A stretch of DNA of 36,171 nucleotides, from NCBI RefSeq assembly GCF_000759435.1, contig NZ_JRJG01000136.1, forward strand, positions 1-36,171, given 5' to 3'. The DNA comes from Hoeflea sp. BAL378 (GTDB lineage Bacteria; Pseudomonadota; Alphaproteobacteria; Rhizobiales; Rhizobiaceae). Positions 1-36,171 of this stretch are shown here, piece after piece. Positions within the stretch are counted from its first letter, which is position 1; each line of letters opens with the position of its first letter. The translations under genes were made by a program, and so were the position numbers. The notes under the pieces are model-generated. The model had not been told where the DNA came from, searched no databases, and was given only the letters and a program-made list of their open reading frames with translations.

Positions 1-1
1 G

Positions 2-787
2 CTCGCCTCAAAGCCCTGGTCCGCCCGGCAGGTCGGGTCCGAAGCGGAAAGCGCGCCCGCGGCCGAGCTGCCCGGTCTCGCCGGATCCACCCTGCGCACG
101 CTCCTCGTCTGGGGCGCGGTCTGGCTCGCGCCGCTCGCGGCCCTGCTCCTCTTTCCCGGCGTTCCCGATGCGCTGGCCGCCATGGCGCTGTTCTTCTCCA
201 AGGCGGCGGTCGTCACCTTCGGCGGCGCCTATGCGGTGCTCGCCTATGCCGGCCAGCAGGCGGTCGAGGTGCATGGCTGGCTGCGGCCCGGCGACATGCT
301 GGCGGGCCTGGGCCTGGCCGAGACCACGCCCGGACCGCTGATCCTGGTGCTGGTGTTCGTGGGCTTTCTCGGCGGCGCGCGCGAGGCGGGTCTCGATCCC
401 GGGCTCGGCGGCGTGCTGGGTGGGACGGTGGCGCTGTTCTTCACCTTCGCGCCGTGCTTCCTGTGGATCTTCGCCGGCGCGCCGCATATCGAGCGGCTGC
501 GCTCGGTCGCATGGCTGAGCGCGGGCCTGGCGGCGATCACCGCCGCCGTGGTGGGCGTGATCGCCAACCTGGCGGTCTGGTTCGCGCTGCACGTGCTGTT
601 CTCTGAGGTCGGCCAAGCGGCGCTCGGGCCATTCACCCTCCCTGTTCCGCAGATCGCGTCGCTGAATGTCGCGGCGCTCGCCATCGCGCTCGGCGCGGGC
701 GTGGCGCTGTTGCGCTTTCATCTCAATCTGTTCGTGGTGCTGGGCGCGGCGACAGTCGCGGGCGTCGCGGTCACGCTGCTGGGATAG
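2..787 (+). CDS. chrA: Chromate transporter ChrA, C-terminal part (5' end outside window)
   Basis: The frame is open from the first bases, so the gene begins upstream of the window; an internal ATG at 182 is probably not the start. What is visible is one half of a CHR-type membrane permease: a variable linker, a hydrophobic segment, then the family-typical stretch FSKAAVVTFGGAY and the motif AETTPGPL followed by several membrane helices. CHR permeases are built from two homologous halves and export chromate across the inner membrane in exchange for protons or other ions. It ends with TAG 6 bp before the stop of the convergent prs gene. Family membership is clear. Chromate as the physiological substrate is inferred, since some CHR proteins have no demonstrated role. 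Confidence 0.85.
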   Translation, partial: LASKPWSARQVGSEAESAPAAELPGLAGSTLRTLLVWGAVWLAPLAALLLFPGVPDALAAMALFFSKAAVVTFGGAYAVLAYAGQQAVEVHGWLRPGDMLAGLGLAETTPGPLILVLVFVGFLGGAREAGLDPGLGGVLGGTVALFFTFAPCFLWIFAGAPHIERLRSVAWLSAGLAAITAAVVGVIANLAVWFALHVLFSEVGQAALGPFTLPVPQIASLNVAALAIALGAGVALLRFHLNLFVVLGAATVAGVAVTLLG

Positions 788-793
788 CCGGGA

Positions 794-1726
<933 letters not shown>

Positions 1727-1953
1727 TTGGGACCGCCTGTTTTCCCGCCGCGTCGCGTCATGCGCAGGATCACGCATAAGGACGGGGCGCCATCCGTTCG
1801 TCCGCGTTTTAGCGGCGGATTTGATGATTGCAAGACCGCAAGCAGCAAGCGGACGTTTTTTCTGTTGAACTTGTTAATTATCTGACGCCGGCAAAGTTGA
1901 AGGGCCGTCGCGGGGCTGGCGATCCGAAGCGGCGCGGCGCGGCCGCGGCGGGA

Positions 1954-2580
1954 TCAGAGCCCGGCCCAGGCGGCGTAGTCGGCGATCGAGCGGGCGGCGA
2001 TTCGTTCCATCACGTCGGCGGGCACCGTTGCCCAGGGATCGCCCGGCCCGCCGGCCACCGATTCCTGGCCCTGGATGCGGTGCAGCCGGTTGCCGGCGGC
2101 GTCGAGCACGTCCCAGACATAGAACACCGTCGTCTGGCCGTCGAAATTGTCGGCGGAGAAATAGCCCTTGAGCACGTGCTCGCCGCCCGGATCGGAGGCG
2201 CTCAGGATCGCCAGGCCGCGGTTGCGCGCCTCCACGGCGAGCCGGCGCGACAGCGGGGTGACGGCGTTCACCGGCGCGCCGATGACCGGCATGAAGCGGA
2301 TCCGTCCGCGCGCCTGTCCGGCGGGCAGGGAGGCCTGCGCGGGAGCGGCGGCCGCCGGGGTCGTCGCGGCTGGCAAGGCCGACGGAGCCTGGGCGCCGGC
2401 GACCGGCGCTGCGCCGAACGGCTCCTGTCCCGCGGGAAAGGCCTCGACCGGGGTGGTGGTGTCGGTGCTCGATGCGGATGTCTCGGCGGGAATCGGCTGC
2501 AGGCCCTGTTCCGTGCTGTTGCATCCGGCGATCAGCATCGCCAGTGCGCAGACAACGCCGATGATCTTGATGCGCTGCAT
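1954..2580 (-). CDS. Putative outer-membrane lipoprotein, function unknown
   Basis: A 208-residue protein with a short basic N-terminus, a hydrophobic core and a lipobox LIAGC with the lipidated cysteine at residue 20, so it should be processed by Lgt (encoded 4 kb upstream on the same strand) and signal peptidase II. Residues about 23-85 are rich in Ala, Pro, Thr and Ser, resembling a flexible tether. The C-terminal 115 residues look folded, with a GYFSADNFDG segment and a following YVWDV strand. I recognise no named domain, but proteins of this layout sit next to prs in rhizobia. The ATG at 2580 is chosen because it starts the signal peptide; the frame stays open 90 bp further upstream. Confidence 0.8.
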   Translation of the reverse strand: MQRIKIIGVVCALAMLIAGCNSTEQGLQPIPAETSASSTDTTTPVEAFPAGQEPFGAAPVAGAQAPSALPAATTPAAAAPAQASLPAGQARGRIRFMPVIGAPVNAVTPLSRRLAVEARNRGLAILSASDPGGEHVLKGYFSADNFDGQTTVFYVWDVLDAAGNRLHRIQGQESVAGGPGDPWATVPADVMERIAARSIADYAAWAGL

Positions 2581-2701
2581 CGTGGTTCCCGCCCTTTTCC
2601 CGGCTTTGTTATGAAATCCCCGAGGCAGCCGTGTCAATCGGCAGGCCGGAGAAAGGGCGGGCAGGATCACGTGCAGACCTATGCGCCGGGCAGGGGCCGC
2701 G

Positions 2702-3856
2702 TCAGGGGGCGATGATCAGGTCGAGAGACTTGGCCGACAGCGATTCCGGCGCGTCCTCGGTGGTCAGGTAGGTCTGCCCGAGCGTCATGGCGGTGTTGGT
2801 TTCGGAATCCATGATGATCATGTGCACGAACAGCGTCATGTCGGGGGCGATCACGATCGGGCTCCCGGCCAGGAACATCTGGTGCTCCATCCAGCTCGGC
2901 GTGAACCGGGCGCCGAGCGAATAGCCGCAGGCATTGAGCCGGTGGCGGGTCAGCCCGCGGCTGTCCATCACATTGGCGTGGGCGTCGAACACCTGGCCGA
3001 AGGTGGTGCCGGGCTTGAGAATGGCGGTGATCGCGTCGAGCGCCTCGCGGCAGGCCTCGTAGAGCTCGACATGGCGCGGCGTCGGCTCGCCGATGATGAT
3101 CGTGCGCATCATGGCGGCATGGTAATGGGCGAAGGAACCCGCCCATTCGAGCGTCAACTGGTCGTTCTCGGTGAGCTGCCGGCGGCCGGCCTTGTAGCGG
3201 CACAACAGCGCGTCCTGGCCCGAGCCGATGATGAATTCGTTGGCCGGATAATCGCCGCCGCCGGAGAACACCGCGCCCTGCATGGCGGCGAGAATGTCGG
3301 CCTCGTCGCCGCCGGCCTTGATCAGCGGCAGGCTCGCGTCCAGCGCCGCGTCGGCGAGTTCGGCGGCGCGGCGGACATGGACGATCTCGGCGGGGCTCTT
3401 GATCAGCCGCAAATGGCTGACCAGGTAGGACGCGTCAATCAGTTCGGCGAAGCTGTGCAACTGGTTGTCGAGCTTGCGGCAATTGGCGCCGGTGAGCCCA
3501 TGGGTGTCGTATTCGACGCCGATGCGCTCGCCCAGGAGATCGAGATCGGACAACAGGTTCTTGAGATCCACCGCCGGGTCGGCGTTGGTGCGGTCGGTCC
3601 ACACCACGATCCGCTCGATGATCGAGGTCTGGCGGGCCTGGCGCAGGTCGGCCGACCGGGTCAGGAGCGTCATCGAGCCGTCGGCCTTGACCACCAGGCA
3701 CTGGAAGAAGCAGAAGCCGAACGTGTCGTAGCCGGTGAGCCAGTACATGCTCTCCTGGGCGAACAAGAGCATGGCGTCGAGCTTTTCCTCGCGCATGCTC
3801 GCGGTCAGCCGGTCGAGACGGGCGGCGTATTCCTCGCGTTCAAAATGCAGGGCCAT
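2702..3856 (-). CDS. M24-family pita-bread protein lacking metal ligands (creatinase / ectoine-hydrolase-like)
   Basis: A 384-residue protein with the two-domain layout of M24 enzymes: creatinase-type N-terminal domain to about residue 150, then the pita-bread fold. In Xaa-Pro aminopeptidases five residues (Asp, Asp, His, Glu, Glu) bind two metals. By my hand alignment the positions here are Glu237, Ala248, Tyr312, His345 and Gly360, so a dinuclear site cannot form. Creatinase is a known metal-free member, and ectoine hydrolases (DoeA/EutD) are non-peptidase relatives, so a C-N hydrolase acting on a small molecule is more likely than a peptidase. No other ectoine or creatine genes are nearby. 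An AAGGAGGA ribosome site precedes ATG 3856. It starts 1 bp after the pgeF stop, which suggests translational coupling. Confidence 0.88.
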   Translation of the reverse strand: MALHFEREEYAARLDRLTASMREEKLDAMLLFAQESMYWLTGYDTFGFCFFQCLVVKADGSMTLLTRSADLRQARQTSIIERIVVWTDRTNADPAVDLKNLLSDLDLLGERIGVEYDTHGLTGANCRKLDNQLHSFAELIDASYLVSHLRLIKSPAEIVHVRRAAELADAALDASLPLIKAGGDEADILAAMQGAVFSGGGDYPANEFIIGSGQDALLCRYKAGRRQLTENDQLTLEWAGSFAHYHAAMMRTIIIGEPTPRHVELYEACREALDAITAILKPGTTFGQVFDAHANVMDSRGLTRHRLNACGYSLGARFTPSWMEHQMFLAGSPIVIAPDMTLFVHMIIMDSETNTAMTLGQTYLTTEDAPESLSAKSLDLIIAP

Positions 3857-3857
3857 A

Positions 3858-4658
3858 TCAGTCCTCCTTGATGGCGATGGCGGAGATTTGTCGTCCGTAA
3901 TCGGGTTCATTGCGATGCGTGGCGCGCCGGTAGGAGAACCAGGCGTTCTCATCCGCATAGGTGCAGTCGGCGAGCATCTCGGCGTTCAGGCCGGCCGCTT
4001 GCAGCCGGTCGAGTGTGAATTGCCGCAGGTCAAACATAGCATGGCCGGGTGTCGGCGACGCAACAAAATAGGCTTCGTGGGCGGGGTCGTCGCGGACGAA
4101 CCGCTCCCGGAATTCCGGGCCCACCTCGTAATTGGTCTGGCTGATCGACGGGCCCAGGGCCGCGACGATGCGCTCCGGCCGGGCGCCGAGCTGCTGCATC
4201 GCGGCGACCGTGCTTTCGAGCACGCCGTCGAGCGCGCCGCGCCATCCGGCGTGGGCGGCGCCGATGATTCGGGCCTCTGGATCGGCGAACAGGATCGGCC
4301 CGCAATCGGCGCTCAGCACGCCCAGCACAAGCCCCGGCGTCTGGGTGACGAGCGCGTCGGCCTCGGGCCGTTCGCCGCGGTTGCCGGTGGTGGCGACGTG
4401 GACCCGCGGCGAATGCACCTGGTGCACTGTGACCAGCCGGTCGGCGTCAAGGCCGAACCAGCGGCTCACCCGCGCCCGGTTTTCCAACACACGGGCGCGG
4501 TCGTCCTTCGAGCCGAGACCGACATTGAGGCCGCGGTAGATCCCCTCGGACACGCCTCCGGAGCGGCTGAAAAAGCCGTGCGCAATCCCGCTTGCCGCCG
4601 GCAGGTCGGCCAGAAGCTTGCTCCGCGCCGGTTCGGGCGCGTGGCGGTCAACCGTCAT
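3858..4658 (-). CDS. pgeF: Peptidoglycan editing factor PgeF (multicopper-oxidase-fold, YfiH/DUF152)
   Basis: A 266-residue protein of the YfiH/PgeF family, which hydrolyses wrongly built UDP-MurNAc-L-Ser precursors so that serine is not incorporated in place of alanine; older annotations say polyphenol oxidase or laccase. The zinc-site residues are visible in VHQVHSP, SADCGP and AAHAGWRG, and the early FFSRSGGVS and GLNVG segments are typical. ATG 4658 has the upstream sequence GGAAGGAGC; an in-frame ATG 57 bp earlier lacks one. It lies between the midA-like gene (103 bp) and the M24 gene (1 bp), a gene order common in rhizobia. Confidence 0.93.
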   Translation of the reverse strand: MTVDRHAPEPARSKLLADLPAASGIAHGFFSRSGGVSEGIYRGLNVGLGSKDDRARVLENRARVSRWFGLDADRLVTVHQVHSPRVHVATTGNRGERPEADALVTQTPGLVLGVLSADCGPILFADPEARIIGAAHAGWRGALDGVLESTVAAMQQLGARPERIVAALGPSISQTNYEVGPEFRERFVRDDPAHEAYFVASPTPGHAMFDLRQFTLDRLQAAGLNAEMLADCTYADENAWFSYRRATHRNEPDYGRQISAIAIKED

Positions 4659-4761
4659 GAAGTGCTCCTTCCGTGAGTCCCGTGGCAGGACCGATTCCGC
4701 GGCGCCTGATGGCAAACGCGCGGATGGTGGCCATCGCGGCCGCGTCTGTCAATTCGCCCTT

Positions 4762-5889
4762 TCAAGCAGGCAGATGATCGAAGGGGGCGATGCGGACGTC
4801 GTCGCCGCTGACGGCGAGCACCTTGAACAGCGCTCCCATGCGGCCTTCGCCCTCGCCGGCGAGGCGGTTGACCGCGTCGCGGATGGCGGCCTGGGTCAAA
4901 GCGTCACGGTCCGCGCCCAATGCGCCGGCGCGCTCGACAATGCCGAGGCCCACCAGGAATTCGCCCTGGGTCAGGGGGCGGTGCACATGGGCGCCCGCGC
5001 TCCGGGCGGCCTCGCCCAGCGCCTCGAAATCCACATGGCTGGTCAGGTCCGCCTCGCCCGGGCGGGACAGCGGCGGGTCGTAGTCGTGCCGGTACACCGC
5101 CTGCAGCGTGTCGCCGAAGCCGGTGATCAGATGGCCGTAATCGATTGTGAGCGCCGTGCCGCCGTCGCGGACGATCTTGGCGGACACGGCCTGCATGACG
5201 GCGGATCGGGCGGGCGCGACTTCGAACACCTCGCCCACCGGCACCACCGCCTCGTCCACCGGCAGCAGGGAGGGATCGAGCCCGCCCGGTCCGAGGCCGA
5301 AGGCCAGCGCGCCGAAGTCGTCGAGACCGACCACGCGTTCGCGGAACCCCTCGGTCGTCTTGACGAACTGGCGGATCGGGATCGCGTCGAACAGTTCATT
5401 GGCGACCATCAGGGTGAACCCGGCCGGAACCTCCTCGAAGGCTGCATGCCAGGAGATGCGGTCCTTGATCCGCACCAGCGTCTGGCGCTGCACTGCGCGC
5501 AGCCGCTCGCTGGTCTCGACCATGTGGATGGTGGCTGTCGCATAGAGTTCGGGCGCAAGCCGGGAGATCACCCGCAGCGCGTCGGACATCAATGTGCCGC
5601 GGCCGGGGCCGATCTCGACGATGCGCACGTTCGACGGCGCGCCCTGCGCCTGCCAGGCGTGGACCAGGAACACGCCGATCATCTCGCCGAAGAGCTGCGA
5701 CACCTCCGGGGCGGTGATGAAATCGCCCGCGCGGCCGAACGGATCCCGGCTCTGGTAATAGCCATGCTCCGGATCGGCCAGGCACAGCGCGAAATAATCG
5801 GAGATCCGCAACGGGCCGGACTGTTCGATCAGGCGGACAATCTTCAGGGCGAGCGGGGTCATGGCTTTGATTTTCCAGAACTGGTTCAT
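4762..5889 (-). CDS. SAM-dependent methyltransferase, MidA / NDUFAF7 (DUF185) family
   Basis: About 375 residues of the DUF185 family, whose mitochondrial member NDUFAF7 methylates an arginine of complex I subunit NDUFS2 during assembly. Typical segments are ISDYFALCLADPEHGYY near the N-terminus, DPFGRAGDFITAPE, VRIVEIGPGRGTLM (the SAM-binding glycine loop) and ANELFDAIPIRQF. ATG 5889 is chosen because it overlaps the lgt stop as ATGA, a common arrangement for coupled genes. A second ATG at 5862 (MTPLALK) matches the usual family N-terminus and is an equally good candidate; neither has a strong ribosome site. A role in respiratory complex I assembly is inferred from the family only. Confidence 0.9.
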   Translation of the reverse strand: MNQFWKIKAMTPLALKIVRLIEQSGPLRISDYFALCLADPEHGYYQSRDPFGRAGDFITAPEVSQLFGEMIGVFLVHAWQAQGAPSNVRIVEIGPGRGTLMSDALRVISRLAPELYATATIHMVETSERLRAVQRQTLVRIKDRISWHAAFEEVPAGFTLMVANELFDAIPIRQFVKTTEGFRERVVGLDDFGALAFGLGPGGLDPSLLPVDEAVVPVGEVFEVAPARSAVMQAVSAKIVRDGGTALTIDYGHLITGFGDTLQAVYRHDYDPPLSRPGEADLTSHVDFEALGEAARSAGAHVHRPLTQGEFLVGLGIVERAGALGADRDALTQAAIRDAVNRLAGEGEGRMGALFKVLAVSGDDVRIAPFDHLPA

Positions 5890-6743
5890 GCAGGCGACCT
5901 GGCAGGCGACCCGGCACGCGACCTGGAGGTGGCGATTGCCCAGAGGCCGACAGCCAGCATCGGCAGCGACAGCAGCATGCCCATGGTCAGCCATCCGCCG
6001 GCGAGATAGCCGATCTGCGCGTCCGGTTCGCGGAAGAACTCGACGAAGATGCGCGCCAGCGCGTAGCCGCTGACGAAGACCCCCGAGACGAGGCCCGGAC
6101 GTTTGAGCGCATCCCGGCGGTGGATCAGCCATGCCAGCACGGCGAGGAGCAGGAGCCCTTCCAGCCCGGCCTCGTAGAGCTGGGTCGGGTGTCGCGGGAA
6201 GGGGCCGCCGGTGGGGAACACCACCGCCCAGGGCATGTCGGTGAGCTTGCCCCACAATTCGGCATTGATGAAATTGGCGAGGCGTCCGAAGAACAGGCCC
6301 ACCGGCACGACCGCGCAGACCACGTCGAACAGGTTGAACAGCGGGATCTGGCGCTTGCGGGCGAACAGGATCATCGCGGCCAGCGTGCCCAGCAGTCCGC
6401 CGTGGAAGGACATGCCGCCGTTCCAGATCTCGAGCGCCCGGACGGGGTTGGCCGCAACTGCGGCAAAATCATAAAACAGGATGTAGCCGATGCGGCCGCC
6501 GGCGACGATGCCGATGGTGGCCCAGATCAGGAAGTCGTCCATGTCGAGCGCGGTCATGCGCGACCCGGCCTGGGGCCAGAGCCTGCCGTTCTCCACCAGC
6601 CGCCTCGCATAGCGCCAGCCCAGCAGGATGCCCATCACATAGGCCAGGCCATACCAGCGGATATGCACCGGGCCGATCGAGAAGATCACCGGATCGATCT
6701 CCGGAAACGTGATCAACGACAGCAATGTCGCGGTCTGCTCCAA
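5886..6743 (-). CDS. lgt: Prolipoprotein diacylglyceryl transferase
   Basis: An inner-membrane enzyme of 285 residues that transfers diacylglycerol from phosphatidylglycerol to the lipobox cysteine of prolipoproteins, the first step of lipoprotein maturation. The Lgt signature GRLANFINAELWG is intact, along with the MSFHGGLLG segment holding the essential histidine, IRWYGLAY near the N-terminus and about seven hydrophobic helices. The start is TTG at 6743, since no suitable in-frame ATG precedes the first helix and AGGAAGGAAG lies at the right distance upstream. It heads the minus-strand block and overlaps the methyltransferase gene by ATGA. The shared upstream region with ubiK is described separately. 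Confidence 0.95.
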   Translation of the reverse strand: MEQTATLLSLITFPEIDPVIFSIGPVHIRWYGLAYVMGILLGWRYARRLVENGRLWPQAGSRMTALDMDDFLIWATIGIVAGGRIGYILFYDFAAVAANPVRALEIWNGGMSFHGGLLGTLAAMILFARKRQIPLFNLFDVVCAVVPVGLFFGRLANFINAELWGKLTDMPWAVVFPTGGPFPRHPTQLYEAGLEGLLLLAVLAWLIHRRDALKRPGLVSGVFVSGYALARIFVEFFREPDAQIGYLAGGWLTMGMLLSLPMLAVGLWAIATSRSRAGSPARSPA

Positions 6744-6996
6744 TGCGGCTTCCTTCCTGCATGGCTTGCCGCCGGTGCGGCCGGCAAGGGTTCCGTCACG
6801 GCCATACCGTCACGGCTTCAAGGCGATTTTCCGGCGGATGCGCCGCTTGATTTGCCCCCTGACATGGCATGCGGGCTTTGCGCAAGGCTTGCGGACCCGC
6901 GCTTTGGCTTGCAACTTATCGTCCGAACGCTTAACTCAAAGCCTGTGACAGCCAGCAGCAACTCTCCGGGGCAAACCCGGCGCAGGGATGAAGACC
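6744..6996. promoter_or_regulatory. Divergent lgt / ubiK intergenic region with direct repeat and hairpin
   Basis: This 253-bp spacer must hold promoters for both lgt (leftward) and ubiK (rightward). Visible are a perfect 10-bp direct repeat CCGTCACGGC at 6793-6802 and 6807-6816 (14-bp period) and a hairpin with arms CTTGCCG/CGGCAAG at 6765-6771 and 6782-6788 in the predicted lgt leader. I could not identify a convincing -35/-10 pair. The repeats could be a regulator site; no known box is recognised. Confidence 0.4.
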
Positions 6997-7317
6997 ATGA
7001 ACAGCGGATCGAACCGACTTCTCGATGAACTTGCCAAGCTGATGACCGACGCCGCGGGTGCGGCGCAGGGCGTTCAGCGCGAAATGGAGACCGCCATGCG
7101 CAGCCAGTTCGAGCGGCTTCTCAATTCGATGGATCTGGTCAAGCGCGAGGAATTCGAGGCCGTCCGCGACATGGGGATCAAGGCGCGCGAGGAAAACGAC
7201 GCGCTCTCCGCCCGGCTCGAAAAGCTCGAGCAGTCGCTGTCGGAAACGCCTGCTTCGGACGCTTCCGGGGCGGCAAAGCCCGCCGCGGCCAAGCGCACGC
7301 CGCGCGCCAGGTCCTGA
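6997..7317 (+). CDS. ubiK: Accessory factor UbiK family protein (BMFP / DUF526)
   Basis: A small helical protein of 106 residues. The N-terminal part has the family pattern RLLDELAKLMTDAAGAAQG, followed by a coiled-coil segment with REEFEAVRDMG and a heptad-like run ending near LEKLEQ, then an Ala/Pro/Lys-rich basic tail. UbiK in enterobacteria is a trimeric coiled-coil factor that helps the aerobic ubiquinone biosynthesis complex; related BMFP proteins promote membrane fusion in vitro. ATG 6997 is preferred over ATG 6988 because AGGG sits 9 bp upstream of it, while it directly abuts the earlier one. The role in ubiquinone synthesis here is by family transfer. Confidence 0.85.
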   Translation: MNSGSNRLLDELAKLMTDAAGAAQGVQREMETAMRSQFERLLNSMDLVKREEFEAVRDMGIKAREENDALSARLEKLEQSLSETPASDASGAAKPAAAKRTPRARS

Positions 7318-7342
7318 CCGGCCGATTTCACCGGTTTTTTTT
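7317..7342 (+). terminator. Probable Rho-independent terminator of ubiK
   Basis: ACCGG (7317-7321), a 9-base loop, CCGGT (7331-7335) and a run of eight T to 7342. The stem is short but the T-tract is the best in this region. It begins at the last base of the ubiK stop codon, so ubiK is probably transcribed alone and ybjN needs its own promoter. Confidence 0.55.
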
Positions 7343-7650
7343 GCACAGGTTGTCCACCGCGCCCCGAGGCCCGAAAAGCCTTTTGCGTGAGTCAGTTATG
7401 AGTCACGGCGGAATCACTTTCCCAACTTGGTCCACAGGTTCGCACTGACAAAATGCGACCGGGGGACTGGCGCTCGGACTCTGCATTTATACACTGATTC
7501 TAAATGATGATTCGGAACGGGCGGCAAAGAGCCCCGGCGGAGTCGCAAATGCGCACGCCCTGGGATCGCGGGTGAATCATGCGTGGATGATCTGTTCGCC
7601 GGGTTCCGTTTTAAGCGGTTGCCAGGGCGCTGAAATGAACAAGGTGGGGC
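7343..7650 (+). promoter_or_regulatory. ybjN upstream region with a dense GANTC (CcrM-site) cluster
   Basis: The gap before ybjN has no gene. It holds eight GANTC sites, starting at 7389, 7400, 7411, 7477, 7496, 7509, 7540 and 7574, where about 0.6 would be expected by chance in 190 bp at this base composition. The first three are exactly 11 bp apart and the fourth is 66 bp further, so all four lie on one face of the helix. GANTC is the target of the cell-cycle methylase CcrM, and GcrA reads methylated sites in promoters of Alphaproteobacteria. An inverted repeat TCGCA/TGCGA flanks 7439-7457. Two sequences resembling DnaA boxes with two mismatches lie near 7349 and 7430. Confidence 0.6.
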
Positions 7651-8151
7651 ATGAATCTCAGTAATATCGAATTCGAACGGCACTCCAATCCGGTTGACAT
7701 GATCGAATTCGTGGCGGCTGCGAACGACTGGACGTTCGAGCGCTCCGGCGAGCACGAGATCGCGATGACCGTCGAGGGACACTGGACCGACTACCACGTG
7801 TCGTTTTCCTGGATGGAGGATTGCGAGGCGCTGCACATCGCCAGCGCCTTCGACATCAAGGTGCCCGAAGCCCGCGTCACCGAGGTGATGAAGCTGCTGT
7901 CGCATGTCAACGGCCAGGTGCTGATGGGCCATTTCGACCTGTGGCAGCAGGAACACGTGATCATCTTCCGCCAGTCGCTGCTGCTCGCCGGCGGCGCCGA
8001 GCCGACCAACCGCCAGGTCGAGGTGCTGCTCTCCAACGCGCTCGATTCCTGCGAGGCTTATTTCCAGGCGTTCCAGTTCGTCGTCTGGTCCGGCATGGAC
8101 GCCAAGTCGGCGATCACGGCGGTGATGTTCGAAACCCGCGGCGAGGCCTGA
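7651..8151 (+). CDS. ybjN: YbjN domain-containing protein
   Basis: A 166-residue acidic cytosolic protein of the YbjN family (type III secretion chaperone-like fold). The conserved C-terminal part is visible: a YFQAFQFVVW segment and the GMDAKSAI turn. In enterobacteria YbjN affects stress tolerance and motility, but no molecular activity is known. A strong AAGGTGGGG sequence lies just before ATG 7651. The stop TGA and the proC start are 1 bp apart, so the two genes are almost certainly co-transcribed and translationally coupled. The upstream region carries the GANTC cluster, which suggests cell-cycle regulation of this pair. Confidence 0.9.
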   Translation: MNLSNIEFERHSNPVDMIEFVAAANDWTFERSGEHEIAMTVEGHWTDYHVSFSWMEDCEALHIASAFDIKVPEARVTEVMKLLSHVNGQVLMGHFDLWQQEHVIIFRQSLLLAGGAEPTNRQVEVLLSNALDSCEAYFQAFQFVVWSGMDAKSAITAVMFETRGEA

Positions 8152-8152
8152 G

Positions 8153-8965
8153 ATGATTTCGCCCGCTAGCCCCCTCGTTCTCGTCGGCGCGGGCAACATG
8201 GGCGGCGCCATGCTCAACGGCTGGCTTGAGTCCGGCATCGATCCGGCGGCGATCGTGGTGATCGACCCGAAGACCTCCGACGAGATGTCCCTGAAGCTGG
8301 CCTCGGTGAAAGTGCGCCTGGAAGAGGCAGCACCGGAAGGGCTGGTCGCGGGCGTGCTGGTGCTGGCGGTCAAGCCGCAGATCATGGACCAGGTGGTTGC
8401 GGGGCTGAGCGGCCTTGTCGGGCCTGACACCGTCACGCTGTCGGTCGCGGCCGGCAAGACGATCGCCTATTTCGCCGAGCGCCTCGGCGGCGCCATCGTC
8501 CGCACCATCCCCAACACGCCGGCGATGATCGGCCGGGGCATCACCGGCGCGGTCGCCAATGCGGCCGTCACCGCCGGGGCCAAAGCCGAGATCGACCGCT
8601 TGCTCACGGTCTGCGGCCCTGTCGAATGGGTCGAGGACGAGGCCCTGATCGACGCCATCACCGCGGTGTCGGGCAGCGGCCCGGCTTATGTGTTTTACCT
8701 CGTCGAATGCATGGCGGAGGCAGGACGCAAATGCGGCCTTCCGGCGGACCTCGCCATGCGGCTGGCGCGCGCCACGGTCACGGGGGCCGGTGAACTGATG
8801 CACCGGTCCCCGGACGACGCCGCGACGCTCCGGCGGAACGTCACCTCGCCCAACGGCACCACGGCGGCGGCGCTGGCCGTGCTGATGGCAGACAATGGCA
8901 TCCAGCCGCTGTTCGACCAGGCGCTGAAGGCCGCGGCCGACCGCTCGCGCGAACTGGCCGGCTGA
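8153..8965 (+). CDS. proC: Pyrroline-5-carboxylate reductase
   Basis: Catalyses the last step of proline synthesis, reducing pyrroline-5-carboxylate with NAD(P)H in the cytosol. The 270-residue protein has the Rossmann loop [10 protein letters not shown] near residue 15, the [10 protein letters not shown] segment, [10 protein letters not shown], and the signature region [12 protein letters not shown] followed by [11 protein letters not shown] in the helical dimerisation domain. Length is normal. It begins 1 bp after the ybjN stop and is followed 20 bp later by csaA, so ybjN-proC-csaA look like one operon. Confidence 0.96.
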
Positions 8966-8985
8966 CCGGCGCGGAGACGGATGCC

Positions 8986-9327
8986 ATGACCGAGACCATC
9001 ACCTGGGACGATTTCGAGAAGGTCGACATTCGCTGCGGCACCGTGATCGCCGCCGAAGCCTTCCCGCAGGCGCGCAAGCCCGCCTACAAGCTCCGGATCG
9101 ATTTCGGCCCGGAGATCGGCGAGAAGAAATCCTCGGCGCAGATCACCTTGCATTATTCGCCCGACGAGCTGGTCGGGCGACGGGTGATGGCGGTGGTCAA
9201 TTTCCCGCCGCGCCAGATCGGCCCGTTCATCTCGGAAGTGCTCACCCTCGGCTTTCTCGACGCCGACGGCGCGGTGGTGCTCGCAGGCATCGACAAGACT
9301 GTGCCCAACGGCGCGCGGCTGATGTAG
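8986..9327 (+). CDS. csaA: tRNA-binding OB-fold protein, CsaA type
   Basis: A 113-residue single-domain protein. The family pattern is clear: [12 protein letters not shown] at the N-terminus, [13 protein letters not shown], the KKSSAQIT segment, [18 protein letters not shown], and a C-terminal [10 protein letters not shown]. The fold is the OB-type tRNA-binding domain also found in methionyl-tRNA synthetase C-termini. CsaA from Bacillus binds tRNA and has chaperone-like effects in protein export; the physiological role is unsettled. It is probably the third gene of the ybjN-proC operon and converges with the sensor kinase gene 31 bp downstream. Confidence 0.93.
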
Positions 9328-9358
9328 CCGCACAAGGTCCGCGGCCGACCCGTTCCCC

Positions 9359-10741
9359 TCACACCGGCAGACGTACCGTGGCGCGCAGGCCGCCCATGGC
9401 GCTGTCCGACAGCGTCACGTCGCCGCCATGGCTGCGGGCGATGTCGCGGACGATCGCCAGGCCCAGGCCGGTTCCGGTCTCGTCCTGGTTGCGCGCCGCG
9501 TCCAGCCTGTAGAACGGCCGGAACACGTCCTCGCGCGCGTCCTCGGGAATGCCCGGCCCGTCGTCGTCGACCGAGATGGTGAGCCACTTGCCGCGGTTGT
9601 TGGCCTCGATGGCGACTTCGTCGGCATGGCGCGAGGCGTTGGAGACGAGGTTGGTCAGAAGCCGGGCGAAGCCATTGGGGCGCACATTGATCTCGTCGTC
9701 GCCCTGCACGGACACGGTGACGTTGGCGCCGCGCAGGCGGCCGTCGGCGGCGACCTTCTCGACCACGCTCTTCAGGCTCACCGTGCCCACGTCCTCCTCG
9801 GCCTCGCCGCGGGCGAAAGAGAGGTAGCTGTCGAGCATCGACTGCATGTCGTCGATGTCCTTGTTCAACTCGTCGATCTCCGGTCCGTCGCCGACCAGCG
9901 CCAGCTGCAGCCGGAACCGCGTGAGGATGGTGCGCAAATCGTGGCTGACGCCCGACAGCATGGCGGTGCGCTGCTCGATCTGGCGCTCGATGCGCTCGCG
10001 CATCTTGATGAAAGCCACGCCGGCGCGGCGCACCTCGTCGGCGCCGCGGGGCCTGAAATCGTCGGGCATGCGCTGGCCCTTGCCGAAGCTCTCGGCCGCC
10101 TGGGTCAGCTTCAGGATCGGCCGGATCTGGCCGCGCAGGAACAGGATGGCGATGGCGAGCAGCACCAGCGAGGTGGCGACCATCCAGACCAGGAAGATAT
10201 GGGTGTTGGAGGCATAGGCCTGGCTGCGCTTGGCGAAGACCCTCAGGATCTTGTCCTCGAGCTTGATGCGCACCTCGACGATGTTGGAATTGCCCACCGT
10301 GTCGATCCAGAACGGCAGCCGGATCTGGCGGGTGATCTCCTCGGACAGGATCTGGTCGAGGATCGAGAAGAAGGGCTTGGGCCGCGGCGCGGGCAGGTCG
10401 CCGGGTGGCTCGATGGCGATGTTGAGCTCCAGCCGCTCGCGGGCGATGCGGATGATCTGGTCATAGGCCGCGTCCTGCGGATAGGTGGCGAGCACGTCGA
10501 TGATGGCGGCAATGTCGCGGGTCACCGCCATGGAGAGCCGCTGGGTCACGGTCTGCCAGTGCCGCTCCATGAAGACGAAGGCGATGACCGACTGCAGGAG
10601 CACCATCGGCACGATGATGATCAGCAGCGCCCTTGCATAAAGCCGGGTGGGGATGCGCTTGGTGAACCAGCGCGTGAAGCGGCGGAACCCGCTCGGCGGA
10701 TAGCGCTCGTACTCCCTGCGGATGGAATCGATGCTGGTCAT
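9359..10741 (-). CDS. EnvZ-like sensor histidine kinase
   Basis: A 460-residue membrane kinase. Order of parts: cytosolic N-terminus, membrane helix about 36-56, periplasmic sensor about 57-182, membrane helix about 183-203, HAMP about 204-256, phospho-acceptor SHDLRT with His267, then the ATP-binding domain with N-box around NLVSNASRH (364-372), G1 DDDGPGIPED and G2 GTGLGLAI. Layout and HAMP resemble EnvZ. No response regulator gene adjoins it; the probable partner is the OmpR-type gene 15765-16472 on the same strand, 5 kb upstream, with an oppositely oriented TRAP cassette between. It therefore needs its own promoter: a TATAAG near 10798-10803 on the minus strand is the only candidate seen. 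Confidence 0.93.
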   Translation of the reverse strand: MTSIDSIRREYERYPPSGFRRFTRWFTKRIPTRLYARALLIIIVPMVLLQSVIAFVFMERHWQTVTQRLSMAVTRDIAAIIDVLATYPQDAAYDQIIRIARERLELNIAIEPPGDLPAPRPKPFFSILDQILSEEITRQIRLPFWIDTVGNSNIVEVRIKLEDKILRVFAKRSQAYASNTHIFLVWMVATSLVLLAIAILFLRGQIRPILKLTQAAESFGKGQRMPDDFRPRGADEVRRAGVAFIKMRERIERQIEQRTAMLSGVSHDLRTILTRFRLQLALVGDGPEIDELNKDIDDMQSMLDSYLSFARGEAEEDVGTVSLKSVVEKVAADGRLRGANVTVSVQGDDEINVRPNGFARLLTNLVSNASRHADEVAIEANNRGKWLTISVDDDGPGIPEDAREDVFRPFYRLDAARNQDETGTGLGLAIVRDIARSHGGDVTLSDSAMGGLRATVRLPV

Positions 10742-10911
10742 GCTTCCGCCTCACCCTCGGCTCGTCTGTGTCGCGGCGAGACCGGCCGCCCGTCTGCTTA
10801 TACCGTCAGCAGGGGGAAAAGTGCTAGGGTCTGTGGAAAAGCGGCGGCGGCGGGGCAGGAGCACAGAATCGGCTCCGGCCATATTCGTCTTTAGTTGAAG
10901 ATGCTTCGGGT

Positions 10912-10939
10912 TGTCATATCCGCCGGGTTGCTAAATATT
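10912..10939 (+). promoter_or_regulatory. Candidate promoter of the TRAP operon
   Basis: TTGTCA at 10912-10917, 16 bp, then AATATT at 10934-10939, in a locally AT-rich patch (10931-10947) just upstream of the TRAP binding-protein gene. Each hexamer matches the housekeeping consensus in four or five positions. The 5' leader would be about 40 nt. Confidence 0.4.
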
Positions 10940-10983
10940 TAAAATGTCAAAGGCTCTACGCCAACCAACTGGGAGGATGGGAT

Positions 10984-12120
10984 ATGAAAGATCAGAACGA
11001 GAAGTCCGTTTCGCGACGGTCCTTTTTGAAAAAGGGCTCGATGTTGGGTGGCGTGGCGGCCGCAGGCGCGCTGTCCGCGCCGGCAGTGCTGGCGCAGGCG
11101 CCCCTGGTGGTGAAGATGCAGTCCTCCTGGCCTGCCTCCGACATCTGGATGGACTTCGCCCGCCAGTACATCACCCGTGTGGAGGAAATGTCGAACAACC
11201 GGATCAAGGTCGACCTGTTGCCGGCCGGCGCGGTCGTCGGCGCGTTCCAGGTGATGGATGCGGTCAATGACGGCGTCATCGACGCCTCCCACAGCGTGTC
11301 GGTCTACTGGTACGGCAAGTCGAAGGCCGCCTCGTTCTTCGGCACCGGCCCGGTGTTCGGCGGCTCGGCCACGACCATGCTCGGCTGGTTCTACCAGGGC
11401 GGCGGACAGGATCTCTACCGCGAACTGACCCAGGACATCCTCGGCCTCAACGTCGTCGGCTTCTACGGCTTCCCGATGCCGGCGCAGCCGTTCGGCTGGT
11501 TCAAGGGCCAGGTCAACACCGTGGCCGACATCCAGGGCTTCAAGTACCGCACCGTCGGCCTCGCCGCCGATCTGCTGCAGTCGATGGGCATGTCGGTGGC
11601 GCAGCTTCCGGGCGGCGAAATCGTGCCGGCCATGGAGCGCGGCGTGATCGACGCGTTCGAGTTCAACAATCCCTCGTCCGACAGCCGCTTCGGCGCCCAG
11701 GACGTGGCCAAGAACTACTATCTGTCGTCCTACCACCAGGCGTCGGAATCCTTCGAGTTCTGCTTCAACAAGGATTTCTGGGACGATCTGGAGCCGGACC
11801 TGCAGGCGATCCTGAAATATTCGGTCGAGGCGGCGTCGACGGCCAACACGGCGCTGGCGATGAAGGAATACTCGTCCGACCTGCAGAAGCTGCAGACGGA
11901 TTCGGGCGTCACCGTGCACCGCACCTCCAAGGAGATCCTGGCCGCGCAGCTCGATGCGTGGGACGGCCTCATCGAGGAGCTCGGCGCCGATCCGTTCATG
12001 AAGAAGATCATGGACAGCCAGCGCGCCTGGGTCGAGCAGGTGGCCTATTACGAGCTGATGAACGCGCCCGATCTCGGCCTCGCCTACGAGCACTACTTCC
12101 CGGGCAAGCTCAAGCTGTAA
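10984..12120 (+). CDS. dctP: TRAP transporter solute-binding protein, DctP/TakP type
   Basis: Periplasmic binding subunit of a tripartite ATP-independent transporter, 378 residues. It has a twin-arginine signal SRRSFLKK at residues 10-17 and a probable cleavage after VLAQA near 39, so it should be exported folded by Tat. Segments such as SVYWYGK, GGGQDLYRE and PGGEIVPAMERGVIDAFEF parallel TakP-type proteins of the mannitol/chloroaromatic (2-oxo acid) TRAP group, so a carboxylate ligand is likely. The exact substrate cannot be read. GGGAGG lies upstream of ATG 10984. It heads an operon with the two permease genes, an amidase and a micro-protein. Confidence 0.93.
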   Translation: MKDQNEKSVSRRSFLKKGSMLGGVAAAGALSAPAVLAQAPLVVKMQSSWPASDIWMDFARQYITRVEEMSNNRIKVDLLPAGAVVGAFQVMDAVNDGVIDASHSVSVYWYGKSKAASFFGTGPVFGGSATTMLGWFYQGGGQDLYRELTQDILGLNVVGFYGFPMPAQPFGWFKGQVNTVADIQGFKYRTVGLAADLLQSMGMSVAQLPGGEIVPAMERGVIDAFEFNNPSSDSRFGAQDVAKNYYLSSYHQASESFEFCFNKDFWDDLEPDLQAILKYSVEAASTANTALAMKEYSSDLQKLQTDSGVTVHRTSKEILAAQLDAWDGLIEELGADPFMKKIMDSQRAWVEQVAYYELMNAPDLGLAYEHYFPGKLKL

Positions 12121-12197
12121 GCCCGGCTGGTTGATTGCTGCACTGATCCGGCGGAAAGCGTTCCGCCGGATTTCCCGGCAAGGAAAAGTGGCGGACC

Positions 12198-12782
12198 ATG
12201 ATTCAGTACATTCGTTTTGCCGACACCCTGTCGGCCGTCTTCGGCAAGGCGTTCGCCTGGCTCATCATCCTGATGGCCTTCGGCACCGGCTATGAGGTGG
12301 TCTCGCGCTACCTGTTCAATGCGCCGACGCCCTGGGCGCTCGACGTCTCCTTCATCATGTATGGCTCGCTGTTCATGATGGGCGGCGCCTACACGCTGTC
12401 GCGCGGCGGCCATGTGCGCGGCGACTTCGTCTACCGGCTCTGGCGACCGCAGACCCAGGCCAAGGTGGACCTGGTTCTGTATATCTTCTTCTTCTTTCCC
12501 GGCGTGACCGCGCTGATCATCTCGGGCTGGAAATACGCTTCCCGCTCCTGGGGCTACGGCGAGGTCAGCGTCAACAGCCCCGCCGGCATCCCGATCTACC
12601 AGTTCAAGTCGGTGATCGTGGCGGCGGGCATCCTCCTGTTCATCCAGGGCATCGCCCAGGTTTTCCGCTGCATCGTCTGCATGCGCACCGGCGCGTGGAT
12701 CGAGGCCGACGAAGACGTGCGCGAGACCGAAGACCTCCTGATGCAAAAGGCCGACGAGGCCGAGACTGGCGGACACGTATGA
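12198..12782 (+). CDS. dctQ: TRAP transporter small permease subunit (DctQ)
   Basis: A 194-residue inner-membrane protein with four hydrophobic helices and the DctQ-typical sequence SRYLFNAPTPWA after the first helix, plus the GGAYTLSRGGHVRGDF stretch between helices two and three. It pairs with the large subunit to form the sodium-driven permease. The C-terminal tail is charged and cytosolic. It lies 77 bp after the binding-protein gene and overlaps the large-permease gene by four bases (ATGA), which indicates translational coupling. The length is slightly above the common 160-180 residues, as seen in the TakQ-like branch. Confidence 0.93.
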   Translation: MIQYIRFADTLSAVFGKAFAWLIILMAFGTGYEVVSRYLFNAPTPWALDVSFIMYGSLFMMGGAYTLSRGGHVRGDFVYRLWRPQTQAKVDLVLYIFFFFPGVTALIISGWKYASRSWGYGEVSVNSPAGIPIYQFKSVIVAAGILLFIQGIAQVFRCIVCMRTGAWIEADEDVRETEDLLMQKADEAETGGHV

Positions 12783-14197
12783 CCGACCCTCAAATTGCCC
12801 TGATGATGCTGGGCCTGTTCATCTTCGTAGTGTTCCTGGGCTTTCCGATCGCCTTCACGCTGATGGCCATGGGCATCGGCTTTGGCTACTACGCCTATTA
12901 CGATCCCTCGCGGATGTGGCGCTCCTATTTCCGGCTCGACGAGCTGGCGACCACCTGGGACAGCATCTCGCTGTGGATCGAGGGGTTCTTCAACAACCGC
13001 ATCTTCGACCTGTTCATCAACCAGACCTATACGGTGATGTCCAACGAGGTGCTGACGGCGGTGCCGCTGTTCCTGTTCATGGGCTACATCGTCGAGCGCG
13101 CCAACATCGTCGACCGGCTGTTCTCGACGCTCAATCTCGCCTCCAAGCGGATCCCGGGCTCGATGGGCGTGGCGGCGCTGGTCACCTGCGCGCTGTTTGC
13201 CACCGCCACCGGCATCGTCGGCGCGGTGGTGACGCTGATGGGCCTGCTGGCGCTGCCGGCGATGCTCAAGGCGCGCTACGACCCGGCCTTTGCCTCGGGC
13301 ATCATCTGCGCCGGCGGCACATTGGGCATCCTGATCCCGCCCTCGATCATGCTGATCGTCTACGCGGCATCCTCGGGCGTCTCCATCGTCAAGCTCTATG
13401 CCGGCGCGTTGCTGCCAGGCTTCACGCTTGTCGGCCTCTACCTCGTCTACATCGTCGGCCGCTCGATCCTGCAGCCGAGCGCCGCGCCGCGGCCGACCGA
13501 CGAGGAGGTGCCCGACGTGCCGGTGGGACGGCTCCTGTTCCTGGTGGCCACCTCGTTCTTCCCGCTGGCGTTCCTGATCCTGTCGGTGCTGGGCTCGATC
13601 CTGTTCGGACTGGCCACGCCCACCGAAGCCGCCTCGATCGGCGCCATCGGCGGCATGGTGCTGGCCGTCGCCTATGGCGCCATGACCTGGCAGCGGATGC
13701 GCGAGAGCGTGTATCTCACGGTCAGGACCACGGCGATGGTGTGCTGGCTGTTCGTCGGCTCCTACACCTTCTCCTCGGTGTTCTCCTATCTCGGCGGCGA
13801 ACAGATCATCTCCGAATTCGTGATGGGTCTGGATCTTACTCCGTTCCAGTTCCTGCTCTTGGCGCAGTTGATCATCTTCCTGCTGGGCTGGCCGCTCGAA
13901 TGGTCGGAGATCATCATCATCTTCGTGCCGATCTTCCTGCCTCTCTTGGCGATCTTCGACATCGACCCGCTGTTCTTCGGCATCCTGGTTGCGCTCAACC
14001 TGCAGACCTCGTTCCTGACCCCGCCGATGGCGATGTCGGCCTACTATCTCAAGGGGATAGCGCCCCCGGAGATCAAGCTGACCGACATCTTCACCGGGGT
14101 CATGCCGTTCCTGTTCATGGTCATCATCTGCATGGGCCTGATGTATACGTTCCCGCAGATCGTCTACTACCTGCCGGACCTGTTCTATGGCCGTTGA
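12779..14197 (+). CDS. dctM: TRAP transporter large permease subunit (DctM)
   Basis: The 472-residue multi-helix permease that moves the solute with sodium. Family features include the early FLGFPIAFTLM segment, the long loop with TVMSNEVLTAVPLFLFMGYI, the GTLGILIPPSIMLIVYAA region, the ATPTEAASIGAIG motif and the late LNLQTSFLTPPM stretch, all characteristic of DctM. ATG 12779 overlaps the dctQ stop; the frame is open further upstream but inside dctQ. Its own last 11 bp overlap the amidase gene start. A large extracytoplasmic insert around residues 40-80 (YYDPSRMWRSYFRLDE) is typical of the mannitol/chloroaromatic subgroup. Confidence 0.94.
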   Translation: MTDPQIALMMLGLFIFVVFLGFPIAFTLMAMGIGFGYYAYYDPSRMWRSYFRLDELATTWDSISLWIEGFFNNRIFDLFINQTYTVMSNEVLTAVPLFLFMGYIVERANIVDRLFSTLNLASKRIPGSMGVAALVTCALFATATGIVGAVVTLMGLLALPAMLKARYDPAFASGIICAGGTLGILIPPSIMLIVYAASSGVSIVKLYAGALLPGFTLVGLYLVYIVGRSILQPSAAPRPTDEEVPDVPVGRLLFLVATSFFPLAFLILSVLGSILFGLATPTEAASIGAIGGMVLAVAYGAMTWQRMRESVYLTVRTTAMVCWLFVGSYTFSSVFSYLGGEQIISEFVMGLDLTPFQFLLLAQLIIFLLGWPLEWSEIIIIFVPIFLPLLAIFDIDPLFFGILVALNLQTSFLTPPMAMSAYYLKGIAPPEIKLTDIFTGVMPFLFMVIICMGLMYTFPQIVYYLPDLFYGR

Positions 14198-15542
14198 TCC
14201 GGCGTCGCTGCTCGGGCTCAGCGCCGTGGAGGCGCGGGACCGGATGGCGAGCGGCGCGCTCGCCGCCATGGACTACATGCAGGCGTGCCTCGACCGCATC
14301 GCCGCGCTCGACGGCGAGATCCAGGCCTTCGAATGGATCGATCCGGGCTTCGCCCTGCGCCAGGCCGAGATGGCCGACGGGCACCGCAAGTCGGGCCGGC
14401 CGATCGGGCCGCTGCACGGGCTGCCGGTGGCGCTCAAGGACGTGATCGACACGCGCGGCATCCCCACGGCCAACGGCACGGCGATCGACGCCGGCCGGGT
14501 GCCCGAGCGCGACGCGACGGTGGTGCAGAAGCTGCGCGCCGCGGGCGCCCTCATCCTGGGCAAGACGGTCACGGCCGAACTGGCGCTGGTGACCCCGGGA
14601 AAGACCCGCAATCCGGCCAATCCGGCGCACACGCCGGGCGGCTCCTCCTCGGGCTCGGCCGCGGCGGTGGCGACGCTGATGTCTCCGCTGGCGGTGGGCA
14701 CCCAGACCGGCGGCTCGGTGATCCGCCCGGCGTCGTTCTGCGGCGTCACCGGCTTCCTGCCCTCCTCGGGCAGCATCGGCCGCACCGGCATCCTCACCCA
14801 GTCGCCGACGCTCGACCGGGTCGGCGTCTTCGCCCGGTCGGTCGAGGACGCGGCGATGCTGGCGGAGGTGCTGTTCGGCCATGACGAGTTCGACCGCCTG
14901 ACCGCGCCGGCGCCGCATCCGCGGCTGTTGTCGGTCGCCGCAACCGATGCGCCGGTCACGCCGATGTTCGCCTTCGTGCGTTCGCCCTACTGGGAGCAGG
15001 CCGAGCCTGCCTGCCGGGAGGCGATGGAGGAACTAGCGGACCATCTGGGCGAAGGCTGTTTCGAGGCCGAACTGCCGGCTGCCTTCTCGGAGGCGGCTGC
15101 CGTCCGGTCGCGCATCCACCTGGCGGAGATGTCGAAGGCCTATCACCGCTACAGCCGCGACGGCGGCGAGCTTCTGTCGCCACGCCTGTGCGAGGCGCTT
15201 GATCGCGGCGCCAAGGTGCTGGCGCATGACTATATCGCGGCGCTTGACTGGCCGGACTATCTCTATGCCGCGCTCGGCGAGATCTTCCAGCGCTGCGACG
15301 CCATCATCACGCCCGCCGCAACCGGTCCGGCGCCAAAGGGGCTGGACAGCACCGGAAGCCCGATCTTCAACGCCATCTGGACTCTGTGCGGCACGCCGGC
15401 GATAACATTGCCGCTGTTTGCGGACGAGGACGGGATGCCGATGGGCGTCCAGCTTGTGGGTCCGCGCGGCGGCGACGCCCGCCTGCTCCGAACCGCGAGA
15501 TGGCTGGTCAGGCATCTGCAAACCGACACCCAGGGAGACTAG
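14187..15542 (+). CDS. Amidase of the amidase-signature family, coupled to the TRAP operon
   Basis: A 451-residue amide hydrolase. The Ser-cisSer-Lys triad of the family is complete: Lys84 in VALKDVIDT, Ser153 in PGGSSSGS and nucleophile Ser177 in TQTGGSVIRPAS, with the family's usual 24-residue spacing between the two serines. No signal peptide is seen, so it acts in the cytosol. The gene overlaps dctM by 11 bp, so the pair is probably coupled. The natural reading is that the transporter imports an amide or N-acyl compound which this enzyme cleaves. The signature alone does not define the substrate. It does not sit with gatB or gatC, so it is not the GatA subunit. Confidence 0.92.
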   Translation: MAVDPASLLGLSAVEARDRMASGALAAMDYMQACLDRIAALDGEIQAFEWIDPGFALRQAEMADGHRKSGRPIGPLHGLPVALKDVIDTRGIPTANGTAIDAGRVPERDATVVQKLRAAGALILGKTVTAELALVTPGKTRNPANPAHTPGGSSSGSAAAVATLMSPLAVGTQTGGSVIRPASFCGVTGFLPSSGSIGRTGILTQSPTLDRVGVFARSVEDAAMLAEVLFGHDEFDRLTAPAPHPRLLSVAATDAPVTPMFAFVRSPYWEQAEPACREAMEELADHLGEGCFEAELPAAFSEAAAVRSRIHLAEMSKAYHRYSRDGGELLSPRLCEALDRGAKVLAHDYIAALDWPDYLYAALGEIFQRCDAIITPAATGPAPKGLDSTGSPIFNAIWTLCGTPAITLPLFADEDGMPMGVQLVGPRGGDARLLRTARWLVRHLQTDTQGD

Positions 15543-15547
15543 GGACC

Positions 15548-15706
15548 ATGGAACGGATTCTCACCATCATCGCCTTCCTCATCTTCTGCGGCTTTCTGGG
15601 CGTGCTGGTCTTCAAGCTGCCGCGGATCGATCTCGGCCTCGTGGTCGGCATTACCGTGCTGATGGCCTTCTACGACCTGTTCATCCACAAGCGGCCGGCC
15701 CGCTGA
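15548..15706 (+). CDS. 52-residue two-helix membrane protein at the end of the TRAP/amidase operon
   Basis: A very small gene starting 5 bp after the amidase stop, preceded by CAGGGAGAC. The product has 52 residues: one hydrophobic helix about residues 4-22, a short loop KLPRIDLG, a second helix about 30-45, and a basic tail HKRPAR. Both termini are predicted cytosolic by the positive-inside rule. I recognise no named family. Ribosome site, tight spacing and clean two-helix pattern make it a likely real gene, perhaps an accessory subunit of the transporter. It was found by reading the frame after the amidase; the same frame is open upstream inside the amidase gene, so the start rests on position and ribosome site. 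Confidence 0.75.
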   Translation: MERILTIIAFLIFCGFLGVLVFKLPRIDLGLVVGITVLMAFYDLFIHKRPAR

Positions 15707-15719
15707 TCCGCCGGGCCGG
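15695..15719. terminator. GC hairpin between the micro-protein and the response regulator gene
   Basis: Arms CCGGCCCG (15695-15702) and CGGGCCGG (15712-15719), 9-base loop, spanning the stop codon of the 52-residue gene. There is no T-tract on either side, so termination is uncertain. Confidence 0.35.
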
Positions 15720-15764
15720 GACTGCCGGCGGGGCCTCTCCGCGCCGGTCGGGCGCGGGCTGCGC

Positions 15765-16472
15765 TTAGCTGCTGGTCTCGACGCTCAGCCGGTAGCCGAT
15801 GCCGCGCACGGTCTGCAGCCAGACCGGATTGGCGGGATCGTCCTCGATCTTGCGGCGGAGCCGGTTGATCTGGACGTCGATGGTGCGTTCGCCGACCTCG
15901 ATGTCGGCGCCGACCAGTTCATGGCGCGGCACCGTGTCGCCGGCGTTCTCGGCGAAAGTGACCATGATCTCGCGCTCGCGGTCGGTGAGCCGCACCGGCT
16001 CGCCGGATTTCTTGAGTTCGCGGCGGGCGATGACGAAGGTATAGGGGCCGAACACCACCTGCTCGACCTTGGGCGTCGCCGGCTGGCCGCCGCGCTTGAG
16101 GATGTTGTTGATGCGAAGCACCAGTTCGCGCGGATTGAACGGCTTGGGGAGATAGTCGTCGGCGCCGGCCTCCAGCCCGTCGATCCTTGCGTCGCCCTCG
16201 GCCAGCGCCGTCAGCATCAGGATCGGAACCGTCTTGATCTCGCGCAGCGACCGGGTCAGCGACAGGCCGCTTTCGCCCGGCATCATCACGTCGATGATCA
16301 GCATGTCGAAATCGATGCCCTCGAGCTTGCGGCGGGCTTCGGCGGAATCGGCGGCCGTGGTGACCCGGAAGCCCTGGTCGGTCAGATAGCGCGAGAGCAG
16401 GTCGCGGATGCGGGTGTCATCGTCAACAACAAGAAGGTGGGCGGCGTCGTCGCTTGGCAAGGCGGTAGTCAC
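15765..16472 (-). CDS. OmpR-family response regulator
   Basis: A 235-residue DNA-binding response regulator. The receiver domain (about 10-125) has acidic pocket VVDDD, phosphorylation site Asp61 in IIDVMMPG, Thr88 and Lys110 in LPKPFN. The winged-helix output domain (about 135-230) has the LTDREREIM and ERTIDVQINRLRRKIED segments ending TVRGIGYRL. The start is GTG 16472, with GAGGGAC about 10 bp upstream. It lies 16 bp after marR, likely in one transcript. The most likely partner kinase is the EnvZ-like gene 9359-10741 on the same strand beyond the TRAP cassette. Confidence 0.93.
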   Translation of the reverse strand: MTTALPSDDAAHLLVVDDDTRIRDLLSRYLTDQGFRVTTAADSAEARRKLEGIDFDMLIIDVMMPGESGLSLTRSLREIKTVPILMLTALAEGDARIDGLEAGADDYLPKPFNPRELVLRINNILKRGGQPATPKVEQVVFGPYTFVIARRELKKSGEPVRLTDREREIMVTFAENAGDTVPRHELVGADIEVGERTIDVQINRLRRKIEDDPANPVWLQTVRGIGYRLSVETSS

Positions 16473-16488
16473 GTCGTTTGTCCCTCAT

Positions 16489-17001
16489 TCAGCCGGTCTT
16501 GTCTGGCGCACCGGGTCGCGCGGCAGGGTTGATCATACCCGAAAGAAAGGCTTTGACCACGGCCCGGCCACCTTCGTCCAGCCCTTCGAATGCATGGGCG
16601 ATGCGGCGAGACTGTGGCCGCGCCAGCGCCAGCGCCAGCTCGCGTCCGCGCTCGGTCGGATAGAGCCGGCGCTGCCTGCGGTCCTCGGGTCCGGCAACCT
16701 GGGTGATGTAGCCCGAATCGATGAGCTGCTTGAGCACGCGGGCCAGCGACTGCTTGGTGATCTTGAGCGTCTCGAGCAGCGCCGCCACCGTCAGCCCCGG
16801 CTCGCGGTTGACGAAGTGGACGACGCGGTGATGCGCCCGGCCGAAGCCGGAGGTGTCGAGGATGGCGTCCGGGTCGGAAATGAAATCGCGATAGGCGAAG
16901 AACAGGAGTTCGATGAACTCGAAATCGATGTTCTCGGCTTCGCCCGTCAGGGGGGCGACGCTCACGTCGGATGCGGGCTTGATCGCGCCGGTATGGCTCA
17001 T
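16489..17001 (-). CDS. MarR-family transcriptional regulator
   Basis: A 170-residue winged-helix regulator. After a 25-residue leader, the DNA-binding part shows the MarR order: helix with HHRVVHFVNREPGLTVAAL, recognition helix ITKQSLARVLKQLIDSGYI, and the wing GPEDRRQRRLYPTERG. MarR proteins act as dimers and are usually repressors released by small aromatic or phenolic ligands. AAAGGAA precedes ATG 17001. A perfect inverted repeat lies 20 bp upstream, well placed for autorepression and for control of the divergent aminotransferase gene. It is probably co-transcribed with the response regulator. Confidence 0.92.
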   Translation of the reverse strand: MSHTGAIKPASDVSVAPLTGEAENIDFEFIELLFFAYRDFISDPDAILDTSGFGRAHHRVVHFVNREPGLTVAALLETLKITKQSLARVLKQLIDSGYITQVAGPEDRRQRRLYPTERGRELALALARPQSRRIAHAFEGLDEGGRAVVKAFLSGMINPAARPGAPDKTG

Positions 17002-17020
17002 GGCGACATTTCCTTTCGAA

Positions 17021-17041
17021 TATGTCAGTTATGTTGACATA
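17021..17041. promoter_or_regulatory. Inverted-repeat operator between marR and ilvE
   Basis: TATGTCA, 7 bases, TGACATA: perfect 7-bp arms, 21 bp overall, a usual MarR-operator size. It overlaps TTGACA at 17034-17039, which with 17-bp spacing to TAGCTT (17057-17062) makes a weak candidate promoter for the rightward aminotransferase gene. It also lies in the likely core promoter of marR on the other strand. Confidence 0.6.
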
Positions 17042-17208
17042 AATTGACGCGATTGCTAGCTTTCAATTGCGTGCAGGGCGTACCGGCCTTGCCCGCCGGC
17101 TTGCCATTGCCCGTTTCCGGCGCCGCTTCTGGCGCATGGTCCCACGGTCACCGACACCGGCTTCAGACAACCAGCATCACGGCGGCATACCGCCTGGGAG
17201 GAAACGCA

Positions 17209-18099
17209 ATGGCGTCCGTACCTTTTGACCAGCTTGAAGGCGAAATCTGGTTTAACGGCGAGTTCGTGCCGTGGAAAGATGCAAAAATCCACGTGCTCAC
17301 CCATGGCCTGCATTACGCCAGCGCCGTGTTCGAGGGCGAGCGCGCCTATGGCGGCGAGATCTTCAAGCTCACCGAGCATACCGAGCGGCTGCACCGGTCG
17401 GGCGAGATCCTGGGCTTCAAGATCCCCTACAGCGTGGCCGAGATCGACAAGGCCTGCGTCGAGCTTCTCGCGCGGCAGGGGCTCGACGACGCCTATGTGC
17501 GGCCGATCGCCTGGCGCGGCTCGGAGATGATGGGCGTGTCGGCGCAGAAGAACCGGATCAACCTCGCCATCGCCATCTGGCAGTGGCCGAGCTATTTCAA
17601 TCCGGAGGAACGGATGAAGGGCATCCGCCTCGACATCGCCGAATATTGCCGGCCCGACCCGCGCACCGCGCCGTCGAAATCCAAGGCCGCCGGGCTCTAC
17701 ATGATCTGCACCCTGTCCAAGCACCGCGCCGAGGAGCGCGGCTATGCCGACGCGATGATGCTCGACTGGCGCGGCCGGGTGGCGGAAGCCACCGGCGCCA
17801 ACATCTTCTTCGTCAAGGACGGCAAGATCCACACGCCGGATCCCGACTGCTTCCTCGACGGCATCACGCGGCGCACGGTGATCGGGCTCGCCAAGAAGCG
17901 CGGCTACGAGGTGATCGAGCGGGCGATCATGCCCGAGGAACTCGACGGTTTCGAGCAGTGCTTCCTCACCGGCACCGCCGCCGAAGTCACGCCCGTGTCG
18001 GAAATCGGCCCGCACCGCTTCACCGTGGGCGAGATCGCCAGGAACCTCGTCACCGACTACATGGCCGAGGTCCAGCCCAAGAAGGCCGCTGCGGAATAA
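17209..18099 (+). CDS. ilvE: Branched-chain amino acid aminotransferase (class IV)
   Basis: A PLP enzyme interconverting leucine, isoleucine and valine with their 2-oxo acids, using glutamate/2-oxoglutarate; cytosolic. 296 residues, normal for IlvE. Features: WFNGEFVPWKDAKIHVLTH and the YASAVFEGERAY segment at the N-terminus, the PLP lysine at about Lys159 (SKAAGLYM), and VAEATGANIFFVKDG before the substrate-side strand. ATG 17209 follows GGGAGG by 6 bp; the frame is open upstream to 17044 but lacks family sequence. The leader contains a small hairpin GGCGG/CCGCC at 17181-17194 just before the ribosome site. The MarR operator lies in its probable promoter. Confidence 0.95.
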   Translation: MASVPFDQLEGEIWFNGEFVPWKDAKIHVLTHGLHYASAVFEGERAYGGEIFKLTEHTERLHRSGEILGFKIPYSVAEIDKACVELLARQGLDDAYVRPIAWRGSEMMGVSAQKNRINLAIAIWQWPSYFNPEERMKGIRLDIAEYCRPDPRTAPSKSKAAGLYMICTLSKHRAEERGYADAMMLDWRGRVAEATGANIFFVKDGKIHTPDPDCFLDGITRRTVIGLAKKRGYEVIERAIMPEELDGFEQCFLTGTAAEVTPVSEIGPHRFTVGEIARNLVTDYMAEVQPKKAAAE

Positions 18100-18116
18100 G
18101 CGTTTCAGGATACAAA

Positions 18117-18157
18117 CGAAAAGGCGGCGCTCCGCAAGGATCGCCGCCTTTGTGCGT
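18117..18157. terminator. Bidirectional terminator between ilvE and hppD
   Basis: Arms AAGGCGGCG (18121-18129) and CGCCGCCTT (18142-18150), 12-base loop. AAAA precedes it for the leftward transcript (hppD), giving a U-run, and TTT with a later TTTT follows on the right. It sits between two convergent genes. Confidence 0.75.
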
Positions 18158-18173
18158 TTTCGGGCTGCCGGCC

Positions 18174-19283
18174 CTATTCGGCGGCGTCGTTGAACACGCC
18201 GCGGCGGATCTGGTCTTCCTCGATGGATTCGAACAGGGCGCGGAAATTGCCCTCGCCAAAGCCCTCGTCGCCCTTGCGCTGGATGAACTCGAAGAAGATC
18301 GGCCCGATCACGGTCTTGGAGAAGACCTGCAGCAGGATCTTGGTCATGCCGCCGTCGATCACGCCTTCGCCGTCGATGAGGATGCCGTGCTTCTTCAGCC
18401 GCTCGATCGGTTCGTCGTGGCCGGTCACCCGGGTTTTCGACTGTTCGTAATAGGTGTCGGGCGGGCCGGGCATGAACTTGACGCCCTTGTCGGCGATCCA
18501 GTCGGTCGCCGCATAGATGTCGTCGGTGCCGACCGCGATGTGCTGGATGCCCTCGCCATTGTACTTGCGGAGGAACTCCTCGATCTGGCTCCTGTCGTCG
18601 GTGGATTCGTTGAGGGGGATGCGGATCCGTCCGCAGGGCGAGGTGATGGCGCGCGAGACGAGCCCGGTGAGCTTGCCCTCGATGTCGAAGAAATGGATCT
18701 GCTTGAAATTGAACAGGTCGCGGTAGAAATCCCACCACTTGTCCATGTTGCCGCGGATCACATTGTGGGTGAGGTGGTCGAGATAATAGAAGCCCGCGCC
18801 CTCGGGCTTCGGGTCGCGCTCGCCGAGCCATTCGAAGTCGGCATCATAGGCCGAGCCCTGGTCGCCCCAGGTATCGATGAAATAGAGCAGCGAGCCGCCG
18901 ATGCCGACGATGGCCGGGACATCGAGCGTCTTGTCGGCGCCGGTATATTCCTCGGCACCCTTCGACACGGCATGGGCCAGCGCCTTCTTCGCATCGGACA
19001 CGCGCCAGGCCATCGACGGCGCGCAAGGGCCGTGGACGGTCACGAAGCGGTCGGCGAACGAGCCCTTCTCGGCATTGAGGATGTAGTTGATGTCGCCCTG
19101 CCGCCAGACGGTGATCGCCTTCTCGCGGTGGCGCGCGACGGGCTGGTAGCCCATGCGCGCAAACAGCGCCTCCAGCGCCTCGGGCTCGGGATGGGCGAAC
19201 TCGACGAATTCGAAGCCGTTGGTGCCGGCCGGGTTGTCTTCTGAAATCTCGGCGCGCGGCGCATCGTGGGGGAACGGGCCCAT
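18174..19283 (-). CDS. hppD: 4-hydroxyphenylpyruvate dioxygenase
   Basis: Converts 4-hydroxyphenylpyruvate to homogentisate in tyrosine catabolism; Fe(II)-dependent, cytosolic. The 369-residue protein has two vicinal-oxygen-chelate domains. The iron ligands are visible as His170 (LDHLTHNV), His248 (GIQHIAVGTDDI) and Glu332 (FFEFIQRKGDEGFG), and the C-terminal helix contains FRALFESIEEDQIRRG. AGAGGAGAG precedes ATG 19283. The divergent Lrp/AsnC gene starts 161 bp away and is the obvious regulator candidate. hmgA and fumarylacetoacetase genes are not in this window. Confidence 0.96.
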   Translation of the reverse strand: MGPFPHDAPRAEISEDNPAGTNGFEFVEFAHPEPEALEALFARMGYQPVARHREKAITVWRQGDINYILNAEKGSFADRFVTVHGPCAPSMAWRVSDAKKALAHAVSKGAEEYTGADKTLDVPAIVGIGGSLLYFIDTWGDQGSAYDADFEWLGERDPKPEGAGFYYLDHLTHNVIRGNMDKWWDFYRDLFNFKQIHFFDIEGKLTGLVSRAITSPCGRIRIPLNESTDDRSQIEEFLRKYNGEGIQHIAVGTDDIYAATDWIADKGVKFMPGPPDTYYEQSKTRVTGHDEPIERLKKHGILIDGEGVIDGGMTKILLQVFSKTVIGPIFFEFIQRKGDEGFGEGNFRALFESIEEDQIRRGVFNDAAE

Positions 19284-19332
19284 CGTGTCTCTCCTCTTTG
19301 GTGTCCGCGCGGATCATGAGCGCCCGCGCTTG

Positions 19333-19378
19333 TTGACTGTTGCGCATGATGCGGCATATTTGCCGCAAGGTGCATGCA
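19333..19378. promoter_or_regulatory. hppD / lrp divergent promoter with palindromes
   Basis: A perfect inverted repeat TGCGGCA-TATT-TGCCGCA at 19350-19367 and the palindrome TGCATGCA at 19371-19378 lie between the two divergent genes. TTGACT at 19333-19338 with CATATT at 19355-19360 (16-bp spacing) forms a plausible rightward promoter whose -10 lies inside the repeat, suggesting autoregulation by the Lrp-type protein. Further TGCATGAT and TGCATCAT copies follow near 19405-19422. Confidence 0.5.
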
Positions 19379-19444
19379 TTGATCGCGCATAGGCCCGGGG
19401 TACTGCATGATCCGTGCATCATTTAACGAAAAGGAGCGGAAACC

Positions 19445-19903
19445 GTGCATCTCGATGAATTCGACCGCAAGCTGCTGCGGCTGCTGCAGCAGGACGGGCG
19501 GCTGACCACCAACGAGCTGTCGCAGAAGATCAACCTGTCGGCCTCGCAATGCTCGCGCCGGCGCACCCGGCTTGAGCAGGAGGGCTTCATCAAGGGCTAC
19601 CGGGCGGAACTCGACCGGGAGAAGCTCGGCATCGGCATCATCAACCTGATCACCGTGACGCTCGCCACCCACAATCGCGACAACGCCCAGCGCTTCGCCC
19701 GGTTGATCGCCGGCCTGCCGGAAGTGCTCGAGGCCTATTCGCTCACCGGCGAGATGGACTACATCATCAAGGTGGTGACGCCGGACCTGCGCTCGCTGTC
19801 GGCCTTCGTCAGCGACGTGCTCTTGCCGCATGAATCGGTCCAGCACGTCAAGACCGCCATCGTGCTCGACACTTTGAAAGAGGGCGGCGGCCTGCCGGTA
19901 TAG
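19445..19903 (+). CDS. Lrp/AsnC-family transcriptional regulator
   Basis: A 152-residue regulator with an N-terminal helix-turn-helix (DEFDRKLLRLLQQDGRLTT, then LSQKINLSASQCSRRRTRLE) and a C-terminal ligand-binding RAM domain with the SLTGEMDYIIKVV strand. The start is GTG at 19445, preceded by AAAAGGAG; no ATG fits the conserved N-terminus. Divergent location suggests that it controls hppD in response to tyrosine or a related amino acid, as Lrp-type regulators commonly act on a divergent neighbour. This is inference from position; palindromes in the spacer support a dimeric site. Confidence 0.93.
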   Translation: MHLDEFDRKLLRLLQQDGRLTTNELSQKINLSASQCSRRRTRLEQEGFIKGYRAELDREKLGIGIINLITVTLATHNRDNAQRFARLIAGLPEVLEAYSLTGEMDYIIKVVTPDLRSLSAFVSDVLLPHESVQHVKTAIVLDTLKEGGGLPV

Positions 19904-20064
19904 GGCCCCAGGCCTCGGGGACGCGGCGCGGCGGCGCAGGCATTTTACCGCACGGGCCAGAAGCGGGTTCAGCTTTGATCGCGTTTGGGCTAGGACAGGG
20001 ACGGCCGGACGGCGCCAGCGGGGCGCGCATGCCGGCCGTGAACGACAAACATGGGAAGTCAATC

Positions 20065-20712
20065 ATGGGCAGTTTGCGCGCGGGCATCATCCCCGTCACG
20101 CCATTTCAGCAGAATTGCACGGTGCTGTTCGATCAGGACACCAATTCGGGCGTCGTCATCGATCCGGGCGGCGATGTCGACGTGATCCTGCAGACCATCA
20201 CTGAAAACAACCTCAGGATCGAGGCGATCTGGCTGACCCACGGGCATATCGACCATGCCGGCGGCGCCGACGAACTGCGCGAGAAGACCGGGGTCAGGAT
20301 CATCGGTCCGCACAAGGCCGACCTGCCGCTGCTGTCGGGGCTCGAGGACCAGGCCAGGATGTTCGGGCTGGAGATGGACGTGCGCAACCTCGTGCCGGAC
20401 CAGTGGCTCGAGGACGGCGACCGGGGGTCGTTCGGCAATCACCAGTTCGAGGTGTATCACACCCCCGGTCATGCGCCCGGGCATGTGATCTATTACAACC
20501 GCGAGGAAGGCTTCGCGCATTTGGGCGATGTGCTGTTCGCCGGCTCGATCGGCCGCACCGACCTTCCCGGCGGCGACCACCAGACGCTGCTCAATTCGAT
20601 CCGCGACAAGGTCTTTCCGCTCGGCGACGAGACCGACTTCATCTGCGGCCACGGGCCGGGCGGCACCATCGGCGAGGAACGCCGCACCAATCCGTTCCTG
20701 AAGGGCCTGTAG
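20065..20712 (+). CDS. MBL-fold hydrolase, glyoxalase-II-like (YcbL type)
   Basis: A 215-residue metallo-beta-lactamase-fold hydrolase. Metal ligands are THGHIDHAGG (His59, His61, Asp63, His64), the histidine in HTPGHAPGHV, the aspartate in LGDVLFAGSIGRTDLPGG and the histidine in CGHGPG. It lacks the C-terminal helical domain of GloB and so fits YcbL-type short glyoxalase II, which hydrolyse S-lactoylglutathione or related thioesters weakly. ATG 20065 has GGGAAG 7 bp upstream; the frame is open 90 bp further up without homology. Probably transcribed alone, with a strong terminator behind it. Confidence 0.92.
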   Translation: MGSLRAGIIPVTPFQQNCTVLFDQDTNSGVVIDPGGDVDVILQTITENNLRIEAIWLTHGHIDHAGGADELREKTGVRIIGPHKADLPLLSGLEDQARMFGLEMDVRNLVPDQWLEDGDRGSFGNHQFEVYHTPGHAPGHVIYYNREEGFAHLGDVLFAGSIGRTDLPGGDHQTLLNSIRDKVFPLGDETDFICGHGPGGTIGEERRTNPFLKGL

Positions 20713-20755
20713 CCGCTTCCACGCCGGCCGTCGGCGGGCATCTCCCGCAAATGCG

Positions 20756-20788
20756 AAAGGCCGCCGCGATCGCTCGCGGCGGCCTTTT
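20756..20788. terminator. Strong bidirectional terminator between the MBL hydrolase and the chemoreceptor gene
   Basis: Perfect 14-bp arms AAAGGCCGCCGCGA (20756-20769) and TCGCGGCGGCCTTT (20774-20787) with a TCGC loop. TTTT follows on the plus strand. On the minus strand the U-run is only the three As of the arm. The two genes converge here. Confidence 0.85.
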
Positions 20789-20804
20789 GCCTGACTGCGG
20801 CGGA

Positions 20805-22643
20805 TCAGCCGGCCCGGCGCATGGTCCGGGCCATGGCGCCAAGGTCCGAGGTTGATGCGGCGTTGCTCGAGACCTTGAAATTGCGGATCAGTTCCAGCAG
20901 GCTTTCGGTGTCGGTGGCCAGCACTTCCGCCGAGGCGGTGGTCTCCTCGGCCATGGCGGCGTTCTGCTGCGTGACCACGTCGAGCTGGTTCATCGAGGAG
21001 GCGATGCTGGTGAGCGTCGTGTTCTGCTCGGACGCCGAATGGGCGATCTTGGTGACGATCTCGCTCGCCGCCTTGATCTGGTCGGAAATCCGCTTCAGCG
21101 CCTCGCCGGCCTGGCCGACGAGCTGCACGCCGTTCTGCACCTGGCCCGACGAGTTGGAGATCTGGCCCTTGATCTCCTTGGCGGCGGCGGCGGAGCGCTG
21201 GGCGAGCTCGCGGACCTCCTGGGCGACGACCGCGAAGCCGCGGCCGGATTCGCCGGCGCGGGCGGCCTCGACGCCGGCATTGAGCGCCAGCAGGTTGGTC
21301 TGGAAGGCGATCTCGTCGATGACGCCGATGATCTTGGTGATCTCGGCCGACGACTGCTCGATGCCGCTCATGGCGCCGATCGCCTCGGCCACGACGGTGT
21401 CGGATTTGGTCGCCTCGACGCTGATCGAGGACACCCGCTTGGCCGCTTCCGTGGCGCCTTCGGCGGTCTGGCGCACCGCCACCGTCAGCTCGTCGAGCGC
21501 GGCGGAGGTTTCCTCGAGGTTGGCCGCCTGGCGCTCGGTGCGCTGCGACAGTTCGTTGGAGGCGCGGCGGATCTCTTCCTTCGAGGCGCCGATGTCGATG
21601 CCCTTGGCGTTGACCCTGGCCATCGCCGCCTCGAGAAGCGAAAGGGCGTCGTTGAAGCTGTCGCGCAGGGCCGCGTATTTGCTTCCGAGATCGCCGCAGC
21701 GGATGGTCAGGTCGCCCTGGGCGAGACGACTGAGCGCGGCGCCGATGGTCGAGACGACGCGCGCCTGCTGGGCGGCGTCCTCCTGCTGCATGTCGGCATT
21801 GTGCTGGCGCTCGGCATTGAGCTGGGCCTGCTGTTCCTCGTGGCGCTTGGCCATCGCGTGGCGATCGCGCACCTTCTCCTGCAGCTCGCTCGTGGCCTTG
21901 GCCATCATGCCGACTTCGTTGCTCATGTCGGTGTGGGGGATGGCGATCGACACGTTCTCGTCGGCCACCGCGCGCAGCGCGTCATGGATGGAGTTCAGCG
22001 GCTTGGTGATGCCGCGGATGACCAAGAGCGCGGCGGCGATGCCGGCGGCGGTGACGACAGCGCCGATCAGCAGGGCCTTCCAGATCATGGCATTGATCTG
22101 GGCCTGCAGGTCGTCGATGTAGACGCCGGTGGCCACGACCACGTTCCACGGCTCGTAAGCCAGGCTGTAGACCGCCTTCTCATGCACCTCGCCGCTGCTG
22201 TCGCCGGGCTTTTCCCAGAAATAATGGGTGATGCCGCCGCCGTTCCGGCCCTTTTCCAGCAGTTCCTCGCGGAACAGGTTGCCCTGCTTGTCGGGCTGTC
22301 CCTTGGAATTGAGGCCCACCTGCTTGGGATTGGGGTGGAACACCGTGGTCACGTCATAGCTGATGCCGAACAGGTAGCCGCTGGGCTCGAACTTGATCTT
22401 GGACAGCACCGCGAAGGCCTGCGCCTGGGCGGCCTCGGCGGTCAGCTCGCCGGTGGCGGCCCGCGCGTCGAATTCCTTGATGATGGAGAGCGCCGCCTCG
22501 ACCTGGGTGCGCAGCATGTCGTTGCGCTCCGCGTAGATCGCCTGGGACGCCGTGGCGATCTGGAAATAGGTTGCAATCGAAAACGCCACCATCAGGGCGC
22601 CGATGAGAAGAAACAATTGACGGGAAATCTTGAGGTTTTTCAT
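20805..22643 (-). CDS. Methyl-accepting chemotaxis protein with periplasmic cache domain
   Basis: A 612-residue chemoreceptor. Parts in order: membrane helix about 9-30; periplasmic single-cache-type domain about 33-185, with [18 protein letters not shown] and [15 protein letters not shown]; second membrane helix about 190-212; HAMP region about 213-265; a charged coiled-coil linker; and the MCP signalling domain, whose hairpin tip is [20 protein letters not shown]. It signals to CheA/CheW. Cache domains of this sort often bind small carboxylates, but the ligand cannot be read here. ATG 22643 (MKNLKISRQ) begins the first helix; its ribosome site is weak. No che genes lie near it. A hairpin CCGTCCG/CGGACGG (22677-22683, 22699-22705) sits in its leader. 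Confidence 0.93.
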
Positions 22644-22877
22644 GGGGGAAACTCTTGGAGAGCGTTTGAGCGAAAGCCGTCCGTTGTCCTTGCTCGTGCG
22701 GACGGGGATCGCTGGGTGACACATCCCTTTCTTTGCACCTAATTCTTTAATCGCCCATAAACCGCAAAACCCAAGAAAATCGGCTTGGCGACTGTATTTC
22801 TTGCACTCCCGGAGGCGGGGCGCGCGTCAGGGGTGGTGCGGCGCCCGCCGGGCCTCCCGCGGGTTGCGCCGGGCCGC

Positions 22878-22910
22878 AAAAAACCGGCCTCCGCAGGGCG
22901 GGGGCCGGTT
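22878..22910 (-). terminator. Terminator of the BA14K-family gene
   Basis: On the minus strand, arms AACCGGCC (22910-22903) and GGCCGGTT (22889-22882), a GC-rich 13-base loop and a run of six T (22883-22878), 31 bp after the stop codon. Confidence 0.85.
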
Positions 22911-22940
22911 AGGGGATGGGCGCGGTGTCAGCGCAGACGC

Positions 22941-23420
22941 TCAGTTGACCACGCAGAAGTGATCCTGGCCGTCATAGCCGCGATAGGTGCCGGACGAGGG
23001 GTCGAACGAGCGGTACTTGTCCGAGCAGTAGCGCATCCAGGACTGGCTCCACGGCTCGTAGCCGCCGACATGGCGCGGCGCCGACGGCTGCTCGTAGATC
23101 ACCCGCGAATTGTTGGAGTTGGCGATGGCGCCGCCGATGATCGCCGCGGCTCCGAGGCCAATGATGCCGAGCGCGATGGCATCGCTGTTGTCGCGGTGGC
23201 GGTAGACCGGACGGGAATGCCTGTCGCGATAGACGTAGTCGCGCCGGTGCTGGTTGCGGTCGCTGTATTCGCGGTAATTGTAGACGCGGCTGAGATCCTG
23301 CCGGGACTGGTAGTGCCGGTTCCAGCGGCCGTCACCGGCGTTGGCGGCGGTTGTCAACGGCGCGAGCGCGGTCACGGCGGTCAGCAGCGTGATGCCGATA
23401 GTCTTGGCGATGCTCTTCAT
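22941..23420 (-). CDS. BA14K-family exported protein
   Basis: A 159-residue protein with a signal peptide ending at ANAG (about residue 29). A Tyr/Arg/Asp-rich segment follows (about 30-78), then a glycine/alanine-rich hydrophobic stretch IALGIIGLGAAAIIGGAIA, possibly a membrane or surface anchor. The C-terminal BA14K domain has WMRYCSDKYRSFDPSSGTYRGY and a final cysteine pair partner in DHFCVVN. The family is named after the 14-kDa immunoreactive, lectin-like protein of Brucella abortus and is largely confined to Hyphomicrobiales. The promoter region has a tandem AGCTGAA repeat, listed separately. Confidence 0.9.
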   Translation of the reverse strand: MKSIAKTIGITLLTAVTALAPLTTAANAGDGRWNRHYQSRQDLSRVYNYREYSDRNQHRRDYVYRDRHSRPVYRHRDNSDAIALGIIGLGAAAIIGGAIANSNNSRVIYEQPSAPRHVGGYEPWSQSWMRYCSDKYRSFDPSSGTYRGYDGQDHFCVVN

Positions 23421-23492
23421 CTGGGTGTCCTTTCGGGTTGGCGGATCTTGCTCAGACCGGTATTCCCGGTTTGGCTCAACCTATCAGCGGCA

Positions 23493-23510
23493 AGCTGAAT
23501 GGTAGCTGAA
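23493..23510 (-). promoter_or_regulatory. Tandem AGCTGAA repeat upstream of the BA14K gene
   Basis: AGCTGAA at 23493-23499 and again at 23504-23510, an exact 7-bp direct repeat with 11-bp period, 73-90 bp upstream of the ATG (read as TTCAGCT on the coding strand). One-turn-spaced heptamers are the usual binding architecture of OmpR/PhoB-type response regulators. Confidence 0.45.
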
Positions 23511-23565
23511 CAGATCCTGACCCTATTCCTGCGGCGAAATTCCGGCGGAGAGCCGCGAAAGGACG

Positions 23566-23595
23566 AAAAAGCCCGGCGGTGGTGACCGCCGGGCT
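23566..23595 (-). terminator. Terminator of cspA
   Basis: On the minus strand, perfect 11-bp arms AGCCCGGCGGT (23595-23585) and ACCGCCGGGCT (23580-23570) around a 4-base loop, then a T-run (23570-23566), 28 bp after the cspA stop. Confidence 0.9.
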
Positions 23596-23623
23596 CCGTT
23601 CCATTCGTGCCGTCCCGTCGCCG

Positions 23624-23836
23624 TCAGGCGAGGCGCAGATTGACCGCCTTCGGGCCCTTGCCGCGGCGATCGGGTTCTGTGTCGAAGGCAACCTTCTGGT
23701 TTTCTTCCAGGCTGGTCATGCCCGAGGCCTGAACCGCGGAGATGTGGACAAAAATGTCCGCCCCGCCATTGTCGGGCTTGATGAAGCCAAAGCCCTTGTC
23801 GACGTTGAAAAACTTTACGGTACCAGTCTCACCCAT
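23624..23836 (-). CDS. cspA: Cold-shock protein, CspA family
   Basis: A 70-residue single OB-fold cold-shock domain that binds single-stranded RNA and DNA. RNP1 (KGFGFIKP) and RNP2 (DIFVHIS) are intact, preceded by the usual TGTVKFFN. The C-terminal half (FDTEPDRRGKGPKAVNL) matches alphaproteobacterial members. ATG 23836 has AAAGGA 13 bp upstream. The upstream gap is long (367 bp to the next gene), so a structured leader is possible. Whether this copy is cold-induced or constitutive cannot be told from sequence. Confidence 0.95.
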   Translation of the reverse strand: MGETGTVKFFNVDKGFGFIKPDNGGADIFVHISAVQASGMTSLEENQKVAFDTEPDRRGKGPKAVNLRLA

Positions 23837-24203
23837 GCTGTCAGGTCCTTTGATTGCCTCCCGGTCTCCCTGCGGGTCTTCCGGTCAGCGAGCGTCATGT
23901 CATATCCCGCATTGGCGCGGGGGTTATGGCAGGCAGTTCTTGAAGTGTGTGGAAAGGTCCTGATTTTAAACGACTTCAGCCCGCGACACCGTAAAGGGCG
24001 GGGGCTTTTATCCCAGTCGTCCGAAGTTTTTTGTGCGGCTTCGGCTCGCATGTTTCTGGTCTTCCCGTGTTCGCAAATTGCCCGAACGGATAAAAGATGA
24101 TTGTTTTGTCGGAAATTGGCAAGCAAAAGTTTGAAGGCATGAAATGGCGCCCGCGGCGTGGCCTGGCCGGACCGCAACGCGCGGTCCGGCCAGACTGTCG
24201 GGA
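23837..24203 (-). promoter_or_regulatory. Long cspA upstream region
   Basis: No gene is seen in this 367-bp gap. On the cspA strand there is TAAAAT at 23968-23963 (five of six matches to a -10), although the -35 is poor; this would give a leader of about 120 nt. A hairpin CCCGC/GCGGG (23906-23910, 23917-23921) lies inside that leader. The far end holds the terminator hairpin of the upstream DUF1344 gene. cspA leaders in other bacteria act as thermosensors; no such fold is demonstrated here. Confidence 0.35.
24164..24192 (-). terminator. Hairpin after the first DUF1344 gene
   Basis: Perfect 12-bp arms TGGCCGGACCGC (24164-24175) and GCGGTCCGGCCA (24181-24192), 5-base loop, 11 bp beyond the stop codon. 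A clear T-tract is missing, so it may act as an mRNA-stabilising or weak terminator hairpin. Confidence 0.6.
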
Positions 24204-24446
24204 TTACTCGACGATCGAGACTTCGGTGGCGTCCGTGGTGCCGTCGGTGAAGACGACCTTGACGGTCTTGCCGGCTTCAATGCCTTCCAGCACGACGCCT
24301 TCGGCAGCCTTGAACACTTCGCCGGATTCGAGCTCGACGGTGGCGGCTGTTGCGTCAACGACCTTGACGACGCCCTGGACTTCGCCAGCGAATGCGGTCG
24401 AGAGCATGGCTGCGGATGCGAGAACGATTGTGACGATCTTCTTCAT
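24204..24446 (-). CDS. Small exported DUF1344-family protein (copy A)
   Basis: An 80-residue protein with a signal peptide (MKKIVTIVLASAAMLSTAFA, cleavage after about residue 20) and a small beta-rich mature part beginning GEVQGVVKVVD and containing VELESGEVF and VVFTDGTTDATEV. Length and pattern fit DUF1344, a family of about 80-residue exported proteins of Hyphomicrobiales with unknown function. A homologous copy lies 252 bp upstream on the same strand. ATG 24446 begins the signal peptide; the open frame extends upstream without similarity. Each copy is followed by its own GC hairpin, which suggests separate transcripts. Confidence 0.82.
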   Translation of the reverse strand: MKKIVTIVLASAAMLSTAFAGEVQGVVKVVDATAATVELESGEVFKAAEGVVLEGIEAGKTVKVVFTDGTTDATEVSIVE

Positions 24447-24657
24447 GTGATTTTCCATAGGTTGATACCCCGTCCGCGGCCGGCCGGCAGATGTGCCGGT
24501 CAAGAGTCGGCGCGGTGGGACAAATTCGATATGCTCCGGGTCTTTAACCGGTGCATGTGGAGAAAAGATATATTATTCAAGGCGGTAGGTGGCAAATTTT
24601 GCCATGATCCAATTGAATCGATCACGTTTTATGCCCGATTTTTCCGCCCAGAAGGCT

Positions 24658-24691
24658 GCCGCCGGCCGGAACCAGGGTCCCGGCCGGCGGC
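24658..24691 (-). terminator. Hairpin after the second DUF1344 gene
   Basis: Perfect 12-bp arms GCCGCCGGCCGG (24658-24669) and CCGGCCGGCGGC (24680-24691), 10-base loop, starting 8 bp after the stop codon. No T-tract follows on the minus strand. Confidence 0.55.
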
Positions 24692-24698
24692 GCCGGGT

Positions 24699-24944
24699 CT
24701 ACTCGACCACGGTGACCGCGGTGGCATTGGTGGTGCCGTCATCATAGGTGATGGCCACCTTTCCGCCGGGCTGGAGATCACCGACATCGACGCCTTCGCC
24801 GACGGTGTAGGATTCGCCGCTTTCGAGCGTGATCATCTTGGTCGCGGGGTCGTAGTTGGTGACGACGCCTTCGACCTCGGCTGCGAAGGCAGCGCCTGCC
24901 ATGGCCAGAACGGAAGCTGCGGTAATGATCATTTTCTTCATCAT
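24699..24944 (-). CDS. Small exported DUF1344-family protein (copy B)
   Basis: An 81-residue protein with signal peptide (cleavage after GAAFA, about residue 21) and mature part EVEGVVTNYDPATKMITLESG, closely parallel to copy A: both have a G-V-V strand, an ESGE turn and a final DDGTTNATAV/DGTTDATEV strand. The pair therefore arose by duplication. ATG 24944 is followed directly by another ATG (24941), so the start is uncertain by one codon; AGGGAA lies upstream. The function of the family is unknown; the small size and all-beta pattern suggest a periplasmic binding or structural role. Confidence 0.8.
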   Translation of the reverse strand: MMKKMIITAASVLAMAGAAFAAEVEGVVTNYDPATKMITLESGESYTVGEGVDVGDLQPGGKVAITYDDGTTNATAVTVVE

Positions 24945-25244
24945 GGGTTCGTTTTCCCTGTGTTGAATGCGCACCGTCATTGGTGCTTGCAGGATGAAGT
25001 TAGGCGGCGGGCAGGGCGGAACGCAAATCACTTGGCGTAAATAAAATGAACAATATCAATGACATAATCTGGCCATAATGTGTGCGGGAACGGCCATGTT
25101 TGGCCGCGGCGCGCTGGGGCTCGGCGCAAAAAGCTTGGCGGGAAAAGGCTTTCGCTCGCCCCGATTCCGCCCGGAGTGTGGCGCGGCGAGGCGGGGTGCG
25201 CCGGCGAAGCGATCACGCGGGCGGTCGCGTCGGGGCGGAATTCC
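24945..25244. other. Intergenic region between DUF1344 copy B and the EamA gene
   Basis: No gene supported. 25031-25080 is an AT-rich island in otherwise GC-rich DNA and is the likely promoter area of copy B (leftward), though no confident hexamer pair was found. A small hairpin GCACC/GGTGC lies at 24971-24986 in the leader. 25081-25244 is GC-rich and shows nothing recognisable, and no terminator is evident for the EamA gene ending at 25245. Confidence 0.4.
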
Positions 25245-26129
25245 TCAGCCGGCGGGGCGCCGCCGCAGCATCGGGCCGAGTTCGGCCAGCAGAATGGCCG
25301 CGAAAATGAGCAGGCCGCCGGCGTAACCGAGCGGCGGAACCTGCTCGCCCAGCAGCAGGGCCGCGAACAGCGCGGCAAACAGCGATTCCGTCGACAGGAA
25401 GATCGCCGCCTGCGGCGCGGTGGTGTAGCGCTGGCCGATGACCTGGAGGGTGAAGGCCAGACCTGTCGCCACCACCCCGGCATAGAGGATTTCCGGCAGG
25501 GCGCCGCCGAGCGAGGCGAGATCGAGCGGCTCGGTGGCGAGCCCCGCGCCAAGCCCGAGGATCGCGGCCAGCGCGAACTGCACGAAGGACAGCGTCAGCG
25601 GCCGCCCGCTCGGCCCGACATAGCGGCCGACCAGGATGACCTGCACCGCATACATGAAGGCGCAGCCGATGGTGAGCAGGTCGCCGGCGTTGAGGTCGCC
25701 CAGGCTGCCGCCGGCCAGCATCCAGATGCCGACGAAGGTCATCAGCACCGCCGGCCAGATCACCGGATGCGGCTTCTGGCCGAGGACGAGGAGGGTGATG
25801 AAGGGAACGAACACCACATAGAGCCCGGTGAGGAAACCCGAATTGGTGACATTGGTGATGGTCAGGCCGAACTGCTGCAAGGCCATGGCGAGAAACAGCG
25901 CCAGCCCCACCAGGGCGAAGCCGCCGAGATGGGCGGGCGACACCGGCCGGCCGGCCGCGCGGCTCTCCCGCCAGGCGAAGGGCGCCAGCACGATCGCCGC
26001 CACGAGGAACCTCAGGCCGACGAACAGCAAGGGGCCGATGCTGTCCATGGCGGTGGACTGGGCGACGAAGCCCGCGCCCCAGATGGCGCCGGCAAGCAGC
26101 AGCAGAAGATTGGCGAGATGACGCGGCAT
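25245..26129 (-). CDS. EamA-family (DMT superfamily) transporter
   Basis: A 294-residue inner-membrane protein with ten predicted helices in two EamA repeats. Typical features are the first helix with AGAIWGAGFVAQ, LRFLVAAIVLAPFAWRE after helix two, the ALQQFGLTITNVTNSGFLTGLYVVFVP-type segment around helices three and four, and GEQVPPLGYAGGLLIFAAILLAEL near the end. EamA proteins mostly export amino acids or other metabolites; the substrate is not determinable here. ATG 26129 begins the first helix; upstream open sequence is not membrane-like. The neighbours give no hint of role. Confidence 0.92.
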   Translation of the reverse strand: MPRHLANLLLLLAGAIWGAGFVAQSTAMDSIGPLLFVGLRFLVAAIVLAPFAWRESRAAGRPVSPAHLGGFALVGLALFLAMALQQFGLTITNVTNSGFLTGLYVVFVPFITLLVLGQKPHPVIWPAVLMTFVGIWMLAGGSLGDLNAGDLLTIGCAFMYAVQVILVGRYVGPSGRPLTLSFVQFALAAILGLGAGLATEPLDLASLGGALPEILYAGVVATGLAFTLQVIGQRYTTAPQAAIFLSTESLFAALFAALLLGEQVPPLGYAGGLLIFAAILLAELGPMLRRRPAG

Positions 26130-26333
26130 GGGGCTGTCCGGACGGAAGGGATGGAGATCTTCGGCTAGCAGGTGCGTCCGCCCGGGGCAAGCGGCAAGCC
26201 GGCGGCGGCCGGCCGCCGATCTCGCGGATGTGATCTGCGGCCTGCTTGACTCCCGCCGATCCGGCTTCAAGATCGCGGGAGAGGACGGCGTCGGCCCGAT
26301 GGAAGCGGCCGGTCAAACCAGGGAGAGAGCGTG

Positions 26334-26876
26334 ATGAGCAGGCATGGTCGTGAATTCCTACTGGCCGCCGCGCTGGGACTGGCGGTGTCGCTGCCGGCCT
26401 TCGCCGCCGGGGATGGCGGTTCGGACGGCAAGTCCAGCACATGCGAGAACGGCAAGGTCTGGGACAATCGCCAGAAGAAATGCGTTCCGCCGCAAAGCGG
26501 CGCGCTGGATGACAACAACATCTACGAGGCCGGGCGGGATCTTGCCTATGCCGGCCGCTACGACGAGGCGATCCACGTCCTGAGCCTCGCCTCCGATCGC
26601 AATGACAAGCGCATCCTCAATTTCCTCGGCTACGCCCATCGCAAGGATGGCCGGCTCGAGGTCGGGATCGGCTATTATCGCCAGGCCATCGAGATCGACC
26701 CGGCCTATTCGCTGGTCCGGGAGTATTACGGAGAGGCGCTGCTGATGAAGGGCGATGTCGAGGGCGCCCGTGCCGAACTGGCGACCATCGAGACGCTTTG
26801 CGGCTCCACGACCTGCGAGGAGTACGAAGACCTGGCCGAGGACATCGCGGCTTTCGAGAAAGCCCGCGGCGGCTGA
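26334..26876 (+). CDS. Exported TPR-repeat protein
   Basis: A 180-residue protein with a signal peptide (cleavage after AFA, about residue 24), a short segment with a two-cysteine motif CENGKVWDNRQKKC (a hint of a disulfide loop), then about three tetratricopeptide-like repeats covering residues 55-150, with YDEAIHVLSLA, GYAHRKDGRLEVGIGYYRQAIEIDP and YYGEALLMKGDVEGARAEL. Another cysteine pair follows (CGSTTC). TPRs mediate protein contacts, probably in the periplasm. GGGAGAGAG lies upstream; ATG 26334 is preferred over the adjoining GTG 26331. CTTGAC at 26245-26250 may be the -35 of its promoter. Confidence 0.85.
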   Translation: MSRHGREFLLAAALGLAVSLPAFAAGDGGSDGKSSTCENGKVWDNRQKKCVPPQSGALDDNNIYEAGRDLAYAGRYDEAIHVLSLASDRNDKRILNFLGYAHRKDGRLEVGIGYYRQAIEIDPAYSLVREYYGEALLMKGDVEGARAELATIETLCGSTTCEEYEDLAEDIAAFEKARGG

Positions 26877-26888
26877 TCGGGCAGGGCG

Positions 26889-26911
26889 GACGGGCGCTTT
26901 CCGCGCCCGTC
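26889..26911. terminator. Hairpin between the TPR gene and the DUF1499 gene
   Basis: Perfect 9-bp arms GACGGGCGC (26889-26897) and GCGCCCGTC (26903-26911), 5-base loop, between two convergent stops. No T-tract on either strand. Confidence 0.45.
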
Positions 26912-26925
26912 ACAGCGCGGCGAGA

Positions 26926-27417
26926 TCAGGGGCCGGAGAACAAGGCTTCGAGCCGGGCGCGGTTCTTGCCCATGTCCGATTTGCCGAGCTGTGCCGCCGC
27001 ATAGGCCATCAGTCCGGTGCGGCCGTCGGCCATGGGCCTGGCTTCGAGATGAATCACGTCGGGAAACCGCATCATCGGCGAGTAGGTGACGAAGCGCGCC
27101 TTGCGCGGGTCGCTGCGGTCGTCGACCCGGCGCGCCAGTCCGTCGATCCTGCCCAGCCGCTGCGACAGCCGCTCGATGGCGACCGGCGGGGCGTCGTCGA
27201 CGGGCGGGATCTCGAAATCGGGATTCTCGCAGAGCCCGGGGCTGCAGGCCAGCGCATCGTTGGGCGAGGGGCTGCGCAGGTTCAGGCTGAAATCGCGGGG
27301 GCCGGGATCGGGCGATCCGGCAATCAGCTCCCAGCTCCGTTCGCGGCCGATCAGGACAAAGGCGAGAAGCGCCATCGCAATGAGTGCCGCGCCGCCCAGC
27401 GCGATGGTCTTGATCAT
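26926..27417 (-). CDS. DUF1499 domain-containing membrane-anchored protein
   Basis: A 163-residue protein with an N-terminal hydrophobic helix (about 5-24) that is either an uncleaved anchor or a signal peptide, then a DUF1499 domain. The family-typical sequence SPNDALACSPGLC and a following IPPVDDAPP stretch are visible, and VTYSPMMRFPDVIHLEA is the central strand. The domain's function is unknown. CTGGAG precedes ATG 27417. It lies 73 bp after the sugar dehydrogenase stop on the same strand and may share its transcript. Confidence 0.87.
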   Translation of the reverse strand: MIKTIALGGAALIAMALLAFVLIGRERSWELIAGSPDPGPRDFSLNLRSPSPNDALACSPGLCENPDFEIPPVDDAPPVAIERLSQRLGRIDGLARRVDDRSDPRKARFVTYSPMMRFPDVIHLEARPMADGRTGLMAYAAAQLGKSDMGKNRARLEALFSGP

Positions 27418-27490
27418 GGCTCAACTCCAGCTTTCTCGATCGCAGCCGCCGGCCCTGGCGGGGCCGGGGACCGGAACTCTGCCGGATGGC

Positions 27491-28672
27491 TCAGTCGGTG
27501 ACCGGTTCGGTTCGCGACAGCCGCAGGATCCGGCCGTTGTCCTCGTCGGTCGCCAGCAGCACGGCGCCGTCGGGGGCGACGTGGACGTCGCGGATCCGGC
27601 CGTAGTCGCCCTTGAGCATCCGTTCCTCCGACAGGACTTCGCCGGTTTCGCCGTCGAGGTCAAGCCGGACCAGCAACTGGAATTTCAGCGCCGCGACCAG
27701 GAGGTCGCCCTCCCATTCGGGAAACATCTTGCCGCGATAGACCGCCATGCCGCCCGGCGCGATCGACGGGTCCCAGTAATGGATCGGCTGCTCGAAGCCT
27801 TCGGCGGCGGTGCCGATGCCGATCTCGGCGCCGGAATAGTGGCGGCCGTAGGAGATCTTCGGCCAGCCGTAGTTGCGCCCGGGCTGGGGAAGGTTGACCT
27901 CGTCGCCGCCGCGCGCGCCGTGTTCGACGGCGTAGAGCACGCCGGTCTCGGGATCGATGTCCATGCCCTGCGGGTTGCGGTGGCCGGTCGACCAGATCTC
28001 GGCGGCGCCGCCGCCGCCAGCGAACGGGTTGTCCGCGGGGATCGAGCCGTCGGCGGCAATCCGCAGCACTGACCCCGCATGGTCGTCCGGATCCTGCGCC
28101 CGGTCGCCTTCGCCGCGGTCGCCGATGGTGAAGAACAGGGTGCCGTCCTCCGCCACCGCGATGCGCGAGCCGAAGTGCCGGGCGGTTCCGGTAAACCTGT
28201 TCATGCTGAAGATTTCCGCGACATCGGTCAGCGCGCTGGCATCTTCGGAGAGCCGGGCGCGGGCGATCGCGGTGCCCATGCCGCCGTCGCCGCGGGTGCT
28301 GTAGCTCATGAACAGGGTGCGGCTGGTGGCGAAATCCCTGGCCAGCGCGATGTCGAGCAGGCCGCCCTGGCCGCGGGCCGCCACCTCGGGCAGGCCGGAG
28401 ACGGGCGCGGAGACCTCGCCGTCGCGCACCACGCGCAAGGCGCCGCTGCGCTCGGTGACCAGCAGCGCGCCGTCGGGCAGCGACAGCACCGCCCAGGGAT
28501 GATTGAGGCCGGAGGCGACGGTCTCGACGGTGATGCTCACTTCCTGGGTGGGGACCGTGTCGGCCGCCACCGCCCATTCGGCGGGCGCGGCCACCAGCGC
28601 CATCGCCAGGCCGGCGGCCGGGATGAGGCGCCCAGAACGAACCGGGGCGGGATGGATTGGGGTGTGTGACAT
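27491..28672 (-). CDS. PQQ-dependent soluble aldose sugar dehydrogenase (YliI/Asd type)
   Basis: A 393-residue periplasmic quinoprotein with a six-bladed propeller. A signal peptide is present, with probable cleavage near AVAAD (about residue 37). Family features are GLNHPWAV at the mature N-terminus, LLVTERSG, HFGSRIAVAEDGTLFFTIGDRG, STGHRNPQGMDIDPETG (with the catalytic-type histidine), VEHGARGGDEVNLP and NYGWPKISYG. Such enzymes oxidise aldoses and pass electrons to the respiratory chain; PQQ synthesis genes are not in the window. AAGGAGGTGA, a near-perfect ribosome site, lies 3 bp before ATG 28672, which settles the start although the frame is open much further upstream. Confidence 0.93.
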   Translation of the reverse strand: MSHTPIHPAPVRSGRLIPAAGLAMALVAAPAEWAVAADTVPTQEVSITVETVASGLNHPWAVLSLPDGALLVTERSGALRVVRDGEVSAPVSGLPEVAARGQGGLLDIALARDFATSRTLFMSYSTRGDGGMGTAIARARLSEDASALTDVAEIFSMNRFTGTARHFGSRIAVAEDGTLFFTIGDRGEGDRAQDPDDHAGSVLRIAADGSIPADNPFAGGGGAAEIWSTGHRNPQGMDIDPETGVLYAVEHGARGGDEVNLPQPGRNYGWPKISYGRHYSGAEIGIGTAAEGFEQPIHYWDPSIAPGGMAVYRGKMFPEWEGDLLVAALKFQLLVRLDLDGETGEVLSEERMLKGDYGRIRDVHVAPDGAVLLATDEDNGRILRLSRTEPVTD

Positions 28673-28760
28673 TGTCACCTCCTTGACCGTCTGGTTGGGC
28701 TTCCGGGTGATATGGGGCGCGCGCGGCGGATGAAAAGGTCGCCGCGCGTCAACCTCGCCG

Positions 28761-29312
28761 ATGACGATTGCGAAATTCCGGCTACACTCGCCGGTCATGG
28801 ACAGCGCCGATTCGCGGATTGACGGCATGCACACTGACCCGGGTGCGGCCCGCCGCCGGACCGCCTGGCGCGCCAGCGCGCTGGCGCTGTTCCTGCCGAC
28901 AGTGGTGGTGGCCGTCGGGTATGGCGGCCTGTGGCTCTCTCTCTATATGGCCGGCCGCGGCGAGGGGGCGATTGCCCGGGTCTGCCTGGTGGTGCTGGTC
29001 ATCGGCGTGCCCTGCCTCCTGGCCTATGCCGGCCTGCGGCTGTCGACCACGCGGCTCGCGCTGCGCGGCGCCCATCTGGAGGCGCATCCGGGCTTTCCGG
29101 TGCGCGATCCCGTCGTCGTCGCCTATTCCGCGGTGACAGGCCTCGCGCTCAGGCGCGGGCTTTCGGGGTGGATCACCGGCGCGGGCTCGCTGGTGATAGA
29201 ACGCGATCGGGAAGCGCCGCTGGTGGTGCCAGGGCTGGCGAACCCCGACTCGGCCCTCGCGGCTGTTTCGGAGCGGCTCGCCGCGCTCGGCACACGGGTG
29301 TCACGGGACTGA
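28761..29312 (+). CDS. Small membrane protein with PH-like (bPH2/DUF304-type) domain
   Basis: A protein of up to 183 residues with two adjacent helices (about 38-62 and 70-92 of the longest form) followed by a cytosolic beta-rich part of about 85 residues, with TTRLALRGAHLEAHPGF, a GAGSLVIERD strand and a closing helix SALAAVSERLAALG. That order matches YdbS/YdbT-like bacterial PH domains, but the match is by pattern only. The start is unclear: ATGs at 28761, 28797 and 28827 all fit, and none has a good ribosome site. Its last 12 bp overlap the end of the convergent small gene. Confidence 0.7.
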   Translation: MTIAKFRLHSPVMDSADSRIDGMHTDPGAARRRTAWRASALALFLPTVVVAVGYGGLWLSLYMAGRGEGAIARVCLVVLVIGVPCLLAYAGLRLSTTRLALRGAHLEAHPGFPVRDPVVVAYSAVTGLALRRGLSGWITGAGSLVIERDREAPLVVPGLANPDSALAAVSERLAALGTRVSRD

Positions 29313-29540
29313 CGGAGCGACCGGGGCTCCCCTCGCTGCGTGAGGCGCCTCAGGAGGCGTTACGGTCTGCATCGCGCCGGTCGGGCCGTGCGGACGGAAG
29401 TCAGGCTGGGCGCGGGCCTGGATGACCAGCGCGGCAAGAAGCATCAGGCACCCGACAGCCGCCATCAGCGCAATTCTGATGACAGCGACGCTTTCGCGCC
29501 TGGTGGGCTTGGAGAGAAGGAAGTCGTCATCCGTAAACAT
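29301..29540 (-). CDS. Short single-helix membrane protein, function unknown
   Basis: A 79-residue protein: a 24-residue charged N-terminus (MFTDDDFLLSKPTRRE), one membrane helix about 24-41 (IALMAAVGCLMLLAALVI), then a Pro/Ala-rich periplasmic tail. GGGGAAAG precedes ATG 29540, better than for the in-frame ATG 33 bp earlier, and this supports a real gene. No family recognised. It overlaps the preceding convergent gene by 12 bp. A tandem TGTCAAG repeat lies about 95 bp upstream. Confidence 0.65.
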   Translation of the reverse strand: MFTDDDFLLSKPTRRESVAVIRIALMAAVGCLMLLAALVIQARAQPDFRPHGPTGAMQTVTPPEAPHAARGAPVAPSVP

Positions 29541-29632
29541 GATCTTTCCCCGATCTGTGCTGTTCGGGGACACTTAACTGTCTGAACGCGTCGCCAATCG
29601 GACTGGATTGTGGCAAAGGCGCACACTTGTGG

Positions 29633-29650
29633 TGTCAAGATTATGTCAAG
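29633..29650. promoter_or_regulatory. Tandem TGTCAAG repeat (PHO-box-like spacing)
   Basis: TGTCAAG at 29633-29639 and 29644-29650: an exact heptamer repeat with 11-bp period. The TGTCA cores have the spacing of the PhoB box (CTGTCAT-N4-CTGTCAT). The repeat reads PHO-like on the plus strand, opposite to the small gene it precedes. On the minus strand it reads as two overlapping CTTGACA -35-like elements. Confidence 0.35.
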
Positions 29651-29678
29651 GGTTAACGCAAAGTGAATCGGTTCGCGC

Positions 29679-30617
29679 TTAGCGGGTGCGCTTGCCGAAG
29701 CTGGCGGGGCGGCGGGGCAGGGCGGGCCGCTGCGGGAACGCCGGCGACGGGCCCTCAGCCTGGTCACCATGGGCCAGGACGCCGCGCAGCAGGCCGGAGG
29801 CGCGGAGCGGCTGCTGGGGCGGCTCCTCGGGAAAGCGGTCATCGAAGGTCGCAGGCACGATTTCCGGCCGCGCCAGCGCATAGCCCTGCATAAGCTGCAC
29901 GCCGATCTCCTGGCAGAAGCGGACCTGGTGCTCCTCCTCGAGCCCTTCGAACAGCACGGTGATGCCGCGTTCGATGAACTGCTCCACCATCAGCTTGAGC
30001 AGTCCCAGGCCTGCCGAGGTCTCGGTGAAGCGGCGCACCCAGGCCGCGTCGAACTTGATGAAGTCGGGCCTGAGATCGTCCACCCGCCTGGTGTCGGATT
30101 CGTCGGCGCCGAAATCGTCGACGGCGATCTTGAACAGCCGCGAGCGCAGGCCGTCGACCAGACGGTGGAGCACCGCCTCGTCGCTGCTGCCCTGTTCGGT
30201 GATTTCGCAGACGATCCTGCCCGGACGCAGGCCGGCCTTGATCGTGACCTCGACCATGTGGTCGACCTCGGCGTCGATGTCGGCGACCGCGTCGAACAGG
30301 CCGGGATTGAAATTGATGAACAGCCGGGCCTTCCTGCGGCCGAGCCTGCCCATGTTGAGGATGTGCAGTTCCCGGCACAGGGTGTCGACGGCGATGGCGT
30401 CGTCCTGCTCGACCATCGAGAAGAAATGTCCCGGCGAGACATGCTGACCGGTGCGCTGCGGGCGGATCAGCGCCTCGAAGGCCTCGATGGTCAGGTGGCC
30501 CTGCTGGTCCTGGCTGAAGATCGGCTGGAATGCGGAGCGCAGCACAAAAGGACCGTAGGACGTGGTGTAGAAGCCCCGGTCATCTTGCAGGAAATGCGGA
30601 TCGCGACGCCCTGGCAT
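29679..30617 (-). CDS. Stand-alone EAL-domain protein (putative c-di-GMP phosphodiesterase)
   Basis: A 312-residue protein; the EAL domain fills about residues 20-260 and no GGDEF or sensor domain precedes it. Catalytic positions look mostly kept: the EAL glutamate in EALIRP, asparagine in FINFNP, CEITE, the aspartate pair in AVDDFG, lysine in IKFD, glutamate in FEGLE and glutamine in QGYALARP. However loop 6, normally DFG[TA]GYSS, reads DFGADESD. The last 55 residues are Pro/Arg-rich and probably disordered. It would hydrolyse c-di-GMP if active, lowering biofilm-type signals. No transmembrane part, hence cytosolic. Upstream GGAGA is 11 bp before ATG 30617. Confidence 0.88.
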   Translation of the reverse strand: MPGRRDPHFLQDDRGFYTTSYGPFVLRSAFQPIFSQDQQGHLTIEAFEALIRPQRTGQHVSPGHFFSMVEQDDAIAVDTLCRELHILNMGRLGRRKARLFINFNPGLFDAVADIDAEVDHMVEVTIKAGLRPGRIVCEITEQGSSDEAVLHRLVDGLRSRLFKIAVDDFGADESDTRRVDDLRPDFIKFDAAWVRRFTETSAGLGLLKLMVEQFIERGITVLFEGLEEEHQVRFCQEIGVQLMQGYALARPEIVPATFDDRFPEEPPQQPLRASGLLRGVLAHGDQAEGPSPAFPQRPALPRRPASFGKRTR

Positions 30618-30652
30618 GTCGCGCAGGTCTCCATTTGGCGTGCAGCCGTTAA

Positions 30653-32008
<1,356 letters not shown>

Positions 32009-32029
32009 GCCGCTTTTCCGACGATTGCG

Positions 32030-32055
32030 ACCGGGGCGGCAGCCGCCCCGGTTTC
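32030..32055 (+). terminator. Terminator of aatA
   Basis: ACCGGGGCGGC (32030-32040) and GCCGCCCCGGT (32042-32052) form an 11-bp stem on paper, effectively nine pairs with a 5-base loop, followed by TTC. It lies 22 bp after the stop. Confidence 0.65.
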
Positions 32056-32110
32056 AGGCCTCTTTCCTGGCGGTGAATGTGCGTCTCCGCCGGGTGAACT
32101 TCCCGCCGTG

Positions 32111-32488
32111 TCAGCTCTGATCGACGATGGCGGTGATCTTGCCGTTCTCGACGCGAAACAGCGATGCGCCCGTGAGCGCGATCTCCTGGCCCGCCTTCCA
32201 GCCGTTGGGAAGGTCGAAAGCCACGACCGCCGTGTAGGCAATCTCGGCCAGCGTCGTCTCGGCGACCGTGATCGCGTTGGTCACCTGCTGGTGCCGGGTG
32301 ACGAAGGCGGAGGCGCCGAACTCGGCCATTTCGGCAAAGCCCTGCCTGTCGGATGTCTCGGCCGTCACCGCGCCACCCGCGATGTTGCGGAAGGACACGT
32401 CTTCGGACAGGCACGCCAGCATGGCCGGCACATCCTTGGCGTTGTAGGCGGCGATATAGGCCTTGATGACGTTGGGCAGGTTTTCCAT
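32111..32488 (-). CDS. NTF2-like / SnoaL-like protein
   Basis: A 125-residue cone-shaped alpha+beta protein of the NTF2/SnoaL type: helix VIKAYIAAYNAKDVPAMLACL with the typical early SEDVSFRN, a central pair of strands, and a C-terminal strand pair SLFRVENGKITAIVD. Such proteins are isomerases, hydratases or simple binders; no catalytic pair is evident here. CCGGAG lies 7 bp upstream of ATG 32488. The frame is open further 5' but without family sequence. It stands convergent to aatA; function unknown. Confidence 0.87.
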   Translation of the reverse strand: MENLPNVIKAYIAAYNAKDVPAMLACLSEDVSFRNIAGGAVTAETSDRQGFAEMAEFGASAFVTRHQQVTNAITVAETTLAEIAYTAVVAFDLPNGWKAGQEIALTGASLFRVENGKITAIVDQS

Positions 32489-32590
32489 TGTCGGCTCCGG
32501 ATCAAAACAGCGCGATTCCCTAGCACCGTGATGTGACGAGTGCACGACCGTTTTCTGCCCGGACCGCCCGGAATTAACCCCGCGACGTCC

Positions 32591-32992
32591 TCAGCGCAGC
32601 AGCCAGTACCCCACGCCGGAGACGGCCGCGGTCAGCAGCGTTCCCCAGGCCATGTCGACCAGGCTCATGGCCAGTGGCCAGTTTTTCAGCGTCGACAGGT
32701 TGGTGATGTCGTAGGTCCCGTAGGCGGCGAAGCCGAGGATGGCGCCCAGCAGCAGCGCGTCGGTGAGCGCGCCGGAGCGCGCGGCGGGCGCTGACGCCAG
32801 GATCACGATGGCGGCCGAATACATCACGTAAAACACCGCGGCGATCGACAGTTTCGGGCTTTCGAGCATCAGGTCGCCGAGCTGGCGGCTGTAGAAGCCG
32901 CGGGCAACGAGGCCGAGCCAGACGGCGTCGACGATCAGCAGGAAGGCCGCGGCGCCGGCCCAGGCCTTGAGGAAACCGGCTGGAATGATCAT
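32591..32992 (-). CDS. DUF2177-family membrane protein
   Basis: A 133-residue inner-membrane protein with four helices. The family features are DAVWLGLVARGFYS after helix one, the YGTYDITNLSTLKNWP segment between helices three and four, and SLVDMAWGTLLTA in the last helix. DUF2177 has no assigned activity; members are often near lipid or pigment genes. ATG 32992 (MIIPAG) is preceded by GGGAG at 9 bp. It lies 128 bp downstream of the diacylglycerol-kinase-like gene on the same strand and could share its transcript, which would fit a membrane-lipid context. Confidence 0.88.
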   Translation of the reverse strand: MIIPAGFLKAWAGAAAFLLIVDAVWLGLVARGFYSRQLGDLMLESPKLSIAAVFYVMYSAAIVILASAPAARSGALTDALLLGAILGFAAYGTYDITNLSTLKNWPLAMSLVDMAWGTLLTAAVSGVGYWLLR

Positions 32993-33120
32993 CGGGCGCA
33001 CTCCCGCAGGGCCGGACGGGCGGCGATCGGGCAAAGGATCGTGTCAGGGGTGTTCATGGACATGCCTTTCGAGACTGTTGCGGTTCACCTGATCCTGTAC
33101 GCGGTTTCGGCCCGCGCGGT

Positions 33121-34041
33121 TCAGGCCTCCGTCTCTCCGGCATAGGTATCGGGAACCAGCACGGTCAGCGCGCCTGCATGGCAGACGCATTCGACCTCCT
33201 TGTCGAGCGTCACGATTTCGCCGTCGATGGCGGCCCTGGAGCCGGCGCGCCGGTCGGGAAAGCGCAGCGTCACCTTCTGCGCCGAGGTGGTGGTCACGTC
33301 GGGATCGTCCTGGAGTTTGCCCAGCGCCGCGAGCAGCGTCATGCGCGCGACCGTTGCCGTGGCGAGCGCGCGCGAGCTGTAGACGCCGAGCACGCCGCCG
33401 TCGAGAACCGTGGCGTAGGAGAGGGGGGTGTCGCCGAAGATGTTGTTGGAGACCGAGATCATCGAGACGGTGGGGCGCGAGGCGCCCGAGCCGGTGTCGA
33501 TCTCCACGCCGAAGCGCGGCGGGTTCATGATCACCCGCGCCAGGGTGTTGAGGGTGGAGGCGATCTTGCGGGCGCGGGTCGAGGTGTCGAGCTTGTCGCG
33601 CTCGCGCACCAGCCTTGCATGCAGGCCGACCGAGAACTGGTGAATGAAGGGGCGGCCATTGGCGGTGGCGATGTCGAGCGGCCGCGCCGTGGCGGTGGCC
33701 AGCGCCTCGACGGCCGCCTGCGGATCGAGCGGCAGGCCGAGGCTGCGGGCGTAAAGGTTCATCGTGCCGAGCGGGATCACGCCCAGCGTCTTGCCGGAGT
33801 GGAAACAGGCGGTCGCGGCGGCCGAAATCGTGCCGTCGCCGCCGCCCGCGACGATCGTGCCGGTGTCCTTGTCCTCTGCCGCCGCGTCGAGCGCCTTGAC
33901 CAGGTCCTTGCCCGAGACCAGGCGGACCACGCAGTCATTCTCCGGGCCGGCCAGCCGGGCGCAGGCCATGTCGCCGAATTCGCGTGCATCCATTCCCCGA
34001 ATGGTGCCGCCATCCTGATTGAGAATCATGGTGATTCGCAT
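33121..34041 (-). CDS. Diacylglycerol/sphingosine kinase-family protein
   Basis: A 306-residue cytosolic lipid kinase of the DAGKc family. The nucleotide-binding signature GGGDGTIS is at about 66-73, the PLGTMNLYARSLGLP segment follows near 90-104, and the C-terminal beta-sandwich has DGGVLGVYSSRAL and a final AIDGEIV strand with a conserved acidic residue. Members phosphorylate diacylglycerol or other lipid alcohols with ATP; the specific lipid is not readable. ATG 34041 has AAGGGA 7 bp upstream. The preceding LysR gene is 82 bp away on the same strand. Confidence 0.92.
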   Translation of the reverse strand: MRITMILNQDGGTIRGMDAREFGDMACARLAGPENDCVVRLVSGKDLVKALDAAAEDKDTGTIVAGGGDGTISAAATACFHSGKTLGVIPLGTMNLYARSLGLPLDPQAAVEALATATARPLDIATANGRPFIHQFSVGLHARLVRERDKLDTSTRARKIASTLNTLARVIMNPPRFGVEIDTGSGASRPTVSMISVSNNIFGDTPLSYATVLDGGVLGVYSSRALATATVARMTLLAALGKLQDDPDVTTTSAQKVTLRFPDRRAGSRAAIDGEIVTLDKEVECVCHAGALTVLVPDTYAGETEA

Positions 34042-34123
34042 GTGAGATCCCTTGAGCATGAACGCCCGCAGCTTAACGGCACGGCGCTCGTAAAGTTCCA
34101 CGTCGACCCGCCGGCGCGGCCGG

Positions 34124-35035
34124 TCACGGGGCCGGTCCGGCGGTGGCCGATCGATAGGCGATGAGGCCCTCGGCCAGCGCGTCGAAGGCGACCCGGCAGC
34201 GCGGCACCGCCCTGAGCGTCTCGTGCATGACCAGGTAGGTCATCAGGTGCAGTTCGATCTTTCCGGCGAGCAGCCGCACCAGATCCGGGTCGCGGGCGGC
34301 GAGGCCGACCTGGCACATGCCGATGCCGCCTCCGGCCCGGATCATCGCCAGTTGCGCGACATTGCTGTCGGAGCGGAAATCGAAGCGGAGGGCGGCCATC
34401 TCGGAGTGCCGTTTGAGGATGTCGCGCACATAGGGGAGCTGGCTGTCGAAGCCGATCAGCCGGTGCGCGGCGAGATCCTCGATGGTCCCGGGCGTGCCGT
34501 GCCGCTCGAGGTAGCGGCGATGGGCGAACAGGCCGATCGGGATGCCGCCGATGCGGCGGCTCAGCAGCGCGCCCTGTGTCGGCTCGACCATGCGCACGGC
34601 GATGTCGGCCTGCTGCTTGAGCAGGTCCTCGACCGCGTCCGACAGCGACAGCTCGACCGAGAGCTTCGGATAGCGCTCCTGCAGCTCGGCCAGCAGCGGC
34701 GGCAGCACCTCCAGCCCGATCACCTCGCTGGTGGAGATGCGCACCGTGCCTTCCGGGCTCAGGGTGTCGCCGGAAGCGGCGCGCACCAGCGCCGCGGCGC
34801 TCGCCGCCATGGTCTCGGCTGAGCTGCGCATGCTCAGCGCCGTCTCGGTTGGCGCCAGGCCCTGGGGCGAGCGCAGGAACAGCGGCTTGCCGGCGGCGGC
34901 TTCCAGCGCGTCGAGATGGCGGGCGACGGTGGGCTGGGTGAGCCCCAGCACGCGCGCCGCGGCCGATTGCGATCCCTCCTCCAGGATGGCGAGGAAGGTG
35001 CGGTAGTGATCCCAGTCGAGCGCGGGCTTGATCAT
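34124..35035 (-). CDS. LysR-family transcriptional regulator
   Basis: A 303-residue regulator. The winged helix-turn-helix (1-65) has DWDHYRTFLAILEEGSQSAAAR, LGLTQPTVARHLDALE and AGKPLFLRSPQGLAPTETAL; the substrate-binding domain follows. LysR proteins usually control the divergent neighbour, here the oxidoreductase gene starting 93 bp away. ATG 35035 has no ribosome site in the preceding 15 bp, while a -10-like TATACA (35048-35043) ends 7 bp before the start, so the message may be leaderless. TTGCGA lies 16 bp further upstream as a possible -35. Confidence 0.93.
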   Translation of the reverse strand: MIKPALDWDHYRTFLAILEEGSQSAAARVLGLTQPTVARHLDALEAAAGKPLFLRSPQGLAPTETALSMRSSAETMAASAAALVRAASGDTLSPEGTVRISTSEVIGLEVLPPLLAELQERYPKLSVELSLSDAVEDLLKQQADIAVRMVEPTQGALLSRRIGGIPIGLFAHRRYLERHGTPGTIEDLAAHRLIGFDSQLPYVRDILKRHSEMAALRFDFRSDSNVAQLAMIRAGGGIGMCQVGLAARDPDLVRLLAGKIELHLMTYLVMHETLRAVPRCRVAFDALAEGLIAYRSATAGPAP

Positions 35036-35128
35036 TCGAAAATGTATAGCAGCTCCAGAATTTATCGCAATTCCGTTTAATCAGGCGCACCGCGATACTG
35101 CTCCTGTCGCAACCCAAGGAGAACGACC
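35036..35128. promoter_or_regulatory. Divergent promoter of the LysR and oxidoreductase genes
   Basis: Only 93 bp. Leftward: TTGCGA (35070-35065), 16 bp, TATACA (35048-35043), with the LysR ATG at 35035. Rightward: no clear hexamers, but AAGGAG at 35116-35121 is a good ribosome site for the oxidoreductase. The AT-rich centre would fit a LysR T-N11-A box, not defined further. Confidence 0.45.
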
Positions 35129-36171
35129 ATGACCCAGACCCACACACAAGCAGAACCGGAGCGGCGGAAGCCGCTCGCCCTGATCCTCGGCGCCACCGGC
35201 GGCATCGGCGGCGCGGTGGCCAAAAAGCTCGCGGCCAGCGGCCATGCCGTCCGCGCCATGCACCGCACTGCCGCTGCCCAGGCGCTCAAGGCGCCGCAGT
35301 ACGACTGGGTCGACGGCGACGCGATGAACCGCGACGACGTGATGCGGGCCGCCGCCGGCGCCGACCTGATCGTTCACGCCGTCAATCCGCCCGGTTACCG
35401 CAACTGGGGCACGCTGGTGCTGCCGATGATCGACAACACCATCGCCGCCGCCAAGGCCTCGGGCGCGCGCATCCTGATGCCGGGCACGATCTACAACTAC
35501 GGACCCGACGTCTTCGACCATGTGGTCGAGGACAGTCCGCAGCATCCGGTCACCACGAAGGGACGGATCCGGGTGGCGCTCGAACAGCGGCTCGAGGCCG
35601 CCGCCCGGGACGGCACCCAGGTCATCCTGGTGCGCGCGGGCGACTTCTTCGGTCCCGGCGCCGGCAACACCTGGTTCGCCCAGGCGGTGGTCAAGCCCGG
35701 CGCGCCCTTGAAGGCGATCACCAACCCGGCCGATCCCGGCGTCGGCCACCAATGGGCCTATCTGCCCGATATCGCCGAGACCATGGTGCGGCTGGTGGAC
35801 CGGGCCGACGAATTGCCGCCCTTGGCCCGCTTCCACATGGAAGGTTTCTGGGATCATGACGGCCTGCAAATGGCCGAGGCCATCCGCCGCGTCACCGGCA
35901 AGCCCCATCTGCGGGTGAAGCGCTTCCCCTGGTGGATGCTGCCTCTGGCGCAACCCTTCGTGCCGCTGTTCCGCGAACTGAGCGAAATGCGCTACCTGTG
36001 GCGCACGGCGCTGCATATGCGCAATGACAGGCTGGTGGCGTTTCTGGGCGCGGAGCCGCGCACGCCGCTCGACCAGGCGGTGCGCGAGACGCTGGCGAGC
36101 CTCGGCTGCCTTGCCCCGGCGTCCGGGCCGGAGGATGTCCGCCGGCTGCCGGCGCCGCGCGGCCTCTCGGC
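35129..36171 (+). CDS. NAD(P)-dependent oxidoreductase / epimerase-like SDR, runs off the window
   Basis: At least 347 residues, with no stop before the window ends. After a 15-residue leader the Rossmann loop GATGGIGGAVAKKL appears, followed by the NAD-dependent epimerase/NmrA-like order: HAVNPPGYRNWG, the strand RILMPGTIYNYGPD, VRAGDFFGPGAGNTWF and WAYLPDIAETMV. The usual SDR tyrosine-lysine pair is not cleanly seen; YNYGP may provide the tyrosine. AAGGAG lies 7 bp before ATG 35129. Divergent LysR gene suggests inducible expression. Substrate unknown. The tail beyond residue 320 is Pro/Ala-rich and may not belong to the fold. Confidence 0.88.
   Translation, partial: MTQTHTQAEPERRKPLALILGATGGIGGAVAKKLAASGHAVRAMHRTAAAQALKAPQYDWVDGDAMNRDDVMRAAAGADLIVHAVNPPGYRNWGTLVLPMIDNTIAAAKASGARILMPGTIYNYGPDVFDHVVEDSPQHPVTTKGRIRVALEQRLEAAARDGTQVILVRAGDFFGPGAGNTWFAQAVVKPGAPLKAITNPADPGVGHQWAYLPDIAETMVRLVDRADELPPLARFHMEGFWDHDGLQMAEAIRRVTGKPHLRVKRFPWWMLPLAQPFVPLFRELSEMRYLWRTALHMRNDRLVAFLGAEPRTPLDQAVRETLASLGCLAPASGPEDVRRLPAPRGLS

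Follow-up and report, generated by a model that had tools for sequence, protein, structure and literature searches.

The region analysed here is a stretch of 36,171 nucleotides from Hoeflea sp. BAL378 (the window), in which open reading frames and Pfam matches give the gene order lgt, ubiK/BMFP, ybjN, proC and a gene for a CsaA-like tRNA_bind-domain protein (Table 1). The genes ybjN and proC are probably co-transcribed. Given the gaps of 1 base between these two genes and of 20 bases between proC and the next gene, it is likely that all three lie on a single transcript. Among named relatives the closest are other Hoeflea (L001-L009), whose ybjN is 92-99% identical. A sequence comparison of YbjN with solved structures yielded nothing convincing (best E 0.6). 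Judged by its conservation, the spacer between ubiK and ybjN is a real and strongly conserved promoter-like region.

Table 1. Features of the ybjN region in the window. Promoter numbering takes TACACT (7490-7495) as the -10 element and 7502 as +1. Conservation of individual GANTC sites (A to H) was read from an alignment of 57 divergent representatives picked by shared 8-mers.
Feature	Positions	Strand	Description
lgt		-	
ubiK-ybjN spacer, regulatory region	7318..7650	+	333 bp, eight GANTC
Terminator-like hairpin with T-run, after ubiK	7320..7346	+	Weak on its own: one found, mean 0.8 in shuffles
TTGTCCACC, degenerate DnaA-box-like	7350..7358	+	A few bases upstream of the relatives' TGTGGA (about -143)
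Site A	7389..7393		GAGTC, -113 from putative start; kept in 55/57 (middle base G 48, A 7)
Site B	7400..7404		GAGTC; kept in 18/57
Site C	7411..7415		GAATC, -91; kept in 32/57
GTCCACA, DnaA-box-like	7430..7436	+	-72 to -66
Putative weak -35, CTGGCG	7467..7472	+	17 bp from -10; TGG invariant in 13 aligned
Site D	7477..7481		GACTC, -25 to -21, inside putative -35/-10 spacer; kept in 44/57, at -25 in 75/100 regions
Putative -10, TACACT	7490..7495	+	In conserved core 7490-7514; TA[CGT]ACTGA in 100/100 regions
Site E	7496..7500		GATTC abutting -10; kept in 13/57, GATTT in most other relatives
Putative transcription start	7502	+	Placed from the -10 alone
Site F	7509..7513		GATTC in TGATTCG, +8; 57/57 representatives, 100/100 regions
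Site G	7540..7544		GAGTC; kept in 7/57
Site H	7574..7578		GAATC; kept in 9/57, gapped in 23
ybjN	7651..8151	+	Pfam YbjN PF10722, E 1.3e-29
proC	8153..8965	+	P5CR_dimer PF14748; 1 base 3' of ybjN
CsaA-like tRNA_bind-domain protein	8986..9327	+	PF01588; 20 bases 3' of proC

An earlier note on this DNA had drawn attention to eight GANTC sites upstream of ybjN, and all eight are found where it placed them; a ninth lies at 7653, just within ybjN. The enrichment that it claimed is also beyond chance. Dinucleotide shuffling of the spacer (7318-7650), repeated 20,000 times, never produced eight sites (mean 1.28, maximum 7), and mononucleotide shuffling, likewise repeated 20,000 times, produced no more than six in 190 bp. 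The expectation that it had used, about one site per 310 bp at roughly 65% G+C, needs revision on both counts. The spacer itself has 57.1% G+C, and the real background of the window is only about one site per 680 bp, so that the enrichment exceeds the earlier estimate. The whole window has 53 GANTC sites where its dinucleotide shuffles average 179, an approximately 3.4-fold depletion, in line with the avoidance of GANTC described for genomes that carry CcrM (PMC3973325). The proposal that the first four sites stand in helical register did not hold, as the distances of 66 and 88 bp correspond to 6.29 and 8.38 turns at 10.5 bp per turn. The 11- and 22-bp steps do fit this pitch, and the 32-bp step from 7477 to 7509 amounts to 3.05 turns.

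A same-genus genome (G001) was sampled for background as 20 stretches covering 393,465 of 4,468,465 bases, two of them placed deliberately at ybjN and hemE, and gave a GANTC density of 1.55 per kb. Relative to this sample GANTC is 7.7-fold denser in the ybjN upstream regions, a value that includes the general intergenic excess because the sample is mostly coding. Six GANTC starts within 178 bp were found at ybjN of G001 by a greedy count, and eight within 186 bp when all sites were taken. The sample held one rival cluster, seven starts within 170 bp in the hemE stretch (L166:10129-10303, about 2 kb from hemE, which we take to be mnmE-rho), and three more places with four. In 75 of 80 loci the ybjN upstream region strictly contained the densest 200-bp interval of GANTC in its locus, and in four it was tied.

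It could be argued that an AT-richer spacer gathered GANTC by chance or through relaxed avoidance, with no function attached. GANTC is generally commoner between genes than within them (PMC3973325; PMC8725594), and half of the eight sites recur in few relatives. Nevertheless, this explanation is hardly credible in view of the shuffles, and it is contradicted by fixed positions in 100 upstream regions and in five of six genomes added later. Further, among the 16 palindromic pentamers of the same form the second most enriched, TTNAA, reached 2.8-fold against the same mostly coding sample, compared with 7.7-fold for GANTC.

The upstream regions were those of 80 named loci, the best of 383, and of 30 loci from further relatives; the search that supplied the latter matched ybjN in 57 of 61 genomes. 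Removal of 10 exact duplicates reduced these 110 regions to 100 distinct ones, made up of the 80 named loci and 20 of the others, one of which (L110, G051) belongs to another family. One region without a start codon at the set position (L105) was kept in the alignment and in the positional counts. The earlier note had suggested aligning relatives and counting GANTC against shuffled sequence; in the alignment, GANTC positions proved fixed across relatives. The number eight itself is not kept, as most relatives outside Hoeflea have three to six sites and four of the 80 loci carry just two in 340 bp. In a tally of positions present in at least four regions, GANTC occurs at -114 to -112 in 95 of the 100 regions, at -91/-90 in 56, at -25 in 75 and at +8 in all. 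Among the 57 representatives, two sites are near-universal, one is found in most, one in just over half and four in few.

The manner in which the sites vary is informative. Sites A and D keep GANTC while their middle base and most of the flanks vary (the 44 representatives that keep site D have C in 37, T in three, G in two and A in two), which argues for selection on GANTC itself. Such a pattern would be expected from selection on a CcrM site and not on a fixed word, and it points to the former. At site F the entire context is fixed, and there the two kinds of selection are indistinguishable. In 88 of the 100 regions a TGATTCG, as at site F, occurs between 220 and 100 bp ahead of the start codon. 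An imperfect inverted repeat of 19 nt (7471-7519 of the window, 74% complementary) spans the -10, and its arms hold sites D and F.

The alignment of the 57 representatives resolves into two blocks, an upstream module of the form AAAA...GAGTC-NN-TTA...GAATC and the core TTATACACTGATTTTAAATGATGATTCG. The full arrangement of GANTC, -10 and GANTC is absent from 24 of the 100 regions. A consensus scan for sigma70 promoters found none in the ybjN spacer, and the -35 element is therefore weak at best. In four genomes searched, with 150 first-look candidates scored in each, a model of the core matched nothing but the ybjN locus, and a model of the upstream module did the same save for one weak match (E 2.58) in G032. 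A dispersed element sharing the core was rejected on these grounds. Similarly, a leaderless small open reading frame at ATGATGATTCG was discarded, as its frame is lost soon after the first codons in a reading by eye of every second region, L105 excepted. A leader RNA or riboswitch was also set aside, with no Rfam match up to E 1 over positions 6700-8200 and a consensus fold in 14 leaders of only -0.66 kcal/mol. In many relatives outside Hoeflea the core is followed by a conserved stretch resembling AAGCTCCGGGCAGGGT (about 7523-7545), which has no consensus fold.

The same blocks might instead be the sites of another DNA-binding protein whose motif contains GANTC, for example a regulator that recognizes 11-bp GAGTCA repeats, or MucR, which shields GANTC from CcrM; methylation would then be incidental, or the sites unmethylated. 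Hoeflea has three GANTC at 11-bp steps (7389, 7400 and 7411), and a spacing of 11 bp is typical of tandem winged-helix regulators. The TTA that lies 2 bp after site A (conservation about 0.95 per column) and the block from -10 to +12 are conserved as well as the GANTC sites or better, and MucR is reported to occlude GANTC at some promoters of Sinorhizobium meliloti (PMC5172544). However, the middle repeat at 7400 is kept in only 18 of the 57 representatives, and a fixed motif unrelated to methylation would not predict the shifts in middle base at sites A and D. In addition, the functions found under hypomethylated promoters are described as generally not conserved among alphaproteobacteria (PMC5172544). 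We consider this alternative unlikely.

The spacer also contains sequences resembling DnaA boxes. TCCACA or its complement TGTGGA is present in 97 of the 100 regions, with two or more copies in 56, and the mean number of these hexamers per 400 bp is 1.59, compared with 0.167 for the mostly coding G001 sample. They lie mostly at two positions, -143/-142 in 67 regions and -71 to -69 in 70. Orientation is uneven at the first, where TGTGGA outnumbers TCCACA by 72 to 9 between -150 and -137, and uniform at the second, where all 70 read TCCACA. Nonamers of this kind in relatives include CTATCCACA and GTGTCCACA. The DnaA motifs named for Caulobacter are CTCCACA, ATCCACA and GTCCACA (PMC4287350), the last being the form found in the window. 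An input of DnaA at the putative ybjN promoter is thus probable from these motifs. Beyond the earlier note, the analysis adds the -10 core, the position of a GANTC within the putative -35/-10 spacer, and the pair of DnaA-like sites.

Two readings would place DnaA at the centre. An origin of replication was rejected as the main reading of the spacer, because hemE, the usual neighbour of the alphaproteobacterial origin, is separated from ybjN by 0.98 Mb in G001, where the contig measures 4.47 Mb, by 1.14 Mb in G017 and by 1.01 Mb in G032; G000 carries ybjN and hemE on separate contigs. If the origin is at hemE, ybjN would be replicated part-way along a chromosome arm. Such a location would also suit a cis-acting site on the arm that binds or titrates DnaA, comparable in effect to datA or DARS, with the ybjN promoter as a passenger. 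The two fixed hexamer positions and the hexamer density given above favour a site of this kind, as does the hemE-side end in G001, where TTTTCCACA and CCATCCACA stand beside clustered GANTC upstream of hemE (L166:13351-13410). Against this, the hexamers are few per locus at most, the most conserved block is the promoter-like core and not the boxes, and some 2.2 Mb separate ybjN from hemE in G055, which belongs to another family. A titration site is, in our judgement, very improbable. Just upstream of hemE, five same-genus genomes (L114-L118) carry a GANTC triple with steps of 6 and 8 bp, and it is beside this triple that TTTTCCACA and CCATCCACA lie in G001.

The depth of conservation was followed in genomes beyond the position-defining set. 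Five of six further genomes of the same family have GANTC at -113/-112 and at +8, and their hexamers lie between -148 and -143 and at -70/-69. The -91/-90 site is present in four of these five and the -25 site in three. The sixth genome, the 1.5-Mb G200, lacks the core, and the full arrangement of GANTC, -10 and GANTC is missing in three of the six. Among 27 further genomes of the order (five of the same family and 22 of others), the full arrangement was present in five and missing in 22. Three of these five belong to the same family and the remaining two, G048 and G056, to others; 20 rounds of shuffling gave none. Counting G051, which lacks it, the arrangement occurs in two of 23 genomes outside the family. 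Four of the 27, each from the same family, have the strict core TA[CGT]ACTGA, and 16 have TCCACA or TGTGGA. A scan of the order with the core model matched seven of 199 genomes at E<=0.01, the model's own genome included, and three of these matches span only 19 bases. The model gave no match in four of seven same-family genomes, three of which carry the arrangement on direct reading. These are three of the five added genomes with the fixed sites, and the model thus undercounts. On the sequences compared, the element is essentially a feature of the family of the window (Rhizobiaceae), with traces beyond.

Several characterized promoters resemble this arrangement. In Caulobacter, podJ P2 has a CcrM site at -24 in the -35/-10 spacer, to be compared with -25 at ybjN, and motifs of the form (C/A/G)TCCACA lie at -82 in podJ P2 and at -52 and -83 in mipZ P2 (ATCCACA and GTCCACA), to be compared with about -70 at ybjN (PMC4287350). 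The mipZ promoter also has two juxtaposed GANTC (PMC3667746). Unlike podJ P2 and mipZ P2, the ybjN region has as many as four CcrM sites that recur among relatives, DnaA-like motifs at two positions and a TGATTCG at +8, and it precedes a different gene. The ctrA P1 promoter of Caulobacter, activated by GcrA after replication of its locus, has one CcrM site at about -29 and a CtrA half site (PMC4287350), whereas no TTAA-N7-TTAA (CtrA) was found by eye in the window's ybjN spacer. In Agrobacterium tumefaciens, reporters showed that methylation lowers the activity of the gcrA promoter, which has six GANTC within 250 bp, and the activity of the repABC promoter depends on one GANTC (PMC11514494). 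The A. tumefaciens gcrA promoter is thus a GANTC cluster in a related bacterium, at another gene.

These precedents bear on how the ybjN promoter might work. Caulobacter transcription starts with a GANTC between -10 and -35 are reported to be activated at 40-60 min of the cell cycle (PMC4287350), and conserved promoter GANTC sites are enriched among the CcrM-dependent genes of this bacterium (PMC3973325). Taken with the effects at gcrA and repABC in A. tumefaciens, the Caulobacter spacer-GANTC promoters make methylation-sensitive control of the ybjN promoter likely by analogy. A promoter GANTC by itself is no proof of control by CcrM, as 904 transcripts of Ensifer that show no cell-cycle regulation have promoter GANTCs (PMC8725594). 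The TGATTCG at +8 fits the extended GcrA motif YGAKTCK proposed for Caulobacter, a preference reported to be lacking in Brevundimonas (PMC7987155). Site E (TGATTCT) fits this motif as well, and site D in the promoter spacer (GGACTCT) does not.

The earlier note had read the sites as a replication-coupled promoter under CcrM and GcrA. The sequence part of that proposal stood, with fixed GANTC positions in relatives and with both GcrA (PF07750, E 9.0e-59) and a CcrM-type C-terminal domain (RAMA PF18755, E 9.6e-18, in a 475-aa open frame) encoded in the genome of the window, but the helical register did not. We regard it as reasonably probable that the spacer holds a sigma70 promoter of ybjN-proC, possibly with the csaA-like gene, tuned by CcrM and GcrA and probably by DnaA in the manner of Caulobacter podJ P2. 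A weak promoter, CTGGCG-N17-TACACT, would drive the transcript, with CcrM sites in the -35/-10 spacer, at +8 and as an upstream pair near -113 and -91, and with DnaA-like sites near -143 and -70. On passage of the replication fork the sites would become hemimethylated and stay so until CcrM acts late in S phase. GcrA with sigma70 would sense how the spacer site and the +8 site are methylated, and DnaA would work from upstream, so that transcription would be coupled to the replication cycle. GcrA as an activator of ybjN is our best guess from the known systems. The fixed methylation sites and initiator-like sites together suggest that ybjN may be switched in step with the copying of the chromosome. 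The sequences show where the sites lie, that their spacing is fixed and conserved beyond what composition would give, that GcrA and a CcrM-type domain are encoded, and how far ybjN is from hemE in a few genomes. From these we infer the promoter and its start point, methylation, the binding of GcrA and DnaA, and the direction and timing of any effect. A bolder proposal would make YbjN an unrecognised cell-cycle protein of Rhizobiaceae under a compound DnaA/CcrM/GcrA promoter that reads fork passage at its locus through at most six fixed sites and would rank with the family's most constrained promoters coupled to replication; we put this forward tentatively and hold it to be rather doubtful.

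A search limited to one collection of papers, supplementary tables aside, found no paper joining GANTC and ybjN, and ybjN may already stand unremarked in a published regulon table. The one paper in it that mentions both YbjN and Alphaproteobacteria concerns FliO. The tag SMc02676 presumably adjoins proC in S. meliloti and may be ybjN. This tag has been used as a reference gene for qPCR (PMC4702478); should it prove to be ybjN, a steady bulk level of expression would have to be taken into account. A word search of the main text of an S. meliloti paper on CtrA found no GANTC, YbjN or SMc0267x (PMC4433202). The small RNA EcpR1 was considered and dismissed, its locus being divK-pleD/rpmG (PMC4414408). 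Even close relatives are reported to have strongly different CcrM and GcrA regulons (PMC7987155; PMC11514494), and the CcrM regulon of Ensifer is said to await definition (PMC8725594). A candidate target promoter with positions held across many genera would offer a fixed point for studying methylation-timed control outside Caulobacter, as well as a functional lead for YbjN, whose gene is of unknown function in these bacteria. The gcrA gene of the genome of the window (L081) has, in the 400 bp upstream, five GANTC at -183, -173, -164, -151 and -42, a tight cluster that resembles the one at gcrA of A. tumefaciens.
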